Source of the DNA: Arthrobacter sp. 35W | GTDB taxonomy: Bacteria; Actinomycetota; Actinomycetes; Actinomycetales; Micrococcaceae | Assembly (NCBI RefSeq): GCF_000482545.1 | Contig: NZ_KI519454.1 | Span: 1,772,954-1,836,953, forward strand | DNA length: 64,000 bases | Direction of reading: 5' to 3' | In this document: positions 1-64,000 of the stretch, one piece after another | Layout of the letters: each line of letters begins with the position of its first letter | How positions within the stretch are numbered: the first letter of the stretch is position 1 | The notes under the pieces: generated by a model | Told to the model about the DNA's origin: nothing | The model's input: only the letters and a program-made list of their open reading frames with translations | Database searches by the model: none | Made by a program: the position numbers and the translations under genes

Positions 1-1265
1 TTGATGAGCATCAGAATGGCTGCGACAAAGTCCTGCTGGCGCGGGTCGTCTTCCATGCCGGTGACCAGCGACCTGTCGATCTTTGCCGTATCCACGGGAA
101 GGTTGCGCAGGTAGCTGATGGAGGAATAGCCGGTGCCAAAGTCGTCGATCTCCAATCCCACGCCCAGCTTGCGCAGGCCTGCCAGGATCTTCGCGGTGGG
201 ACCGGAATCGGAGACGATCGCGTTCTCCGTGATTTCCAGGGCCAGCCGCTTGGGTGCAACGTTGTGCCGCGCCAGCAGGTCCTTGACCTCGCCCACCAGC
301 TGGAGGCGGCCCAGTTCACCCGGGGACAGATTGACGTGGACCTTGAACCGGGGGTTCGCCGGCAGGTGGCGCGACCATTGGGCCAGCTGCTCGACGGCGT
401 GGCCCAGCACCCACTGGCCCAGCGCCACCATCAGCCCGCCCTCCTCGGCGGCCGGCAGGAAGTCGGCCGGCTGCATGCGGCCCCAGTAGGGGTGCCGCCA
501 GCGGACCAGTGCCTCGGCGCCCACCATCCTGCCGGTGCGAAGTTCCACCACCGGCTGGTAGTGCAGTTCGAGTTCATTCTCCGCCATGGCGCGGTGCAGA
601 TCGGCAATCATCTGCACGCGCTGGGAGGCCCGCTCCAACATGGCCGGGGCGAAGACCTGGATGCGGTTCCCCGCCTTGCCACCGGCGTGGCTGGCCGCCA
701 GCATGGCATCGCGGATCTGCTCCTCGGGGCCAAGATCCCCGTGGCCAAACCGCACGCCCACCCTCGGTTCGAGCCAGATGACGTGCTCCCCCACGACGAT
801 CCTGCGGCCCAGCGTTTCCACGGCCTTGACGCCCATCCGCAGCGCCTGTTCGGGATCATGCCCGGGAACCAGCAGGGCAAAGTCCTCCTCGCCGAGCCGC
901 ACCACGTTGGCCTCGCTGCCGGCCAGGGCCATCAGGCGTTCGGCCACCTCCACCAGGACGACGTCACCGGCCGAGCGCCCCAGCTGGACATTCGACTTTG
1001 CCCGCCCACCCAATCCAATGGCCAGCACGGTGGGAAGCGTGCCGGTTCCGGTGCCGCCGGCCATGGCGTCGGTGAGGCGCTTGACGAGGGCGGGGCGGCT
1101 GATGGCGCCCGTCAGCGCGTCTGTCTGCGCCTGGTGTTCCAGGGTGGTGCGGGCCTGGGCCAGGGCAGCCTCCAGGGAGCGGATCCGCTCCTGGGCGGCC
1201 GCCAGCCGGGAGGTCAAGATGCCGGCCAGCGCGGCGGCGTCGGACGCGGCGGATTCATCAGTCAT
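1..1265 (-). CDS. GGDEF-EAL protein, c-di-GMP phosphodiesterase (C-terminus beyond window)
   Basis: This protein probably hydrolyses cyclic di-GMP in the cytoplasm. About 421 residues are visible. A short coiled N-terminus is followed by a degenerate GGDEF domain, in which the signature position reads GEEDF, so cyclase activity is unlikely. A well-kept EAL domain follows: YQPVV, EALVRW, NLSPGEL, ITEN, DDFGTGYSS and the TAKID lysine are all present, which predicts an active phosphodiesterase. No membrane segment is visible. The ATG at 1265 overlaps the stop of the upstream diguanylate cyclase within ATGACTGA (8 nt), so the two are likely translationally coupled. The frame stays open to the window edge, so the last EAL residues are not seen. 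Confidence 0.9.
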   Translation of the reverse strand, partial: MTDESAASDAAALAGILTSRLAAAQERIRSLEAALAQARTTLEHQAQTDALTGAISRPALVKRLTDAMAGGTGTGTLPTVLAIGLGGRAKSNVQLGRSAGDVVLVEVAERLMALAGSEANVVRLGEEDFALLVPGHDPEQALRMGVKAVETLGRRIVVGEHVIWLEPRVGVRFGHGDLGPEEQIRDAMLAASHAGGKAGNRIQVFAPAMLERASQRVQMIADLHRAMAENELELHYQPVVELRTGRMVGAEALVRWRHPYWGRMQPADFLPAAEEGGLMVALGQWVLGHAVEQLAQWSRHLPANPRFKVHVNLSPGELGRLQLVGEVKDLLARHNVAPKRLALEITENAIVSDSGPTAKILAGLRKLGVGLEIDDFGTGYSSISYLRNLPVDTAKIDRSLVTGMEDDPRQQDFVAAILMLI

Positions 1266-2883
1266 GGCCGGCGTTGCCAAAGATGCCCAACTGGCTCCGT
1301 TCGACGTCCTCAGCGTAAAGCTCGCGCTTGGCCATTTTTCTTTTGTACATGTCCCGATCCGATGCGATTACCAGTTCCTCAATTTTTGCACCCGGCCGGG
1401 AAGAATAGGCAATCCCGATGCTGGCGCTCGGTTGGATGACCTGGCCCGCCAGAACCAGTTCCCGGCCGATGTCCGCCTCCAGCCGGTGGCGGACCACCTC
1501 GGCATCCTTGACCGCAATTCCAGGCCCCAGAATGACGGCGAATTCGTCCCCGCCGACCCGGGCCACCACGTCCTGTTCGCGCAGCACACGCAGGATGCGG
1601 CGCGAGACTTCCACCAGCAGTGCATTGCCCGCCCAGTGGCCGAAGGAGTCGTTGACCACCTTGAGACCATCGACGTCGATGTAGAGGATGGCCAGGACGC
1701 CCGCGCCGGTGGACCCGGCCGCGTCCTGGAGTGCTTCGAGGAAGGCCCGGTAGTTGAGCAGTCCTGTGAGCTCGTCTGTTGTGGCCTGCACCTCAAGCTC
1801 GGAGATGCCGTGGTTGACCTGCAGGGTGGCGCTGGCCATGTGGGCCAGGCCGGAGAGGACGCGGCGTTCCAGCGTGGAGAACGACCCCAGGGTGGACGTC
1901 CGGGTGGCCACCAAATGCCGGTCCGGGGCATTGGGGATCTCGATGCGGGCGCCGATCTGGTTCACACCGGGCGGCTCGTCCTGGACGGCCACGGCATCGC
2001 CGCGCACCGCAACGGAGGCAAACACGCCCACACGTTCAATGGGATGCGGCGACTCGGGCCAGGGCAGTTCGTGGGCGGCATCCAGCACCACATGCAGCTT
2101 TCGTTTGACCAGGCGCAGACTGCTGCGCAGGCTCATGGATTGGACCGCCAAGGCGATGATGACCAGAACGGCGACGCCGAGGGCCGACAACGTGGTCCCG
2201 GGAAGCTGGATGCCGTGGACGCTAAAGGTCTGGGCGGCGATCCCCACCCACGCGATGGCCACGTTGGCCAGCCAGATCCAGGCCAACCGCAGCCACCTGA
2301 CACATGTGCCGCCAACGTCGTCCATGCGGTGTTTCTGCAGCGCCGCATTGCCGAGCAGGGCCACGGTCTGCACGCCCATGTAGACGGCCAGCCCCGCCGG
2401 GTAGGCGGCCACCTCGTTCAAGCCCACCGCGTGCAGCAATCCAACGGTGCCAATGAAGGCGGCGCCGGTGATGGTCCCCATGGCCGTCCACAGCAGTGCC
2501 GCCTTGGCCGGGCGCCCCAACGCCAGCTGGTAGGCGGCCACGGCTGTGCACCAGACGGCCAGTGCCACCACGGGCGGATGCGCGAAGGCGATGAAGCTGA
2601 GCACCGACCCGGCCACACCAAGATGGACGGTGCCCCGGCCCGCGGTGACCTGGACCAGGGCGGGCGAAACGACCACCAGCGTGGCAATCACCACCAGCAC
2701 GCTGCCCCAGGCAGCAGCCAGCCCCGGACCGGCGGGGACGATGGCCGCCGCGGCGAGTCCCAGGCCCAGGATTTCGACGACGGCGATGAACCACCGGTGG
2801 CCGGGGCTGCGCGGCGGCAGCCATCCCGGCGCCGGGTCGGCGGCGCGCGGAATCCACCCCGCGAGAGCCTCGAGCCCTGTCAA
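1258..2883 (-). CDS. Membrane-anchored diguanylate cyclase (GGDEF)
   Basis: This protein makes the second messenger c-di-GMP from two GTP. Roughly the first 260 residues form several hydrophobic segments, a membrane sensor of MASE-like appearance. A linker leads to the C-terminal GGDEF domain starting near TTDELTGLLNYRAF. The active-site loop is an intact GGDEF (RVGGDEFAVIL). The tetrad REQD lies five residues before it and matches the RxxD inhibitory I-site, so product feedback is expected. It is followed in the same operon by the GGDEF-EAL phosphodiesterase, overlapping by 8 nt, which places a synthase and a hydrolase under one promoter. The ligand of the membrane part is unknown. Confidence 0.92.
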   Translation of the reverse strand: MTGLEALAGWIPRAADPAPGWLPPRSPGHRWFIAVVEILGLGLAAAAIVPAGPGLAAAWGSVLVVIATLVVVSPALVQVTAGRGTVHLGVAGSVLSFIAFAHPPVVALAVWCTAVAAYQLALGRPAKAALLWTAMGTITGAAFIGTVGLLHAVGLNEVAAYPAGLAVYMGVQTVALLGNAALQKHRMDDVGGTCVRWLRLAWIWLANVAIAWVGIAAQTFSVHGIQLPGTTLSALGVAVLVIIALAVQSMSLRSSLRLVKRKLHVVLDAAHELPWPESPHPIERVGVFASVAVRGDAVAVQDEPPGVNQIGARIEIPNAPDRHLVATRTSTLGSFSTLERRVLSGLAHMASATLQVNHGISELEVQATTDELTGLLNYRAFLEALQDAAGSTGAGVLAILYIDVDGLKVVNDSFGHWAGNALLVEVSRRILRVLREQDVVARVGGDEFAVILGPGIAVKDAEVVRHRLEADIGRELVLAGQVIQPSASIGIAYSSRPGAKIEELVIASDRDMYKRKMAKRELYAEDVERSQLGIFGNAGHD

Positions 2884-2940
2884 GACGCCCAGTGTGTGCC
2901 TCCATGCCTGTTGCCACCAACCGGTGGTGTTGTGACTAGG

Positions 2941-3768
2941 CTAGGGCCGGCCGCCGGAAGTACCAATTTGGCGCCGCTGTTTACGCGCCAGCTTGCGCAG
3001 GCCACCCTTGGGCGGGACCCGCACCGGCTCCGGCCAGCGCGGTGCGAGGGAATCCCCCAGCGTGATCCCCCTGATTTTTCGGCCAAAAAGCGGCACCACC
3101 CAATCGCGCAGCCAGCCGGCCTGTTCAGCCGACCAGCCGGCCAGGCCGCGGGGATCCCGCGGCCCCCAGTCCTTGGGGGTGAACCGATGCTCCACCTCCA
3201 GCTGGGCGAGCACCACTGCGGCCAGGTGCTTGTGGCCTGCCTTGGACATGTGCAGCCTGTCGGCGCTCCACATCCGCCGGTCCGCATATTCGCCCAGGTT
3301 TGCGTAGTCCACCACGATGGCGCCGTAGCGGCGCGCAATCCGGCGGACGCCGTCGTTGTAGAAGCGGTTGCGCCGGCGCAGCGGTTTCAGCAGCGCCGAG
3401 ACCTGTACGTCGTAGCCGGTGAACAGCACCAGCTGCGCTCCGGTGGCGGCCAACCGTGCCACGAGCTGCTCGTAGGCGTCCATCAGCACCGGCATCCTGG
3501 TGCCCAGATCCATGATGTCGTTGCCGCCGGCATACAGGGTGATGAGCGTCGGCTTCAGCGCGATGGCCTGGTCCAGTTGCTCGGCCACGATGTGCCGCAG
3601 CCGCTTGCTGCGCACGGCGAGATTGGCATACTCCCAGCCGGGCTCGGCCCGGGCCAGCCCCTCGGCCACCCGGTCGGCCCAGCCGCGCAACCCGTTGGGC
3701 AGATGCCTGTGCGGGTCCCCGACGCCCTCGGTGAAGGAATCCCCCAGGGCCACGTACCGCCGCACCAT
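2941..3768 (-). CDS. SGNH/GDSL-family hydrolase
   Basis: This 275-residue serine esterase or lipase-like hydrolase shows the family blocks in order: GDS with the nucleophile Ser near the N-terminus (VALGDSFTEG), the GND motif of block III (YAGGNDIMD) and the block V Asp-x-x-His (SADRLHMS). No signal peptide is seen, so it is probably cytoplasmic. The start is supported by AGAGGAT upstream. It lies 9 nt downstream of the UDP-glucose dehydrogenase gene and 57 nt upstream of the diguanylate cyclase gene, all on the minus strand. Substrate is unknown; removal of an acyl group from a lipid or glycan would fit the neighbourhood, but this is inference. Confidence 0.85.
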   Translation of the reverse strand: MVRRYVALGDSFTEGVGDPHRHLPNGLRGWADRVAEGLARAEPGWEYANLAVRSKRLRHIVAEQLDQAIALKPTLITLYAGGNDIMDLGTRMPVLMDAYEQLVARLAATGAQLVLFTGYDVQVSALLKPLRRRNRFYNDGVRRIARRYGAIVVDYANLGEYADRRMWSADRLHMSKAGHKHLAAVVLAQLEVEHRFTPKDWGPRDPRGLAGWSAEQAGWLRDWVVPLFGRKIRGITLGDSLAPRWPEPVRVPPKGGLRKLARKQRRQIGTSGGRP

Positions 3769-3777
3769 TGCGATCCT

Positions 3778-5160
3778 CTAGACCGCGGCGCTGCGGACTG
3801 CGGCGGCAGTGCCGGAGGTGGTGTGGGCACCAGCCCCAGCCGCCGCGGCGCCGTCGGCACCCCGGCCGATGCCGTGGTACTCCCAGCCGGCAGTGCGCCA
3901 GAGTGCGGCGTCGAGCGCATTGCGCCCATCCAGCATGACCGGGCGTGCGACGACGGCGGCCGCCTCCACCGGGTCAAGGGCAACGTAGTCGGCCCATTCG
4001 GTCAGCAGCAGGACCAGCTCGGCGCCGTCGAGGGCGGAGCGCGTGTTCGGCTCGAAACGGAGCTGGGGGTACTGCAGCCACGCATTATTGATGGCCCGTG
4101 GATCCGTCACCACCACATTGGCACCCTGCGCCGCCAGCTGGACGGCAATGTCCAAGGCGGGCGAGTCGCGGATGTCGTCGGTGTTGGGCTTGAAGGCGGC
4201 GCCGAGCACGGTGATGCGCCGCCCGCCGAGCCGGCCGCCGCACAGGGTCCGGGCAGCATCCACCGTCCGGCGGCGGGCGGAGCCGTTGGCCCCGTCCACC
4301 CAGCCCATGAGCTGCTCCACGGCATCTACACCGAGCTCCTGGGCCTGGGCCTTGAGGGACCGCAGGTCCTTGGGCAGGCAGCCGCCGCCGAAACCGACCC
4401 CGGCCCGCAGGAACGTGCCGCCGATCCGCGCATCCATACCCAGGGCCAGGCTGAGATCCTGAACGTCGGCGCCGGAGGCATCGCAGAACTCGGACAGGGC
4501 GTTGACGTAGCTCAGCTTCAGCGACAGGAAGGCGTTCGCGGCGGACTTGATGAGCTCCGCCGTCCGGGTGCCCACCACCAGGCGCGGCGTGCCGGCCGCC
4601 AGCAGCGGGGCGTACACGGCATCCAGCACCTCCGCCACCCGCCCGCCGTCGGTGCCGTCGACGCCGTACACCAGCCGGTCGGGGTGCAGCGAGTCGGCCA
4701 CGGCGGTGCCCTGGCGCAGGAACTCTGGGTTCCAGCCCAGCAGCGCACCGGTTCCGGCCAGCATCCGCCCCAGCAGATCCACAGTGCCCACCGGTACCGT
4801 GGACTTGCCGACGACGACGGCGCCGGCGCGCAGCTGCGGGGCCAGGGACCCTGCGGCGGCGACAAGGTGGGACAGATCGGCGCCCTGGCCGGTCTTGGAC
4901 TGCGGCGTGCCAACGCAGAGGAAGTGCACCTCGGCGTCGTCGATCCCCTCATAGGAAGAGGTGAAGCGGAGCGTTCCGTTCCGGCGGCCGGCATGCAGCA
5001 GCTCCTCCAGGCCGGCCTCAAAGAACGGCGAGAAGCCGCGGTTCAGGTGGTCGATCTTGCGCGGATCGAGGTCGATGCCTGTGACCTGGTGGCCCATCGA
5101 GGCCAGGGTGGCGGCGTGGACCGCACCCAGGTAGCCGCAGCCAATGACTGAAATTTTCAT
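3778..5160 (-). CDS. ugd: UDP-glucose 6-dehydrogenase
   Basis: The enzyme oxidises UDP-glucose to UDP-glucuronate with two NAD+. The 460-residue protein begins with the dinucleotide-binding motif of a Rossmann fold (ISVIGCGYLGAVHA). It has the family GFGGGCLPKD segment carrying the catalytic Cys, the NPEFLRQG segment in the middle, and the C-terminal UDP-binding domain (LGAAFKPNTDDIRDSPA). I chose the ATG at 5160, not one 42 nt further upstream, because GAAGGA sits 6 nt before it and the Rossmann strand starts directly. It lies 51 nt downstream of a GT4 glycosyltransferase gene, which suggests that UDP-glucuronate is made for an envelope glycolipid or polysaccharide. The last ~25 residues are an Ala-rich tail. 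Confidence 0.93.
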   Translation of the reverse strand: MKISVIGCGYLGAVHAATLASMGHQVTGIDLDPRKIDHLNRGFSPFFEAGLEELLHAGRRNGTLRFTSSYEGIDDAEVHFLCVGTPQSKTGQGADLSHLVAAAGSLAPQLRAGAVVVGKSTVPVGTVDLLGRMLAGTGALLGWNPEFLRQGTAVADSLHPDRLVYGVDGTDGGRVAEVLDAVYAPLLAAGTPRLVVGTRTAELIKSAANAFLSLKLSYVNALSEFCDASGADVQDLSLALGMDARIGGTFLRAGVGFGGGCLPKDLRSLKAQAQELGVDAVEQLMGWVDGANGSARRRTVDAARTLCGGRLGGRRITVLGAAFKPNTDDIRDSPALDIAVQLAAQGANVVVTDPRAINNAWLQYPQLRFEPNTRSALDGAELVLLLTEWADYVALDPVEAAAVVARPVMLDGRNALDAALWRTAGWEYHGIGRGADGAAAAGAGAHTTSGTAAAVRSAAV

Positions 5161-5211
5161 AGTGTCCTTCGTGGGCTCGCGTCGTGCAGGAGGGTCGTGC
5201 AAAAGAGTGGT

Positions 5212-6348
5212 TCAGGATCGTGCGGGGAGCAGGGAGTGCTCGGCGATGGCCTCGTCATAGTGGTGCACCAGCGCCTCGCAGACGGCGCTCCAGCTTCGGC
5301 CCTGGACGCTGGTAAAGGCCGCGGCGGAGAAGGCCGCGCGTTTGGCGTCGTCGCCCATCAGGTCCGCCACATAGCCCCGCAGTTCGGCCAGATTGCCAGG
5401 GGTGTAGAGCCAGCCGGTGCGCGAGGAATCCACCAGGTCCAGCGGCCCTCCCCGGCCAGTGGCCACCACCGGAACGCCCGAGGCCATAGCCTCCTGGATG
5501 GTCTGGCAGAAGGTTTCCAGCTCGCCCGGGTGGACAAAGAGGTCAAAACTGGCGACGGCGGCGGCCAGGTCCGTGCCGCCGAGGAAGCCGGTGAAGTGGG
5601 CATCCGGCAGGGCGGACTGCAGCGCGGCGCGCTGGGGGCCATCGCCGACAATCACCAGCCGCGTGCCGGGAATGCCGTCCAGGGCGGCCAGATCCTCCAC
5701 CTGTTTTTCCAGGGCGAGCCGGCCGACGTAGCCAATCAGCCTGCGCCCATCGGGCGCCGCAGCCCAGCGGAAGGCGTCATCGCGCCACCGCGGGTGGAAG
5801 CGCTGGGCATCCACACCCCGCGGCCACAGGTGCACCCGCGGAATCCCGTGTCCGCGCAGCGCCGACACCGCCGAGGTGGACGGCGCGAGCGTCCGGGTGG
5901 CGGCCACATGGATGTTCTCCACGCGCTGCCAGGCCCAGTTTTCCAGGAAGCGTACGCCGTACCGGGCGGCATAGCCGGGGACGTCGGTCTGGTAGATGGC
6001 CACAGTGGGGAGGCCCAGCTGTTTGGCCGCCTGCACCGCCCGCCAGCCCAGCATGAAGGGCGAGGCCACGTGCACCACGTCCGGGGCGAATTCCGCCAGG
6101 AGGGCGGCCACGGGGGCCACCGGACCAACGGCGACGCGCAGGTCCGTGTAGCCGGCCAGGGGCAGCGAGGGCAGGCGTTTCACCCGTGCGCCCTCCACCA
6201 CGTCCGGCGCCGCGGGGTCGGGCGACGTGGGGGCAATGACCAGCACTTCGTCACCTCGCGAGCGGAGGTGTTGGATCACCTTCAACAGCGAATGTGTGAC
6301 CCCGTTGACCGACGGTAGGAAAGATTCAGCAACAATGGCAACCCTCAC
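5212..6348 (-). CDS. GT4 glycosyltransferase, MgtA/PimB-like
   Basis: A 378-residue retaining glycosyltransferase with the GT-B fold. The N-terminus (MRVAIVAESFLPSVNGVTHS) closely resembles mycobacterial and corynebacterial GDP-mannose-dependent mannosyltransferases of the MgtA/PimB group, as recalled. The C-terminal nucleotide-sugar domain has GYVGRLALEKQ and the E-x7-E segment (HPGELETFCQTIQEAMASG). It acts at the cytoplasmic face of the membrane. In Corynebacterium MgtA mannosylates glucuronosyl-diacylglycerol, which needs UDP-glucuronate, so the adjacent dehydrogenase gene would fit such a glycolipid. The donor (GDP-mannose or a UDP sugar) cannot be read from sequence with certainty. Confidence 0.85.
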   Translation of the reverse strand: MRVAIVAESFLPSVNGVTHSLLKVIQHLRSRGDEVLVIAPTSPDPAAPDVVEGARVKRLPSLPLAGYTDLRVAVGPVAPVAALLAEFAPDVVHVASPFMLGWRAVQAAKQLGLPTVAIYQTDVPGYAARYGVRFLENWAWQRVENIHVAATRTLAPSTSAVSALRGHGIPRVHLWPRGVDAQRFHPRWRDDAFRWAAAPDGRRLIGYVGRLALEKQVEDLAALDGIPGTRLVIVGDGPQRAALQSALPDAHFTGFLGGTDLAAAVASFDLFVHPGELETFCQTIQEAMASGVPVVATGRGGPLDLVDSSRTGWLYTPGNLAELRGYVADLMGDDAKRAAFSAAAFTSVQGRSWSAVCEALVHHYDEAIAEHSLLPARS

Positions 6349-6442
6349 CGTTCAACCATGGCCGCGGCGGGTGTCCCCCGCCGGACGCGCCGATGCCCGC
6401 CCGGTGAAGACTCGGTGAACACCCCCACCCATCTGGAGTGTT

Positions 6443-6483
6443 TGAAAGTAATTGACATCACGAGGCTTCTCGATGAAACTATT
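6443..6483 (+). promoter_or_regulatory. Promoter and direct repeats before the amino-sugar operon
   Basis: TTGACA at 6452-6457 is followed 17 nt later by GAAACT (6475-6480), a plausible -35/-10 pair for the MFS gene at 6522. Two near-identical 10-mers, TGAAAGTAAT (6443-6452) and TGAAACTATT (6474-6483), lie 31 bp apart, about three helical turns. One overlaps the start of the -35 and the other the -10. They are candidate sites for the RpiR-type regulator in this operon. Confidence 0.5.
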
Positions 6484-6521
6484 ATTCACCAAGACTTCCA
6501 TCACTCCACCGAAGGACCAGC

Positions 6522-7838
6522 ATGAGCACCATCGCAACGACGCGCCAGCCATTGGCCAAGCAATCCCGAAGGGCCCTGGTTGCCGGCTCGGTGGGAAACT
6601 TCATCGAGTGGTACGAGTTCGGCATCTACGGTGCCTTCGCGACCATCATCTCGGCCAACTTCTTCACCACGACCGGCGCCTCGGACTTTGAGGCCCTGAT
6701 CAAGACCTACGCCTCCTTTGCGATTGCGTTCTTCTTCCGCCCCGTCGGTGCCGCCATCTTCGGCCGGATCGGCGACCGCATCGGCCGCCGCCCCACCCTG
6801 ATCATCGTGCTGCTGCTGATGACCGGTGCCACCACGCTGATCGGTGTTCTGCCGACGTACGCAACGGCCGGCGTCATTGCTCCAGTGCTGTTGACCCTGG
6901 TGCGCATCCTGCAGGGCCTGTCCGCCGGCGGTGAGTTTGGCGGCGCCGTCTCGCTGATGACCGAATTCGCCCCCAAGGGCAAGCGTGGCTTCTTCGGCTC
7001 CTGGCAGTCCTTCACCGTGGCGCTGGGCCTGCTGGCCGGTGCCGGCGTTGCCGCACTGCTCTCTTCCTCCATGTCCGCGGCGGATCTGGCCGCCTGGGGC
7101 TGGCGCGTTCCGTTCCTGCTGGCCCTCCCGCTGGGCCTGGTGGCCCTGTACCTGCGCCTGAAGCTGGAAGAGACGCCGAACTTTGTCCGGGCCGCCGAGC
7201 ACACCGAAGCCGCCGCAGCACCCGTTGTCCGCCCCTCGGCCATGGAGACCACCAAGGCCATCCTGCTGGGCATCGGCCGCCTGATGGGCTGGTCGGCCGC
7301 CGGCTACACCTTCCTGGTGGTGCTGCCGTCCTACCTGCAGATCAGCCTGCACGCCACCTTCCAGGCCGCGTTGATCGCCACGGTGATGGCCAACGCCGGC
7401 TTCGCCGCCTCCATCATCCCCGCCGGGATCCTCAGCGACCGCTGGGGCCGCCGTCCGGTGATGCTGACCGGCACGGTGCTGATCATCCTGCTGGCCCTGC
7501 CGCTGCTGTGGATCCTGCAGAACCCGGCGAGCTCCACGCTGGCCACCAGTGCGGCGGTGTTTGCCGCCGGCGCCGTCGTCGGCATGATCGCGGGCCCGGG
7601 CCCGGCCATGCTCTCGGAGATGTTCCCGACCACCGTCCGCTACACCGGACTGGGGCTGGCCTACTCGCTCTCCAACGCCGTCTTCTCCGGCTCCGCGGGC
7701 CTGATCATCACCGCGCTCATCGCCTCCACCGGCAACAAGGACATTCCCGCCTACTATGTGATGGCAGCGTGCTTTGTCAGCGTCTTCGCCCTGGCCACGC
7801 TGCGCGGATCCGCCCACAAACAGGAGCTGAAGGACTAA
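6522..7838 (+). CDS. MFS transporter, metabolite:H+ symporter type
   Basis: This 438-residue inner-membrane carrier has about 12 hydrophobic segments. The N-terminus (GNFIEWYEFGIYG) and the loop GRIGDRIGRRPTL are typical of the metabolite:H+ symporter (MHS, ShiA/ProP-like) branch. A second GILSDRWGRRPVM loop opens the C-terminal half. GAAGGA lies 6 nt before the ATG. It is the first gene of an operon with anmK (immediately adjacent), an RpiR regulator and murQ, so its substrate is probably anhydro-MurNAc, MurNAc or a muropeptide-like compound. That substrate is inference from context; MHS proteins otherwise carry organic acids and osmolytes. Confidence 0.88.
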   Translation: MSTIATTRQPLAKQSRRALVAGSVGNFIEWYEFGIYGAFATIISANFFTTTGASDFEALIKTYASFAIAFFFRPVGAAIFGRIGDRIGRRPTLIIVLLLMTGATTLIGVLPTYATAGVIAPVLLTLVRILQGLSAGGEFGGAVSLMTEFAPKGKRGFFGSWQSFTVALGLLAGAGVAALLSSSMSAADLAAWGWRVPFLLALPLGLVALYLRLKLEETPNFVRAAEHTEAAAAPVVRPSAMETTKAILLGIGRLMGWSAAGYTFLVVLPSYLQISLHATFQAALIATVMANAGFAASIIPAGILSDRWGRRPVMLTGTVLIILLALPLLWILQNPASSTLATSAAVFAAGAVVGMIAGPGPAMLSEMFPTTVRYTGLGLAYSLSNAVFSGSAGLIITALIASTGNKDIPAYYVMAACFVSVFALATLRGSAHKQELKD

Positions 7839-9050
7839 ATGCCCCACCCGACCGATCCCACGCGTTCCCTGCGCATCATTGGCATGATGTCCGGGACGTC
7901 CTATGACTCCATTGACGCGGCCGCGGCCGACATCACGCTGGAGGATGGCACATTGGTGCTGACGCCGCTGGGCCTGGCCAGCGAGCCGTACCCGGCTCCG
8001 CTGCTGGCCGGGCTGGCCGCGGCGCTGCCGCCGGCGGCCACCACCATGGAAGAGGTGTGCCAGCTGGACACGGGCATCGGGCAGGCTTTCGCCCGGCTGG
8101 CAGTCCGCGCCAATGCCGAGCTCTGTGGCGGCACCGCCGACGCCGTGGCCTCCCACGGCCAGACGGTGTTCCACTGGGTCGACGGCGGGCAGGCCATGGG
8201 CACGCTGCAGATCGGCCAACCGGCCTGGATTGCCGAGGCCACGGGCTGCCCCGTGGTCTCGGACTTCCGGCCCCGCGACATCGCCGCCGGCGGCCAGGGA
8301 GCGCCGCTGGTGGGCTACTTTGACGCGCTCTGGCTGCGCGGCCTGCCCGGGAACCCGGTGGCGCTGAATCTCGGTGGCATCGCCAACATCACCGTGGGCG
8401 GAGCCAGCCCGGCGGCCTTTGACACGGGCCCGGCGAACGCGCTGATCGATGCAGCCGTCCGCCACTTCACGAACGGGGTGCAGGACTACGACGTCGACGG
8501 CGCCCTGGCCGCGGCGGGAACCGTCCACCAGCCACTGTTGGAGCGGTTGCTGGCGGAGCCCTACTACGGCCGGCCGGCCCCGAAGACCACCGGCAAGGAA
8601 CTTTTCCACCTGCCGTACCTGCTGTCGGCGCTGGACGGACTGGCGGACGTGGCCGCCGAGGATGTCGTGGCGACGTTGACCCTGCTGACGGCGCGGACAG
8701 TTGCCGAGGCCGTCGCGGCGGTGGGCGGGAGCACCGTCATCGCCTCCGGCGGCGGCACGCGCAACCCCGCCCTGATGGAGCTGCTCCGCAGCGAACTGCA
8801 CCAGCGCGGCGGCACCACCCTGCAAACCTCCGCGGACCTCGGCCTGGATGTGATGGCCAAGGAGGCCTACGCGTTTGCCGTGCTGGGCTACCTGACACTG
8901 AACAACCTCACCGGAACCCTGGACGGCACCACCGGAGCACGCCACCCCAGCATCCTGGGCTCCGTCACGCCGGGCCGCAACGGCATCCCCGCCGCCGCGG
9001 CCCATGGCCGGGCACCTCTGTCGCTGCGGATCGCGGGAATCCCATCATGA
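7839..9050 (+). CDS. anmK: Anhydro-N-acetylmuramic acid kinase
   Basis: The enzyme opens the 1,6-anhydro ring of anhydro-MurNAc and phosphorylates it to MurNAc-6-phosphate. The phosphate-binding loop near the N-terminus reads GMMSGTSYDSIDAA. SHGQTVFHW and LNLGGIANIT, followed by the FDTGPANALID segment, are further AnmK signatures, and the C-terminus has the ASGGGTRNPALM motif. The length of 403 residues is slightly above the usual ~370. The ATG follows the transporter stop directly, and the stop overlaps the next start by ATGA. With murQ two genes downstream, the pathway to GlcNAc-6-phosphate is complete. Anhydro-MurNAc implies lytic transglycosylase action on peptidoglycan, its own or foreign. 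Confidence 0.95.
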   Translation: MPHPTDPTRSLRIIGMMSGTSYDSIDAAAADITLEDGTLVLTPLGLASEPYPAPLLAGLAAALPPAATTMEEVCQLDTGIGQAFARLAVRANAELCGGTADAVASHGQTVFHWVDGGQAMGTLQIGQPAWIAEATGCPVVSDFRPRDIAAGGQGAPLVGYFDALWLRGLPGNPVALNLGGIANITVGGASPAAFDTGPANALIDAAVRHFTNGVQDYDVDGALAAAGTVHQPLLERLLAEPYYGRPAPKTTGKELFHLPYLLSALDGLADVAAEDVVATLTLLTARTVAEAVAAVGGSTVIASGGGTRNPALMELLRSELHQRGGTTLQTSADLGLDVMAKEAYAFAVLGYLTLNNLTGTLDGTTGARHPSILGSVTPGRNGIPAAAAHGRAPLSLRIAGIPS

Positions 9051-9943
9051 ACGGCATGAACGGCAGCGGGGCCGGGCTGGTGGCCCGGATGCACAGCCTG
9101 ATGGCGGACCTCTCCCCCGCCGAGGGCCGCGTGGCATCACTGCTGGCGGCCGATCCCCTCGGCGGCGCCCAATTGACCATCGAAGCCCTCGCCACGGCGG
9201 CGTCCACCAGCACCGCCACGGTGGTCCGGACCGCCAAGCGGCTGGGCTTCCCGGGCTACCCGCAGCTCCGGCTGGCCCTGGCCGCCCAGCCCACTGCCGG
9301 CGGCAGCGCCGAACCCCCGCTGGCTGCGGACGTGGAACAGGGTGACAGCCCGGCCACGGTGCTGGCCAAATTGGCCGCGTTTGAGCGGGAGGCGATCACC
9401 GCCACGGCGGAGTTGGTGGACCCCGAGGTGATCGCCGCCGTCGTCGCTGCCATGGCCGGTGCACGGCGGATCGACGTCTACGGCATCGGGGCCTCCGGGC
9501 TGGTGGCCCTGGATCTGGCCCAGAAGCTCCAGCGCATCGGTCTGTACTGCATCGCCCACACCGAGCACGACGCCGGCCTGGTCAGCGCCTCGCTGCTGGG
9601 GGCCGGCGACGTCGCCATCGGCATTTCACATTCCGGACGCACGCCGGGAACAGTGCTGCCGCTGCAGCGCGCCAAGGAGTCCGGGGCCACCACCGTTGCC
9701 ATCACCGGCGCCGTCGGATCGCCGCTGGCCCTCGGCAGCGATCTGGCGCTGCTGACCTCCGGCAAGGAGCTGGGCTTCCGCTCGGCCGCCATGGCCAGCC
9801 GCACCGGCCAGCTGCTGCTGGTGGACAGCCTCTTCGTGTCCATCGCCGGGCAGACGTCCTCCGCCCGCAGCGCCCTGCAGCGCACCTACGACGTCATCAG
9901 CGCCGGGAACAACCGGCGACCGCTAGAAAAGGAAGACCATTGA
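9047..9943 (+). CDS. RpiR-family regulator with SIS domain (MurR-like)
   Basis: A 298-residue transcription factor. Residues ~1-80 form the RpiR helix-turn-helix (LSPAEGRVASLLAADPLGG, then TIEALATAASTSTATVVRTAKRLGF). Residues ~125-260 form a SIS sugar-phosphate-binding domain (VYGIGASGLVALDLAQKL, then GISHSGRTPGTV). In the MurR branch the ligand is MurNAc-6-phosphate, which AnmK makes and MurQ removes. Its position between anmK and murQ, with ATGA and TGATG overlaps at its two ends, supports that role. Repressor is the usual role, but this is not shown by sequence. Confidence 0.9.
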   Translation: MNGMNGSGAGLVARMHSLMADLSPAEGRVASLLAADPLGGAQLTIEALATAASTSTATVVRTAKRLGFPGYPQLRLALAAQPTAGGSAEPPLAADVEQGDSPATVLAKLAAFEREAITATAELVDPEVIAAVVAAMAGARRIDVYGIGASGLVALDLAQKLQRIGLYCIAHTEHDAGLVSASLLGAGDVAIGISHSGRTPGTVLPLQRAKESGATTVAITGAVGSPLALGSDLALLTSGKELGFRSAAMASRTGQLLLVDSLFVSIAGQTSSARSALQRTYDVISAGNNRRPLEKEDH

Positions 9944-10839
9944 TGGACCTCGACGCCCTCGGCACCGAATCGACCAACCCGCGCACGGCACATCTGGATG
10001 CCATGTCGATCCCCGAAATCCTGACGGCCATGAACAATGAGGACGCCCTGGTGGCAGCCGCCGTCGGTGCCGAAATCGCGGACATCGCCCGCGCCGTCGA
10101 ACTCATCGTTGCCGCCCGGGCCAAGGGCGGCCGGCTGGTCTACCTGGGTGCCGGCACATCCGGCCGCATCGGCCTGCTCGACGCCGTCGAGTGCCCGCCC
10201 ACCTTCAGCACCGCCCCGGAAGAGGTCCAGGGCATCATGGCCGGCGGCGAGAAGGCCTTCATCAAGGCCGTCGAGGGCGCGGAGGACAGCGCCGCGGGCG
10301 GTGCCGCGGATCTGCTGGCCATCAATCTGGGGCCCGACGACGTCGTCGTGGGCCTGGCAGCCAGCGGCAGGACGCCGTACGTGGTGGGCGGCCTGGACTA
10401 TGCCCGCTTTGTGGGGGCCGCGGCCGTCTCGGTCGCCTGCAACAAGAATTCCGAGATGGCACGGCACGCCGATGTCGCCATCGAGGTCAACACCGGCCCG
10501 GAGGTGCTCACCGGCTCCACCCGGCTCAAGGCCGGCACGGCGCAGAAGATGGTCTGCAATATGCTCTCCACCGCCAGCATGGTCCGCGGCGGCAAGGTGC
10601 TGGGCAACCTGATGGTGGATGTGATGCCCACCAACATCAAACTCTTCGACCGCACGAGGCGCATCGTCTCGGCCGCGACCGGCGCGGACGCCGCGGCAGC
10701 CGAAGAGGCGCTGCGCGCCTCCGGCGGCGGGGCCAAGACGGCGATCGTCATGGTGGCCCGCGGCGTGGATGCCGAGGAGGCGGCCGCGCTTCTGGAGGCC
10801 AGCGGCGGCAACGTCCGCACCGCGGCTGGCCTTCGCTAG
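9943..10839 (+). CDS. murQ: N-acetylmuramic acid 6-phosphate etherase
   Basis: MurQ cleaves the D-lactyl ether of MurNAc-6-phosphate, giving GlcNAc-6-phosphate and lactate. The 298-residue SIS-domain protein has the family start TESTNPRT, the sugar-phosphate loop YLGAGTSGRIGLLDAVECPPTF, EGAEDS with the catalytic Glu region, GLAASGRTPYVVGGL and the TGSTRLKAGTAQK motif. The ATG at 9943 shares one base with the stop of the regulator gene, and GGAAG lies 7 nt upstream. It completes the anhydro-MurNAc pathway and is probably the last gene of that operon. Confidence 0.96.
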   Translation: MDLDALGTESTNPRTAHLDAMSIPEILTAMNNEDALVAAAVGAEIADIARAVELIVAARAKGGRLVYLGAGTSGRIGLLDAVECPPTFSTAPEEVQGIMAGGEKAFIKAVEGAEDSAAGGAADLLAINLGPDDVVVGLAASGRTPYVVGGLDYARFVGAAAVSVACNKNSEMARHADVAIEVNTGPEVLTGSTRLKAGTAQKMVCNMLSTASMVRGGKVLGNLMVDVMPTNIKLFDRTRRIVSAATGADAAAAEEALRASGGGAKTAIVMVARGVDAEEAAALLEASGGNVRTAAGLR

Positions 10840-10908
10840 GTGCAGCGCTTGAGGCCTGGCGGCGGCCGGGAGGGGTAGCCTGTGCCCATCGAGGAAAGGA
10901 AGATCCCC

Positions 10909-11343
10909 ATGAGCGATCCAGCATTCGAGGCGGCGTACCGCGCGGCCCAGGAGAGCCTCTCCCAGGGCGGCATCCCCATCGGCGCCGCTCTGGCCCGCGG
11001 CGGGGAGGTCATCGCCGTCGGCCACAACGAACGCGTCCAGCAGGGCGATCCCATTGCCCACGGCGAGATGTCCGCCCTGCGCGCCGCCGGACGCCAGCGC
11101 AGCTACCGGGACACCACGCTCTACACCACCCTGGCGCCGTGTGCGATGTGCACGGGGACCATCATCCAGTTCAAGATCCCCCGCGTGGTGGTGGGCGAGG
11201 CCCGCACCTTCGCCGGTGAGTTTGAACTGCTGCGCTCCCGCGGCGTGGAGGTGGTGGTGCTCGACGACGAACGCTGCGTCGAGATGATGCACACCTTCCA
11301 GCGGGAGAACGCCGAACTCTGGGCCGAAGACATCGCCGAATAG
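10909..11343 (+). CDS. Cytosine deaminase, yeast Fcy1-type
   Basis: A 144-residue zinc hydrolase of the cytidine/deoxycytidylate deaminase fold. The zinc site is HGE (PIAHGEMSALRAAG) plus PCAMC (LYTTLAPCAMCTGT). The order GHN, HGE, DTTLYTTLxPCxMCTG, IPRxVVGE and the C-terminal ELWAEDIAE follows yeast cytosine deaminase closely, rather than TadA or the large bacterial CodA, as far as I recall those sequences. I chose the ATG at 10909 because GAGGAAAGGA precedes it. It begins 69 nt after murQ and may be read from the same transcript. A related nucleoside or guanine deaminase cannot be excluded. Confidence 0.85.
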   Translation: MSDPAFEAAYRAAQESLSQGGIPIGAALARGGEVIAVGHNERVQQGDPIAHGEMSALRAAGRQRSYRDTTLYTTLAPCAMCTGTIIQFKIPRVVVGEARTFAGEFELLRSRGVEVVVLDDERCVEMMHTFQRENAELWAEDIAE

Positions 11344-11347
11344 GAAT

Positions 11348-11381
11348 AAGGGTGGCCGCGGGATTCCCGCAGCCACCCTTT
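11348..11381 (+). terminator. Hairpin terminator after the deaminase gene
   Basis: AAGGGTGGC-C-GCGGG pairs with CCCGC-A-GCCACCCTT around a 3-nt loop, just after the stop at 11343 and before a convergent minus-strand gene. It probably serves both directions. Confidence 0.75.
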
Positions 11382-11402
11382 CCTCGTTGAATGCCCCGGG
11401 CG

Positions 11403-12086
11403 CTACTTGGCGGCCTCCGCCAGCGCCTGCCGGAACGCGTCCCGGGTGGTCAACGCCAGCTTCTGCCCCTGAAGGAAGAACGTCGGCGTGCCTGTCACGC
11501 CGAGTGCGGTGCCGTCGGCAATGTCCGTGCGGATCCGCTCCTTGGTCTTCTCGTCTGCCACGGCGGCATCGTAGGCGGCCATGTCGAGCCCCAGTTCCTG
11601 CGCGTAGCTGCGGAACAGCGCAGCCTGGGACACCTGCTGTTCGCCCCACTGGGCCTGCGTGTCAAACATCTTCTGGTACATCTGCTGGTACATGCCCTGC
11701 TGGGCGGACGCCTCCACGGCCACGGCCGCCGTCGTCGAGTTGGCGTGGCCCGGCAGCGGGAAGTAGCGGGCCACGAACGTGATCCTGTCGCCGAACTCCG
11801 CCTTGAGCTCGTCAACAAACGGCTGCACCTCGGCACAGGATTCGCATTCGAAATCGAGGAACTCGACCAGCTGCGCCTTCTCGGCAGCGGGGCTGGTGAG
11901 GCGGTGGCTGTCCTCCCGCACCAGCTGGGCCCCTCCCGCGGGCACAGCCGCCTCCGGTGCCGCCTTGCCCGCGGCGAAGACGAAGTACCAGACCACCATG
12001 GCCCCGGCGAGAACGGCCAACAGGGCCCAGAAGAGCAGGCGGGCGGTCTTGGCCGGATCGCGCTTGACGGGTGGTGTGGAGGTCAT
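11403..12086 (-). CDS. DsbA-like membrane-anchored thiol oxidoreductase
   Basis: A 227-residue protein with a short cytoplasmic N-terminus, one membrane segment (~18-38) and an extracytoplasmic thioredoxin-fold domain. The redox motif is C81-E-S-C84 (DFECESCAEVQPF) and the cis-proline loop is GVTGTPTFFLQG. It belongs to the DsbA/DSBA-like group that handles disulfides in exported proteins. CESC is an uncommon dipeptide between the cysteines. It is on the minus strand downstream of an ArsR-type gene with a 75-nt gap, so it may have its own promoter. Substrates are unknown. Confidence 0.9.
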   Translation of the reverse strand: MTSTPPVKRDPAKTARLLFWALLAVLAGAMVVWYFVFAAGKAAPEAAVPAGGAQLVREDSHRLTSPAAEKAQLVEFLDFECESCAEVQPFVDELKAEFGDRITFVARYFPLPGHANSTTAAVAVEASAQQGMYQQMYQKMFDTQAQWGEQQVSQAALFRSYAQELGLDMAAYDAAVADEKTKERIRTDIADGTALGVTGTPTFFLQGQKLALTTRDAFRQALAEAAK

Positions 12087-12161
12087 CTGAATACATGCTT
12101 TCGTAGTCGCGGCAGGCCCACCAGCCTATCGGCAAGGCCCACCGCGCCGAAGCCGGGCTGC

Positions 12162-12524
12162 CTATCCGTGGAGCGGTTCGCCCGTGACCAGATGGTCCGC
12201 GTGGTTGAAACCCTCGGCAACCAATCGCGACAGATGCCCGTCACTGATGCTGTAGACCACGCGGCGCCCGTCCTTGCGTGCGGAGACGAGGGAGCTCAGC
12301 CGGAGCTTGGCCAGATGCTGGCTCACGGCAGCCCGGTTGGCACCAGTCCTCCCAGCCAGGGATCCGACGTCGGACGGCCCCTGGGTCAGCAGCCAGAGGA
12401 TGTGCAGGCGGGTCGGATCAGCCAGCATCCGGAACACCGCCGCCGCCGCATCCCGCCGGGGAGCGTCCGGCTCGCCGGGGTGGACGAGGCTTGCTCCGGC
12501 TGGGCTGTGCAGTGGTTCGCTCAC
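12162..12524 (-). CDS. ArsR/SmtB-family metal sensor, CzrA-like alpha-5 site
   Basis: A 120-residue winged-helix repressor. The core MLADPTRLHILWLL and the recognition helix region GANRAAVSQHLAKLRLSSLV are typical. There is no Cys at all, so it is not an arsenic or cadmium sensor of the CVC type. Near the C-terminus D95-x-H97-x10-H108-x2-H111 matches the alpha-5 site of CzrA/SmtB-type Zn, Co or Ni sensors. It starts 6 nt after the stop of an MFS gene, so it probably represses that two-gene unit and releases it on metal binding. Which metal is inferred only to the level of Zn/Co/Ni. Confidence 0.87.
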   Translation of the reverse strand: MSEPLHSPAGASLVHPGEPDAPRRDAAAAVFRMLADPTRLHILWLLTQGPSDVGSLAGRTGANRAAVSQHLAKLRLSSLVSARKDGRRVVYSISDGHLSRLVAEGFNHADHLVTGEPLHG

Positions 12525-12530
12525 AGGGGC

Positions 12531-13772
12531 TCACTTTCCGGAGGGCAGAGACGGCGCCGGTTCAGGAACCGGCGCCTGGCGGGGCCACAACCTCAGGGCG
12601 GCTGCGGTTCCCAGTGTAGCCACGACGGCCAGCACGACGGCGGCCACCGGCTGGCCGGCCTGCGCCCCCACCCATCCGGCGATGGGGTAGGTCAGCAGGT
12701 AGCAGGCGTGCGACAGTGAAAACTGCGCGGTGAAAAGGTGCTGGCGGTTTGCATCGGTGGAGGCGCGCCGCAGCAGCCGGGACGACGGCGTGTTGACCAG
12801 CGACGTCCCCATGCCCAGCACTCCCCACACCAACAGCAGGGCTGGCCATCCGCCGGATCCGGCGGCCACCGCCGCGGCCGCGAAAACAGCCCCCGCTAGG
12901 ACGGCTCCGCCGCCCAGCATGGCCGCCCGGTCCGTGAAACGGCCCAGTATGCGCGGCATGGCCAGGGCCGCAAGCATAGAACCGGCACCGTAGCAGGCCA
13001 GCACCACCGCCACATCCGTGGTGCTCCCGGCGAACCGGTCCCGGACCAACACCACGGTGTTGACCATGACCAGTGCGGTTCCGGCGGCGGCCACCAGGTC
13101 CAGCGCCAGCAGTCCGCGCAGCGGCTCTTCCCGCGCGAAGAGCCGCACCCCCACCGTGGTGCGGTGCAGGAACGACCCCGCCCGTGCCGGCGGGGGCAGC
13201 TGCGGCAGCCGGGTGGCAGCGACGAGGACCGCGGAGGCGAGGAACCCGGCGGCGGTGCCCAGAAACAAGCCATGGAAGGAAACCACCGTCAACAAGGCGG
13301 CGGCCAGGACCGGGCTGGCGAGGGATTCAAGGTCGTAGGCCAGGCGCGACAGCGACAGTGCACGGGTGTAGTCCCGTTCCATCGGAAGAATGGCTGGGAT
13401 CAGCGATTGGAACGTGGGGGTGAAGGTCGCGGAGGCTGATTGCAGAATGAACACCAGCAGATAGATCTGCCAAGTCTGGTCAATGAACGGAAGCGATATG
13501 GCGATCGCGGCGCGCACCAGATCCGCGCCCACCATCACCGATTTGCGCGGAAGATGCTCCACCAGCGCCGCCATGACGGGAGCCACGACCACATAGGCGA
13601 CCATCTTGATCGCCAGCGCCGTGCCCAGGACGGCGCCGGACTTCTCTCCGGCCAGATCGAACGCCAGCAGCGCCAGGGCCACAGTCAGCAGCCCGGTGCC
13701 CAGCAGCGCCACCACCTGGGCGGCGAACAGCCTCCGGTAGACCGGAACCCGAAGCACAGCCAGCATGCGCAT
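12531..13772 (-). CDS. MFS efflux transporter paired with metal sensor
   Basis: A 413-residue membrane protein with about 12 hydrophobic segments (VYRRLFAAQVVALLGTGLLTVALALLAFDL at the start). The short conserved loops LVEHLPRKSVMVGADLVRAA and RFTDRAAM are of the DHA-type multidrug/metal exporter branch. It is co-transcribed with the CzrA-like sensor gene 6 nt downstream, which suggests export of a divalent metal or of a compound linked to metal stress. No His-rich tail like that of NreB is present. A multidrug role is the alternative. Confidence 0.82.
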   Translation of the reverse strand: MRMLAVLRVPVYRRLFAAQVVALLGTGLLTVALALLAFDLAGEKSGAVLGTALAIKMVAYVVVAPVMAALVEHLPRKSVMVGADLVRAAIAISLPFIDQTWQIYLLVFILQSASATFTPTFQSLIPAILPMERDYTRALSLSRLAYDLESLASPVLAAALLTVVSFHGLFLGTAAGFLASAVLVAATRLPQLPPPARAGSFLHRTTVGVRLFAREEPLRGLLALDLVAAAGTALVMVNTVVLVRDRFAGSTTDVAVVLACYGAGSMLAALAMPRILGRFTDRAAMLGGGAVLAGAVFAAAAVAAGSGGWPALLLVWGVLGMGTSLVNTPSSRLLRRASTDANRQHLFTAQFSLSHACYLLTYPIAGWVGAQAGQPVAAVVLAVVATLGTAAALRLWPRQAPVPEPAPSLPSGK

Positions 13773-13807
13773 CCTCCTCCAACGGTCTTCTTCCGCCAGA
13801 GTAGTTC

Positions 13808-13833
13808 ATATGTGCGCAGGTATGCACGTTAAG
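13808..13833 (-). promoter_or_regulatory. Possible operator of the metal sensor
   Basis: The AT-containing segment ATATGTGCGCAGGTATGCAC holds an imperfect inverted repeat (GTGC...GCAC with 8 nt between, flanked by ATAT and TTAA). It lies 36-61 nt before the MFS start, in the only promoter-sized gap of that unit. ArsR-family sensors bind imperfect 12-2-12 palindromes of similar look. The match is modest. Confidence 0.35.
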
Positions 13834-13841
13834 TATTCGGG

Positions 13842-14366
13842 TCAGTCGTTTTCGAGGCTGAGCTGCCGGGCGTGGAAGTCGAAATGGAGCGTGGGGTACG
13901 CGTAGACGTCAACCAAGGACATCGTCTCTGCAAAGAAGGGATCCCAGCGTGTGGGGAAGTCCATCTCAAGAGCCAGGGACGACGGCGCCTCCCGGGCCAG
14001 GCGCCTGGCCAGCGTCCCAGTGGTCCTTTCCAGCTTCCTGGCCATCCGGTTCCGGTTGAAGACCATGCAGGCCCAGCGCGAGCCCCAATAGTTGACGACG
14101 TCGAAGGGCCCGGTGGCGGCGTTCAGGGCGCGGGCAAATGCCCTGCCCCAGGGCCGCGGGAGCCGGCCGACGATCTTCACCAAGGGCAGCAGGGCCCTGA
14201 CCACCATGTAGCCGAAGACCATGTGGAAGAGCAGTTCCTCGTTGGTCCACTTGGTGCCCTTGCTCCCGCGCCGCAGTGCAGCCGGCGTGGCACCCTGCAG
14301 ATGTGAGTCCAGTTCGCGGGCGGCGCGTTCGTATCCGGCGATGATCTCCTGCCGCTGCACATCCAT
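13842..14366 (-). CDS. DinB-superfamily protein
   Basis: A 174-residue predicted four-helix-bundle protein of the DinB/YfiT type. The opening (QEIIAGYERAARELDSHL) and the histidines in LLFHMVFGY and HFDFHARQL, spaced as the three-His metal site of this fold, support the call. Actinobacterial relatives include thiol-dependent (mycothiol or bacillithiol) transferases, but many remain uncharacterised. It sits 18 nt from a thioredoxin-like gene on the same strand, so a thiol-chemistry role is possible. The exact reaction is unknown. Confidence 0.7.
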   Translation of the reverse strand: MDVQRQEIIAGYERAARELDSHLQGATPAALRRGSKGTKWTNEELLFHMVFGYMVVRALLPLVKIVGRLPRPWGRAFARALNAATGPFDVVNYWGSRWACMVFNRNRMARKLERTTGTLARRLAREAPSSLALEMDFPTRWDPFFAETMSLVDVYAYPTLHFDFHARQLSLEND

Positions 14367-14384
14367 CAGGTGCCGCCGGCCGGT

Positions 14385-14711
14385 TCAGACAGTGCGGGCG
14401 CTGCGGGCGAGTGCGGCGCGGACGGCGCCGCGCAGGGACTCAAGGGTGGGCAGCCCGCCCAGGCCCTGCGGCGTCGGATAGACGCGGCAGGTCATTGCAG
14501 GGGCGGTGGCCACCGGAAACAGATCCGCTCCGTCAATGGTGAAGGTGGGCGACCCGTGGAAGCCCAGGGAAGCGGCGCCTTCATCAGTCACGACTTCCCG
14601 GATTGCCAGCGCTGCGGGGTCGGCACCCTCCAGACCCAGGGCTCGGGCAAACAGCCCGGCGGCCGGGGTGGTGTTGGGGCATCCGGAGATGGTGCGCAGT
14701 TCAAAGTCCAT
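14385..14711 (-). CDS. Small thioredoxin-like protein
   Basis: A 108-residue protein starting MDFELRTISGCPNTTPA, with a single Cys in the active-site-like GCPN position, a cis-Pro-like segment GSPTFTIDG and a second Cys in TCRVYPTPQG. This layout resembles short thioredoxin-family proteins that I recall from mercury and metal-resistance loci. The ATG at 14711 is preferred because GGGGAG lies about 9 nt upstream; an in-frame ATG at 14747 is an alternative. It is upstream of the DinB-like gene (18 nt) and divergent from the broken arsenic pump gene. Function is not known. Confidence 0.55.
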   Translation of the reverse strand: MDFELRTISGCPNTTPAAGLFARALGLEGADPAALAIREVVTDEGAASLGFHGSPTFTIDGADLFPVATAPAMTCRVYPTPQGLGGLPTLESLRGAVRAALARSARTV

Positions 14712-14775
14712 GTCTACATTCTCCCCGGCGTCGGGAATCCCCACCATTCATTGAGGCAAGGCCAGCCCGCCTAGC

Positions 14776-15275
14776 ATGGAGACGGTCAAGACCCAGAACC
14801 TCGTGGCGTGGATGGAACACCGGCAGATCGGCCTCTACCTGGCAGTCATCCTTGCCGGCGGGGCAGTCGGAATCCTGGCACCCGGCTCCGCCGGGCCGTT
14901 GGAGCGTGCCATCAACCTATTCCTCGGGCTGCCGCTCTACGCGAGGGCCGTGCGGTCGTGGGAGTCGGCGAGGAACTCGGCACACTGCTGGCCGTCGTTC
15001 CGCTCTTTGCAACGTTTCTGCTGGTGATGGTCCCACTGGGACTGCTCGCGGCCAAACCGGCAGACCTAGATGGTGCCGCCACCCGCGCTGTGGTCTTCAG
15101 CGGTGCGACCCGCAATTCCCTCGTGGTGCTGCCGCTGGCCCTGGCGCTGCCGGCGCCGTTGGCCCTGGCCGCCCTGGTCGTGGTCACCCAGACCTTCGTC
15201 GAACTCCTCGGCATGGTCCTCCTGGTGCGGTTCCTGCCCCTGGCCACCCGCCGGGAACGCGCCCCCGCCGTCTGA
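14776..15275 (+). pseudogene. Remnant of an arsenite/bile-acid-symporter-family pump gene, internally deleted
   Basis: Two reading frames carry the two ends of one family. The first (14776-~14945) gives an N-terminus with the opening membrane segment (IGLYLAVILAGGAVGILAPG, ending INLFLGLPLYA). The second frame (~14945-15275) gives the C-terminus, with LLAVVPLFATFLLVMVPLG, the hallmark VVFSGATRNSLVVLPLALAL and VVVTQTFVELLGMV. In intact arsenic-resistance proteins of this family (~320 residues) about 150 more residues lie between, so an internal deletion with frameshift has removed the middle. A functional pump cannot be made. It lies beside the CmtR/CDF pair at the edge of the arsenic island. 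Confidence 0.8.
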
Positions 15276-15308
15276 ACCAGATACCCTTGGGGATTCATCA
15301 TCTTCTGA

Positions 15309-15326
15309 ATACACAAAATCGTGTAT
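15309..15326 (+). promoter_or_regulatory. CmtR operator over the cmtR promoter
   Basis: ATACAC-N6-GTGTAT is a perfect 6-bp inverted repeat. It overlaps the -10 region TATATT (15324-15329), and the start codon follows at 15337, so the mRNA is probably leaderless. Bound repressor would block RNA polymerase. This is a strong candidate site for autoregulation by the CmtR-type sensor. Confidence 0.7.
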
Positions 15327-15336
15327 ATTTTGGCCT

Positions 15337-15666
15337 ATGGAAACCATTACCCACTCGGCTGTACTGGGCCGGTTCGGCCACGCCCTCTCGGATCCCAAGC
15401 GGGCACGCATCCTGCTGACGCTCCGCGACGCTCCGGCCTACCCCTCCGAGCTGGCCGACGCCCTGGGCATCAGCCGCCAGAACCTGTCGAACAACCTCGC
15501 CTGCCTGCGCGGGTGCGGCCTCGTCATCGCCGTCCCCGAGGGCCGGCGGACCAGGTACGAGCTGGCCGATGCGAAGATCGGACACGCCCTGGCAGACCTC
15601 CTGCAGGTTGTCCTGGCCGTGGATCCGCAATACTGCGCCTCCGCCGCCGACGAGGGGTGCTGCTGA
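15337..15666 (+). CDS. cmtR: CmtR-type Cd/Pb-sensing ArsR-family repressor
   Basis: A 109-residue winged-helix repressor. The recognition region SRQNLSNNLACLRGCGLVIA carries C56 and C60, and C100 lies in the C-terminal tail (DPQYCASAADEGCC). This matches the three-Cys Cd/Pb site of mycobacterial CmtR (C57, C61, C102). An extra C108-C109 pair ends the chain. The frame is open far upstream, but the ATG at 15337 begins exactly where the family begins and follows a -10 element directly. Its stop overlaps the start of a small CDF transporter gene (TGATG), the expected target. Confidence 0.9.
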   Translation: METITHSAVLGRFGHALSDPKRARILLTLRDAPAYPSELADALGISRQNLSNNLACLRGCGLVIAVPEGRRTRYELADAKIGHALADLLQVVLAVDPQYCASAADEGCC

Positions 15667-16424
15667 TGGCCGCCACCAACCTGCCTGGGCCGGTGGAACC
15701 AACCATGGGCCGCCGGGAGATTCTGAACCGCCGCATCCGCCTGTTCGCCGCGGCCACGATCACCTACAACGTCATCGAAGCCGTCGCGGCACTGTGGGCC
15801 GGTGGGGCCGCGGATTCATCAGCACTGATCGGCTTCGGGCTGGACTCCGTGATTGAGGTGGCCTCCGCCGTCGCCCTGTCCTGGCAGTTCTCCGCCAAGG
15901 ACCCCGAGAAGCGCGAGCACCTCACGCTGCGGATCATCGCGGTGTCCTTCTTCGCCCTGGCGGCCTTCGTCGCCGTCGACGCCGTCCGCTCCCTGGCCGG
16001 CGGCAGCGAAGCGCAGCACTCCGTCCCCGGCATTGTCATTGCGGCCCTGAGCCTGGCAATCATGCCGGTGCTCTCTTGGGCCCAGCGCCGGGCCGGGCGC
16101 GAGCTCGGCTCCCGGACGGCCGTCGCCGATTCCAAGCAGACCCTGCTGTGCACATACCTCTCCGCAGTGCTGCTGGCAGGGCTGGTGCTCAACAGCACCC
16201 TGGGCTGGTCGTGGGCCGACCCGATCGCGGCCCTTGTCATCGCAGTGATTGCAGTACGCGAGGGCATCAACGCCTGGAAGGGCGATGTGTGCTGCACCAT
16301 TCCCCCCACGGGTGCGGATGCAGGCGCGCAGGCGGGTCCGACTGCGGATGGCTGCTGCGCCGGATGCACCCCCGACCCCGGACAGCAAACCGTCAGCCTG
16401 GGCATGATCCGCAGGCCCGACTAG
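15666..16424 (+). CDS. Small CDF-family cation efflux transporter
   Basis: A 252-residue membrane protein with about six hydrophobic segments. FGLDSVIEVASA in TM2 and the DPIAALVIAVIAVREG segment in TM6 carry the acidic residues typical of cation diffusion facilitators, which exchange Zn2+, Cd2+ or similar ions for protons. The usual cytoplasmic C-terminal domain is missing. In its place is a ~45-residue Cys-rich tail (DVCC, then GCCAGC) that could bind soft metals. Coupling by TGATG overlap to a CmtR-type sensor gene suggests Cd/Pb/Zn export. Confidence 0.87.
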   Translation: MAATNLPGPVEPTMGRREILNRRIRLFAAATITYNVIEAVAALWAGGAADSSALIGFGLDSVIEVASAVALSWQFSAKDPEKREHLTLRIIAVSFFALAAFVAVDAVRSLAGGSEAQHSVPGIVIAALSLAIMPVLSWAQRRAGRELGSRTAVADSKQTLLCTYLSAVLLAGLVLNSTLGWSWADPIAALVIAVIAVREGINAWKGDVCCTIPPTGADAGAQAGPTADGCCAGCTPDPGQQTVSLGMIRRPD

Positions 16425-16501
16425 CCCCGAGGTGGCTGGGTACGCATCGAGAGGGTCCTCCGTGCCCGCCGGCCAGGTTGGTGCTGTCCGATCCATGGTT
16501 T

Positions 16502-16921
16502 TCAGGCGGTGGCTGCCTTGAGCTCGGCGGCCAGTTCCCGGACCCGCGCCTGGATGTCGTCACGGACGAGCCGCATCCGCTCCATCCCGCCGATGCCTCG
16601 TTCGGAGGGTTCATCGGTGTCCCAGTTGCGGATCTCAATCCCCGGCACGGGGTCGACGACGGCCTCCCGGCCGAGGGTGATGATCAGGGAGACGCCGGCC
16701 AGCAGGTCGGCGGTGATGGGCTTGGTGTGCTCGACAGTGGTGTCGATGCCCAGCTCGGTCAGGGCTTCGACGGACTCCGCATTGAGGCTCTTGCCCGGCT
16801 TGGTGCCAGCGGTGCGGACGGTGATCGCCTCGCCTGCCGTGTGGCGCATGAGCCCGCCGGCCATTTGGGACTTGCCGCCGTTCTTGGAGCAGACAAAGAG
16901 GACGCCTGGTGTGGTGGTCAT
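16502..16921 (-). CDS. arsC: Arsenate-mycothiol transferase (ArsC1/ArsC2 type)
   Basis: A 139-residue protein of the low-molecular-weight phosphatase fold. It joins arsenate to mycothiol, later released as arsenite by a mycoredoxin. The active-site loop is C11-S-K-N-G-G-K17-S, thus CX5K and not the common CX5R; I recall the same NGGKS loop in Corynebacterium ArsC2. C11 is the only Cys, consistent with use of mycothiol instead of an internal disulfide relay. GTKP and DEPSERGIGGMERMRLVRDDI are family segments. It is last in the minus-strand ars operon, 29 nt after the flavoprotein gene. Confidence 0.9.
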   Translation of the reverse strand: MTTTPGVLFVCSKNGGKSQMAGGLMRHTAGEAITVRTAGTKPGKSLNAESVEALTELGIDTTVEHTKPITADLLAGVSLIITLGREAVVDPVPGIEIRNWDTDEPSERGIGGMERMRLVRDDIQARVRELAAELKAATA

Positions 16922-16950
16922 GGTTGCGGTGCCTTTCCTAGGCGCGGTGG

Positions 16951-18369
16951 TTAGTCGGTGAGGGTGCCGGAGCGGCCGTGGGCAAGTCCTGTGGGGAATC
17001 CGATCAGCACCGGCCCGGGGGCGGCGCAACAGGAATCGGCAGCATCTTCGGAACCAACGGCAGTAGCGGTCGGGGCGTCGCAGCTGCCACCTAGATCGGT
17101 GGTGCAGACGCCGGTTTCGGGCAGCTCCAAGTGGACGGCGTCGGCCGCCTTCTCGTCGCCGGCCAGGGCGGCGGCGATGGAGCGGACCTGCTCGTAGCCG
17201 GTGGCCAGCAGGAACGTCGGGGCGCGGCCGTAGGACTTCATGCCGGCAAGGTAGAAGCCCTTCTCCGGGTGGGCGAGCACCTTGGCTCCGTGGGCAGGGA
17301 CGGTGCCGCAAGAGTGGAACTCCGGATCGATCATGGGGCCGAGCTCCCGGGGAGCCTCAACCGCCGGGTCAAGGTCCAGCCGGAGCTCGCGCAGGATGCC
17401 CAGGTCCGGGCGGAACCCGGTGGCGGGGATCAGCAGGTCCACGTTCAGGGTCACGGGCCCGTTCGGAGTGTCGCCGGTAACGAGAAGTGAATCACCGGTG
17501 GTGAAGGCGGTGGTCGTGAAGGAGGTGTACAGCTCGATGTGCCCGTCCTCGACGAGCTGGCGCAACCGGGCGCCGAGCTGGCCCCGGGCGGGCAGACCGT
17601 CGAGGTCCCCGCCGCCATAGAGGCGGCTGGTGTCGGCTCCGCGGACGGCCCAGCTGACCCGGGTGCCGGGCTCGTTCTTGGCCAGCTGGCCCAGCGCGAG
17701 CAGGGTGTTGGCCGCGGAGTGGCCGGCACCGATGACCAGGACGTGTCTGCCGGCAAATCGGGCGCGGTCCGCCCCGGTGACGTCGGGCAGCGGCCCGGTG
17801 ATGAACCCTGCAGCCGCCGCTTCTGCCTCGCCGGGGGCGGGCAGGCCGGCCTGGCCGAGCGGGTTCGGCTGGGACCAGGTGCCGGAGGTGTCGATGACCG
17901 CACGCACCAGGTGGTCCGTGGCGGCGCCGTCGGCGGTGCGGACGCGGACCAGGAAGGGTCGTTCGTCGCGGCCGATGGAGTGGGTCTTGTCCATGCCCAT
18001 GCGGCTGACGGCGGTGACGGTGGAGGAGGTGTGCAGGACCGTCTTGATGGCCGTGATGGCGGCCAGCGGTTCAAGGTACTGCTCCACGAGCTCGTGCCCA
18101 TAGGGAAGGGATGTCAGGCGCGGTTCAACCCAACCGGTGGGTTCGAGGAGGCGCCGGGAGGCGGGGTCGATGTTGTGCCGCCATGGGGAGAACAGCCGGA
18201 TGTGTCCCCACTGCCGGATGGCCGCGCCAACGTCGTCGCCCTTTTCGAAGATGAGGGGTGTGAGGCCGCGTTCGATGAGATGGGCGGCCGTGGCCAGGCC
18301 AACGGGGCCGGCGCCGATGACCGCGACCGGGAGGTCGTTGCGTCGTTCCGTCATGTGCTGTTCCGTCAT
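16951..18369 (-). CDS. FAD-dependent oxidoreductase of ars operons (ArsO-like)
   Basis: A 472-residue flavoprotein with two dinucleotide-binding motifs: VAVIGAGPVGLATAAHL (FAD) at the N-terminus and VLVIGAGHSAANTLLAL (NADPH) near the middle. It resembles flavin monooxygenase-like proteins found in actinobacterial and pseudomonad arsenic operons. The C-terminus adds a Cys-containing tail (VCTTDLGGSC, then SCCAAPG) not needed for the fold, which may bind arsenite. The start is one of ATG 18378, 18369 or 18354; 18369 has AAGGA about 10 nt upstream. The reaction is not established. Confidence 0.8.
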   Translation of the reverse strand: MTEQHMTERRNDLPVAVIGAGPVGLATAAHLIERGLTPLIFEKGDDVGAAIRQWGHIRLFSPWRHNIDPASRRLLEPTGWVEPRLTSLPYGHELVEQYLEPLAAITAIKTVLHTSSTVTAVSRMGMDKTHSIGRDERPFLVRVRTADGAATDHLVRAVIDTSGTWSQPNPLGQAGLPAPGEAEAAAAGFITGPLPDVTGADRARFAGRHVLVIGAGHSAANTLLALGQLAKNEPGTRVSWAVRGADTSRLYGGGDLDGLPARGQLGARLRQLVEDGHIELYTSFTTTAFTTGDSLLVTGDTPNGPVTLNVDLLIPATGFRPDLGILRELRLDLDPAVEAPRELGPMIDPEFHSCGTVPAHGAKVLAHPEKGFYLAGMKSYGRAPTFLLATGYEQVRSIAAALAGDEKAADAVHLELPETGVCTTDLGGSCDAPTATAVGSEDAADSCCAAPGPVLIGFPTGLAHGRSGTLTD

Positions 18370-18413
18370 GGTCGTCATGTCCTTGGGTTGTCCACTGTCA
18401 TCCGCCGTGGTTC

Positions 18414-19388
18414 TCAGGAGTGCGTGGGTTCTTCCACCAAGGCGGTGGCGATGCTGTCGGCATCCGCCAGAGCGGCCAGGTAGCGCTCGGCGTCCAGGGC
18501 CGCGGCGCAGCCGGTGCCGGCGGCGGTGATGGCCTGCCGGTAGCGGTGGTCCACCGCGTCTCCGCAGGCAAACACGCCGGAAAGGTTGGTCACCGTGGTC
18601 GGGGCGTCGACCACGATGTAGCCGTCTCCGTCCAGGTCGATCTGGCCGGCAACCAGGCCGGTGCGGGGCACATGTCCAATGGCGACGAAGATGCCGGTGG
18701 CCTCCAGCTCCCGGGCCGCCCCGGTGGCCGTGTCCGTGACGGTTACACCTGTCACCTTGGTCTCGCCGTGGATGGCAGTGACCGCCGTGTTGTAGGCAAA
18801 GCGGATCTTGGGGTTGTCCTTGGCGCGCTGGGCCATGATCTTGGAGGCGCGCAGCTCGCCGCGGCGCACGACCACGGTGACGGATTTGGCGAACCGGGTC
18901 AGGAACGTTGCCTCCTCCATGGCCGAGTCGCCCCCGCCGACGACGATGATGTCCTGGTCGCGGAAGAAGAACCCGTCGCAAGTCGCGCACCAGGAGATGC
19001 CGTGGCCGCTGAACTTCTTCTCCTCGGCCAGACCCAGCTCCTTGTAGGCGGAGCCGGTGGCCAGGATGACGGCCGGGGCTTCGTACCTGTCCCCGGCGCC
19101 GGTCGTGACGGACTTGAGGTGGCCGGTGAGGTGGGCCTGCACGACGTCGTCGAAGATGACCTTGGCGCCGAAGCGTTCGGCCTGCTGCTGCAGCCCTTCC
19201 ATGAGGTCCGGACCCTGGATGCCGGTGGGGAATCCCGGGAAGTTTTCCACCTCGGTGGTGTTCATCAAGGCACCCCCGGCGTCCACGGCGCCGGCGATGA
19301 CGGTCGGGGCCAGGCCGGCGCGGGCGGCGTAGATGGCGGCGGTGTAGCCGGCGGGGCCGGAGCCGACGATGATGAGCTGTTCAGTCAT
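18414..19388 (-). CDS. trxB: Thioredoxin reductase
   Basis: A 324-residue FAD/NADPH enzyme with [18 protein letters not shown] (FAD), the redox motif C134-A-T-C137 ([12 protein letters not shown]), [15 protein letters not shown] (NADPH) and [15 protein letters not shown] (second FAD site). It reduces thioredoxin, which the thioredoxin-type ArsC immediately upstream (24-nt gap) needs as electron donor. Residing inside the ars operon, it is probably a dedicated, arsenic-induced copy separate from the housekeeping trxB. Confidence 0.93.
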
Positions 19389-19412
19389 GGTGGTTTTCCT
19401 TCGCCGGTGGGG

Positions 19413-19838
19413 CTAGTTGGTGGCAGGGACCAGATCGGCAATAAGCGCCTGGATGCGGGCCTTGATCTCGTCGCGGATCGGGCGCACCGACTCCACACCC
19501 TGGCCGGCCGGGTCTTCGAGCTCCCAATCCTCGTAGCGCTTGCCGGGGAAGATCGGGCAGGTGTCGCCGCAGCCCATGGTGATGACGACGTCGGACTCCT
19601 TGACGGCCTCAACGGTGAGGACCTTGGGGATCTCGGCGGACATGTCGATGCCCTCCTCGGCCATGGCTGCCACGGCGGCGGGGTTGACCGAATCGGCCGG
19701 GGCGGAGCCGGCGGAGCGGACCTCGATGGCCCCGTTGGAGAGGGCGGTGAGGTAGGCGGCGGCCATCTGGGAGCGGCCGGCATTGTGGACGCAGACAAAC
19801 AGGACGGAGGGCTTCTTGGCGGTTCCGGTGGTGTTCAT
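19413..19838 (-). CDS. arsC: Arsenate reductase, thioredoxin-coupled
   Basis: A 141-residue LMW-phosphatase-fold arsenate reductase. The P-loop is C16-V-H-N-A-G-R22-S. Two more cysteines, C90 and C94 (MGCGDTCPIFPGKRYEDW), form the internal relay disulfide that thioredoxin reduces, as in S. aureus pI258 ArsC. GGAGAA precedes the ATG. It is the first gene of the operon arsC-trxB-flavoprotein-arsC and follows a promoter region with two ArsR-like inverted repeats. The window thus carries both thioredoxin- and mycothiol-dependent reductases. Confidence 0.94.
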   Translation of the reverse strand: MNTTGTAKKPSVLFVCVHNAGRSQMAAAYLTALSNGAIEVRSAGSAPADSVNPAAVAAMAEEGIDMSAEIPKVLTVEAVKESDVVITMGCGDTCPIFPGKRYEDWELEDPAGQGVESVRPIRDEIKARIQALIADLVPATN

Positions 19839-19918
19839 GGGGTTCTCCTGGAATCGGTGGGGTGGTGGGATTCGGTCTGGTTGGGACGTGGAGCCCGCAC
19901 CCTTGCCGCACGGCCTGA

Positions 19919-19975
19919 ATATTGATGTCTATCAATATATGGAGTATTGACCAGTACATTGATGACTGTCAATAT
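19919..19975 (-). promoter_or_regulatory. Tandem ArsR operators and promoter of the arsC operon
   Basis: A perfect 8-bp inverted repeat, ATATTGAT-GTCT-ATCAATAT, spans 19919-19938. A second site at 19957-19975 has ATTGA-N6-TCAAT. Read on the minus strand, TTGACA (19972-19967) and CAATAC (19949-19944) are 17 nt apart and form a promoter lying between and over the two sites. The second site resembles the one before arsR at 21500. Confidence 0.75.
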
Positions 19976-20659
19976 TTAGCCCGGGGCATGTGCGGTTTCA
20001 GGCGGCGTGGAGGCGGGTGGCGAGGTCGTCAACCCGGAGGGCGATGTCGGCATAGGCCTCCTCGAAGGCCTCCTCGGTGTTTCCGGGATGGACCAGTGGA
20101 TGCCGTGCAGGCCAGGGAGCTCCTCGTGGGCGTTGTCGCACACGGTGACAAGAAGATCCGCCTCCCCGGCCACGTCGTCCAACCGGCGGGGCGCCAGATC
20201 GGCCAGCTCGAGGCCGTGGAGGCGGGCGACATCGATGGCACCTTGGGCGATGCGCGGCGCGGGGTGCGTTCCGGCCGACGACACGGGGATGTCGCTGGCC
20301 CGCTGCCAGAGGGCTGCGGCCAGTTGCGAGCGGGCGCTGTTGCGCGTGCAGACGAACAGGACGCGGCGCACTCCCTGCTCTTGACCGGGCACCAGCCCAT
20401 CCAGTGCGCCGGAGGCGAGGTGGATGTAGCTGCGGCGCTTGTCGGCTTCCGAGCGGTGGCGGGTTGCCAGCCTGGCATCCTCCAGCGTGCGCAGATGGTG
20501 GGAGAGCAGATTGGAGGACATGCCGAGTTCGGACTGCAGCTCCGTCGGGGACAGATCCCCGAGGGTCAGCAGGTCCACGATGCGCAGCCGTGCAGGATCC
20601 GCAAGGGCGGCATGCTTGGCGGCCCGCACCTGAAGGGCGTTGGTTTGCTCAGTATTCAT
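19976..20659 (-). CDS. ArsR-ArsC fusion (repressor plus LMW phosphatase domain), C-terminus frameshifted
   Basis: Residues ~1-90 are an ArsR-type winged helix (HAALADPARLRIVDLLTLGDLSPTEL, SSNLLSHHLRTLE). From ~98 a phosphatase-fold arsenate reductase domain follows, with loop C104-T-R-N-S-A-R110-S. After IHWSIPE (~193) the chain becomes Pro/Ser-rich. Another frame of the same DNA reads NTEEAFEEAYADIALRV and ends at 19998, exactly the expected C-terminal helix. A small deletion near 20075 has therefore replaced about the last 30 residues. The start ATG at 20659 lies within an operator shared with the divergent aquaporin gene. Activity of the altered domain is uncertain. Confidence 0.82.
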   Translation of the reverse strand: MNTEQTNALQVRAAKHAALADPARLRIVDLLTLGDLSPTELQSELGMSSNLLSHHLRTLEDARLATRHRSEADKRRSYIHLASGALDGLVPGQEQGVRRVLFVCTRNSARSQLAAALWQRASDIPVSSAGTHPAPRIAQGAIDVARLHGLELADLAPRRLDDVAGEADLLVTVCDNAHEELPGLHGIHWSIPETPRRPSRRPMPTSPSGLTTSPPASTPPETAHAPG

Positions 20660-20682
20660 TGCCTCAATCTTGACTGAGGTAA
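20659..20682. promoter_or_regulatory. Operator between the ArsR-ArsC fusion and aquaporin genes
   Basis: TTGCCTCA-N8-TGAGGTAA is an inverted repeat with 7 of 8 pairs matching. It sits in the 46-bp gap between two divergent genes and touches the start codon of the fusion gene. Binding there would control both directions. It differs from the ATTGAT-type sites, so the fusion and the separate ArsR likely use different operators. Confidence 0.6.
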
Positions 20683-20705
20683 ATTCATCCGTCAAGCTGG
20701 TGCCC

Positions 20706-21446
20706 ATGACTTCATTCCAGCCGCCCTTGTGGCGCCGCGCCGTCGCAGAACTGATCGGCACCGCCCTGCTTGTTTCCATCGTCGTCGGCTCAGGAATCGC
20801 CGCACAGCAGCTCTCCCCCCACGACGTTGGCCTGCAACTGCTGCAGAACAGCACGGCAACGGTGCTGGGATTGACGGTGCTGATCCTGATCTTCGGACCC
20901 GTGAGCGGCGCGCACTTCAACCCGGTGGTCTCGGCCGTCGACTGGATCCTGGGCCGGCGCAGCAGCTCCGGGCCGACCCTTCGCGACCTCGGCGCCTACG
21001 TGGCGGCGCAGACTGTGGGTGCAATCGGTGGCAGCGTTCTCGCGAACGCCATGTTTGACGTGGGCACCTCCATCTCGGGGACCGACCGCGCCACCGGCGG
21101 GCACCTGCTGGGCGAGGTCGTCGCCACGGCAGGGCTGATAGTGCTGATCTTCTCCCTCGCAGCCACCAACCGGGGCACCCTCGCGGCCCCGGCAGTGGGC
21201 GCCTACATCGGCGCCGCCTACTGGTTCACGTCCTCGACGTCGTTCGCGAACCCCGCCGTCACGGTCGGCCGCATCTTCAGCGACACGTTCGCCGGCATCG
21301 CACCTGCCTCCGCCCCTCCCTTCATACTCGCCCAGCTGATCGGCGCCGCCGTGGGACTGGGCCTCCTCACCCTCCTGTTCCCGCCGGCGTCGCGCGCCGC
21401 GGGCGGCGCCGCACGTCCGCGCACCCTGGAATCGACCGGTTCATAG
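20706..21446 (+). CDS. Aquaglyceroporin-family channel of the arsenic island (AqpS-like)
   Basis: A 246-residue six-helix MIP channel. The two pore half-helices have NPV (GAHFNPVVSAVDW) and NPA (SFANPAVTVGR), the first deviating from NPA. Arsenite, As(OH)3, passes such channels downhill. In Sinorhizobium an aquaporin replaces the arsenite pump and lets out arsenite made by ArsC; the same logic fits here because the pump gene at 14776 is broken. The ATG at 20706 was chosen over one 66 nt upstream, as the latter would run into the operator and the fusion gene. Confidence 0.85.
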   Translation: MTSFQPPLWRRAVAELIGTALLVSIVVGSGIAAQQLSPHDVGLQLLQNSTATVLGLTVLILIFGPVSGAHFNPVVSAVDWILGRRSSSGPTLRDLGAYVAAQTVGAIGGSVLANAMFDVGTSISGTDRATGGHLLGEVVATAGLIVLIFSLAATNRGTLAAPAVGAYIGAAYWFTSSTSFANPAVTVGRIFSDTFAGIAPASAPPFILAQLIGAAVGLGLLTLLFPPASRAAGGAARPRTLESTGS

Positions 21447-21499
21447 ACCCCGGGCCGGCCCATGGAGGCCGGCCGGGGCCGGACACCCACAGGGCGCAT

Positions 21500-21530
21500 A
21501 CATTGATGGTGGTCGATATTCGGGCATAAT
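21500..21530 (+). promoter_or_regulatory. arsR promoter with ArsR operator
   Basis: TTGATG (21503-21508) and CATAAT (21525-21530) are 16 nt apart. The ATG at 21537 follows the -10 by 6 nt, so the mRNA is probably leaderless. The 21-nt segment 21500-21520 agrees at 17 positions with the one at 19956-19976 (ACATTGATG...GTC.ATATT) before the arsC operon, indicating one shared repressor. Confidence 0.75.
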
Positions 21531-21536
21531 GGGTGT

Positions 21537-21887
21537 ATGAACGCACTGCCTGCAGTCGAGACGGTCCCGGATGACAGCCGCTGCGCCCCGGCGGTGCCGC
21601 CGGCGCTGGGTGCCAGCGAGGCGAAGCGCAGGGCCATAGTCTTCAAGGCCCTGGCCGATCCGAACCGGCTGCGGCTGCTCTCCATCGTCAAGGCCGAGCC
21701 CTCCGGCGCAGCCTGCGTCTGCGATCTGACCGAACCGCTTGACCTTGGCCAGCCCACAGTGTCCCACCATTTGAAGATTCTGGTCGACGCCGGGCTGCTG
21801 TCACGGGAGAAGCGCGGAACCTGGGCCTACTACTCCCTGGTCCCCGGCGCATTAGAGAGCGTCTGCGCAAGCATCCTGGCCCTGTGA
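21537..21887 (+). CDS. arsR: Arsenite-responsive repressor ArsR
   Basis: A 116-residue winged-helix repressor. C60-V-C62 (ACVCDLTEPLDLGQPTVSHHLKIL) lies at the start of the recognition helix region, the classical As(III)/Sb(III) site, and C16 in the N-terminal arm could be the third ligand, as in the Corynebacterium type. Arsenite binding would release DNA. Its own promoter carries a site nearly identical to one of the arsC operon sites, so autoregulation and control of arsC-trxB-flavoprotein-arsC are likely. Confidence 0.92.
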   Translation: MNALPAVETVPDDSRCAPAVPPALGASEAKRRAIVFKALADPNRLRLLSIVKAEPSGAACVCDLTEPLDLGQPTVSHHLKILVDAGLLSREKRGTWAYYSLVPGALESVCASILAL

Positions 21888-21925
21888 CAGGCGGCATCCG
21901 GGAAATGGCACCCGACGGCTAGGGT

Positions 21926-22084
21926 GCCCTCGAGCGGACCTGCGCCGAAAACACTCCCAGCCCGGCCCTGCGCGACAAGGCCGGCTTCCGGCGGATCGGC
22001 CGCAGGGAACGCATTGCCCAGATCGCCCACGGCCCCTGGTCCAGGCAGTGGAGGGACACCATCCCGGTGGAACGGCGCCTCTAG
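21926..22084 (+). pseudogene. C-terminal remnant of a GNAT acetyltransferase (ArsN/PAT-like)
   Basis: Starting at 21926 the frame reads ALERTCAENTPSPALRDKAG, then FRRIGRRERIAQ, then WRDTIPVERRL before a stop at 22084. This is the last ~52 residues of a phosphinothricin-acetyltransferase-like GNAT protein, including the acetyl-CoA end of the fold. The N-terminal two thirds are absent and no start codon fits. ArsN-type acetyltransferases occur in arsenic operons (methylarsenite or phosphinothricin-like arsenical detoxification), so this is probably a decayed member of the island. Confidence 0.7.
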
Positions 22085-22107
22085 CGCGCCTTGGGCCAAG
22101 GGGCGGT

Positions 22108-22338
22108 CTAGGCGCGCTCCTGAGTGACTCGCCGCTCATGGGTCTCGCCAAAGGGGACGTCGCGGCTGACGGCAACCATGTAGGTGGTGTAGCTGTGCTG
22201 GGTGACCAGGATGCCGTGCCGGCGCTCGCGCATGGCACCGGTTCGGACAATTTCTTCGGCGGTGTTGAGGTCGCTCTCGAGGGTGTGGGCGTCGTGGGCG
22301 GTGACTTCAAGAACAAGGTCGGAATGGTGCTTGATCAT
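22108..22338 (-). CDS. Small hypothetical protein
   Basis: A predicted 76-residue soluble protein (MIKHHSDLVLEVTAHDAHTL at the start, charged Arg-rich C-terminus ERRVTQERA). GGAG lies 6 nt before the ATG at 22338; in-frame ATGs at 22341 and 22350 are alternatives. The amphipathic pattern and third-position GC look coding. I do not recognise a family. Confidence 0.5.
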   Translation of the reverse strand: MIKHHSDLVLEVTAHDAHTLESDLNTAEEIVRTGAMRERRHGILVTQHSYTTYMVAVSRDVPFGETHERRVTQERA

Positions 22339-22350
22339 CATGGTCTCCAT

Positions 22351-22640
22351 TGGTGGTCTGCCGGGAATGCCGACGTCGTCAGGGTCATGGGCCGTGGATG
22401 CCGGGAAGGGCATGCAGCGCCTGGGAGGAAATGGTGGTTCATGGGGTGCCCGGCATTCTCTGATGGGGCTCTGGCCGGCCGTGGTGTCCGGCGGGCTGGA
22501 TCGGGAGATTCGCTCTTCCCGTGGATCCGCCCCCAGTCTCCGCGACAGGACCCCGGCAGGCAATAGCTGCCGCCATGTTTCCCGCCAATGGCGGCGTGTC
22601 CCGTGCGCGACACGCCCTTGTACACCTGGCGGCAACATTC
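22351..22640. other. Intergenic stretch without recognised gene
   Basis: No convincing gene is seen between the small hypothetical gene and the next promoter. It holds one inverted repeat, GCCGCCAT...ATGGCGGC (22569-22595), of unknown role. The minus-strand frame of the small protein stays open through most of it, but without a good start or family likeness. Confidence 0.4.
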
Positions 22641-22707
22641 GATGTAAAACATCATTGACACCAAGTCTGCTCGGCTTTACATTGAAAATGTAAGGTTTCT
22701 TTTACAT
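22641..22707 (+). promoter_or_regulatory. Promoter with TTTACAT/ATGTAA operator repeats
   Basis: TTGACA (22655-22660) and TACATT (22678-22683) are 17 nt apart, a near-consensus promoter. Around it lie GATGTAAAACATC (22641-22653), TTACAT-TGAAA-ATGTAA (22677-22693) and a further TTTACAT (22701-22707). These repeated ATGTAA half-sites probably bind the Xre regulator encoded by the second gene, giving autoregulation. Confidence 0.75.
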
Positions 22708-22730
22708 GGTTCGTCGACGTGGGAGTCCAG

Positions 22731-23159
22731 ATGTCATCCGAAGAGAAGAGCGCGTGGGTCATGCTCGTGGTCACGGTCGGCGCCTATGCCGTCTATCTCG
22801 CCGTCGTTCTGGGCCAGGCCTCGGGGACGGCGCTGGCCGAGGTCCACTACATTCCCGCCATGCTCTGGAGCATCGGCGGCGCCATCGTAGCGGCAATCGT
22901 GCTGAACACCTTTGCCGGCATCGGCTCCCCGAAGGGCGCCGCCCGCAAGGACCAACGCGACAGGGAGATCTACCGCTTCGGTGAAACCGTGGGGCAGTCC
23001 TTCGTGGTCATCGGCGCCGTGGCGGCACTGGCCATGGCCATGCTGGAACTCCCCTATTTCTGGATTGCCAACGCCGTGTACCTGGCGTTCGTCCTCTCGG
23101 CCATCCTCAGCTCCATCGCCAAACTGGCTGCCTACCGGGGAGGCCTGCCGACATGGTGA
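22731..23159 (+). CDS. Four-helix membrane protein in a regulator operon
   Basis: A 142-residue protein with about four hydrophobic segments ([70 protein letters not shown]) and a charged middle loop ([15 protein letters not shown]). The ATG at 22731 has GGGAG 5 nt upstream. Its end overlaps the following Xre gene by 7 nt. Membrane protein/Xre pairs of this kind are common in Actinobacteria and Firmicutes; the membrane partner may sense something and hold the regulator, but the function is unknown. Confidence 0.75.
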
Positions 23160-23380
23160 AGGCCACCCGCGTCACCAACCAGATCCGCCGCCTGCGCTTT
23201 GACCACGGCGAGATGACCCAGGCCGAGCTGGCCGAGCGCACGGGCGTCACCCGCCAGACCATCATCGCCATCGAACAGGGCAAGTACTCCCCCTCGCTTG
23301 AAATGGCGTTCCAGATCGCCCACGTGTTTGGTGTGGCGCTCGACGAAGTATTCCAATACCCCACCACCAAAGAGGCATGA
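23153..23380 (+). CDS. Small Xre-family helix-turn-helix regulator
   Basis: A 75-residue single-domain DNA-binding protein. The helix-turn-helix is [20 protein letters not shown] and the following [20 protein letters not shown] is the typical HTH_3 continuation. It overlaps the membrane protein gene (7 nt) and the oxidoreductase gene (ATGA), so all three are one operon. The inverted repeats around the operon promoter are its likely target. Confidence 0.92.
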
Positions 23381-24357
23381 CAATGAAGGCGATCATTCAG
23401 GACAGCTACGGAGAATCGATGGTGCTCCGTCTCGACGACGTCGAGAAGCCGGCGGTCGGTGCCGACGACGTCCTCGTGCGGGTACGCGCGGCAGGAGTCG
23501 ATGCCGGCGTCTGGCATCTGATGGCGGGGAAGCCCTACCTGGTGCGCCTGCTTGGATTCGGGCTCCGCCGCCCCAAGGTCCGCGTCCGCGGGCTGGATCT
23601 GGCTGGCACCGTGGCCGCCGTCGGTGCCAACGTGACCCAGTTCCGCGAGGGCGACGACGTGTTCGGAACCTCCTTGAACGGGACGTTCGCGGAGTATGCG
23701 ATCACCACCGCCGGGAAGCTCGCGCCGAAGCCCGCAGGCCTCAGCTTTGAGCAGGCGGCTGCGGTGCCCGTCTCCGGCTGCGCGGCACTCCACGGGCTGC
23801 GCGACGTCGGCGGCCTCAAGTCCGGACACAAGGTGCTGGTCCTCGGCGCCGGGGGCGGCGTCGGATCCTTTGCCGTGCAGATCGCCAAGGCCATGGGCGC
23901 CGAGGTGACGGGCGTCGCCAGCACGGCCAAGGTGGAGTTGGTGCGCACCCTTGGCGCCGACCACGTCATTGACCGCACTACTGACGACTTCGCCGCCGAT
24001 GGCCGGATCTACGACGTCATCCTCGACACCGCCGGCAACAACCCACTCTCGCGCCTGCGGAGGATTCTGGCACCGCAGGGGACGCTGGCCATTGTTGGCG
24101 GCGAAGGCGGCGGGCGCTGGCTGGGCGGCTTCCAGCGCCAGCTCGGCAGCGGCCTGGCCTCCCTGGCCACCGGGCAGAGGCTGCGTGCGCTCATGTCCTC
24201 CGAATCAACCCAGGACCTCGCGGACCTGCGGGAGCTGATCGACGCCGGCAAGCTCACACCTGCCGTCGACAAGACCTACCCGCTGGCCGCGGCGGCCGAG
24301 GCCATCGACGACGTCCACGCCGGACGGACGCTCGGCAAGGCTGTCATCACCATCTGA
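23377..24357 (+). CDS. NAD(P)-dependent quinone oxidoreductase-like MDR protein
   Basis: A 326-residue medium-chain dehydrogenase/reductase. The N-terminal GroES-like domain contains [26 protein letters not shown]; the Rossmann motif is [25 protein letters not shown]. Catalytic zinc ligands are absent, which fits the quinone oxidoreductase or enoyl-reductase branch. Third gene of the operon controlled by the Xre regulator. Substrate unknown; reduction of reactive carbonyls or quinones is plausible. Confidence 0.9.
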
Positions 24358-24389
24358 CGCTGGCCCCCGCTGAATGCGCCAAGCAGGCG

Positions 24390-25307
24390 TCAGCGGTAGC
24401 CGGCGGGATCCGGGGGCAGGCCAAGGTCCTGGATCTCGGCCATGTAGCGCCAGCAATCCGGTTGGGATCCGTCCACGTCCGTGAAGCCGTAGTCCTTGGC
24501 CAGCCCGCCACTGGAGAAGGAACCGGCGTTGCGGCGGTGGACCTCGGGGTCCGCCGCCAGCGCGGCAACGGCCCGTCCCACGAAGCGCGGCGATTCCGAG
24601 ATGGCGGCGAAGTGCGGTTGGACGGCCGCTGCGTCGCGCCAGTTCTCCTCGGTGACCCCAAAATGTTCCAGCATCATCTCCGACCTCATCCAGCCGGGCG
24701 TGAGGGCCACGGCCGTGCCGCCAACCTTGGCGAGTTCATGCCCCTGGGTGAACGCCAGGCGCAGGGCGGCGGTTTTGGCCAGATCGTAGAAGACCGACAG
24801 CCGGTAGTGGGAGGCGTTGTACTCGCGGGTGCCGTCGGTCATCTCGACCACCAGGCCGCCCGGGGTCCGCGTCAGGAGCTTGAGGGCGAAGTGGCTGGTG
24901 GTCAGGTGGGTCTCGATGCCCAGGCGAAGCATCCGCAGCCCGCCGGCCAGATCGTGCTCCCAGAGCGGTACGTCCCACTCGATGAGGTTCTCGCCGCCCC
25001 AGATGTCGTTGACCAGCAGGTCCAGCCGGCCCTGTTCGGCGTCGATCCGTTGGATGAGCGCCTCGACGGCGTGCGGATCCAGATGGTCGACGGCGACGGC
25101 GATGCCGGCTCCCCCTGCGGCCGTGACCAGCTCGGCCGTCTCCTCAATGGTCTCCGGCCTGTCGTACTCCGATCTCCGGCCCCGGGTGCTCCGGCCCGTG
25201 CAGTAGACCGTGGCGCCTGCCTCGCCCAGCGCGACAGCCGTGCCCCGCCCGGCTCCGCGCGTGGCCCCAGCCACCAACGCAACCCGTCCCCCCAGCGGCG
25301 CCGTCAC
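24390..25307 (-). CDS. Short-chain dehydrogenase/reductase (DHRS1-like)
   Basis: A 305-residue SDR. The cofactor motif is AGATRGAGRGTAVAL, followed by the NADP-type GRSTRGRRSEYDRP stretch with several Arg. The catalytic Tyr-Lys pair is in FYDLAKTA. The length and the long insert after the N-terminal motif recall the DHRS1 group. It is convergent with the oxidoreductase gene at 24357 (32 nt apart). The reaction is unknown; reduction of a ketone or aldehyde is expected. Confidence 0.88.
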   Translation of the reverse strand: MTAPLGGRVALVAGATRGAGRGTAVALGEAGATVYCTGRSTRGRRSEYDRPETIEETAELVTAAGGAGIAVAVDHLDPHAVEALIQRIDAEQGRLDLLVNDIWGGENLIEWDVPLWEHDLAGGLRMLRLGIETHLTTSHFALKLLTRTPGGLVVEMTDGTREYNASHYRLSVFYDLAKTAALRLAFTQGHELAKVGGTAVALTPGWMRSEMMLEHFGVTEENWRDAAAVQPHFAAISESPRFVGRAVAALAADPEVHRRNAGSFSSGGLAKDYGFTDVDGSQPDCWRYMAEIQDLGLPPDPAGYR

Positions 25308-25334
25308 ATCCGGCCCCCGGCCGGGCCGCGGCGC

Positions 25335-25574
25335 CTAGCCATGCTGGGCTCCGCCCGGACGCCGCCGTCCGAACAACCAATAGCAGATGGGCCCAATGGG
25401 ATTGATGAACAGGACCGCGCCCCACAGCCCCTTGTTGCCGTTGACCTCCGTGGCAGGCCGGCGCACCAGGTCAACCATCGACACCGCCAGAGCCACGAGT
25501 TCCACCACCCCCGCCACGGCAACCATCCGCTGCTTGCGCGGGCTCAGGTCTTTCCACTGCATCTTGCGTTTCAT
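25335..25574 (-). CDS. Small membrane protein with PLDc_N domain
   Basis: A 79-residue protein with two hydrophobic segments (MVAVAGVVELVALAVSMVDL and GAVLFINPIGPICYWLFGRR). The NPxGPxxYxxxGRR ending is the hallmark of the PLDc_N family found alone or before phospholipase D domains. The ATG at 25574 follows AAGGA by 6 nt. It is 27 nt upstream of the SDR gene on the same strand. Function unknown. Confidence 0.75.
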   Translation of the reverse strand: MKRKMQWKDLSPRKQRMVAVAGVVELVALAVSMVDLVRRPATEVNGNKGLWGAVLFINPIGPICYWLFGRRRPGGAQHG

Positions 25575-25643
25575 GGCGGTCCTTCCAGGGTGGCGGAACT
25601 GCTGACATGACCATTCTGCACCCGCGGGCTCCGCTGGGTGCCT

Positions 25644-25687
25644 GAAGGATGTGGCCCCGCCGGAGTTCCGGCGGGGCCGCATCCTTC
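25644..25687 (-). terminator. Strong hairpin after the VOC gene
   Basis: GAAGGATGTGGCCCCGCCGG and CCGGCGGGGCCGCATCCTTC pair with one mismatch around a 4-nt loop, 15 nt after the stop of the VOC gene at 25702. A strong, probably Rho-independent terminator. Confidence 0.8.
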
Positions 25688-25701
25688 AGTTGCTCAGACT
25701 G

Positions 25702-26124
25702 CTACTGCCCGGGCTGCTCGCCGGCGATGTTGACCAGCCAGCCGATGCCGAACTTGTCCTTGCACATGCCGAAGGTGTCGCCCCACGGCGCCTTCTCCAG
25801 CGGTACAGAGACCTCGCCGCCGTCGGAGATCTTCTCCCAATAGCCGCGAAGTTCCGCCTCGTCCTCACCGCTGAGCGAGACGGTGATGTTGTCACCTGGG
25901 TTGTAGGACATGGCGGCGGGCGTGTCGGCGCCCATCAGGGTCAGCCCGGCCGGCGTCTCCAACTGGGAGTGCATCACGAGGTTCTGCTCAGCGGGATCCT
26001 CGCTGGCGTGGTAGTCGCCGAAGGTGCTGATGGTGAGCTCGCCGCCGAAGACGGACTTGTAGAATTCCATGGCGTCGCGGGCGGTGGTGCGGAAGCCGAG
26101 GTAAGGGTTCAGGCGTGTGGTCAT
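25702..26124 (-). CDS. VOC-family protein, PhnB-like
   Basis: A 140-residue vicinal oxygen chelate protein. The start LNPYLGFRTTARDAMEFYKSVFGG and the middle LVMHSQLETPAGLTLMGADTP, with the end WGDTFGMCKDKFGIGWLVN, are the PhnB/YdcE-like pattern of beta-alpha-beta-beta-beta repeats. These proteins bind metals or small organics and some are resistance proteins or lyase relatives. No specific substrate can be deduced. An independent transcript is likely, as a terminator follows. Confidence 0.85.
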   Translation of the reverse strand: MTTRLNPYLGFRTTARDAMEFYKSVFGGELTISTFGDYHASEDPAEQNLVMHSQLETPAGLTLMGADTPAAMSYNPGDNITVSLSGEDEAELRGYWEKISDGGEVSVPLEKAPWGDTFGMCKDKFGIGWLVNIAGEQPGQ

Positions 26125-26266
26125 GACGTATTCTCCTGGCTGGTTGGATGGGTGGGGGTGCCACCAACGGTCATGCTAACAGCGGCCCCCGACAGCGCAA
26201 TAGGCGTGGCGGTGGAAAGGGCTGTGTGCCCTCGCCTGCTGTGGAATGGACGACGACGGCGGGCGG

Positions 26267-26740
26267 CTACACGCCGTCGTACGCCGCCTGGAGGCCCGCG
26301 ATGTCCAGCCTCTTCATGCCCAGCATGGCCTGCATGGCCCGCCCGGAGGCTTCCGGGTCCGGCCCGCCCAGGAGCGAGCCCATCACAGACGGCACCAGCT
26401 GCCACGACAGTCCGTACTTGTCCTTCAGCCAGCCGCACATGCTTTCCTCGCCATCCGCGGTCAAGGCATCCCAGTACTTGTCCAGCTCCGCCTGGTCGGC
26501 GCACTCGATGATGAACGACACGGCCTCGGTGAAGGTGAACTGCGGTCCGCCGTTGAGGGCGTTGAACGGGCGGCCGCCGATCTCAAAGTCGACCACGAGT
26601 GCCTTGCCCGGCGTTCCGGGGACCTCTTCGGGGTAGCGGGACACATTGTGGATGCGTGAGTCGTCAAAGAGGGCGACGTAGAACTCGGCGGCCTCCTCGG
26701 CCTGGGTGTCGAACCACAAACATGCGGTGGGTGCCTTCAT
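26267..26740 (-). CDS. VOC-family protein, 3-demethylubiquinone methyltransferase-like fold
   Basis: A 157-residue VOC protein of the group annotated as 3-dmu-9_3-mt (ACLWFDTQAEEAAEFYVALF at the start, IGGRPFNALNGGPQFTFTEA, and CGWLKDKYGLSWQLVP). Despite the family name no methyltransferase motif is present. The ATG at 26740 has AGGAG 9 nt upstream. Together with the VOC gene 142 nt downstream this gives two distantly related VOC proteins in a row. Function unknown. Confidence 0.83.
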   Translation of the reverse strand: MKAPTACLWFDTQAEEAAEFYVALFDDSRIHNVSRYPEEVPGTPGKALVVDFEIGGRPFNALNGGPQFTFTEAVSFIIECADQAELDKYWDALTADGEESMCGWLKDKYGLSWQLVPSVMGSLLGGPDPEASGRAMQAMLGMKRLDIAGLQAAYDGV

Positions 26741-26912
26741 GGATGCCAACTCCTTTGTCGATGCGTGATGGGGGTGGGCGCCGCGGCACCCACCTCGAGG
26801 GTAGCCCCCGTGGAACCGAACAAACAGCACAGGACAGTGTTGGGCCGCATTGCTGTCCCGAACTGCTCGTTCGACGGCGGGCGGGACGGACGGTGGGGCG
26901 CGCGTCCGGCAC

Positions 26913-26924
26913 TAAACTGGTCCT
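26913..26924 (+). promoter_or_regulatory. -10 element of a leaderless DUF3054 transcript
   Basis: TAAACT at 26913-26918 is followed by 6 nt and then the GTG start at 26925, the recurrent leaderless spacing of this window. No good Shine-Dalgarno sequence is present. Confidence 0.55.
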
Positions 26925-27347
26925 GTGAGCCATGTACAAAAGCCCAGCACCCCCGCCCTTGCCGCCTACGCCCTGATTGCGGATGTGGTCCTGGTGGTGG
27001 CCTTCGCCGCCTCCGGCCGCAGCAGCCACGCGGAGGATCTGACGGTGGCCGGCATCGCTGGAACCGCCTGGCCGTTCCTGGCCGGACTTGCCCTGGCGTG
27101 GCTGGCCAGCCGCAACTGGCGGGCACCGCTGCGCCTGTGGCCCAACGGCGTCCTCATCTGGATCATCACCGTCGTCGCCGGCCTGATTCTGCGCGTGGCG
27201 AGCGGCACGACGGCGGCGCTGCCGTTCATTCTCGTGGCCACTGCGGTGCTGGGTGCCTTCCTGCTCGGACACCGCGCGCTGGCCCTGCTGGTGCTGCGTC
27301 TGCGGCGGCGTGCGACACAAAGCTCCGCCCACCCACCCGTAGGCTAG
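26925..27347 (+). CDS. DUF3054 family membrane protein
   Basis: A 140-residue protein with four predicted membrane segments (AYALIADVVLVVAFAASG, TAWPFLAGLALAWLAS, VLIWIITVVAGLILRV, ILVATAVLGAFLLGHRALALLVL) and the RxSH-type motif near GRSSHAE. It matches the actinobacterial DUF3054 pattern as recalled. The GTG start gives a leaderless mRNA. Function unknown. Confidence 0.8.
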   Translation: MSHVQKPSTPALAAYALIADVVLVVAFAASGRSSHAEDLTVAGIAGTAWPFLAGLALAWLASRNWRAPLRLWPNGVLIWIITVVAGLILRVASGTTAALPFILVATAVLGAFLLGHRALALLVLRLRRRATQSSAHPPVG

Positions 27348-27417
27348 GGTCGAAGAAATAAATCTGCCTCCCACCGTCCGCACCGCCGGACCAGAGCCCC
27401 ACGCAAAGGATTCCACC

Positions 27418-27699
27418 GTGATCACCGCATTTGTCCTGATCAAGACCGACGCCTCACGGATTCCGGAGTCCGCGCAGGAAATCTCCGAGCTCGTGGGCAT
27501 CAGCGAGGTGTATTCGGTGACGGGCGAATGGGATCTGATTGCCGTGGCCCGGGTGGCAAAGCACGAGGATCTTGCCGACGTCATCGCGGACAAGCTCTCC
27601 AAGGTTCCGGGCATCGTGTCCACCACCACGCAGATCTCCTTCCGCGCCTATTCCAAACACGACATCGACGCTGCGTTCTCCCTCGGCTTTGACCACTAG
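27418..27699 (+). CDS. Stand-alone Lrp/AsnC ligand-binding (RAM) domain protein
   Basis: A 93-residue protein made only of the C-terminal ligand-binding domain of Lrp/AsnC regulators (AFVLIKTDASRIPESAQEIS, SVTGEWDLIAVARV, VPGIVSTTTQISFRAYS). No DNA-binding helix-turn-helix is present. Such proteins bind amino acids as ring oligomers and may modulate full-length Lrp proteins. The start is GTG with AAAGGA 8 nt upstream. cutC follows 7 nt downstream. Confidence 0.87.
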   Translation: MITAFVLIKTDASRIPESAQEISELVGISEVYSVTGEWDLIAVARVAKHEDLADVIADKLSKVPGIVSTTTQISFRAYSKHDIDAAFSLGFDH

Positions 27700-27706
27700 G
27701 CCTGGC

Positions 27707-28438
27707 ATGCAGCTGGAGATTGCCGTCCAGGATGCCCAGGGGGCACGCCTTGCCCAGAGCCTGGGCGCCGACCGCGTCGAGCTGTGCTGTGCCCTCCAGC
27801 TGGGTGGCCTGACGCCCTCCGGCGGCCTGCTGGACAGCGTGCTGGAGGCTGCGCCCGGTCTGCCGGTGCATGTGCTGATCCGCCCCCGGCCCGGCGACTA
27901 CGTCTATGACAGAGATGCTGTGGAGCTGATGGCCCGCGAAATCCGTTCCGTGGCCCGCTCCGGCGCCACGGGCGTCGTCATCGGCGCCTTGACGGCCGAC
28001 GGCGCCCTGGACACCGCCGTCGTCGAACGGCTCCTAGCGGAGGCCAACGGCCTGCACACCACCTTCCACCGCGCCATCGACCATCTGGACGACGACGACG
28101 CCCTGGCCGCCGTCTCGACATTGGCCGGGCTCGGCTTCGGCCGGATCCTGTCCTCCGGCGGTGCGCTGCGGGCCGGCGACGGCGTGGACCGGCTCGGTGC
28201 CATGGTCAAGGCCGCCAGTGGCCGGCTGTCCATCATGGCCGGCGGCGGCGTCGACATTGCCGACTTCCCCGCCTTCAGCGCGGCTGGACTGAAGGACGTC
28301 CACCTCTCTGCCAAGGCAGTCCGCCACCATCAAGGCGAGGCCCGCACCTCCGTGGGCGCCTCGGACGATCCGGCGTACCACATCACAGATGAGGCCCTGG
28401 TGCGCTCCGCCGTCGCCGGCGCAGCGGCTCTGCCCTAG
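27707..28438 (+). CDS. cutC: CutC family protein
   Basis: A 243-residue TIM-barrel protein. Family segments are ADRVELCCALQLGGLTPSGG, IRPRPGDYVYDRDAVELMAR, TFHRAIDHLDD, GFGRILSSGGALRA and IMAGGGVDI. CutC was named for copper homeostasis in E. coli, although its direct role is disputed. It is probably in one operon with the RAM protein. No copper regulator is nearby. Confidence 0.92.
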   Translation: MQLEIAVQDAQGARLAQSLGADRVELCCALQLGGLTPSGGLLDSVLEAAPGLPVHVLIRPRPGDYVYDRDAVELMAREIRSVARSGATGVVIGALTADGALDTAVVERLLAEANGLHTTFHRAIDHLDDDDALAAVSTLAGLGFGRILSSGGALRAGDGVDRLGAMVKAASGRLSIMAGGGVDIADFPAFSAAGLKDVHLSAKAVRHHQGEARTSVGASDDPAYHITDEALVRSAVAGAAALP

Positions 28439-28455
28439 CCCTCCACACAGCACAG

Positions 28456-28489
28456 AGCCCGGATCCGCACGTGCGGATCCGGGCTTTTT
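28456..28489 (+). terminator. Rho-independent terminator after cutC
   Basis: AGCCCGGATCCGC pairs with GCGGATCCGGGCT around ACGT, followed by five T. It lies 18 nt after the cutC stop, before a convergent gene. Confidence 0.92.
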
Positions 28490-28510
28490 CCTGTCCGGCG
28501 GGGGCCGGCT

Positions 28511-28942
28511 CTAGACGTCCGGCCCATCGTACGTGGCCCGTGCGTCAAGGATGGCGCGTTGGTTGTCCGCCGCCCAGCCCACCAGGGTGATCACCGGTTC
28601 CGACAGCGAGCGGCCAAGCGGCGTCGCGGCGTATTCGACGCGGGGCGGGATCTCGTCATAGCTCTTGCGTGAGACGAGTCCGTCGCGTTCAAGGCTGCGC
28701 AGCGTCTGGGTGAGCATGCGGTGCGAGATTCCGTCGATGCTGCGCTGTATGGCAGTGAACCGGCGGGGGCCGTCGTGGAGCAGCCCAATCACCAGCAGAC
28801 TCCACTTGTCACCAACGCGCGCGAGAACCTCGCGGATCACCCGGCTTGCGGGGTTGTCGGTGCTGCACATCTGGGCGCCGTCATGCTCACCATGCGGGCG
28901 GATGAACGCAGCGTCGTGTGCCGGCGTGGGATCGGATGTCAT
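28511..28942 (-). CDS. HxlR-family transcription regulator
   Basis: A 143-residue winged-helix regulator. The family core GDKWSLLVIGLLHDGPRRFTAIQRSIDGISHRMLTQTLRSLERDGLVSR is complete. C26 (AQMCSTDNP) near the N-terminus is at the place where redox- or quinone-sensing HxlR proteins (HypR/QorR-like) often carry a Cys. The ATG at 28942 has AAAGGA 6 nt upstream. It is divergent from a DoxX gene, the probable target, with repeated GTGCGTA motifs between them. Confidence 0.9.
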   Translation of the reverse strand: MTSDPTPAHDAAFIRPHGEHDGAQMCSTDNPASRVIREVLARVGDKWSLLVIGLLHDGPRRFTAIQRSIDGISHRMLTQTLRSLERDGLVSRKSYDEIPPRVEYAATPLGRSLSEPVITLVGWAADNQRAILDARATYDGPDV

Positions 28943-28994
28943 CTGGGTTCCTTTCAACGGTTCACCCCACGTCTACGCTGCACCTCCTTTATAG

Positions 28995-29094
28995 GCACCT
29001 AAAGGTGCGTAACGGAGGGAGAAGTGCGGGTGCCCTTGCGGAATATGCTAGCAGAATCGTGCGTTACGCACTGATAGGAACTAGCAATACGCAC
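28995..29094. promoter_or_regulatory. Operator cluster between hxlR and doxX
   Basis: GCACCTAAAGGTGC (28995-29008) runs into GTGCGTAAC (29006). GTGCGTTACGCAC (29059-29071) is a perfect odd palindrome, and TACGCAC recurs at 29088-29094. Four copies of GTGCGT[A/T] in 90 bp of a divergent promoter region point to cooperative binding by the HxlR regulator. Confidence 0.7.
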
Positions 29095-29123
29095 TTTTCG
29101 GAACCCACTCGTCAGGAATCCCC

Positions 29124-29483
29124 ATGATCATCGCCCTTTGGATTGCCACCATAGTCTTCGCCGCCATGTTCGCCATGGCTGGCACCATGAAAGTCATCAC
29201 GCCCTACGGCCAGATCCGCGAGAAGATGGCGTGGGTCGAGACGGTGACACCGCCGCAGCTGAAGTCCATCGGCGCCGTGGAGGTGCTCGGCGCCATCGGC
29301 ATGGTGCTGCCGGCCGCAACGGGCATCGCCCCCTGGCTCACCCCGCTCGCAGCCCTCGGCCTCTTCGTGACCATGGTCGCCGCCGTCGGACTCCACGTCC
29401 GCCGCAAGGAGTCGGTCATGCCCAGCCTTCCGCTCGGCATCGTTGCCCTCGCCATCGCCGTCGGCTGGCTGGTGTTTGCGTGA
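29124..29483 (+). CDS. DoxX family membrane protein
   Basis: A 119-residue protein with four membrane segments (IIALWIATIVFAAMFAMAG, IGAVEVLGAIGMVLPAATG, LTPLAALGLFVTMVAAVGLHV, LPLGIVALAIAVGWLVFA). The pattern with MAGTMK...KMAW in the first loop is the DoxX/DoxX-like type. Relatives take part in quinone or oxidative-stress defence. It is divergent from the HxlR regulator gene and probably induced by reactive electrophiles. Confidence 0.85.
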   Translation: MIIALWIATIVFAAMFAMAGTMKVITPYGQIREKMAWVETVTPPQLKSIGAVEVLGAIGMVLPAATGIAPWLTPLAALGLFVTMVAAVGLHVRRKESVMPSLPLGIVALAIAVGWLVFA

Positions 29484-29511
29484 GCGCAGCGACCCACGCA
29501 GCATAAGAGAA

Positions 29512-29550
29512 TGACAGAGCCCCCGGCCGATGTGGCCGGGGGCTCTGTCA
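29512..29550. terminator. Bidirectional terminator between doxX and trpD
   Basis: TGACAGAGCCCCCGGCC and GGCCGGGGGCTCTGTCA form a perfect 17-bp stem with loop GATGT between two convergent genes. Confidence 0.9.
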
Positions 29551-29591
29551 TGTCTGGGATGTCCTGCCTGGGAAGCTGTGGGTGCCCAGCC

Positions 29592-30665
29592 CTACGGCTG
29601 AGGCTGCTTCGCGGTGGAATGCGCCACCCAGGCGTCCAGCACGGCCTTGGCCGCACCGCTGTCGATCGCGGCACCGGCCGTCACGGCGGCCGCGCGCAGC
29701 CGCTCGACGAGCGGGCCGTCCGCCGTCGGGGCGGCGGCAACCAGCCCGGCCGCGGCATTGAGTACGACGGCGTCGCGGATGTGGCCCTGTTCGCCATCCA
29801 GCACGCGGCGCACCACCTCGGCGTTGTAGGCTGCGTTCTCGCCGCGCAGGTCCGCGATGGTGGCACGCGGGATGCCGATGTCCTTCGGATCGAACTGGGA
29901 CTCGGCCACGGAGCCGCCGCGGACCTCCCAGATCGTGGAGGGGCCGGTGGTGGTCAGCTCATCGAGGCCGTCGCTGCCGCGGAACACCAGGGCGCGCACG
30001 CCGCGGGCCGCCAAAACGCCGGCCATCAGCGGTGCCATGCGCGCATTGGCCACACCAATGGCCGAGGCGGCCACGTGCGCGGGATTCGTCAGCGGACCCA
30101 GGAAGTTGAACGCCGTCGGGACGGCCATCTCACGCCGCGCCACCGCCGCAAAGCGCATCGAGGGGTGGAAGAGGTTGGCGAAGCAGAACGTGATCCCGAC
30201 CTCGGTCGCGGCGCTGGCCACGACGTCCAGCGGCAGGTCCAGCCTCACACCGAGCGCCTCAAGCACATCGGCGGAGCCGGCGGCGGACGACGACGCACGG
30301 TTGCCATGCTTGACCACCCGGGTCCCCGCCCCGGCGCAGACCAATGCCGCCATGGTGGAGATGTTGACGGTGTTGAGCCTGTCGCCACCGGTGCCCACGA
30401 TGTCCAGGGAGTCGCCCTCGATGGCCAGCGGCCGAGCGTTCTCCAGCATGGCCTGCGCCAATCCGCCGACCTCCGCCACCGTCTCGCCCTTGGCGCGCAG
30501 CGCCACCAGGAAGGCGGCGATCTGGACATCCGTGGCCTCGCCGGCCATGATCGTGTTCATCGCCCACGCCGTATCGGCAGAGGAGAGGTCCGTTCCTGCA
30601 ATGAGCGAACTCAACAGGTTGGGCCAGGTGGGCGTTGCGGCCGGAGATGCTGGCGAAAGATTCAC
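29592..30665 (-). CDS. trpD: Anthranilate phosphoribosyltransferase
   Basis: TrpD joins anthranilate to phosphoribosyl pyrophosphate, the second step of tryptophan synthesis. The 357-residue protein has the PRPP motif [35 protein letters not shown], the anthranilate site [10 protein letters not shown] and [10 protein letters not shown]. It starts with GTG, and TAGCAT (30677-30672) lies 6 nt upstream, so the transcript is probably leaderless. It is alone here, away from other trp genes and divergent from ctaE, an arrangement known in many Actinobacteria. Confidence 0.96.
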
Positions 30666-30677
30666 CCTATGATGCTA
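30666..30677 (-). promoter_or_regulatory. -10 element of leaderless trpD
   Basis: TAGCAT reads on the minus strand at 30677-30672, and 6 nt separate it from the GTG at 30665. No clear -35 was found. Confidence 0.5.
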
Positions 30678-30832
30678 TCGATCCGGTGCCGGTTCATCCG
30701 AATGTGAATCGGCGGCCCCCAGCCATGTGAAGCACAGGAAGCTGGGATGAGGCTGGGGATTCCGCGGAAATTCGCGGCTTTGTAGAAAAAGATCGCCCGA
30801 ACGGCATTTTGCATTGGGCGCTGGCCGCTTTT

Positions 30833-30849
30833 ATAGACATAATGTCTAT
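30833..30849 (+). promoter_or_regulatory. Perfect palindrome over the ctaE -10 region and start site
   Basis: ATAGACAT-A-ATGTCTAT is an 8-bp perfect inverted repeat ending one base before the GTG at 30850. It contains the -10 CATAAT (30838-30843), which lies 6 nt before the start codon, so transcription and translation start together inside the site. TTGGGC at 30814 may be the -35. A repressor bound here would block the oxidase operon. Confidence 0.7.
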
Positions 30850-31488
30850 GTGACAACTGCGACTCATGCCCCCAGTACCCCGGCGCATCCCACGCTGAAC
30901 CGCCCCAACATGGTTTCTGTAGGAACCGTAGTGTGGCTTTCCAGCGAGCTGATGTTCTTTGCCGGCCTTTTTGCCATGTACTTCACCCTCCGCTCCACCT
31001 CGAGCGGCTTGTGGAGCGAGGAATCAGCCAAGCTGGCGTTCCCGTTCGCCCTGGTGAACACCATCATTCTGGTCTCCAGCTCCTTCAGCTGCCAGATGGG
31101 TGTCTTCGCCGCCGAACGACTCCAGCCCCGCCGCACCGGCGGCCTCCTGACATTCTCCCGCTGGGGAATGAACGAGTGGTTCCTCCTGACCTTCGTCCTG
31201 GGCGCCATCTTCGTTGCCGGCCAGTCCACGGAATACGCCATGCTGACGTCCGAGCACGTCACGCTGAACTCCAACGCCTATGGCTCGGCGTTCTACATGA
31301 CCACGGGCTTCCATGGTCTGCACGTGATCGGCGGTCTGATTGCCTTCCTGCTGATCATCGGCCGCGGCTACGCTGCCAAGAAGTTTGGACACTTCGAGGC
31401 CACCAGCGCGATCGTCACGTCCTACTACTGGCACTTTGTCGATGTTGTGTGGATCGGCCTGTTCTTGGTCATCTACGTCCTGAAGTAA
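30850..31488 (+). CDS. ctaE: Cytochrome c oxidase subunit III
   Basis: A 212-residue inner-membrane subunit of the aa3-type oxidase with five membrane helices (actinobacterial short form). Family segments are [62 protein letters not shown] and [15 protein letters not shown]. The GTG at 30850 fits the leaderless promoter better than the in-frame ATG at 30814. It opens the ctaE-qcrC-qcrA-qcrB cluster, in line with the bc1-aa3 supercomplex of Actinobacteria. Confidence 0.95.
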
Positions 31489-31531
31489 GCTGTCAAGGCT
31501 ACTTCTTCTACACGAGGCAGAAATAGAATTC

Positions 31532-31551
31532 GCGGCCCGATCATCGGCCGC
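31532..31551 (+). other. Intercistronic hairpin before qcrC
   Basis: GCGGCC and GGCCGC pair over 8 nt of loop (extendable with one bulged C) in the 88-nt gap between ctaE and qcrC. No T-run follows, so it is more likely an mRNA processing or stabilising element than a terminator. Confidence 0.45.
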
Positions 31552-31576
31552 AAGAAACGATAAAAGGATCCTCTCC

Positions 31577-32362
31577 GTGAAGGCACTTTCGCAGAAGCGA
31601 CGTCACCCACTGGCAGCAATTGCCTTGCTGCTGATGGGGCTCATGCTCACTGGTGGGCTGTACGCCGTTGCCACCACCGTCAACCAGGCCAAGGCGGAGA
31701 CCACGTTCTCGGCCCATGAGACGGCGGAGGGTGAGAAGCTCTTCATCGCCAACTGCGCCACCTGCCACGGCATGGGCGCCAGCGGCACCTCGTCCGGCCC
31801 CTCCCTGGTCGGCGTCGGCGCCGCTGCTGTCGACTTCCAGGTTGGCACCGGCCGCATGCCCATGCAGATGCAGGGCCCGCAGGCCCAGAAGAAGCCGGCC
31901 CAGTTCAACGAGGAGCAGACTGCGCAGTTGTCCGCCTACGTTGCCTCCTTGGGTGCAGGTCCGGCCATTCCGGCCGATGAGTATCTTGACGGCAAGGGCG
32001 ACGCCGCCGCCGGTGGCGAGCTCTTCCGCGTGAACTGCGCGATGTGCCACAACGCTGCTGCCGCCGGTGGCGCACTGACCCGCGGCAAGTTCGCTCCGGC
32101 CCTGGCCGGCGTGTCCAACGCCCACATCTACGAGGCCATGATCACCGGCCCGCAGAACATGCCGGTGTTCAACGACGCCAACATCACCCCTGAGGGCAAG
32201 CGCGACATCATCACCTTCCTGAACACGATCGAAGCGCAGGGCTCCCCCGGTGGAGCACAGCTGGGCTCCCTGGGCCCGGTCTCCGAAGGCCTGTTCCTCT
32301 GGATTGCCGGTCTGGGCGTCATCGTCGCCTTCACCATCTGGCTGACCTCGCGGACCTCCTAG
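31577..32362 (+). CDS. qcrC: Diheme cytochrome c subunit of the bc1 complex
   Basis: A 261-residue exported, membrane-tethered cytochrome with an N-terminal signal anchor (~11-34) and a C-terminal membrane helix (LFLWIAGLGVIVAFTIWL). Two heme sites are present: C60-A-T-C63-H64 and C154-A-M-C157-H158, with Met ligands plausibly at MPMQMQ and NMPVFND. In Actinobacteria this diheme protein replaces soluble cytochrome c and hands electrons directly to the aa3 oxidase. Start is GTG with AAAGGAT upstream. Confidence 0.97.
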   Translation: MKALSQKRRHPLAAIALLLMGLMLTGGLYAVATTVNQAKAETTFSAHETAEGEKLFIANCATCHGMGASGTSSGPSLVGVGAAAVDFQVGTGRMPMQMQGPQAQKKPAQFNEEQTAQLSAYVASLGAGPAIPADEYLDGKGDAAAGGELFRVNCAMCHNAAAAGGALTRGKFAPALAGVSNAHIYEAMITGPQNMPVFNDANITPEGKRDIITFLNTIEAQGSPGGAQLGSLGPVSEGLFLWIAGLGVIVAFTIWLTSRTS

Positions 32363-32413
32363 TCCACACAGATTTTGGCCGCTCCGGCGGCTGCACGAAA
32401 CATACATTACGAC

Positions 32414-32430
32414 CCCGGACAGTGTCCGGG
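32414..32430 (+). other. Intercistronic hairpin before qcrA
   Basis: CCCGGACA-G-TGTCCGGG is a perfect 8-bp repeat between qcrC and qcrA, about 20 nt before the AGAAGGAT region of qcrA. No T-run follows. Confidence 0.45.
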
Positions 32431-32452
32431 ATAAGAGAAGGATGAGGGGATT

Positions 32453-33481
32453 ATGGGCAACCATAGTGACGGCACGCCGACAAGCTCGGACGCCGTAGCT
32501 AAGGCTGGTCAGAACGAGGTGGAGAAGTTCCAAGACCCAGGACTTCCTCCGCACCGTTTGCGGCTGGCTGACACGGATCCCAGAGCAGCAAAGAGGGCCG
32601 AGCGCCAGGTGGCCGCCCTCTTCGTGGTGTCCGCTATTGGCACCCTGCTGTTCTTCTTTGCCTACTTTGGCATCCGCCTTGACGACACCATCGGCACACT
32701 GCGCCTGCAGAACCTGTTCCTGGGCCTCGGCACCGCTTTCGCCATGCTCGGCATCGGCACCGGCATCGTGCACTGGGCCCGCGCCCTCATGCCGGACCAC
32801 GAGGTTTCCGAGGAACGCCACGAGATCCGCAGCGAAGAGGACCGCCAGGCCGCCGTCAAGATCGTTGACGACATCGTCGATGAAACCGGCATCAAGCGCC
32901 GTCCGCTGATCCGCAACACCCTTCTGGGTGCCTTGGCTCTGGCACCGCTGCCAGCCATCGTGGTCTTCCGCGACCTAGGCCCGCTGCCCGGCGACGCCCT
33001 GCGCCACACCATGTGGGACGAGGGCGTACGCCTGGTCCGCGACCCCACGGGAACGCCGATCAAGGCCTCCGACGTCACCATCGGCTCCGCCTTCCACGTG
33101 ATCCCCGAGGGGCTCAACGAGCTCCACGAGGGCAAGCTCGAGGAGAAGGCCAAGGCAGTTGTCCTGCTCATGCGCCTGAACCCGGAAGAGCTCAACCCCT
33201 CCGCCGGGCGCGAAGACTGGGGCTACAACGGCATCGTTGCCTACTCCAAGATCTGCACCCACGTCGGCTGCCCTGTCGCCCTGTACGAGCAGCAGACGCA
33301 CCACCTGCTGTGCCCCTGCCACCAGTCGACCTTCGACCTCACGCAGGAGTGCAAGGTCATCTTCGGCCCGGCCAAGCGCCCGCTGCCGCAGCTGCCCATC
33401 AAGGTTGACGCCGAGGGCTACCTGGTGGCCCAAAGCGACTTCCACGAACCCGTTGGACCTAGCTTCTGGGAGCGTGGCTAA
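32453..33481 (+). CDS. qcrA: Rieske iron-sulfur subunit of the bc1 complex
   Basis: A 342-residue protein of the actinobacterial type with three membrane helices (about 62-80, 92-110 and 163-180) and a C-terminal Rieske domain. The 2Fe-2S ligands are in CTHVGC and CPCHQS (KICTHVGCPVALYEQQTH, then LLCPCHQSTFD). It takes electrons from menaquinol and passes them to QcrC. It lies between qcrC and qcrB in the usual order, and qcrB starts 2 nt after its stop. Confidence 0.97.
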   Translation: MGNHSDGTPTSSDAVAKAGQNEVEKFQDPGLPPHRLRLADTDPRAAKRAERQVAALFVVSAIGTLLFFFAYFGIRLDDTIGTLRLQNLFLGLGTAFAMLGIGTGIVHWARALMPDHEVSEERHEIRSEEDRQAAVKIVDDIVDETGIKRRPLIRNTLLGALALAPLPAIVVFRDLGPLPGDALRHTMWDEGVRLVRDPTGTPIKASDVTIGSAFHVIPEGLNELHEGKLEEKAKAVVLLMRLNPEELNPSAGREDWGYNGIVAYSKICTHVGCPVALYEQQTHHLLCPCHQSTFDLTQECKVIFGPAKRPLPQLPIKVDAEGYLVAQSDFHEPVGPSFWERG

Positions 33482-33483
33482 CC

Positions 33484-35163
33484 ATGAGTGCCGCATCAGA
33501 AACCACCTACACGCCGACCACCAAGGTCGGACACATCACCAACTTCGTTGACGAGCGCGTTGGCGGCTCCGGAATCCTGCGTGAATTCGGCCGGAAGGTC
33601 TTCCCCGACCACTGGTCCTTCATGTTCGGTGAAGTAGCCCTTTACTCCTTCGTCATCCTGCTGCTGTCGGGAACGTTCCTGACGTTCTTCTTCGATCCGT
33701 CCATGGCGGAGACCCACTACGACGGCCCCTACGTGCCGCTCAAGGGCATCGAAATGTCCGTGGCGTACAGCTCCAGCCTGAACATCTCCTTCGACATCCG
33801 CGGCGGCCTGTTCATGCGCCAGGTGCACCACTGGGCCGCCCTGCTGTTCGTGGCGTCCGTGTCCGTGCACATGCTGCGCGTCTTCTTCACCGGTGCGTTC
33901 CGCAAGCCGCGCGAGCTGAACTGGGTTGTCGGTGGCGTTCTGGTCATCCTGTCCATGGCTGCTGGCTTCACCGGCTACTCCCTCCCCGATGACCTGCTCT
34001 CCGGCAACGGCCTGCGCATCATCGACGGCGTGATGAAGTCGATCCCGATCGTCGGCACCTACCTCTCGTTCTTCCTCTTCGGCGGCGAGTTCCCGGGCAC
34101 CGTGATCATCGGCCGCCTGTACGTGCTGCACATCCTGCTCATCCCCGCGATCATCCTGCTCATGGTTGTGGTCCACCTCTTCATGGTGGTTGTCCACAAG
34201 CACACGCAGTACCCCGGCCCGGGCCGCAACGACCGCAACGTCGTCGGCTACCCGCTCGGTCCGGTCTACGCCGCCAAGGCCGGTGGATTCTTCTTCATCG
34301 TCTTCGGCGTCGTGGCCCTGATGGCCGCCGCGTTCACGATCAACCCGATCTGGAACTACGGCCCGTACGACCCCTCCCCCGTGTCTGCCGGCACCCAGCC
34401 TGACTGGTACATCGGCTGGGTTGACGGCGCCCTGCGCCTGATGCCGGGCTGGCTGCTGGGTCTGCCCATGGAATGGCACATCCCGCTGCCGTGGGGCGTC
34501 AACACGCTCTCGCTGAACGTGCTGCTCCCCGCCCTGGTTCCGGCCGGCATCGTCTTCACCGTGCTGTTCACCTACCCCTGGATCGAGCGCTGGATCACCC
34601 GCGACAACCGTGAGCACCACGTGCTGGACCGCCCGCGCAACGTTCCGACCCGCACCGCTATTGGTGTTGCAGGCTTCGTGTTCTACTGCGTGATGTGGGC
34701 CGCGGCCTCCTCGGACCTCATCGCCACGCACTTCCACGTGTCGCTGAACGATGTGACCTACTGGCTCCGGGCACTGTTCTTCATCGGCCCGGTGCTGGCA
34801 TTCATCGTCGCCAAGCGAGTGGCGCTTGCGCTGCAGCGCAAGGACCGCGAGATCGCCCTGCACGGCCGCGAGACCGGCCGCATCGTGCGCCTGCCGCACG
34901 GTGAGTACCAGGAAGTCCACGCCCAGCTGGACGAGTACAAGCGCTACAAGCTGGTTGGCTACGAGTCCCCCCTCCCCGAGGCGGGCATCCCGAACGCCAA
35001 GGGCATCGTGGACAAGAAGGAAAAGCGCCGCGCCATGCTCAGCCGCTTCTTCTTCGAGGACCGCGTTGCTCCGGCCACCCCGGCCGAGCTCGAGGCTGGA
35101 CACGGCCACGGCCACCACGAAGCCGTCGAGGCCGGCGAGGACACCAAGGCAGTTTCGCACTAG
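33484..35163 (+). CDS. qcrB: Cytochrome b subunit of the bc1 complex
   Basis: A 559-residue membrane protein. Heme ligands lie in VHHWAALLFVASVSVHMLRVFFTG and HILLIPAIILLMVVVHLFMVVVH. The quinone-site motif PDW is in TQPDWYIGWVDGALR. The C-terminal extension of about 120 mostly soluble residues with a His-rich tail (GHGHGHHEA) is common in Actinobacteria. It is last in the ctaE-qcrCAB cluster, followed by a terminator. QcrB is the target of bc1 inhibitors such as Q203 in mycobacteria. Confidence 0.97.
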   Translation: MSAASETTYTPTTKVGHITNFVDERVGGSGILREFGRKVFPDHWSFMFGEVALYSFVILLLSGTFLTFFFDPSMAETHYDGPYVPLKGIEMSVAYSSSLNISFDIRGGLFMRQVHHWAALLFVASVSVHMLRVFFTGAFRKPRELNWVVGGVLVILSMAAGFTGYSLPDDLLSGNGLRIIDGVMKSIPIVGTYLSFFLFGGEFPGTVIIGRLYVLHILLIPAIILLMVVVHLFMVVVHKHTQYPGPGRNDRNVVGYPLGPVYAAKAGGFFFIVFGVVALMAAAFTINPIWNYGPYDPSPVSAGTQPDWYIGWVDGALRLMPGWLLGLPMEWHIPLPWGVNTLSLNVLLPALVPAGIVFTVLFTYPWIERWITRDNREHHVLDRPRNVPTRTAIGVAGFVFYCVMWAAASSDLIATHFHVSLNDVTYWLRALFFIGPVLAFIVAKRVALALQRKDREIALHGRETGRIVRLPHGEYQEVHAQLDEYKRYKLVGYESPLPEAGIPNAKGIVDKKEKRRAMLSRFFFEDRVAPATPAELEAGHGHGHHEAVEAGEDTKAVSH

Positions 35164-35183
35164 CAGTCCCCGTCGAAAGACAT

Positions 35184-35228
35184 AAAGAGGAGCCCCTTCC
35201 GGATGAATCCGGGAGGGGCTCCTCTTTT
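35184..35228 (+). terminator. Terminator after qcrB
   Basis: AAAGAGGAGCCCC and GGGGCTCCTCTTTT form a long stem, with CCGGA/TCCGG continuing inward, 20 nt downstream of the qcrB stop. Confidence 0.9.
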
Positions 35229-35257
35229 GTGTGTCCTGGGAGGGCGGGAACGGCCTG

Positions 35258-36067
35258 CTAGACGCCGTTGACCGACGACGGCGTGTGAGTGGTCCGGGGG
35301 CGGGCGCCGGGCCGCTGCAGGGGCACCCAGAGCTTGTAGCGGTCCGCGCGGTAGAAGGAGACCGAGTAGTCCACCATGGCGCGGGAGACATAGGCGTGCC
35401 GTTGGATGCGCAGCACCGGCGCCCCCATCTCAACCTTCAGCAGCCGGGCGATGGAGGGCGAGGCGGCCGTGGCCTCGATCGTGTCCTCCCCCCACTCCAT
35501 GACCAGGCCGTACCGTTCACTGAGCACGTTGTACAGGGACGTGGGCGGCGGTTGGTCCAGAATGCCCGGCACCCGGTGCGCCGGAATGAAGTTCTCATCC
35601 ACGCTCATGGGCTCATCGTCGGCCAGCAGCAGGCGGCGGAAGCGGATCACTGCCTGGCCCTCCTCCAGATGCAGCTCCCGTGCCAGCCTGGCGGTCGCCG
35701 GGATCTTCTCGAAGCTCAGCACCTGGGCCGCGGGCGTCATGCCGCGGCGCTGCATCTCCTCGCTGTAGGACGTCAGCTTGACCTGCAGATCGAACTTCGG
35801 GCGCGAGACGAACGTCCCCAGCCCCACTACCCGGTCGAGCACCTGTTCATCGACCAGGGAATCGATGGCATGGCGGACGGTCATCCTGGCCAGTTGGAAT
35901 CTGGCGGAGAGGTCCCGCTCGGAGGGGAAGGGAGCGCCGGGCTGAAGAGCTGTGCTGATGTAGCTGCGCAGCAGCTCCCGCAGCTGGACGTGCAGTGCGG
36001 TGCCTGCACCCCGGAGGATCTCCCCCGGTATTGAATCTGCCGCGTGGCCCACCACATTCCCTCTCAT
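35258..36067 (-). CDS. GntR-family regulator, HutC/DasR type
   Basis: A 269-residue repressor with an N-terminal winged helix (LHVQLRELLRSYI, PFPSERDLSARFQLARMTVRHAIDSLVDEQVLDRVVGLGTFVS) and a C-terminal UTRA ligand domain (VLSFEKIPATARLARELHLE, SLYNVLSERYGL). Proteins of this group, such as DasR and NagR, sense amino-sugar phosphates. It is divergent from the HPr gene, which supports a link to PTS sugar control. The ATG at 36067 follows a TAGGCT -10 with a 5' leader of roughly 13 nt. Confidence 0.87.
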   Translation of the reverse strand: MRGNVVGHAADSIPGEILRGAGTALHVQLRELLRSYISTALQPGAPFPSERDLSARFQLARMTVRHAIDSLVDEQVLDRVVGLGTFVSRPKFDLQVKLTSYSEEMQRRGMTPAAQVLSFEKIPATARLARELHLEEGQAVIRFRRLLLADDEPMSVDENFIPAHRVPGILDQPPPTSLYNVLSERYGLVMEWGEDTIEATAASPSIARLLKVEMGAPVLRIQRHAYVSRAMVDYSVSFYRADRYKLWVPLQRPGARPRTTHTPSSVNGV

Positions 36068-36088
36068 TCGTCCCAATGACTCAACCAG

Positions 36089-36132
36089 CCTAGAGTGCGG
36101 CTACTGTTTTCTTCAGACAAACCAACTCTAGG
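36089..36132. promoter_or_regulatory. Spaced inverted repeat between gntR and ptsH
   Basis: CCTAGAGT (36089-36096) and ACTCTAGG (36125-36132) are perfect reverse complements 28 nt apart in the divergent promoter region. The left copy overlaps the minus-strand -10. It could be a two-site GntR operator. It does not match the DasR consensus closely. Confidence 0.4.
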
Positions 36133-36142
36133 AGCTAGAAGA

Positions 36143-36424
36143 ATGTACACCCGGAAAGCAACAGTGGGTGCCGCCGTCGGTCTTCACGCCCGGCCGGCAG
36201 CGGTCTTTGTCCGCGCCGTCAACCAGACGGGCCTGCCCGTCACCCTTGCCAAGGGCGGCTGCGAGGCCGTCGACGCACGGTCGCTCCTGGCCGTCATGAC
36301 GGCCGACTTCCCCTTTGGCTGCGAGGTGGAGCTTGCCGTCGACGCCGCCGAGGTGCCGGCGGAGGAGGTCCGGGCGGCGCTGGACGCGCTGGCACAGCTG
36401 GTGGCCTCCGAGCTCGACGGCTGA
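36143..36424 (+). CDS. ptsH: Phosphocarrier protein HPr
   Basis: A 93-residue cytoplasmic carrier that receives phosphate from enzyme I and passes it to sugar-specific enzymes II. His15 lies in GLHARPAAVFV and the regulatory Ser is S47 in DARSLLAVM. The ATG at 36143 has GGAG 8 nt upstream. No enzyme I gene is seen nearby. The divergent HutC-type regulator gene suggests amino-sugar dependent control. Confidence 0.92.
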   Translation: MYTRKATVGAAVGLHARPAAVFVRAVNQTGLPVTLAKGGCEAVDARSLLAVMTADFPFGCEVELAVDAAEVPAEEVRAALDALAQLVASELDG

Positions 36425-36460
36425 GCGTCAGGTCAGACTTGTGGCACTGCGTTAAATGCG

Positions 36461-36498
36461 AAAAGGCGGGCCGCACCAAATGGTGCGGCCCGCCTTTT
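36461..36498. terminator. Bidirectional terminator between ptsH and ctaF
   Basis: AAAAGGCGGGCCGCACCA and TGGTGCGGCCCGCCTTTT form a perfect 18-bp stem with a 2-nt centre, with T-runs on both strands, between convergent genes. Confidence 0.95.
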
Positions 36499-36516
36499 GC
36501 GTTTCAAACTGCCAAT

Positions 36517-36918
36517 CTAGTGTGCGTGGTCTCCGCGGCTGTACTCGTAGACCCAGCCGACCAGAGCGACGATGGCGAGGCCACCGGCGATGAAGACGAT
36601 CCACCAGCCCACGGCCAGGCCGAGGAAGCCCGTGGCACAGGAGATGCCCAGCACCAGCGGCCACCAGCTCCAGGGGCTGAAGTGCCCCTGCTCGCCGGCA
36701 CCCTCGTGGATCTCGGCGTCGAGCCGGTCCTCGGGTCGGGCGCCGACACGGCGGCCGGTGTACCAGAAGTAGATGCCGATCATTTCACTCAGACCGACCA
36801 GCAGGAAGATGCCCAGCCAGCCCAGGGGCTCGCTCCAGTGGGTCATCAGACCGTAGACCACACCTACCGGGGCGAGGAAGATGCCCAGGAGGATGAAGAG
36901 GTTTGCTTCGATTTTCAC
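36517..36918 (-). CDS. ctaF: Cytochrome c oxidase subunit IV, actinobacterial
   Basis: A 133-residue membrane subunit of the aa3 oxidase with four helices ([86 protein letters not shown]). The loop [32 protein letters not shown] is diagnostic for CtaF. It starts with GTG overlapping the ctaD stop (GTGA), so the two are coupled. Confidence 0.93.
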
Positions 36919-38618
36919 TTGGCGGATCCCTTCTCAGCGTCGATCGCGGCCGGCACGTAGTGCGGAGCCAGCTCCGGGTGGTGCAGGTCCAACGCGGGGC
37001 GCTCGGAGCGGATGCGGGGCAGGGAAGTGAAGTTGTGGCGCGGCGGCGGGCACGAGGTGGCCCACTCCAGCGAGGCACCGAAGCCCCACGGGTCGTCAAC
37101 TTCAACCCTCTTGCCACTGCGCCAGGTGATGTACACGTTCCAGAAGAACGGGATCATCGAGGCGCCGAGGACGAAGGAGGAGATGGTGGAGAACTGGTTC
37201 ATCCAGGTGAAGTTGTCCTCAACCATGTAGTCCGCGTAGCGGCGGGGCATGCCGATGACGCCGAGCCAGTGCTGGATCAGGAACGTACCGTGGAAGCCCA
37301 GGAACAGCAGCCAGAAGTGGATCTTGCCCAGACGCTCGTTGAGCATCTTGCCCGTCCACTTCGGCCACCAGAAGTAGAAGCCGGCGAACATGGCGAACAC
37401 AACGGTTCCGAAGACCACGTAGTGGAAGTGCGCCACCACGAAGTAGGTGTCGGAGACGTGGAAGTCCAGCGGCGGGGAGGCCAGGATGATGCCGGTCAGA
37501 CCACCGAAGAGGAAGGTGACCAGGAAGCCGATGCTCCACAGCATGGGGGTTTCGAACGTCAGCGATCCGCGCCACATGGTGCCGATCCAGTTGAAGAACT
37601 TCACACCCGTCGGAACGGCGATCAGCATCGTCATGAAGGAGAAGAACGGCAGCATGACCGAGCCGGTGACGTACATGTGGTGGGCCCACACGGTCACGGA
37701 CAGTGCAGCGATGGAGATGGTGGCGAACACCAGGCCCTTGTAGCCGAAGATCGGCTTGCGGCTGAAGACCGGGAAGATCTCCGAGACGATGCCGAAGAAC
37801 GGCAGCGCAATGATGTACACCTCGGGGTGGCCGAAGAACCAGAACAGGTGCTGCCACAGGATGGCTCCACCGTTTTCGGGGTCAAAGATGTGTGCACCGA
37901 AGCGGCGGTCGGCACCGAGCGCGAACAGCGCGGCGGCCAGCGGCGGGAAGGCCATGAGCACCAGGATGGCGGTGATCAGGGTGTTCCAGGTGAAGATCGG
38001 CATGCGCCACATGGTCATGCCCGGGGCACGCATGCAGACGATGGTGGTGATGAAGTTGACGGCACCGAGGATGGTACCGAAACCTGACAGCGCCAGACCG
38101 AACACCCACAGGTCGCCACCGACGCCGGGGCTGAAGGTGGTGTTGGACAGCGGCGCGTAGGCGAACCAGCCGAAGGAGGCAGCACCCTGGGGGGTGATGA
38201 AACCGGAGACGGCGATGGTGGAGCCGAACAGGAAGAACCAGAAGGCCAGTGCGTTCAGCCGCGGGAAGGCGACGTCGGGGGCACCGATCTGCAGGGGCAT
38301 GATCACGTTGGCGAAGCCGGCGAACAGCGGAGTTGCGAACATCAGCAGCATGACGGTGCCATGCATGGTGAAGAGCTGGTTGTACTGTTCCTTGGTCTGC
38401 AGGATCTGCATGCCGGGCTCGAAGAGCTCCGCACGGATCAGCAGGGCCATGACGCCGCCGAAGCAGAAGAAGATGAAGGACGCGATCAGGTACATGTACC
38501 CGATGGTCTTGTGGTCAGTGGACGTGATCCAGTTGACGACGATGCGTCCCTTGGACACGGGCACCACCCGCGGGGCTACGGATGTGGCATCCGTGGCCGT
38601 GTACTCGTAAGTCGACAC
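36915..38618 (-). CDS. ctaD: Cytochrome c oxidase subunit I
   Basis: The 567-residue catalytic subunit of the aa3-type oxidase, which reduces O2 to water and pumps protons. Heme and copper ligands are visible in [13 protein letters not shown] (His for heme a), [22 protein letters not shown] (CuB His, and the His-Tyr cross-link region), [11 protein letters not shown] (CuB His-His) and [12 protein letters not shown] (heme His residues). Twelve helices are expected. It starts with GTG 12 nt after the ctaC stop, with GGGGAG before it. Confidence 0.98.
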
Positions 38619-38630
38619 TTTCCGTCTCCC

Positions 38631-39500
38631 CTACTTCTCGTTCAGATTCGGATTGCGGTCGTACTCGGAGCCGAGGTTGCCCGTCTGGCCCTTTGCCTTC
38701 AGCTCGGCCATGTGGGCCTGGAAGTCGGCTTCGCTGACAACCTTGACGCGGAAGAGCATCTCGGAGTGGTACTCGCCGCAGAGTTCGGCGCACTTGCCGT
38801 CGAACGTGCCCAGGGCCGTGGGGGTCAAGTTGATGTAGTTCGTCTTGCCCGGAACCATGTCGCGCTTGGCGAGGAAGGCCGGCACCCAGAAGGAGTGGAT
38901 CACGTCGCGGGAGTTGAGCTCCAGCTCAACGGTGCGGTTGATCGGCAGCACCAGGGTGGGCAGCACGCTCTTGTCGAACGGCTTGCCGTCCAGCTGGGCC
39001 TGGACGCCGCTGTCGTACACGGCCTCCTTGACGTCGTTGCCCTGGACGTAGTTGAAGTCCCAGGACCACTGCTTGCCGCGGACGTCGATGGTGACATCGG
39101 GATTGTCCACGCGGGCGTCGATTTCGCGCTGGTCGCGGTCCGTGAAGTAGAAGAAGACCAAAACCATGAACAGCGGAATCATCACGTAGAAGATTTCCAG
39201 CGGAAGGTTGTAGCTGGTCTGGCGCGGGTAGCCAACGGTACCCTTGCGACGGCGGTAGGCGACAATGCACCAAATCATCAAGACCCAGGTGATGAGGCCG
39301 ATAATCAACACGGTGATCCACGAGTTGACCCAAAGGTCGATGATGCGACCCGTGTGGTTGGTCGCATCGCGTTCGGCTGGCAACCAGCCGTTCTTACTCT
39401 CTGCCGTACATCCAGACAAAGCTAACGCGCCAGCAATGAACAATCCCGTTATCGGAATGAACTTTGCACGTCGGCTGCCGGTTCGGTCCTGCGAACTCAC
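38631..39500 (-). CDS. ctaC: Cytochrome c oxidase subunit II (lipoprotein)
   Basis: A 289-residue subunit carrying the CuA electron entry site. The GTG at 39500 is preferred (AAGGG upstream), which puts a lipobox LALSGC at residue ~31, so the N-terminus is lipid-anchored. Two helices follow. The CuA motif is C-AEL-C-GEYHSEM, and the first ligand His is in DVIHSFWVP. An aromatic QWSWDF segment passes electrons inward. It opens the ctaC-ctaD-ctaF operon. Confidence 0.95.
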   Translation of the reverse strand: MSSQDRTGSRRAKFIPITGLFIAGALALSGCTAESKNGWLPAERDATNHTGRIIDLWVNSWITVLIIGLITWVLMIWCIVAYRRRKGTVGYPRQTSYNLPLEIFYVMIPLFMVLVFFYFTDRDQREIDARVDNPDVTIDVRGKQWSWDFNYVQGNDVKEAVYDSGVQAQLDGKPFDKSVLPTLVLPINRTVELELNSRDVIHSFWVPAFLAKRDMVPGKTNYINLTPTALGTFDGKCAELCGEYHSEMLFRVKVVSEADFQAHMAELKAKGQTGNLGSEYDRNPNLNEK

Positions 39501-39628
39501 AGACGGCCCTTCCTCTTGTTGCTGTGCTCTCCGCAGCGACAGGGCCGCAGAGGCAAATTTAGTTTTACTACTCGATGTAGAGCTTACCGCTAGCGCACAC
39601 AAATTGCGTACAAAACCCACCGTGCGTC

Positions 39629-39656
39629 GGAAGCCAAACCCTAAGGTCTGGCTTCC
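39629..39656 (-). terminator. Hairpin after the Fe-S carrier gene
   Basis: GGAAGCCAAACC and GGTCTGGCTTCC pair (one G-U) around a 4-nt loop, 28 nt downstream of the stop at 39684. No clear T-run follows, so termination strength is uncertain. Confidence 0.55.
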
Positions 39657-39683
39657 GGCCGCTACATCAAGGTAAAGGGTGGC

Positions 39684-40058
39684 TTAGTGGAATGAATCTC
39701 CGCAGGCGCACGAGCCGCCGGCGTTCGGGTTGTCAATGGTGAAACCCTGCTTGGAAATGGTGTCCTCGAAGTCAATGCTGGCACCATCGAGGTACGGCAC
39801 GCTCATCTTGTCGACAACAACCTCAACGCCGTCAAAGTCGCGCACGGCATCGCCGTCGAGCAGACGCTCGTCGAAGTAGAGCTGGTAGATCAGGCCGGAG
39901 CAACCGCCGGGCTGCACGGCAACGCGCAGGCGAAGATCGGTGCGGCCTTCCTGCTCCAGCAGGCTGCGCACCTTGGAGGCGGCGACGTCGCTGATCTGCA
40001 CACCGTGTTCGGTGGGCTCGACGGCGGCGGTGGTCTCTTCGGGGGTAGTGGTACTCAT
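39684..40058 (-). CDS. erpA: A-type iron-sulfur carrier/insertion protein (ErpA-like)
   Basis: A 124-residue HesB/IscA/ErpA family protein. The three conserved cysteines are in QPGGCSGLIYQL and GSCACGDSFH (CxC). It delivers Fe-S clusters to target proteins. The ATG at 40058 has AAGGA 6 nt upstream and removes an unneeded N-terminal extension. It lies upstream of the cytochrome oxidase operon on the same strand, with a 183-nt gap holding a hairpin, so it is likely transcribed separately. Confidence 0.92.
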   Translation of the reverse strand: MSTTTPEETTAAVEPTEHGVQISDVAASKVRSLLEQEGRTDLRLRVAVQPGGCSGLIYQLYFDERLLDGDAVRDFDGVEVVVDKMSVPYLDGASIDFEDTISKQGFTIDNPNAGGSCACGDSFH

Positions 40059-40162
40059 GGCATTTCCTTCTGTGGGGTACACCTACATGCTACGACGCAC
40101 ACAGGCCGACTAGTAACTGTGCTTAACAGCAGAGCGTGGAGATCTGTTCCACGCGGGCGCCG

Positions 40163-41575
40163 TCAGCCGTTGGAGTCGGCGTCCAGCTTCGCCAGCAGCA
40201 GGGCCTCGGCGAGGACAGCGTTTTCGAAGTCGCCCAGGTGCAGCGACTCATTGGCGCTGTGGGCGCGCGAATCCGGATCCTCGACACCTGTGACAAGGAT
40301 CTGGGCTTCGGGGAACAGTTCGTTCAGGTCAGCAATGAACGGAATGGATCCGCCCATCCCGCTCTCCACCGGCTCCACACCCCAGGCCGCACCCAGTGCC
40401 CACAGCGCGCTCTGGGCCGCGGGGGCCGAGGTGTCGGTGGCGAAGGCCTGCCCCATCTCCCCCGGCGTGAAGGTCACCTGGGCGCCGAAGGGAGTGTGGG
40501 TGCGCAGGTGCTCGGCGACGGCGTCCATGGCCGCCTGCGGCTCCTGGCCCGGTGCCAGCCGCAGGCTGAACTTTGCCCGCGCCACGGGCAGCAGGGTGTT
40601 GGAGCTCAGGGCCACCGACGGGATGTCCATGCCGATGATGGACAGCGCCGGCTTGGTCCACAGCCGGGACGTAATGCTGCCGGTTCCCGCCAGCTGCACG
40701 CCGTCGAGTACACCGGCGTCCGCACGGAAGGCATCCTCCGGGTAGTCGATGGCGGCATGGCCGCCGCCGGCCAGGCCCGCAATGGCGACGGCGCCGTCGT
40801 CGTCGTGCAGGGTGGCAATCACGCGGGCCAGCAGCGTGGGCGCGTCAAGCAGCGGGCCGCCGAACATGCCCGAGTGGACGGCGTGGGTGCCCATCCGGAC
40901 CTCGATGGTGCCATCGACCAGGCCGCGCAGGCTGGTGGTCAGTGCGGGGACGCCGACCTTCCAATTGCTCGAATCCGCCACAACGATGACGTCCGCGCGC
41001 AGCAACTGTCGGTGGGTCTGCAGGAAGGTGCGGAAGGTGGGCGAACCGGCCTCCTCCTCCCCCTCGATGAAGATGGTGACGCCGAGGCCGAAATCATCGC
41101 CAAGCACATCGGTGATGGCACGCAGGGCGCCGACGTGGGCCATGATGCCCGCCTTGTCATCGGCGGCACCGCGGCCGTAGAGCCGGCCGTCGCGTTCGAC
41201 GGCGGTGAAGGGCTCGGAGTTCCACAGCGCGCTGTCTCCGGGCGGCTGCACATCGTGGTGCGCATAGAGCAGCACTGTGGGCTTGCCGGGCTGTGCGGGC
41301 TTGCGGGCAACAATCGCGGGGCCGCCGGGGGTGCCGTCGTCCTTGTTCACGCGCAGGATCTGGACGTCGTCCAGGCCCGTGCTGCGGACCAGCTCTGCGA
41401 CGGCTTCGGCGCTGCGCTCCAGCTCGGCCGCGTCGAACGCCTCCCAGGCAATGCCGGAAATCGCTACAAGGTCAACCAGCTCGGCCACTGTGGCGTCGAA
41501 CCGGCTCCTCACGCTGGCACGCAGGGAATCTACGGGGACTGTGGATGTCGCGGTCTTCGAGGTCTCTTCACTCAT
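40163..41575 (-). CDS. M20 family metallopeptidase (dipeptidase)
   Basis: A 470-residue di-zinc exopeptidase. Zinc ligands and catalytic residues are visible in LLYAHHDVQPPGD (His, and Asp two residues later), GRGAADDKAG (bridging Asp), FIEGEEEAGSP (general-base Glu and metal Glu), VVADSSNW (Asp) and RAHSANESLHLGDF (C-terminal His). The dimerisation domain interrupts it at about residue 230-350. It is cytoplasmic and probably cleaves dipeptides. The transcript is likely leaderless: TAGTCT lies 6 nt before the ATG. Confidence 0.93.
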   Translation of the reverse strand: MSEETSKTATSTVPVDSLRASVRSRFDATVAELVDLVAISGIAWEAFDAAELERSAEAVAELVRSTGLDDVQILRVNKDDGTPGGPAIVARKPAQPGKPTVLLYAHHDVQPPGDSALWNSEPFTAVERDGRLYGRGAADDKAGIMAHVGALRAITDVLGDDFGLGVTIFIEGEEEAGSPTFRTFLQTHRQLLRADVIVVADSSNWKVGVPALTTSLRGLVDGTIEVRMGTHAVHSGMFGGPLLDAPTLLARVIATLHDDDGAVAIAGLAGGGHAAIDYPEDAFRADAGVLDGVQLAGTGSITSRLWTKPALSIIGMDIPSVALSSNTLLPVARAKFSLRLAPGQEPQAAMDAVAEHLRTHTPFGAQVTFTPGEMGQAFATDTSAPAAQSALWALGAAWGVEPVESGMGGSIPFIADLNELFPEAQILVTGVEDPDSRAHSANESLHLGDFENAVLAEALLLAKLDADSNG

Positions 41576-41587
41576 TCCTGCAGACTA
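41576..41587 (-). promoter_or_regulatory. -10 element of the leaderless dipeptidase gene
   Basis: On the minus strand TTGGTG, 17 nt, TAGTCT (41587-41582), 6 nt, ATG: a complete promoter with the transcription start on the start codon. Confidence 0.65.
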
Positions 41588-41690
41588 CCTTTGGGCCTAG
41601 GGGGCACCAACTCTGCCGCGCCGCTGCGCGGCCGACGACGGCGGCATCGTCATGTGGCGCGGGTCGGTCGGGTGGAAGGGAATCACCGGG

Positions 41691-41702
41691 TATTCTGTAG
41701 TG
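41691..41702 (+). promoter_or_regulatory. -10 element of the leaderless DUF3043 gene
   Basis: TATTCT (41691-41696) is 6 nt before the GTG at 41703. This decides the start against longer readings, and no Shine-Dalgarno sequence is present. Confidence 0.65.
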
Positions 41703-42299
41703 GTGTTTGGACGTAAGAAAGATGCCCCCGCAGACCTGCCCGCAGCCGACCCGACGGATTCCGTCCGGGGCGCCGACCCGCAGGCGGGCAAGGGCGCGCC
41801 CACTCCGTCGCGCAAGGCCCAGGAAGCCGCCCGCAAGCGGCCGCTGGTCCCCAACGACCGCGCCGCCGCCAAGGTAGCGGACAAGGAAGCCCGCCGTGAG
41901 GAGCAGGCCCGCATGCGCCGCGCCCTGGACACCGGTGAAGAGCGCTTCCTGCCGCTGCGCGACAAGGGCCCGCAGAAGCGCTTCGCCCGCGATTTCGTGG
42001 ACTCCCGCTTCAGCCTGGGCGAATACGTCATGTTTGCCGCGCTGGCCATCGTGGTGCTCTCCCTGGTGGTTCCGCCCACGGCCGACACCCAGCTGTACGT
42101 TTTCGGCGGCTTCTGGGTGATGGTGGTGGCCGTGGCCATCGATTCCGTCTTCCTCTCCCGCCGTCTCAAGCGCCGCCTGACCGCCAAGTTCGGCGCTCCG
42201 GAGCCGGGCGTGGTTTGGTACGGCACGATGCGCTCGCTCCAGTTCCGCAAGCTGCGCCTCCCCAAGCCTCTGGTCAAGCGCGGCGAAACGCCCGAGTAG
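41703..42299 (+). CDS. DUF3043 domain membrane protein
   Basis: A 198-residue protein beginning VFGRKKDAPADLPAADP. A long charged, Lys/Arg-rich cytoplasmic part (residues 1-100, with RKAQEAARKRPLVPNDRAAAKVADKEARREEQARMR as coiled helix) precedes two membrane helices (~108-150), and a short basic tail follows. This is the conserved actinobacterial DUF3043 layout. Divergent from the dipeptidase gene. Function unknown. Confidence 0.85.
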   Translation: MFGRKKDAPADLPAADPTDSVRGADPQAGKGAPTPSRKAQEAARKRPLVPNDRAAAKVADKEARREEQARMRRALDTGEERFLPLRDKGPQKRFARDFVDSRFSLGEYVMFAALAIVVLSLVVPPTADTQLYVFGGFWVMVVAVAIDSVFLSRRLKRRLTAKFGAPEPGVVWYGTMRSLQFRKLRLPKPLVKRGETPE

Positions 42300-42317
42300 A
42301 CCCAGTTTTCCACCGCC

Positions 42318-42368
42318 CGAGAGAGGCGGTATGGGGACCCCGCCCGTCCCCATACCGCCTCTCTCTCG
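42318..42368 (+). terminator. Hairpin after the DUF3043 gene
   Basis: GAGAGAGGCGGTATGGGGAC pairs with GTCCCCATACCGCCTCTCTC around CCCGCCC, 18 nt after the stop codon. A 20-bp stem without a strong T-run. Confidence 0.7.
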
Positions 42369-42454
42369 CTTAATGCGTCCAATCCACAGGTGGTGGTTCT
42401 GGACCCGCTGCACCACGTCTCGTACACTCGGGGCAATCACAGGGGGGCGGGGCA

Positions 42455-42772
42455 GTGAAACTGAAGATTTTCATCGCATTGGGGTGTGTTCTGCCGCTGC
42501 TGGCGGTGGCCGTCTTTTCGCACCTTGACGCAGCTGGCACCGCATTTCTGATGGGGTGCCTTGCCTACGTCTTCTGGATCGCAATCGCCGTCGGCATGGT
42601 TGCAAGGCTGGTCGGTGCCCGGCGTGGTCGAAGAGTCCGCGACGCCTTCTCACCCATGGCCGGGGCTGCCGACGCATATCAATCGCTCCTTCTTGGCCAG
42701 CCAACCATGGCGCTGAGCGTCCAGGAAGCGAGCCACCACGACACCACGGACAGGTTCACCTCCGGTCGTTGA
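42455..42772 (+). CDS. Small membrane protein, unknown
   Basis: A predicted 105-residue protein with two membrane helices (FIALGCVLPLLAVAVFSHL and TAFLMGCLAYVFWIAIAVGMVARLV) followed by a basic stretch GARRGRRVRD and a soluble tail. It starts with GTG after AGGGGGG. Third-position GC is lower than in the neighbours, which may mark recent arrival or weak constraint. No family recognised. Confidence 0.5.
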   Translation: MKLKIFIALGCVLPLLAVAVFSHLDAAGTAFLMGCLAYVFWIAIAVGMVARLVGARRGRRVRDAFSPMAGAADAYQSLLLGQPTMALSVQEASHHDTTDRFTSGR

Positions 42773-42879
42773 CGTTCAGTCGCTGCGAATTCGAAGCTGG
42801 CTGTCTTCCGCGGTGAATGCCGTTCCAGACTTCCGTGCGTGACCTTCGGGAAATGAACGGGTTGGGTGCGGCCCATGGC

Positions 42880-42891
42880 TAGGCTGGGGGC
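42880..42891 (+). promoter_or_regulatory. -10 element of the leaderless aldo/keto reductase gene
   Basis: TAGGCT (42880-42885) lies 6 nt before the ATG at 42892. Confidence 0.6.
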
Positions 42892-43896
42892 ATGGAATAC
42901 CGCTACCTCGGCCGCTCGGGCCTGAAGATCACTGAAATCACCTACGGCAACTGGCTGACACACGGCTCCCAAGTGGAGAACGACGTCGCCACGGAGTGTG
43001 TGCGTGCCGCACTGGATGCCGGCATCACCACCTTTGACACAGCGGATGCGTACGCCAACGGCGCGGCCGAGGAGGTGCTCGGTGCGGCATTGAAGGGCCA
43101 GCGCCGTGAATCCCTGGAAATCTTCACCAAGGTCTACTGGCCCGTCGGCCCCAAGGGACCCAACGACACCGGACTGTCGCGCAAGCACATCATGGAGGGC
43201 ATCAACGGATCGCTCCGCCGCCTGCAGATGGACTATGTGGACCTCTACCAGGCCCACCGCTTCGACTACGAGACGCCGCTGGAGGAGACCATCGCCGCCT
43301 TTGGCGACATCGTCCGGGCAGGCAAGGCGCTCTACATCGGCGTCAGCGAATGGACTGCGGACCAGCTGCGCGAGGGCCAGGCCCTGGCCCGGCAGGCCGG
43401 ATTCTCCCTGGTGTCCAACCAGCCGCAGTACTCGGCCCTGTGGCGTGTCATCGAGGCCGAGGTGGTCCCAGCCTCCATCGAACTGGGCATGTCCCAGGTG
43501 GTCTGGTCCCCCATGGCGCAGGGCGTCCTGTCGGGCAAGTACCTCCCCGGCCAGCCGGCGCCTGCCGGATCCCGGGCCACCGATGAGCACGGCGGCGCCC
43601 GGACCATCAGCGGTTTCATGGACGAGGCCGTCCTGGCCAACGTCCAGAAGCTGCGGCCCATCGCCGCCGAACTGGGTCTGGAGATGTCCCAGCTGGCCAT
43701 CGCCTGGGTGCTGCAGAACGAGAATGTCGCCACCGCCCTGGTGGGTGCGAGCCGCCCCGAGCAGGTGGCGGAGAACGTCAAGGCTTCGGGCGTAAAGATC
43801 CCGGCCGAGCTCATGACGGCCATCGACGAGGCCTTGGGCTCCACCGTGGAGCGCGATCCGGCCAAGACCGAAAGCCCCGCCACCCGCGTGGCCTAG
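42892..43896 (+). CDS. Aldo/keto reductase (K+ channel beta-subunit-like)
   Basis: A 334-residue NADPH-dependent TIM-barrel reductase. The catalytic set is visible: Asp and Tyr in FDTADAYANGAAEEVLG, Lys in IFTKVYWP, and His in LYQAHRFD. The cofactor region near the C-terminus reads VGASRPEQVAENVKASG. The opening MEYRYLGRSGLKITEITYGNWLTHG is that of the AKR6/Kv-beta-like group. Leaderless transcript. Physiological carbonyl substrate unknown. Confidence 0.93.
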   Translation: MEYRYLGRSGLKITEITYGNWLTHGSQVENDVATECVRAALDAGITTFDTADAYANGAAEEVLGAALKGQRRESLEIFTKVYWPVGPKGPNDTGLSRKHIMEGINGSLRRLQMDYVDLYQAHRFDYETPLEETIAAFGDIVRAGKALYIGVSEWTADQLREGQALARQAGFSLVSNQPQYSALWRVIEAEVVPASIELGMSQVVWSPMAQGVLSGKYLPGQPAPAGSRATDEHGGARTISGFMDEAVLANVQKLRPIAAELGLEMSQLAIAWVLQNENVATALVGASRPEQVAENVKASGVKIPAELMTAIDEALGSTVERDPAKTESPATRVA

Positions 43897-43920
43897 GCAT
43901 ATACCCCGCAATGAAATGAC

Positions 43921-43952
43921 GGAACGGCCCCACCAACCGGTGGGGCCGTTCC
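43921..43952. terminator. Terminator between aldo/keto reductase and pyrD genes
   Basis: GGAACGGCCCCACC and GGTGGGGCCGTTCC form a perfect 14-bp stem with loop AACC between convergent genes. Confidence 0.85.
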
Positions 43953-43983
43953 GCGGTGTCTGTGATGCGGTGCGTGGAAGACG

Positions 43984-45051
43984 TCAGCGCCGGTTGGCGG
44001 CCAGCTCCTTGTTGATCCGGCCGGCCCAGAACGGACCCTCGTAGAGGAAGGCCGTGTAGCCCTGGACCAGCGTGGCTCCGGCGTCGAGGCGCTCCTGCAC
44101 ATCGGCACCGGTTTCCACGCCGCCCACGGAAATGAGGGCCAGGTTCTCCCCCACGGCGGACTTGAGGCGGCGGAGCACCTCGAGGGAGCGTGCCTTCAGC
44201 GGCGCGCCGGACAGACCGCCGGCCCCGATCTCGCGGACCTTCTCACCATCGCTGGCCAGTCCGTCGCGGGAGATGGTGGTGTTGGTGCAGATGATGCCGT
44301 CCAGGCCCATGTCCAGAGCCAGCGCGGCGACGTCGTCGACGTCGTCATCGCTGAGGTCCGGCGCAATCTTGACCAGCAGGGGCACGTGGCGGCCGGCGGA
44401 CTCATCGGCGGCCTCGCGGACGCCGCTGAGCAGCGGGCGCAGCGTCTGGACATCCTGCAGCAGGCGCAAGCCCGGGGTGTTGGGGGAACTGACGTTGACC
44501 ACGAGGTAGTCCGCGCTGGGGGCCAGCGTGCGGGCGCTGACGAGGTAGTCCTCCAGTGCGTTGTCCAGCTCCACCACCTTGGTCTTGCCGATGTTGACGC
44601 CAACCAGTGGGCGGGTGGAGCCGTAGGTCCGGCGCAGGCTATCGAGCGCCTTGACCAGCCGCGGCGCAACGTCAGCGGCGCCGTCGTTGTTGAAGCCCAT
44701 CCGGTTGATGACGGCGCGGTCCTCGACAAGGCGGAACAGGCGCGGCTGCGGGTTGCCCGGCTGTGCCTGCCCGGTGATGGTGCCGACCTCAATGTGGCCG
44801 AAGCCCAGATCGGCCAGGGCGTTGATGCCGTGGCCTTCCTTGTCGAAGCCGGCGGCCAGGCCGAACGGCGACGGGAAGACCAGGCCCAGGGCCTTGGTCT
44901 GCAGCGACGGAGCCGGGGCAAACATCCGGCGCAGCACGGCCCCCGCCCCCAGGGTGTGCGAGGCCCGGATCAGCTTGAAGCCGATCTTGTGGGCGCGCTC
45001 GGCGTCCATCCCGGAGAAGACGACACGAAAGAAGGTGGGGTAAAGGCGCAT
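43984..45051 (-). CDS. pyrD: Dihydroorotate dehydrogenase (quinone), class 2
   Basis: A 355-residue FMN enzyme oxidising dihydroorotate to orotate with menaquinone as acceptor in pyrimidine synthesis. The N-terminal helix pair (LYPTFFRVVFSGMDAERAHKIGF) is the membrane-associated quinone tunnel of class 2. Catalytic Ser lies in VNVSSPNTPGLR, the FMN loops in GAGGLSGAPL and ISVGGVETG. The ATG at 45051 was chosen because the family starts MRLYP; an upstream in-frame start would add 25 unrelated residues. Confidence 0.95.
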   Translation of the reverse strand: MRLYPTFFRVVFSGMDAERAHKIGFKLIRASHTLGAGAVLRRMFAPAPSLQTKALGLVFPSPFGLAAGFDKEGHGINALADLGFGHIEVGTITGQAQPGNPQPRLFRLVEDRAVINRMGFNNDGAADVAPRLVKALDSLRRTYGSTRPLVGVNIGKTKVVELDNALEDYLVSARTLAPSADYLVVNVSSPNTPGLRLLQDVQTLRPLLSGVREAADESAGRHVPLLVKIAPDLSDDDVDDVAALALDMGLDGIICTNTTISRDGLASDGEKVREIGAGGLSGAPLKARSLEVLRRLKSAVGENLALISVGGVETGADVQERLDAGATLVQGYTAFLYEGPFWAGRINKELAANRR

Positions 45052-45157
45052 ACCCCTAGTTTTCCGCCTCCGGAGCCCAGCACCAAACCGGCGCGGAACC
45101 TTGGGAACAAATGTGCCGCAGCCCACAACCGCAATCCATTCCGGCAGGTGCGGGCGT

Positions 45158-45169
45158 TAGCATTGGCCC
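45158..45169 (+). promoter_or_regulatory. -10 element of the leaderless FAD dehydrogenase gene
   Basis: TAGCAT (45158-45163) is 6 nt before the ATG at 45170. Confidence 0.6.
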
Positions 45170-46837
45170 ATGGCAATCACCGTCGATCCACAGCGGTACC
45201 AGGCCGACGTCATCGTGGTGGGCGGCGGACTCTCCGGACTGGTCAGCGCCGCCGAGGCCTACAACGCCGGACGCAGTGTGCTGATCCTCGACCAGGAGCC
45301 CGAGGCGTCCCTCGGCGGGCAGGCGCACTGGTCCTTTGGCGGCATTTTCCTGGTGGATTCCCCCGAGCAGCGCCACCTCGGCGTCAAGGACAGTGTGGAG
45401 CTGGCCCAGAGCGACTGGCGGGGATCTGCAGGCTTTGACGCGGCCGGCGATGAGTGGCCCCGCCGCTGGGCCGAGGCCTATGTCAACTTCGCCGCCGGGG
45501 AGAAGCGGGCATGGCTGCACGCCCTGGGGGTGAAGTTCTTCCCGCTCGTGCAATGGGCCGAGCGCGGCGGCTCCGATGCCATGGGCCACGGCAACTCCGT
45601 CCCCCGCTTCCACGTTGTCTGGGGCACCGGCCCGGCGCTGCTGGAACCGTTTCTGGCCAAACTGGCCGACGGCGTCGCGGCAGGCCGGGTTCGCTATGCC
45701 TTCCGCCACCGTGCCACGTCCCTGGTGCTCGACGGCGGCGTCGCCACGGGCGTGCAGGGCGAGCTCCTGGAATCCTCCACAGCTGTCCGTGGTGCGGAGA
45801 GCACGCGGACCGTGGTCGGCAGCTTCGAGGCCTCCGGCGTCGTGGTGGCCACCACCGGCGGTTTCGGCGCCAACCACCCGTTGGTGCGTGCGCACTGGCC
45901 CGGCGGCGGGGCGCCGCAGCAGCTCCTGTCCGGGGTGCCCGCCTCCGTGGATGGAGAGTTCCTCTCCGCCGTCGCCGCCGGCGGCGGTGCCCTGGCCAAT
46001 CTGGAGCGGATGTGGCACTACCCGGAGGGCATCCACAACACGGACCCGGTGTGGCCGGGACACGGCATCCGCATCCTCTCCGGCCCCTCCCCCCTGTGGC
46101 TGGACGCGGAGGGCCGGCGGCTGCCCGCACCGCTGTTCCCCGGGTTCGACTCCCTCGGGGCGCTGCGCCACATCACCGCCGGCGGCCACAGCTACTCCTG
46201 GTTTGTGTTGAACCGGACCATCCTGGAAAAGGAATTTGCCCTCTCCGGATCCGAGCAGAACCCGGATCTGACCGGCCGGGACATGCGGCTGCTGGCCAAA
46301 CGCGCACTGCCCGGCTCGATCGGCCCGGTGCAGAACTTCCTCGAAAACGGCATCGACTTCCTGCAGGCCCGAACGCCCTTGGAGCTGGCCGGCAAGATGA
46401 ACCAGCTCGTGGGCACCGAGCTCATCGACGGCCATGCCCTCTCGGACATCATCGCGGCGAGGGATCTGCAGGTCTCCTGCGGCCTGGGCAAGGACGCCCA
46501 GCTCAGCGCCATCCGGCAGGCCCGCCGCTTCGCCACTGACAAGCTAATGCGCGTGGTGCCACCGCACCAGATGCTGGCGGCCGAGCACGGGCCGCTGATC
46601 GCCGTCCGCCTTTCGGTGCTGACGCGCAAGAGCCTGGGCGGCATCTCCACCGATCTGGAATCCCGCGTGCTTAAGAGCGACGGCGTTCCTCTTCCCGGGC
46701 TGTTCGCCGCCGGGGAGGCGGCCGGCTTTGGTGGCGGCGGCATGCATGGCCACAGGTCGCTGGAGGGCACGTTCCTGGGTGGCTGCCTGTTCTCCGGCCG
46801 CAGTGCCGGCCGGGCCGCCGCGGCGGAGGCCGGCTGA
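45170..46837 (+). CDS. FAD-binding dehydrogenase (fumarate reductase/ketosteroid dehydrogenase-like)
   Basis: A 555-residue flavoprotein with the N-terminal FAD motif VIVVGGGLSGLVSAAEAYNAG followed by LDQEPEASLGGQAHWSFGG and a C-terminal flavin segment LPGLFAAGEAAGFGGGGMHG. This is the pattern of the FAD_binding_2 group that includes 3-ketosteroid 1-dehydrogenase. The GGISTD loop lies before the C-terminus. It is first in a row with two alpha/beta hydrolase genes (1 nt gap, then 17 nt overlap). The substrate is unknown; oxidation of an ester- or lactone-forming ring compound is conceivable from the neighbours. Confidence 0.88.
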   Translation: MAITVDPQRYQADVIVVGGGLSGLVSAAEAYNAGRSVLILDQEPEASLGGQAHWSFGGIFLVDSPEQRHLGVKDSVELAQSDWRGSAGFDAAGDEWPRRWAEAYVNFAAGEKRAWLHALGVKFFPLVQWAERGGSDAMGHGNSVPRFHVVWGTGPALLEPFLAKLADGVAAGRVRYAFRHRATSLVLDGGVATGVQGELLESSTAVRGAESTRTVVGSFEASGVVVATTGGFGANHPLVRAHWPGGGAPQQLLSGVPASVDGEFLSAVAAGGGALANLERMWHYPEGIHNTDPVWPGHGIRILSGPSPLWLDAEGRRLPAPLFPGFDSLGALRHITAGGHSYSWFVLNRTILEKEFALSGSEQNPDLTGRDMRLLAKRALPGSIGPVQNFLENGIDFLQARTPLELAGKMNQLVGTELIDGHALSDIIAARDLQVSCGLGKDAQLSAIRQARRFATDKLMRVVPPHQMLAAEHGPLIAVRLSVLTRKSLGGISTDLESRVLKSDGVPLPGLFAAGEAAGFGGGGMHGHRSLEGTFLGGCLFSGRSAGRAAAAEAG

Positions 46838-46838
46838 A

Positions 46839-47918
46839 ATGGTGCACCAGATGCCGTGGCAGGAGGACGTGCTGGGCGCCGGCTTTGAATCAGCCGAACT
46901 GCACGCCACCCATGATTCCGGGGCTCCGCGGCTGGCCACGCTGGTCCGCTACCGGAATCCGGACCGGCCGGACACCGGGCCCATGCCTGCACAGGCGCTG
47001 CTGTTCCTGCATGGCTGGAGCGACTACTTCTTCAACACCGATCTGGCCCGGTTCATGGACGCCGCCGGCATCGCCTTCTACGCCCTGGACATGCACAACC
47101 ACGGCCGGAGCCTGCGCAGCGGCGACATCGGCGGATTTGTGGGCGACCTGAGGAACTACGATTCCGAGCTGGCCCAGGCGCGCGAGGCGGTGGTGGAGGA
47201 TCTGCGGATCCGGTTCCCCGGCAACGGAGCCGACGACGGCGCGGCGGCCGCCGTCGTCGGCCGGACACCCAGGGTGGCGCTGATGGGCCACTCCACCGGC
47301 GGCCTGGTGGCGGCCCTGTGGGCCAGCCGGAACCAGCACCTGGTCAGCCACCTGATCCTGAACAGCCCGTGGCTGGAAATGCACGGCGGGGCCTTTGTGC
47401 GGCACACGGCCTTTTCCCTGGTGCAGCCGTTGGCGAAGTGGTGGCCCACTCAGCGGATGCGGCTGCCGGAGCGGAACTTCTATTGGCGCAGCATCTCGGA
47501 CACCACCGGCGGGGACTGGAATCTGGATCCGGCACTCCGCCCACCCAAGGCCTTTCCCATCCGGATGGGCTGGATGGGCGCCATCCTGGCCGGCCAGGCC
47601 CAGGTGGCGAAGGGACTGGACATCCGCGTGCCCATTCTGGTGATGATGTCCTCACGCAGCATGAACGGGCCGTTGTGGAGCGAGAACATGCGCGCCGCGG
47701 ACGTGGTGCTGGATGTGCAGAGCATGGCCGTGCGCGCCCTGGGGCTGGGCAGCAGCATCACCTTCGAACGGATCGACGGCGGCCTCCACGATGTCCTGCT
47801 TTCGGACAAACCCGTGCGCGACGTGGCCTATGAGAGGCTAGGCATGTGGCTGCGGGGATACGTCCTCAATGATCCACCGTCAACTTCAAGGGGGAACACG
47901 CATGACCGTGACGATTAA
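46839..47918 (+). CDS. Alpha/beta hydrolase (first of tandem pair)
   Basis: A 359-residue serine hydrolase of the lysophospholipase/monoacylglycerol lipase type. The oxyanion loop is LLFLHGWSDYFFNTDLA, the nucleophile elbow GHSTGG and the C-terminal His lies in IDGGLHDVLLS. No signal peptide. It starts 1 nt after the FAD dehydrogenase stop and overlaps the second hydrolase gene by 17 nt. The two hydrolases share several segments (HGWxDYFF, NxPWLE, GGLHDV or GALHDV), indicating tandem duplication. Confidence 0.88.
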   Translation: MVHQMPWQEDVLGAGFESAELHATHDSGAPRLATLVRYRNPDRPDTGPMPAQALLFLHGWSDYFFNTDLARFMDAAGIAFYALDMHNHGRSLRSGDIGGFVGDLRNYDSELAQAREAVVEDLRIRFPGNGADDGAAAAVVGRTPRVALMGHSTGGLVAALWASRNQHLVSHLILNSPWLEMHGGAFVRHTAFSLVQPLAKWWPTQRMRLPERNFYWRSISDTTGGDWNLDPALRPPKAFPIRMGWMGAILAGQAQVAKGLDIRVPILVMMSSRSMNGPLWSENMRAADVVLDVQSMAVRALGLGSSITFERIDGGLHDVLLSDKPVRDVAYERLGMWLRGYVLNDPPSTSRGNTHDRDD

Positions 47919-49026
47919 CCATTCCGACACCACTTGGGCGCCCGACTTCCTCGGTCCGGACTACCAGTCGCTGGATCTGGATCTGGGCACCGATGATGAG
48001 GGCCCCGTCTCGGCCACCCTCGTGCGGCACCTGACGGCACCCGAGGCTCCAGAGGAACCGGCCAATGCACTGGCGCACTGGGCCACCCACGATCCCTTCC
48101 GGCGGCTGTTCAAGAAGCTGCAGGATGTGAGGACGGCTGCCGACGACGTGGAGAACAGCACCGAGACGCCCCACGCCGTCCTCTACATCCACGGTTGGGC
48201 CGACTACTTCTTCCAGACCGAACTCGCCGAGACGGTGGCGGCCCAGAATGTGGCCTTCTACGCGCTGGACCTGCGCAAGTACGGCCGCAGCCTGCGCCCC
48301 TACCAGTCACAGGGCTTCACGACCGATCTGAACATCTACGACGAGGATTTCGACGCCGCTCTGGCCGCGATCACTGCCGATCTGGCCGAGCGCACCGGCA
48401 GCAGCGAAACGCCGCGGATCCACCTGATGGCCCACTCGCTGGGCGGATTGATCAGCACCCTCTGGGCCGAAAGGCACCCCGGGCGGCTGGCTTCCTTGAT
48501 CCTTAACGGACCGTGGCTGGAGCTGCAGGGCAGCCGCTTTGTGCGCCAGATCGCCACGCATGTGGTGGACCCCATCGCCAACAGAGACCCCAAGCGCGTC
48601 TTCCACTTCCCGGAAATGACCGCCTACTGGCAGAGCGTCAGCGCCGACGCCCACGGCACCTGGGAGCTGAACCCGCAGTGGCGCCCGCCGGCGTCGTTCC
48701 CGCTGCGGTCGGGGTGGATCAAGGCGGTGCTCAACGGCCATGCGGTGGTCAACGGCGGGCTGAACATCGATGCGCCCATCCTGATGCTGCTGAGCGAGAA
48801 GACCATCATCGCCGTGGACTGGAGCCCGGAGATGATGGGCGTCGACGCCGTCATCGACGTGAACGTGATGGCGAAGCTGGGGCTGAAGATCGGCCACCGG
48901 GTGATGGTGAACCGGTACACGGGCGCGCTGCACGATGTGATGCTGTCGGCCGAGCCGGTGCGCAAGAGCATCTACTCGGACCTGGCCGACTGGCTCCGCG
49001 CCTACGGCCCCAACTCCAACCACTAG
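47902..49026 (+). CDS. Alpha/beta hydrolase (second of tandem pair)
   Basis: A 374-residue paralogue of the preceding protein. It has VLYIHGWADYFFQTELAE, the nucleophile elbow AHSLGG (first Gly replaced by Ala, as in some lipases), LILNGPWLELQGSRF and the His in YTGALHDVMLS. The N-terminus (~70 residues) differs from that of its partner, which may set substrate choice. The ATG at 47902 follows AAGGGGG and lies inside the end of the first hydrolase gene, so the two are translated together. Confidence 0.88.
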   Translation: MTVTINHSDTTWAPDFLGPDYQSLDLDLGTDDEGPVSATLVRHLTAPEAPEEPANALAHWATHDPFRRLFKKLQDVRTAADDVENSTETPHAVLYIHGWADYFFQTELAETVAAQNVAFYALDLRKYGRSLRPYQSQGFTTDLNIYDEDFDAALAAITADLAERTGSSETPRIHLMAHSLGGLISTLWAERHPGRLASLILNGPWLELQGSRFVRQIATHVVDPIANRDPKRVFHFPEMTAYWQSVSADAHGTWELNPQWRPPASFPLRSGWIKAVLNGHAVVNGGLNIDAPILMLLSEKTIIAVDWSPEMMGVDAVIDVNVMAKLGLKIGHRVMVNRYTGALHDVMLSAEPVRKSIYSDLADWLRAYGPNSNH

Positions 49027-49059
49027 CCAGCATCGTAAGACCCGGCTGCGCGGTATCCG

Positions 49060-49133
49060 CCGACCGGCGATATAGGTGCCCGCCCGCTTCGCGGGTGCCC
49101 GAAGCCACTCCCGGCCCCTATATCGCCGGTCGG
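49060..49133. repeat. 17-bp perfect inverted repeat with inner hairpin
   Basis: CCGACCGGCGATATAGG (49060-49076) and CCTATATCGCCGGTCGG (49117-49133) flank 40 nt that contain a smaller hairpin (CCCGC-TTC-GCGGG). The gap between the hydrolase stop (49026) and hsp20 (49311) is otherwise without genes. It may be a terminator-like cruciform or a dispersed repeat unit. Confidence 0.7.
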
Positions 49134-49310
49134 CTCCCAGACAACGCCCAAGGGCTCGAGCATGTGGGGCCGCGCGCGGACGCCTTTCGGGCGCTGGCAT
49201 CGCGGAGTAGTGTTCAAGAATATGGGAACTCGAGCCCGCCCGGCCGTGGTTGCGGGCGATTCCCAGCGTGCGCCACCAGCGAGTCGAACGTGGTGGATGG
49301 AGAATTGATC

Positions 49311-49724
49311 ATGGGTGGATTCGGACACATGGACCGCTTTGAGCTGCCGGAATCGCTCCGCCGGCTCTTTGAGGCTGACTGGGAATCGCCAAAGCTCCGG
49401 GTGGAGGAGTACCGGGACGGCGAGACGATGGTTGTTCGAGCCGAGCTGCCAGGAATAGATCCGGACCGGGACGCCGACGTGTCGATCAACAACGGCATCC
49501 TGACCATCAAGGTCGAACGCCGGGAGGATGCGAAGCGCAAGGAGGCGGGCGGGTACCGCTCCGAGTTCCGTTACGGCTCCGTGTCCCGGAACATTTCCCT
49601 GCCCCCTGGCATTCGGGAGGAAGACATCAAGGCCTCCTACCAGGACGGCATCTTGGAGATCCGGATTCCGGCCCCGCCGGCAGGGGAAACCACGTCGTCG
49701 AAAGTTCGGATCGACCGTGGCTGA
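49311..49724 (+). CDS. Hsp20/alpha-crystallin small heat-shock protein
   Basis: A 137-residue ATP-independent chaperone that holds unfolding proteins. The alpha-crystallin domain spans ~29-125: LRVEEYRDGETMVVRAELPGIDPDRD at the start, LTIKVERRED, RSEFRYGSVSRNISLPPGI, and the C-terminal ASYQDGILEIRIPAPP with an IRI anchor. GGAGAA precedes the ATG at 49311. I saw no convincing CIRCE or HAIR heat-shock operator upstream. Confidence 0.93.
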   Translation: MGGFGHMDRFELPESLRRLFEADWESPKLRVEEYRDGETMVVRAELPGIDPDRDADVSINNGILTIKVERREDAKRKEAGGYRSEFRYGSVSRNISLPPGIREEDIKASYQDGILEIRIPAPPAGETTSSKVRIDRG

Positions 49725-49797
49725 TCTGGGCCGCGTCTAGGACCTGTGCGCCTCAAACCGGCCGGGACGGAGGATCGCCCGGAACGCTCCGCCGTCG

Positions 49798-50607
49798 CTA
49801 TTTGGCGGCGTCGATGGCTCCGCCGTAGCGGCGGTCGCGGCGGGCGTATTCGTCCACGGCTTCCCAGAGGGTGCGGCGGTCGACGTCGGGCCAGAGCTTG
49901 TCCATGAAGACGAACTCGGCATAGGCGGACTGCCAGAGCATGAAGTTGGAGAGGCGCTGCTCGCCGCTGGAGCGCAGGAACAGGTCAACGTCCGGCAGGT
50001 CAGGGGTGTACATGAACCGCTGGATGGTCTTCTCGGAGATGGAGCGCGGGCTCAGCCGGCCCTCGGCCACCTGCTGCGCGATGGCCGTGACGGCGTCGGC
50101 GATTTCGGCCCGGCCCCCATAGTTCACGCACATGGTCAACGTGATGGTGCTGTTGTCCTTGGTGTATTCCTCGGCCACCTCGAGTTCCTTGATGACGGAG
50201 CCCCACAGGCGGGGCTTGCGGCCGGCCCAGCGGATCCGCACGCCCCAGGCATCCAGCTGGTCGCGCTGGCGGCGGAGCACATCCTTGTTGAAGCCCATCA
50301 GGAAGCGCACCTCCTCGGGGGAACGCTTCCAGTTCTCCGTGGAGAAGGCGTAGACGCTCACATGCTTGATGCCCATCTCGATGGCCCCGGCCATCACATC
50401 CAGCAGCGCCGGCTCGCCGGCCTTGTGGCCCTCGATCCGCGGCAGTCCACGCTGGTTGGCCCAGCGGCCGTTGCCGTCCATCACGATGGCCACATGCTCC
50501 GGAACCAGTGCCGGCGGCACCGTGGGCATCACGGCGCCCGAGGGATGCGGCCAGGGTGCCACCACGGCAGGCTTGGAGGGATTCCGGGTTGGACGGGACG
50601 AGGCCAC
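49798..50607 (-). CDS. uppS: Isoprenyl (undecaprenyl) diphosphate synthase
   Basis: A 269-residue cis-prenyltransferase making the lipid carrier for peptidoglycan. Signatures are [26 protein letters not shown] (catalytic Asp), [31 protein letters not shown] and the C-terminal [24 protein letters not shown]. It starts with GTG 3 nt after the recO stop. In Actinobacteria recO-uppS adjacency is common. Confidence 0.95.
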
Positions 50608-50610
50608 GGT

Positions 50611-51363
50611 TTATGCACGCTCCACGAGTTTGAGGGATTGGACGGTTCGTTCAAGATGCCACTGGAGGTAGCTGGCCACCAGGCCGGCCGCCTCATTGCG
50701 GTGGCGGGTTTCGGAGGCATCAGCCACGGGCCAGCCGCCGCTGAGCAGCGCGGCCAGCAGGGTCATGGTTTCCGGCGCGGGGGCCGGCGAGCCGGGCGGG
50801 CGGCAGTCATGGCAGACGGCGCCGCCAAGCGCTGCGGAAAAGGCACCGTGGGGGCCGGGCTCCCCGCAGCGGGCGCAGTCCGTGAAACTGGGCGCCCAAC
50901 CGGCGATCGAGAGCGACCGCAGCAGATAGGAATCCAAGATCAGCTGCGGGGCGTGGTCGCCGCGGGCCAGCGAGGCCAGGGCTCCAACGAGCAGCAGGTA
51001 CTGTGCCGTGGACGTTTCGCCGTCGATGTCCGTCAGCCGCTGGGCAGTTTCAGTCATGGCGGCCGCCACGGTGTACCGCCCGTAGTCGGCCACAATCTCG
51101 CGGCCATAGGAGCCCTTGGCCACAGCCTGGGTGACGATGTCCAGGCTGCGCCCGGAGACCAGTTGCAGATCCGCCACCATGAAGGGTTCCAGCCGGGCAC
51201 CGAATTTGCTGCTGGTGCGCCGCACGCCCTTGGCCACTGCACGGATCTGGCCGTGGTTGCGCGTCAACAGCGTGATGATGCGGTCTGCCTCGCCCAATTT
51301 GTGGGTGCGGAGCACGACGGCGTCATCACGGTAGGTGCGCGCGGCGAAGGAATTTCTGGACAC
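50611..51363 (-). CDS. recO: DNA repair protein RecO
   Basis: A 250-residue recombination mediator acting with RecF/RecR to load RecA on gaps. The N-terminal OB fold begins [23 protein letters not shown]. The zinc-binding Cys set is C-A-R-C (CARCGEPG) and C-H-D-C (VCHDC). Start is GTG at 51363. GAGAAT lies 6 nt before it and may be the -10 of a leaderless mRNA, though a GGAG element is also near. uppS follows. Confidence 0.92.
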
Positions 51364-51441
51364 TGCTCCATTCTCCCACTGCTGTGCGACACACGGGCCG
51401 CCCCGCGCCGTTCCCCGCCGATTGAAGGCCCCGGGGATGCC

Positions 51442-51484
51442 AAAAGCCCCGGCGCCGCTCTTCAAAGAGCAGCACCGGGGCTTC
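51442..51484 (-). terminator. Terminator after leuA
   Basis: Read on the minus strand, GAAGCCCCGG pairs with CCGGGGCTTTT over a loop containing a second small stem (GCTCTT/AAGAGC), ending in TTTT, about 30 nt after the leuA stop. Confidence 0.85.
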
Positions 51485-51515
51485 GTTGGCCGGCCAGTGG
51501 GAGGGCGTGGGGATG

Positions 51516-53441
<1,926 letters not shown>

Positions 53442-53532
53442 GCATGGCGCGTAGGATGATGGTGAACCAGCTCACCCCGGCACCGGAGCCCGCAGCGGCA
53501 GGTGCCACGCAGCCTAAGGCGGACCACTACAG

Positions 53533-55491
53533 ATGTCTCTCTCTGGGATCAACCGTGACAACTTTGACCCGGCCGTCCGGCCGCAGGATGACCTTTACAA
53601 GCATGTGAACGGCGGCTGGCTGGCGGCCGAAACCATTCCCGACGACCGCGCCCTGACGGGATCCTTCGTCACCTTGCGCGATGCCTCCGAGGCCGCGGTG
53701 CGCACCATCATCGAGACGGCGGCGGCCCAGTCCGCCGGCCACGGAGCGGATTCCGTTGCGGCGAAAATCGGCAATCTCTTTGCCGCCTTCATGGACGAGA
53801 CGGCCATCGAGGCAGCCGGCGGCGCGCCGCTGGCGGATCGGATCGGCGCCATCTATGACACCGCCTCGGTAGCCGAACTCGTCATCCTGATGGGCCACCT
53901 GGACAAAGTCGGCAACGACGGTCTGTTTGGCGGCTACGTCAATAACGACGCCGGCAACCCGGAGCGCGCGCTGCTCCACCTCTACCAGAGCGGCCTGGGC
54001 CTGCCGGACGAGTCCTACTACCGCGAGGACAAGTTCGCCGAGATCCGCAATGCCTATGTCCCGCACATCGAGCGCATGCTCACGCTGGCCGGCGTGCCGG
54101 ATGCCGCTGCCGCCTCGGTGCGGATCATGGCACTGGAAACCGAGATCGCCGCCACGCACTGGGACAACGTCACCCTGCGCGATCCGCAGAAGACCTACAA
54201 CCTGCGCACCCGTGCCGAGGCCGAGGCTCTGCTCCCGGCCCTGGGACCGTGGCTGGATGCCATGGGCGTCACGGCGGAGCAGAGCGCCGAGCTGGTTGTT
54301 GCCACCCCGGACTTCTTCACCGGCCAGGGTGCATTGCTGGATGATTCGCGGCTGGCGGATTGGCAGAACTGGCTGGCCTGGCGGAGCATTTCCGCCGCAG
54401 CCCCGTACCTCTCCAGCGCCTTTGTGGACGCAAACTTTGCCTTCTATGGCACCACCATCTCCGGCACGCCGGCCAACCGCGAACGCTGGAAGCGCGGCGT
54501 CTCGCTGGTGGAGGGCTGCCTGGGCGAGGCCGTGGGCCAGCTCTACGTGGCCGAGCACTTCCCCGAGGGCCACAAGGCCCGCATGGAGGCGCTGGTCGCC
54601 AACCTCATCGAGGCCTACCGGCGCAGCATCGAGTCGCTGGAATGGATGAGCGAGGAGACGATCGCCGAGGCGCTGAAGAAGCTCCAGGCCTTCACCCCAA
54701 AGATCGGCTACCCAACCAAGTGGCGCGACTACACCACCCTGGCGGTCATCCCCGGCGATCTGCTGGGCAACATCGAGCGGAGCCACGGCTTTGAGCTGGC
54801 CCGCCAGATGGCCAAGATCGGCGCACCGATCGACCGTGACGAGTGGTTCATGACGCCGCAGACTGTCAACGCCTACTACAACCCCACCATGAATGAAGTG
54901 GTGTTCCCTGCCGCCATCCTGCAGCCGCCGTTCTTCGATGCCGAGGCCGACGACGCCGCCAACTATGGCGGGATCGGCGCCGTGATCGGCCATGAGATTG
55001 GCCACGGCTTCGATGACAAGGGCTCGCAGTTCGACGGCACAGGCACCCTGCGCAATTGGTGGACCGATGCGGACCGCACGGCCTTCGACGCGCTGACAGC
55101 CCGCCTGGTGGACCAGTACAACGTGCTGTCCCCGGATGCCGCACCCGGGCACACCGTCAACGGCGAGCTGACCCTGGGCGAGAACATCGGCGACCTGGGC
55201 GGACTGGCGATTGGCTACAAGGCCTACCAGATCAGCCTCGACGGCGCGGAGCCGGCGGTGATCGACGGGGCCACCGGCGCCGAGCGGTTCTTCTTCTCCT
55301 GGGCCGAGTGCTGGCGCACCAAGATCCGCACGGAGGAGGCCATCCGCCGTCTGGCGATCGACCCGCACTCCCCCGCGGAACTGCGCTGCAACGCCGTCGT
55401 GCGCAACCTGGACGCCTTCCACGACACCTTCGCCACCGCCCCCGGCGACGGCCTCTGGCTCGACCCCGAGGAGCGCGTCAGCATCTGGTAG
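53533..55491 (+). CDS. M13 family zinc metallopeptidase (neprilysin-like)
   Basis: A 652-residue endopeptidase. The N-terminal segment GINRDNFDPAVRPQDDLYKHVNGGWL starts the family. Zinc and catalytic residues lie in IGHEIGHGFDDKGSQFDG (HExxH) and LTLGENIGDLGGLAIGYKAY (third ligand Glu). The C-terminus CNAVVRNLDAFHDTF...VSIW ends with the typical Trp. The actinobacterial form lacks a signal peptide, so it is probably cytoplasmic and acts on peptides. Divergent from leuA. Confidence 0.95.
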   Translation: MSLSGINRDNFDPAVRPQDDLYKHVNGGWLAAETIPDDRALTGSFVTLRDASEAAVRTIIETAAAQSAGHGADSVAAKIGNLFAAFMDETAIEAAGGAPLADRIGAIYDTASVAELVILMGHLDKVGNDGLFGGYVNNDAGNPERALLHLYQSGLGLPDESYYREDKFAEIRNAYVPHIERMLTLAGVPDAAAASVRIMALETEIAATHWDNVTLRDPQKTYNLRTRAEAEALLPALGPWLDAMGVTAEQSAELVVATPDFFTGQGALLDDSRLADWQNWLAWRSISAAAPYLSSAFVDANFAFYGTTISGTPANRERWKRGVSLVEGCLGEAVGQLYVAEHFPEGHKARMEALVANLIEAYRRSIESLEWMSEETIAEALKKLQAFTPKIGYPTKWRDYTTLAVIPGDLLGNIERSHGFELARQMAKIGAPIDRDEWFMTPQTVNAYYNPTMNEVVFPAAILQPPFFDAEADDAANYGGIGAVIGHEIGHGFDDKGSQFDGTGTLRNWWTDADRTAFDALTARLVDQYNVLSPDAAPGHTVNGELTLGENIGDLGGLAIGYKAYQISLDGAEPAVIDGATGAERFFFSWAECWRTKIRTEEAIRRLAIDPHSPAELRCNAVVRNLDAFHDTFATAPGDGLWLDPEERVSIW

Positions 55492-55502
55492 GCCCCACCC
55501 GG

Positions 55503-55566
55503 TGGTTGAGCGGAGCCGAAACCCGGTGCGGCAATCATGTCCCCGGGTCTCGGCTTCGCTCGACCA
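55503..55566. repeat. REP-like inverted repeat (TGGTTGAGCG family)
   Basis: A 24-nt arm starting TGGTTGAGCGGAGCC and its complement ending GGCTTCGCTCGACCA match at 21 of 24 positions. The same family recurs at 63274-63336. It lies between the peptidase gene and the response-regulator gene. It can form a long hairpin and may end transcription. Confidence 0.7.
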
Positions 55567-55599
55567 GCGGGGCCACAGCTTCCGCCAATCCGGTGCACC

Positions 55600-55611
55600 T
55601 ATAGTGAAGCC
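55600..55611 (+). promoter_or_regulatory. -10 element of the leaderless response regulator gene
   Basis: TATAGT (55600-55605) is 6 nt before the ATG at 55612 and decides the start; the open frame extends 75 nt further upstream. Confidence 0.7.
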
Positions 55612-56358
55612 ATGACCGACGCGCCCCGGAATTCATTCACGGACCTTCCCCCGCTGGCCCACCCCGATGGAACGCCCATCCGGGCGCTGGTGGTCGACGA
55701 CGAGCCGAGCCTCACCGAACTCATCAGCATGGGTCTGCGGCTGGCGGGCTGGGACGTGGCCACGGCCGCCGACGGCGCCGAGGGCGTGCGCACCGCCCGT
55801 GCCTTCCGCCCGGACGTGCTGGTCCTGGATGTCATGATGCCCGGCATGGACGGCATCGAAGCCCTGGGCAAGATCAGGGAGTTCTCCCCCGGCGTGCCGG
55901 CGCTGTTCCTCACCGCCCGCGACGCCGTCCAGGACCGCATCGCCGGCCTGGCCTCGGGCGGCGACGACTACGTCACGAAACCATTCAGCGTCGAAGAGCT
56001 GCTGCTGCGCCTGCACCGCCTGGTGCAGCGCTCCGGCGTTGCCGCCATGGACAGTGCCGAGCTGGTGGTGGGCGATCTGGTGCTGAACCTCGACACCCGG
56101 GAAGTGACGCGCGGCGGGACGGACATCGACCTGACGGCGACCCAGTGGGAACTGCTGCGCTACCTGATGGAGAATGCCCGGCGGGTGGTAAGCCGGCCGC
56201 AGATCCTGGACCAGGTGTGGCACTACGATTTCAACGGCCAGGCCAACATCGTTGAGCTGTACATCTCGTACCTGCGCAAGAAGATCGACGTCGGACGGAC
56301 GCCCATGATCCACACCGTCCGGGGCGTGGGGTACGTGCTTAAGCCGGCCGATTCGTGA
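55612..56358 (+). CDS. OmpR/PhoB-family response regulator
   Basis: A 248-residue two-component regulator. The receiver domain (~24-140) has the acidic pair D29-D30, the phosphorylation site D73 in LVLDVMMPGMDG, the switch Thr in LFLTARD and the Lys in YVTKPFS. The C-terminal winged helix (~155-245) ends VWHYDFNGQANIVELYISYLRKKID and VRGVGYVLK. It resembles the TcrA/TrcR-type actinobacterial regulators. The stop overlaps the kinase start (GTGA). It probably controls itself and the following surface-polymer genes. Confidence 0.94.
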   Translation: MTDAPRNSFTDLPPLAHPDGTPIRALVVDDEPSLTELISMGLRLAGWDVATAADGAEGVRTARAFRPDVLVLDVMMPGMDGIEALGKIREFSPGVPALFLTARDAVQDRIAGLASGGDDYVTKPFSVEELLLRLHRLVQRSGVAAMDSAELVVGDLVLNLDTREVTRGGTDIDLTATQWELLRYLMENARRVVSRPQILDQVWHYDFNGQANIVELYISYLRKKIDVGRTPMIHTVRGVGYVLKPADS

Positions 56359-57830
56359 CGGCAGCCAAACGGCGCAGGGCCCACCGGCTGCGCACCAAAC
56401 TCATCGTGGCCATGCTGGCGCTGCTGGCCGCCATCTGCGCCAGCGTGGGGTTCGTTGGCCATCTGGCCATGAACGACTACCTCACCAAACAGATCGACGA
56501 CGGCCTGCACCAGGCCGCCTCCCGCGCGTTTGGGCCGCAGGGGCCGCCGAACGGCAGTGGGCCCTCCAACCCGGGCAGCCAGCCCAACCCCCTGGACACG
56601 CGCGGCCAACGCCCCGGAACCCTGAATGCACTCTTTTCCGGTGACGTCGCGAAGTCCTCCGCCGTCGTCCAAACGGACGGCAGCGCCGTCGCCCTTTCAG
56701 CCGAGGATCTGGCGAAGATCGCCCAGACCGCCCCCACGGGGCAGGCCACCGAGCTCACCCTCTCCAGCGGCACCTACCGGCTCTCCGCCTCCACGGCATC
56801 GACGCCCACCGGGGAAAAGCTGGTCACCGGCCTGTCCACGGCGGACCGGGACTCCACCCTGAACTCGCTGAATCTGGTCACCACCATCGTGTCCGTGGCA
56901 GGGCTGGCCATCATCGGCCTTGTTGGCACTGTCATCGTCAGGCGCTCTCTGCGTCCCCTGGATGAACTCTCCGATGTCGCCACCACTGTCGCAAGCCTTC
57001 CGCTGGAATCCGGCGAGGCAGCCATCGATGTGCGCATCCCGCCGCTTGCCGCCGAGCCGGGCACCGAGGTGGGCGAGGTGGGCGTGGCCTTCAACAACAT
57101 GCTCGACCATCTGACCCGATCGTTTGCCGCACGCCATGCCAGCGAGATGCAGGTGCGGCAATTTGTCGCCGATGCCAGCCATGAATTGCGCACGCCGCTG
57201 GCCTCCATCCGCGGCTACACCGAACTCATCCTGCTCAGCGAACGTCTGAGCCCGGCCGGAACAGTTGCCCTGCGCCGGGTGGACAGCGAGTCCAAGCGCA
57301 TGTCCGCCCTCGTGGAGGATTTGATGCTGCTGGCCCGGCTCGATGAAGGCCAGCGCGACGAACCCAGCGATGTGGACCTGTCCGATCTGCTCATGGAAAC
57401 GGTGCAGGACAGCAAGATCGCCGCCCAGGACCACCACTGGTCCCTGGAACTCCCCCAGGAACCTGTGCTGGTCAACGCGGTGGAAACCGAAGTCCGGCAG
57501 GTGCTGATCAATCTGCTCTCCAATGCCCACAAGCACACGGCACCCGGAACCCACATCCGGGTCAATCTGACGACGACGGCGGGCACGGCAACGCTGGACA
57601 TCGAGGACAGCGGGGAGGGCATCGCCGGGGAATTCCTGGACCAGGTGTTCCTGCGGTTCAGCCGGCAGGATGCCTCGCGGTCGGCGGTCCAGGGCAAAGG
57701 CACCAACAGTTCGGGCCTGGGGCTGGCGATCGTCAAGGCCCTGGTGGAGGCGAATAATGGCACCGTTGCGGTTGCCAGTTCCCCCGGAATGACACGATTC
57801 ACGGTGCGGCTGCCCACACTCCAGGGGTAG
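56355..57830 (+). CDS. Sensor histidine kinase
   Basis: A 491-residue membrane kinase. TM1 is at ~15-38 and TM2 at ~175-196, with an extracytoplasmic sensor region of about 135 residues between them that is rich in Pro, Gly and Asn near its start. A HAMP domain follows, then the H-box FVADASHELRTPLASIRGYTE with phospho-His276, and the ATPase domain with N-box NLLSNAHKHT, G1 DSGEGIAGEF and G2 GLGLAIVKALVEANNG. It starts with GTG inside the regulator stop. The signal is unknown, though an envelope cue fits the context. Confidence 0.94.
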   Translation: MTAAKRRRAHRLRTKLIVAMLALLAAICASVGFVGHLAMNDYLTKQIDDGLHQAASRAFGPQGPPNGSGPSNPGSQPNPLDTRGQRPGTLNALFSGDVAKSSAVVQTDGSAVALSAEDLAKIAQTAPTGQATELTLSSGTYRLSASTASTPTGEKLVTGLSTADRDSTLNSLNLVTTIVSVAGLAIIGLVGTVIVRRSLRPLDELSDVATTVASLPLESGEAAIDVRIPPLAAEPGTEVGEVGVAFNNMLDHLTRSFAARHASEMQVRQFVADASHELRTPLASIRGYTELILLSERLSPAGTVALRRVDSESKRMSALVEDLMLLARLDEGQRDEPSDVDLSDLLMETVQDSKIAAQDHHWSLELPQEPVLVNAVETEVRQVLINLLSNAHKHTAPGTHIRVNLTTTAGTATLDIEDSGEGIAGEFLDQVFLRFSRQDASRSAVQGKGTNSSGLGLAIVKALVEANNGTVAVASSPGMTRFTVRLPTLQG

Positions 57831-57911
57831 CCCCGGGGCCGCGGGACTCCTCACAGCTTCAGCACAAGCTCGACCTGCACGGGGCACAGAGCGGGTCTTT
57901 ACAAAAGAAGT

Positions 57912-58934
57912 ATGACTACTTCACACCCGCCCCTGAATGAAAAGCCCGCCAATCCCCCGCCCAGTGACAGTGCCGCCAAGAAGCCCACGCGCAGGGTGGT
58001 CCTCGGCGGAGCCCTGGCCATGGTGCTCTCGGCCGGCGGAGCAGCCGCCTGGGCCCTGGACCGCTTCGTGGTTGAGCACGTCGAAATCTCCGACGTCAGC
58101 GCCTACGAGGCCAGCCAGTCTGCCACCGCGGCCACAACCAGCACCGGAACCACGGAATCCACCGCCGCCACGGTTCCCACAGTTCTGACGGACACCGGCT
58201 TCAGTTCCGGGGACGCCAACATCGCCATCAGCACGGCAACCACCGGCAGCGGCTCGAATCTGGCCACCTACTTCGTCGCCGACGTGCAGCTGGCGGCAGG
58301 CACAGCACTGAGATCCGCCTTTGCCCAGGACAGCTTCGGGGAGAACATCACCGAAAACACCTCGGCCATCGCCGCGGACAATGGCGCCGTCTTCGCCATC
58401 AACGGCGACTACTACGGCTTCCGGGACACCGGCATCGTGGTCCGCAATGGGGTTGCCTACCGTGACAAGGGCGCCCGCGAGGGCCTGGCCTTCTACCGGG
58501 ACGGCACCGCCACGATGTACGACGAAACCACGACGTCGGCCGCCGAGCTCGTTGCCGACGGCGTCTGGAACACCCTCTCCTTCGGTCCATCGCTGATCGA
58601 GGGCGGCGCCGTCAAGGCCGGCATCGACAGTGTGGAGGTCGACACCAACATCGGCAACCACTCCATCCAGGGGCTCCAGCCGCGCACTGCGGTGGGCGTT
58701 CTGGGGACCAACCACCTGGTGTTCGTGGTGGTGGACGGCCGGTCCGAGGGGTACAGCGCGGGCGCCACCATGAGCGGTCTGGCGCAGATCATGCTGGATC
58801 TGGGCGCCACCACCGCCTACAACGTTGACGGCGGCGGATCCTCCACCATGTACTTCAACGGCGCCTTGGTCAACAACCCCCTCGGCAAGAACCAGGAACG
58901 CGGCACCTCCGACATCCTCTACGTGGCCGGGTAG
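57912..58934 (+). CDS. Phosphodiester glycosidase family (NAGPA-like) exported protein
   Basis: A 340-residue protein with an N-terminal signal anchor at ~27-48, preceded by TRR, a possible Tat-type signal. A low-complexity Thr/Ser/Ala linker (~65-95) leads to the catalytic domain with AINGDYYGFRDTGIVVRNG, RTAVGVLGTNHLVFVVVDGR and NVDGGGSSTMYFNG, the hallmarks of the family that removes GlcNAc-1-phosphodiester groups. Bacterial members occur in exopolysaccharide clusters and act outside the membrane on phosphodiester-linked sugars. It begins 81 nt after the kinase stop, with a polymer-assembly gene 7 nt downstream. Confidence 0.87.
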   Translation: MTTSHPPLNEKPANPPPSDSAAKKPTRRVVLGGALAMVLSAGGAAAWALDRFVVEHVEISDVSAYEASQSATAATTSTGTTESTAATVPTVLTDTGFSSGDANIAISTATTGSGSNLATYFVADVQLAAGTALRSAFAQDSFGENITENTSAIAADNGAVFAINGDYYGFRDTGIVVRNGVAYRDKGAREGLAFYRDGTATMYDETTTSAAELVADGVWNTLSFGPSLIEGGAVKAGIDSVEVDTNIGNHSIQGLQPRTAVGVLGTNHLVFVVVDGRSEGYSAGATMSGLAQIMLDLGATTAYNVDGGGSSTMYFNGALVNNPLGKNQERGTSDILYVAG

Positions 58935-58941
58935 GGCCGCC

Positions 58942-60039
58942 ATGATCATCCTGATCCCGGCATACGAACCCGACGAAAAGCTCCTTGACCTGGTTGCCGC
59001 CCTGGATGAAGCCGGCGGTGCCGTCCACGTCGTCGTCGTCAATGACGGCAGCGGACCCGGCTACGAACAGCTCTTCGCCCAGGCGCGGCTGCTGGGCGCC
59101 AGGGTGATCGGCTATCCCAACAACCACGGCAAGGGGCAGGCCCTCAAGACAGGCTTCGGCTACATAGCCGCGCATTTCCCCGGCCAGGACGTGGTCTGTG
59201 CGGACAGCGATGGCCAACATGGCGTCCCCGACATCCTTCGTGTGGCCGCGGCCGTGCGGTCGACCCAGGCCATGGTGCTGGGTGAACGCCGGTTCGACGG
59301 CGAGGTTCCGCTGCGCAGCAGGATCGGCAACGGCGCCACCAGACTCTTCTTCGGGCTGGCCACCGGGGCCCGGCTCCACGACACGCAGACCGGCCTGCGC
59401 GGCTACCCGGCCCGGCTGCTCCCCTGGCTGCAATCCATCCACGGGGACCGGTACGAGTATGAGCTCAACTTGCTGCTGGAGGCCCGGCAGCAGGGAATCC
59501 CGATGGAGAGCATCACCATTGCCACCATCTACCTCCAGCACAATGAGTCATCGCATTTCCGGCCGCTGCAGGATTCCCTGCGCATCTACGCACCCCTGGT
59601 GAAGTTCTCCCTGTCATCCCTAGGTGGATTCGCCGTGGACCTGGCGCTGTTCCTGGTGCTCAACGCCGCCACCGGATCCCTGCTGCTGGCGGTGGCCGGC
59701 GCCCGCGCCGTAAGCGCCGGGGTGAACTTTGCGATCAACCGCACCCTCGTGTTTCCGGAGGGAAGGACGACGCCGTTGGGACGCAGCGCTGTCCGGTACC
59801 TGGCCCTCGTGCTGCTCCTGATGGGAGCCAACTATTGCCTGCTCTTTGCCCTGACGGAGGCCGGACTGCCGGCACTTCCCGCCAAACTCCTCACCGAAAT
59901 TGGACTGTTCCTGGCCAGTTTCGCCCTGCAGAAGCGCTTCCTGTTCCGGCGGATCCGGCCGCCGGCGGCAGAAAAGCAGCACTCACAAGGCAGGCTGCCC
60001 GCTGGCACAGATTCGGCACAGACTCGCTTGGAAATCTAG
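58942..60039 (+). CDS. GT2 glycosyltransferase fused to GtrA-like membrane domain
   Basis: A 365-residue fusion. Residues ~1-215 are a GT-A fold transferase of the dolichyl-phosphate/undecaprenyl-phosphate sugar type (ILIPAYEPDEKLLDLVAAL, VVVNDGSG, NHGKGQALKTGF, CADSDGQHGVPDI with the metal-binding DxD-like DSDG). Residues ~220-345 are a four-helix GtrA domain (FSLSSLGGFAVDLALFLVLNAATG, NFAINRTLVFPEG), which flips or accepts the lipid-linked sugar. The fused form suggests synthesis and membrane transfer of an Und-P-sugar for decoration of a surface polymer. The ATG follows the previous stop by 7 nt. Confidence 0.9.
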   Translation: MIILIPAYEPDEKLLDLVAALDEAGGAVHVVVVNDGSGPGYEQLFAQARLLGARVIGYPNNHGKGQALKTGFGYIAAHFPGQDVVCADSDGQHGVPDILRVAAAVRSTQAMVLGERRFDGEVPLRSRIGNGATRLFFGLATGARLHDTQTGLRGYPARLLPWLQSIHGDRYEYELNLLLEARQQGIPMESITIATIYLQHNESSHFRPLQDSLRIYAPLVKFSLSSLGGFAVDLALFLVLNAATGSLLLAVAGARAVSAGVNFAINRTLVFPEGRTTPLGRSAVRYLALVLLLMGANYCLLFALTEAGLPALPAKLLTEIGLFLASFALQKRFLFRRIRPPAAEKQHSQGRLPAGTDSAQTRLEI

Positions 60040-60075
60040 ACATAGACGCTTTCCCAGACCCTATTGGAGACCTTC

Positions 60076-60720
60076 ATGAACACGCTCATCTTCCTGGCCG
60101 CAGACCTCGCGGCGATCTCGCTGCTCACCTTCGGTTTGTACCTGCGCCGGCACCGGCGCCGCGATCTGGTGGTGTCCTACCTCGGCATGAACGTCGGCGT
60201 GCTCGCCGTGGCGACGGCGCTCTCCGGTTCTGCGGCCGGCGTCGGACTTGGTTTGGGCCTGTTCGGCGTCCTGTCGATCATCCGCCTCCGCTCCACGGAG
60301 CTGGCCCAGCACGAGGTGGCGTACTACTTCTCTGCCCTTGCCCTGGGTCTCATCTCCGGCCTGGGCGTTGAACCGATGTGGGTGACGCTGTCGCTCATGG
60401 CCCTGATCCTGGCTGTCATGTTCGTTGGCGACCACCCCCGCGTGCTGCCGGCCTACCGCCACCAGACCGTCATCCTGGACCAGGCGATTGCCGACCCGGC
60501 GCTGTTGAAGGCGCGCCTTGAGGAGGTGCTCGGAGCCACCGTGCACACGGCCATCGTCCAGGAACTGGACCTGGTCAACGACAAGACCACTGTGGATGTC
60601 CGGTTCGAAACCAGGACCAAGGCACCCGTTCCGCCCGAGGCCCGCGGACCGCTGCACGAGCAGCTGGCCGCCCGGCTTCCCGGGGGCGAGGTCCGCTACG
60701 ACCACGTGGGCATCTCATGA
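60076..60720 (+). CDS. DUF4956 family membrane protein
   Basis: A 214-residue protein with four membrane helices in the first 125 residues (IFLAADLAAISLLTFGLYL, VSYLGMNVGVLAVATALSG, GLGLGLFGVLSIIRLRSTE, WVTLSLMALILAVMFVGD). A soluble C-terminal ferredoxin-like domain follows. The RLRSTELAQHEVAYYF segment is the family mark. DUF4956 proteins are usually encoded beside VTC polyphosphate polymerase domains, as here (ATGA overlap with the next gene). It is probably the membrane partner of that enzyme. GGAGA lies 6 nt before the ATG at 60076. Confidence 0.88.
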   Translation: MNTLIFLAADLAAISLLTFGLYLRRHRRRDLVVSYLGMNVGVLAVATALSGSAAGVGLGLGLFGVLSIIRLRSTELAQHEVAYYFSALALGLISGLGVEPMWVTLSLMALILAVMFVGDHPRVLPAYRHQTVILDQAIADPALLKARLEEVLGATVHTAIVQELDLVNDKTTVDVRFETRTKAPVPPEARGPLHEQLAARLPGGEVRYDHVGIS

Positions 60721-61523
60721 GCCCGCTCGGCCGGCACACGGCGCTCGGTCCGTGGCTGTCGCAGCTGCCGCCCCTCTCGCTGGAGGCGCTCAACGCTGCG
60801 GCGGCCCTGCAGACCCGGGTCGACAGGAAGTACCTCGTTCCGCTGGAGAAGCTCAGCGGAATCCTCGACAGCTTTGCCGGGGAGGTCCACATCCTTCAGG
60901 AGGCCGGCCTCCGGCTGTTTGCCTACGACTCGGTGTACTTCGACACCCCCGCCCTCGACAGCTACTTTCTGGCCGCCTTTGGCCGGCGGCGGCGCTACAA
61001 GATCCGCACCCGCAGCTATCTGGACAGCGGTGTGGCCTTCCTGGAGGTCAAGACGGAAGGCTCCCGGAGCGCGACAGTCAAGGAACGCATTCCCTACGAC
61101 CCGTCCGACAGATCCACCATCACGCCGGAAGGCGCCGAATACATCGCCCAAACGCTGCAGGCAACGGCCTTGCTGCCGCCGCCGGGTCCGCTGGCTCCGG
61201 TGCTGGAAACCAGCTACGGACGGACCACCCTGTACCTGCCCGGCTCGAACAGCCGGGCAACCGTCGACTTCAACGTCACCTGGACCACGCCCCGCGGCGA
61301 ACGCCTGGTCCTAGGCGACGCCGTCGTTCTCGAAACAAAATCCGGTTCAACGACCGGCCAGCTCGACAAGCACCTGTGGCGCCACGGCGTCAGGCCCTCC
61401 CGCATCTCCAAATTCGCCACCGGCATGGCAGCCCTGACGCCGGGACTGCCCGCCAACCGCTGGCACCAAACACTTATGCGCAGCATGCCCCGACCCTCTA
61501 CCACCCCAAGGACGACCTCATGA
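60717..61523 (+). CDS. VTC-domain protein, probable polyphosphate polymerase
   Basis: A 268-residue protein with the tunnel-shaped CYTH-like VTC domain. Basic residues expected to hold ATP and the growing chain are visible: RVDRKYLVPLEKL, FGRRRRYKIRTRSYL, FLEVKTEGSRSATVKERI and ETKSGSTTGQLDKHLWRHG. The metal-binding Glu residues lie in LEVKTE and VLETKSG. In yeast Vtc4 this domain makes polyphosphate from ATP and passes it through a membrane channel. No membrane helix is present, so the DUF4956 protein likely supplies it. It overlaps both neighbours by ATGA. Confidence 0.87.
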   Translation: MSPLGRHTALGPWLSQLPPLSLEALNAAAALQTRVDRKYLVPLEKLSGILDSFAGEVHILQEAGLRLFAYDSVYFDTPALDSYFLAAFGRRRRYKIRTRSYLDSGVAFLEVKTEGSRSATVKERIPYDPSDRSTITPEGAEYIAQTLQATALLPPPGPLAPVLETSYGRTTLYLPGSNSRATVDFNVTWTTPRGERLVLGDAVVLETKSGSTTGQLDKHLWRHGVRPSRISKFATGMAALTPGLPANRWHQTLMRSMPRPSTTPRTTS

Positions 61524-63067
61524 AGAAATTCACCCGCCCCCAGCTCATCACCTCCGTGGCGGCCCTGGCCCTGGCCACAGCCCTGGCCGGCTGCTCAACA
61601 CAGACTTCCAGCCCGGCGTCGGACAGCAGCAGCATGGCCGCAGCGTCCACCGCCGCCACCTCGGGTCCGACCACGGAAGCCATCGACGCCGACCTGGCCG
61701 CGTCCATCGCCGCCACCACCCACTTCGACCAGGACGATCTCAGCTGGGATGCGGCAAAGGAGACAGCCGTCGCCCTGGCCGACAATGCCACCACGGCGTC
61801 AGGGACCAACGCCGGCAGTGTCACCGTCAGCGGCAACACGGTGACCATCACCGCCGGCGGAACCTACCGGCTGTCAGGAGACCTCGACAATGGGACGGTG
61901 GTGGTGGCCGCCGGCGAGGAGGACGTGGTCAGGATTGTTCTGGACAACGCAAGCATCTCCAGCCCGACGGGCGCGGCGGTGGACATCCAGAGCGCCAACG
62001 AAGTCCTGATCTACCTGGCGGACGGCAGCACCAACGACGTCAGCGACGCCAGCAGCTATGCGGACACGGCAACGGACGCAGCCAATGCCGCCATCTACTC
62101 GCTGGCCGATCTCACGATTGCCGGCCCGGGCACCCTGAGCGTCAACGGAAACTACCAGGACGGCATCGTCTCCAAGGACGGTCTGGTCCTGGCCTCCGCC
62201 ACCGTGAGCGTCGATGCCGTGGACGATGGCATCAAGGGCAAGGACTACACGGCGCTGCTGGACGGGATCTACACCGTGGCGGCCGGCGGCGACGGCGTGA
62301 AGTCCACCAATGACACCGATGCCGATAGGGGCTGGCTGCTGGTGGCCGGCGGCACGCTGGACGTCGCCGCCGGCGACGACGGCATCAAGGCAGCCACCAC
62401 GCTCACGGTGAGCGGCGGGACGGCCACGGTGTCCGAGTCCGAGGAGGGCCTGGAGGCCCCGCACATCGTGGTCTCCGGCGGAACCGTCACGGTGAATTCC
62501 AACGACGACGGCATCAATGCCGCGGGCGGATCCAATTCCACGACCGGGACCACGGGTGGCGGCATGGGCGGGGGCATGGGCGGCGGCGATGCCGTGGGCG
62601 ACTACTCAGTGGACATCTCCGGGGGCAGCGTGACCATCAATGCCGAGGGCGACGGCCTCGATTCCAACGGCAACGCCAGCATCAGCGGCGGAACAGTGGT
62701 GGTCAACGGGCCCACCAACGACGGCAACGGCGCTCTGGACGTCAACGGCGAACTGGTGGTCACCGGTGGAACCGTTGCCGCCGCAGGCAGTGCTGGAATG
62801 GCCGTAACCCCCAGTGCGTCCTCCAGCCAGTCCGGCCTGCAATTCACGTTCACCTCCGCAGTACCGGCGGGGACGGCCCTTCAGATCGTTGACTCCGCTG
62901 GAAACGTGGTGTCGACATTCGTCACCTCAAAGACGACGGCCTCGCTGGTCTTCTCCAGTGCGGACATCACGGCCGCCGGGCAGTACACCGTCACTGCGGC
63001 AGGTGCCGAGCTCGTGACCGTGACGGCCGGCGAATACACCGAAGGCCGCATGCCCGGCCGGATGTAG
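61520..63067 (+). CDS. Carbohydrate-binding lipoprotein with repetitive beta-solenoid (Cthe_2159-like)
   Basis: A 515-residue lipoprotein: signal peptide with lipobox ALAGC, a Ser/Thr/Ala-rich linker to ~residue 55, then a right-handed beta-solenoid made of short turns such as VSGGT, DDGIKG, GDGVKS, GDDGIKA and NDDGIN. The Asp-Asp-Gly turns are likely calcium sites. A Gly/Met-rich loop (GGGMGGGMGGG) interrupts it at ~355. The fold is that of the Cthe_2159 carbohydrate-binding family. Repeated association of this family with VTC and DUF4956 proteins suggests that it holds or shapes the exported polymer on the cell surface. A strong terminator follows. Confidence 0.87.
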   Translation: MKKFTRPQLITSVAALALATALAGCSTQTSSPASDSSSMAAASTAATSGPTTEAIDADLAASIAATTHFDQDDLSWDAAKETAVALADNATTASGTNAGSVTVSGNTVTITAGGTYRLSGDLDNGTVVVAAGEEDVVRIVLDNASISSPTGAAVDIQSANEVLIYLADGSTNDVSDASSYADTATDAANAAIYSLADLTIAGPGTLSVNGNYQDGIVSKDGLVLASATVSVDAVDDGIKGKDYTALLDGIYTVAAGGDGVKSTNDTDADRGWLLVAGGTLDVAAGDDGIKAATTLTVSGGTATVSESEEGLEAPHIVVSGGTVTVNSNDDGINAAGGSNSTTGTTGGGMGGGMGGGDAVGDYSVDISGGSVTINAEGDGLDSNGNASISGGTVVVNGPTNDGNGALDVNGELVVTGGTVAAAGSAGMAVTPSASSSQSGLQFTFTSAVPAGTALQIVDSAGNVVSTFVTSKTTASLVFSSADITAAGQYTVTAAGAELVTVTAGEYTEGRMPGRM

Positions 63068-63086
63068 CACCCCACACCAGAAAGTT

Positions 63087-63125
63087 CCGCCCCACCTGCC
63101 GAAACAGGTGGGGCGGGGCTTTTTG
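63087..63125 (+). terminator. Terminator ending the surface-polymer operon
   Basis: CCGCCCCACCTG pairs with CAGGTGGGGCGG around CCGAAA and runs into GGCTTTTTG, 20 nt after the stop at 63067. Confidence 0.93.
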
Positions 63126-63151
63126 TTAGTCTTTCGGCGCCGGTCCCGCCT

Positions 63152-63250
63152 GCCGAAACCAGGTGATACGGACGCATCCCCCAGCCGGCGACGTCGAACC
63201 CCCTCCAGGACGCAGTACGAAACGCGTCCTCGAAGGGGAACTGCGTCATG
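63152..63250. repeat. 99-nt repeat, copy A
   Basis: Starts GCCGAAACCAGGTGA and ends GAACTGCGTCATG. The second copy at 63327-63425 is the same length and differs at only a few positions. No gene likeness; the minus-strand frame reading MTQFPFED is a repeat artefact. Confidence 0.85.
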
Positions 63251-63273
63251 GCTGAAGTTGGGTGGCCCCGAGT

Positions 63274-63336
63274 AGGTCTCGACAAGCTCGACCACCGAGC
63301 GCGGTGGTTGAGCGAAGCGGAGCGGAGCCGAAACCA
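63274..63336. repeat. REP-like inverted repeat (TGGTTGAGCG family)
   Basis: GGTCTCGACAAGCTCGACCA faces TGGTTGAGCGAAGCGGAG-type sequence around CCGAGCGCGG. It belongs to the same family as 55503-55566 and sits between the two 99-nt repeat copies. Confidence 0.75.
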
Positions 63337-63425
63337 GGTGAGGCGAACGCGTCCCCCAGCCGGCGACGTCGAACCCCCTCCAGGACGCAGTACGAGACGC
63401 ATCCTCGAAGGGGAACTGCGTCATG
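63327..63425. repeat. 99-nt repeat, copy B
   Basis: Direct copy of 63152-63250, 175 nt apart start to start. The 397-nt gap between the lipoprotein gene and the LytR_C gene contains only the terminator and these repeats. Confidence 0.85.
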
Positions 63426-63464
63426 ACTGCAGGTGCGCGTCACCGAGGTCAACCAGCGACCAGG

Positions 63465-64000
63465 CTAGTAGGTGTAGTAGCCCTTGTTGACCGTGAGGCA
63501 GGATTGGGCGTCGTCGGCGGTGCTGGCGACAATGTCGGGCGGGATGACGACGGTGCCGTACGTGGTGCCGGAGACGAAGTCCGCGCCCAGGCGCAGCTGG
63601 ACGCCGGAGATGGTCGGATCGGACACCAGCGACGTGGCCGGAATGCCGAAGAGTGCCGCCACGTCCCCGGCGACATCCGCGAAGTCCGCACCATAGGCGA
63701 CGGTGGTGACACTGGCGGTCTGGGCCACGGAGGTCTGGTAGGAGTTGGTGAAGCCCGCACCGGCCAGAGCGTTCACGATCTCCACGGCGCGGCCCACCAC
63801 ACCCGTGGCATTGACGGCCACCACGGGCTGGATGGCCTTGTTGTAGGTGGGTGCGGCGGGAGGCGCCGCAGGTGCCGTGGCGGCATCGGTGCTGGGAGCG
63901 GACGTGCCCGCGTCCGTGGCGGGTGCAGTTCCGGTGCCGGTGAAGTTGGCGTCGTCGCGCATGGCGGCGAAGAGCTGGGCGGCCTCGGGCTCCTTGAGCT
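63465..64000 (-). CDS. LytR-CpsA-Psr family protein, C-terminal part (cut by window)
   Basis: Only the C-terminal ~178 residues are visible and the frame runs off the right edge. A Thr/Ala/Pro-rich linker leads to a LytR_C domain (VVAVNATGVVGRAVEIVNALAGAGF, TVAYGADFADVAGDVAALFGI, GVQLRLGADFVSGTTYG). Such domains follow LCP phosphotransferase domains that attach teichoic acids or arabinogalactan to peptidoglycan. The catalytic LCP part would lie beyond 64000, which is not seen here. The visible fragment begins with LKEPEAAQLFAAMRDD. Confidence 0.8.
   Translation of the reverse strand, partial: LKEPEAAQLFAAMRDDANFTGTGTAPATDAGTSAPSTDAATAPAAPPAAPTYNKAIQPVVAVNATGVVGRAVEIVNALAGAGFTNSYQTSVAQTASVTTVAYGADFADVAGDVAALFGIPATSLVSDPTISGVQLRLGADFVSGTTYGTVVIPPDIVASTADDAQSCLTVNKGYYTY

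Follow-up and report, generated by a model that had tools for sequence, protein, structure and literature searches.

As judged from sequence, seven consecutive genes of Arthrobacter sp. 35W form a genuine, conserved cell-envelope operon around a polyphosphate-polymerase domain like that of yeast. All seven lie on the plus strand at 55612-63067 of the window, by which we mean the whole 64,000-nucleotide stretch of DNA analysed here. Their presence and family identities were confirmed, with each Pfam family named for them matching above its gathering cut-off. The features, in window positions, are as follows.

55612..56358, plus strand: response regulator (RR) of the OmpR/PhoB class (Pfam PF00072 and PF00486)
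56355..57830, plus strand: sensor histidine kinase (HK; Pfam HAMP, HisKA and HATPase)
57851..57868, plus strand: putative PhoP-type operator 1, TCACAGC-N4-GCACAAG, in the HK-NAGPA gap, score 11/14
57912..58934, plus strand: NAGPA, predicted membrane-anchored phosphodiester glycosidase (PF09992, E 2.7e-36)
58942..60039, plus strand: GT2-GtrA, glycosyltransferase with a GtrA/DPMS membrane domain (PF00535 and PF04138)
60006..60021, plus strand: putative PhoP-type operator 2, CACAG-N6-CACAG, before DUF4956 and partly within the 3' end of GT2
60076..60720, plus strand: DUF4956 membrane protein (alternative start TTG at 60064; PF16316, E 3.9e-58)
60717..61523, plus strand: VTC (triphosphate-tunnel) domain protein, candidate polyphosphate polymerase (PF09359)
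61520..63067, plus strand: Cthe_2159-family beta-helix lipoprotein (PF14262, E 1.8e-75)
63078..63125, plus strand: terminator-like hairpin with a T run, 3' of the Cthe_2159 gene

The preliminary description of this DNA had reported seven plus-strand genes with gaps of at most 81 nt and three overlaps, and the coordinates and Pfam matches agree: the largest intergenic gap, from HK to NAGPA, is 81 nt, and the 4-nt overlaps are GTGA at 56355 and ATGA at 60717 and 61520. The terminator that it placed after the last gene stands as a hairpin with a T run, but such matches are as a class not above chance, with 6 found against a mean of 6.0 in shuffles. No Rfam family matched the window at the gathering threshold.

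The neighbourhood, on whose conservation the proposal had been staked, is indeed kept in relatives. Among 22 genomes of the same genus that were searched, five (G002, G007, G012, G013 and G015) carry the identical seven genes in identical order, and in all five a CotH-kinase gene follows the operon. Since the order is conserved in these five genomes, the seven-gene grouping goes beyond chance. The co-occurrence of DUF4956 and VTC, initially cited as known, was borne out as well: the 20 of 198 phylum genomes that have one also have the other, and among 78 relatives searched DUF4956 is present in all 26 VTC-bearing genomes (26/26), so that by distribution the two appear to be a near-obligate pair.

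By sequence comparison, the RR belongs to the PhoP family. Its closest solved relative by phmmer against the PDB is M. tuberculosis PhoP (3r0j/9ji3, E 8e-72), with PrrA at E 1.7e-58. Six recognition-helix contact residues of M. tuberculosis PhoP are named in PMC4832192, of which the RR keeps four (N212, E215, Y217 and Y220) and changes two (V213 to I and S216 to L); R237 is retained. Since the RR resembles M. tuberculosis PhoP, phosphate as the signal for the two-component system is not indicated. The HK has two hydrophobic segments (residues 16-34 and 169-187).

The published operator of M. tuberculosis PhoP consists of two TCACAGC copies 4 bp apart (PMC4832192), and we found that sites resembling it precede both the NAGPA and the DUF4956 genes in the window. 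Within the 81-nt HK-NAGPA gap lies a conserved element that resembles an operator and a promoter, and an A+T-rich -10-like element, judged by eye, is found directly 5' of the NAGPA ATG. The exact sequence TCACAGN6CACAAG occurs once in the 4.66-Mb genome, as operator 1; operator 2 scores 10/14, a level reached by 3.8% of background windows. When upstream regions across the Micrococcaceae were scored, 28 of 36 for DUF4956 reached at least 11/14 at the 4-bp spacer, compared to 0-3 of 36 at six other spacers, and 17 of 32 for NAGPA did so, compared to 0-6 of 32. PhoP-type sites hardly occur upstream of genes inside the operon, none of 12 DUF4956 loci of a second kind reaches 11/14, and the upstream region of the RR gene itself has no PhoP-type site (best score 9/14). 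A scan for sigma-70 consensus promoters gave one match against 0.9 expected. A search for a wider genomic regulon gave no sign of additional targets, with 7 further one-mismatch sites versus 10 in a reversed control.

Together, these findings suggest that a PhoP-family regulator controls the operon, and the sites before NAGPA and DUF4956 make the two-component control first proposed likely. Since sites stand before both genes, at least two PhoP-type promoters probably serve the operon, which is probably not the one simple transcript that had been envisaged. The actual binder may be a paralogue in the same genome, 73% identical to the RR, rather than the RR itself. With the M. tuberculosis PhoP regulon this system shares an RR of the PhoP family and sites made of two TCACAGC-like 7-mers with a 4-bp spacer; it differs in that sites of the Arthrobacter type precede VTC/DUF4956, NAGPA and some CotH genes, and in that half-sites are often GCACAG instead of TCACAG. 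This probable PhoP-type regulation of a DUF4956-VTC operon is the new part of our analysis.

The kinase and PhoP-family regulator lie upstream of two envelope units, each with a putative PhoP-type site at its head: the first comprises NAGPA and GT2-GtrA, and the second DUF4956-VTC-Cthe_2159, with CotH as well in relatives. NAGPA has an N-terminal hydrophobic segment (residues 29-47) and PDB relatives 6ozd, 6u11, 6pkg (NAGPA) and 3ohg. GT2-GtrA is predicted to be a polyprenyl-phosphate sugar synthase; it has a GT2 and a GtrA-type membrane domain in one chain, as does the dolichol-phosphate mannose synthase of this type (5mlz), although the similarity is weak (E 3.9e-4). The lipoprotein, with a lipobox-like ALAGC in its translation, shares with Cthe_2159 (4peu/4phb, E 2.9e-30) a beta-helix region aligned over residues 93-307, but is longer, with a lipoprotein-type N-terminus, a GGMGGGMGGG insert and a C-terminal extension.

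It is a serious possibility, if somewhat below an even chance, that the two units are unrelated and merely share one regulator, such that NAGPA and GT2-GtrA trim or build a glycan, DUF4956-VTC-Cthe_2159 acts separately, and adjacency reflects co-regulation only. That NAGPA and DUF4956 are each preceded by a site fits this reading, as do the 108 DUF4956 loci that we compared, which share descent: the NAGPA-GT2 pair is absent nearby in 74, and in some lineages it stands in divergent orientation or follows Cthe_2159 (L046, L047, L120 and L126). On the other hand, the pair remains no further than 6 kb from DUF4956 in 34 loci, including some that are rearranged and lie outside the family. Within that distance, GT2 without NAGPA was seen in 1 of the 108 loci (L114), and neither a kinase nor a regulator gene was found in 15 of the 34 loci with the pair, which counts against the regulon explanation preferred below.

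For the VTC protein, a phmmer search of the PDB with the single sequence gave chance matches only and a profile search was needed, which matched Vtc4 (3g3q, E 1.8e-6). A Foldseek search with its predicted model (pLDDT 89.8) returned 3g3r as the best match (E 1.3e-13, TM 0.60), and the first 13 matches are eukaryotic VTC chains throughout, with other triphosphate-tunnel chains (tripolyphosphatase, thiamine triphosphatase and adenylate cyclase types) ranking below. By model and Foldseek, the protein is thus a triphosphate-tunnel beta-barrel. The basic and Glu residues of the tunnel, whose loss had been named as grounds against the proposal, are kept: K38, R93, K95, R97, R99, E110, K112, K122, R169, R180, E206, K208 and K232 are invariant in an alignment of 28 sequences, where the alignment to Vtc4 spans profile positions 19-179 and E206, K208 and K232 are not aligned to Vtc4 residues. 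On strand 1, tunnel phosphatases carry an E-x-E-x-K signature (for Glu-2 and Glu-4 of AtTTM3, see PMC4641920), while the VTC protein here has R-x-D-x-K and Vtc4 has R-x-T-x-K; R34 is kept and D36 is also present. With these residues conserved and a strand-1 patch that is basic, not acidic, the protein matches what is expected of a Vtc4-type polymerase.

We consider it unlikely that the VTC protein is instead a hydrolase of polyphosphate or nucleotides, or another tunnel enzyme, with an intracellular substrate and with DUF4956 as a mere membrane anchor and no export. The triphosphate-tunnel fold does include tripolyphosphatases, thiamine triphosphatase and adenylate cyclases (PMC4641920), and such chains also appear below VTC in Foldseek. 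In addition, the genome encodes PPK1, which can already supply polyphosphate, so the ordinary polymer does not require VTC. However, the leading fold matches are all eukaryotic VTC, the acidic signature is not kept, and most of the partner proteins encoded nearby are predicted to be exported.

DUF4956 has four hydrophobic segments, with helices followed by a small beta-alpha-beta-beta domain. Its AlphaFold model is mediocre (pLDDT 71) and a fold search against the PDB gave no match below E 0.1; on these grounds a channel role is inferred and not observed. MgtC, similarly laid out with helices and then a small alpha-beta domain, was not supported as a relative by hhalign (probability 0.8%, E 0.067, five MgtC sequences). 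With the yeast VTC complex (Vtc4; 3g3q/3g3r, 8i6v) the operon shares the tunnel domain, the invariant basic and Glu residues and a membrane partner, but here Pfam found no SPX domain in the operon proteins, VTC itself lacks any hydrophobic segment and the partner is DUF4956. Synthesis and export of polyphosphate by VTC-DUF4956 is plausible on these features; our literature search found no activity reported for any bacterial VTC-DUF4956 pair and no functional study of a bacterial VTC domain.

The DUF4956-VTC core is not new: cotH-polyphosphate polymerase-DUF4956(-DUF4832) is in print as a set of accessory genes of Gram-positive Pel loci (PMC7112168). The operon shares with that set, as presented there, adjacent DUF4956 and VTC-type polymerase genes beside envelope genes, and CotH in Arthrobacter relatives; it differs in having NAGPA, GT2-GtrA, Cthe_2159 and a PhoP-type two-component system. 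The window has the DUF4956-VTC adjacency of the CotH-VTC-DUF4956 module and lacks CotH, for which no match (PF08757) was found anywhere in its genome (G000), and no pel proteins were found among the neighbour proteins scanned by Pfam. CotH, a common outside partner of the core, was thus not visible to the preliminary description. Among the 108 loci, 9 have CotH and Cthe_2159 nearby, 44 only Cthe_2159, 34 only CotH and 21 neither, so the core can do without either. This near-alternative choice beside the same core suggests that CotH and Cthe_2159 do related jobs outside the membrane. A phmmer search of the PDB with one CotH (L050) gave no match.

ATP is scarce outside cells, and the core could feed extracytoplasmic phosphorylation, with exported polyphosphate as the donor for secreted CotH and an operon left partly purposeless in the window genome after loss of CotH. 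Of the 16 genomes with CotH in the 198-genome phylum sample, 15 also carry VTC (Fisher p 1.9e-17), and so do 11 of the 13 among relatives (p 4.9e-5). In 43 of 108 loci a CotH gene is found no more than 6 kb from DUF4956, and an N-terminal hydrophobic stretch occurs in 51 of 69 CotH open reading frames, many of the remaining 18 seeming by eye to be over-long frames, compared to 5 of 107 VTC and 3 of 35 RR controls. This explanation is nonetheless improbable, since no CotH was found near DUF4956 in 65 of the 108 loci, nor anywhere in the genome of 15 of 26 VTC-bearing relatives. VTC is in turn absent from three genomes with CotH (G003, G029 and G231, the CotH of G029 appearing secreted), and the core is more often accompanied by Cthe_2159 alone than by CotH alone (44 loci versus 34). 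A rule that CotH is secreted solely where VTC exists was rejected, as the G029 protein has a signal-like N-terminus.

Our preferred explanation, to which we give close to an even chance, is a PhoP-type two-component envelope regulon that joins polyphosphate synthesis and export by VTC-DUF4956 with a co-regulated glycan change by NAGPA-GT2. The phosphorylated regulator would bind both PhoP-type sites and activate both units. VTC, anchored to DUF4956 at the inner membrane face, would polymerise phosphate from ATP into polyphosphate, and the chain would pass through or into DUF4956, as in the yeast VTC complex into the vacuole. Outside, the Cthe_2159 lipoprotein, or secreted CotH kinase in other lineages, would handle the exported product. 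GT2-GtrA would make a polyprenyl-phosphate sugar that NAGPA may cleave or transfer on the outside; a surface glycan would thereby be altered, under the control that also governs the second unit. For the joining of polyphosphate to a glycan that was proposed earlier we found no support; such a covalent link is conjecture and no part of this explanation.

VTC domains are found in many bacteria, and the operon described here, with its regulator, two sites and fixed set of partners, offers a way to test, in a soil bacterium that is harmless, whether VTC-DUF4956 makes and exports polyphosphate and by which surface partner it is used. As a long shot, polyphosphate carried across the membrane by VTC-DUF4956 may serve bacteria as a phosphate currency outside the cytoplasm, where they have no ATP, a donor for secreted CotH and a charged ligand for Cthe_2159, with the Arthrobacter PhoP-type system controlling the synthase, surface partners and GT2/NAGPA pair as one envelope regulon. 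If control by the PhoP family is true, a major actinobacterial envelope regulator would be tied to polyphosphate.

We found all seven genes of the preliminary description on the plus strand at window positions 55612-63067, with the overlaps it had reported, in a genome of 4.66 Mb in 4 contigs. Pfam matches above cut-offs identified response regulator (RR) and histidine kinase (HK) domains, NAGPA (PF09992), GT2 and GtrA, DUF4956, VTC and Cthe_2159. The accompanying features are as follows:

Upstream flank of the operon: M13 peptidase gene (Pfam)
57851-57868: predicted PhoP-type operator 1, TCACAGCttcaGCACAAG, in the HK-NAGPA gap; the sole exact TCACAGN6CACAAG in the genome
60006-60021: predicted PhoP-type operator 2, CACAGattcggCACAG, before DUF4956
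3' of the last operon gene: hairpin and T run
Downstream flank of the operon, opposite strand: LytR_C-domain gene (Pfam)

Just past the operon terminator lie two 121-nt direct repeats, 89% identical (63152-63272 and 63327-63447), and similar words were also seen by eye upstream of the regulator gene, at about 55500-55580.

The basic and Glu residues of the VTC tunnel, whose loss the preliminary description would have counted against its proposal, have been retained: K38, R93, K95, R97, R99, E110, K112, K122, R169, R180, E206, K208 and K232 are invariant in an alignment of 28 sequences. The VTC profile matches yeast Vtc4 (E 1.8e-6) across the first two thirds of the domain, and the first 13 Foldseek matches of the VTC model (pLDDT 89.8) are eukaryotic VTC chains. 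Together, residues and fold favor a polymerase-type tunnel, with synthesis itself predicted, not proved. PPK1 is also encoded in this genome. DUF4956 has four hydrophobic segments, and its AlphaFold model (pLDDT 71, pTM 0.50), which has helices in 2-119 and then a beta-alpha-beta-beta domain, found no match among solved folds; at least 99 of 104 sequences retain each named position of the stretch G-x-G-x-G-L-F-G-V-L-S-I-I-R-L-R-S. The NAGPA protein aligns to solved NAGPA enzymes and 3ohg, the lipoprotein to Cthe_2159 (4peu, E 2.9e-30), and GT2-GtrA weakly to dolichol-phosphate mannose synthase.

We gathered 108 DUF4956 loci, comprising the window, 27 regions picked by VTC matches and 80 picked by DUF4956 similarity; the nearest named loci for the window's DUF4956 are from Arthrobacter. 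VTC lies near DUF4956 in 106 loci; in L105 the contig stops shortly beyond DUF4956, and at L134 no VTC was found near it. Within 6 kb of DUF4956, Cthe_2159 occurs in 53 loci and CotH in 43. In addition, 34 loci have NAGPA with GT2 nearby, and 36 have a two-component gene. Since VTC is nearly always near DUF4956 while the presence of CotH and Cthe_2159 differs between loci, DUF4956-VTC is the constant unit, with a variable outside partner. Across 198 genomes of the phylum, VTC and DUF4956 are found together in 20 and neither is found alone, and 15 of the 16 genomes with CotH are among these (Fisher p 1.9e-17). Among 78 related genomes, the window's own counted in, VTC occurs in 26, DUF4956 in those and one more, Cthe_2159 in 16 and CotH in 13. 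In all six loci tested (Microbispora, Saccharothrix, Micromonospora, Plantactinospora and Streptomyces), VTC is followed by a large gene for a CotH with a chitobiase-type domain, in four of them with a cellulose-binding domain also. The four VTC genomes of the distant family f40 gave no CotH match; neighbors there include Cthe_2159 (L173, L174) and a histidine kinase (L172, L173).

The neighborhood is conserved: five genomes of the same genus (G002, G007, G012, G013 and G015) have the seven genes in this order. Each of the five carries a CotH-kinase gene immediately downstream, identified by Pfam in L050 and by HMM in the other four, in agreement with a whole-genome CotH search; the L050 protein, the only one inspected singly, has a lipobox-like LAGC close to its N-terminus. 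The same whole-genome search found no CotH match in the window's genome, which is not an isolated case: CotH is missing within 6 kb in 24 of 33 loci having NAGPA, GT2 and Cthe_2159 near DUF4956.

Several side observations concern these loci. CotH and Cthe_2159 mostly stand in for each other as partners of DUF4956-VTC (34 loci with CotH only, 44 with Cthe_2159 only, 9 with both, 21 with neither). L163 (G173) has one in-frame TAG in its VTC match and one in-frame TGA in its DUF4956 match, which may reflect decay, sequencing error or another code. DUF4956 closes a 468-residue open frame at L030:10101-11507; Pfam recognized nothing further in the first 276 residues, and the frame could be a fusion or simply too long. 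L158 and L184, from one phylum lineage, each encode beside DUF4956-VTC a protein of ~1,240 residues with two CotH-domain matches and a hydrophobic N-terminus.

Among solved structures, the regulator is closest to M. tuberculosis PhoP chains (E 8e-72), then to PrrA (1.7e-58) and MtrA (2.4e-42). According to PMC4832192, the PhoP site consists of two TCACAGC 7-mers strictly 4 bp apart. The loci in our site counts share descent; CAYAG-N6-CAYA is present in 30/35 NAGPA upstream regions versus 0.31% of 94,472 background windows. Scored over 120-130 nt upstream of each gene, the published motif reached at least 11/14 for NAGPA (20/36), DUF4956 (35/108), RR (7/35) and CotH (4/15, Arthrobacter-type only), against 0.565% of 62,982 background windows, and was rare for HK (0/32), GT2 (0/38), VTC (1/107) and Cthe_2159 (2/56). 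Three CotH sites score 12/14 (L062, L067, L068), where CotH sits upstream of NAGPA, away from the Cthe_2159 end; CotH directly behind Cthe_2159 scores 8-9 and behind VTC 7-10. With the 4-bp spacer, the motif reached at least 11/14 in 28/36 Micrococcaceae DUF4956 loci (spacers 1, 2, 3, 5, 6 and 7: 1, 0, 0, 3, 1 and 0), in 17/32 NAGPA regions (6, 0, 1, 1, 0 and 3) and in 7/60 remaining DUF4956 loci (0-1/60 at other spacers). Second-kind loci, 11 with another two-component system beside DUF4956-VTC and L031 without, gave 0/12 at every spacer tested. The second-kind arrangement, from the same genus, is HK-RR-DUF4956-VTC, with NAGPA, GT2, Cthe_2159 and CotH absent nearby. By eye, L032, L033, L034, L039, L040 and partly L036 share another element upstream of DUF4956, ATGAGAG-CTCTCAT then CTCTCAT, probably the site of a different regulator.

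Within the window, operator 2 scores 10/14, a score reached by 3.8% of background windows, and the regulator gene has no PhoP-type site upstream (best score 9). A 73%-identical paralogue elsewhere in the genome could instead bind the PhoP-type sites, and a regulator or kinase gene is absent within 6 kb in 15/34 NAGPA+GT2 loci. Separately, the genome also encodes a 50%-identical response regulator (G000:C2:1903105-1903797) that has a one-mismatch PhoP-type site on its own strand (1903850-1903867), ~50 nt before the matched part and so at or near the gene start; this may reflect autoregulation or chance.

The preliminary description knew of no account of the complete set. Its core is already known as a gene set, because two papers report such genes together: the accessory genes cotH, polyphosphate polymerase, DUF4956 and DUF4832 in Gram-positive Pel operons (PMC7112168), and VTC and CotH genes at one C. 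perfringens locus (PMC2879425). The literature searched yielded no tested function for the cotH/VTC/DUF4956 set and, with most subscription papers outside its reach, nothing in print on the present full combination or on its control by PhoP. At the sequence level, the gene set, its linkage, the tunnel residues and the PhoP-type sites are established, the comparative and regulatory evidence for the operon is solid, and regulation is the new part of our findings.

The NAGPA family takes its name from action on sugar phosphodiesters. In view of this name and of the gene's constant place beside GT2, GT2-GtrA and NAGPA may form a donor-and-cleavage pair acting on a polyprenyl-phosphate sugar; the earlier suggestion that polyphosphate is joined to a glycan finds no support in any of our results. 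We propose that the PhoP-like regulator would drive two units, that VTC would make polyphosphate inside the cell, that DUF4956 would carry or anchor it, and that Cthe_2159, or CotH in other lineages, would act outside the cell.
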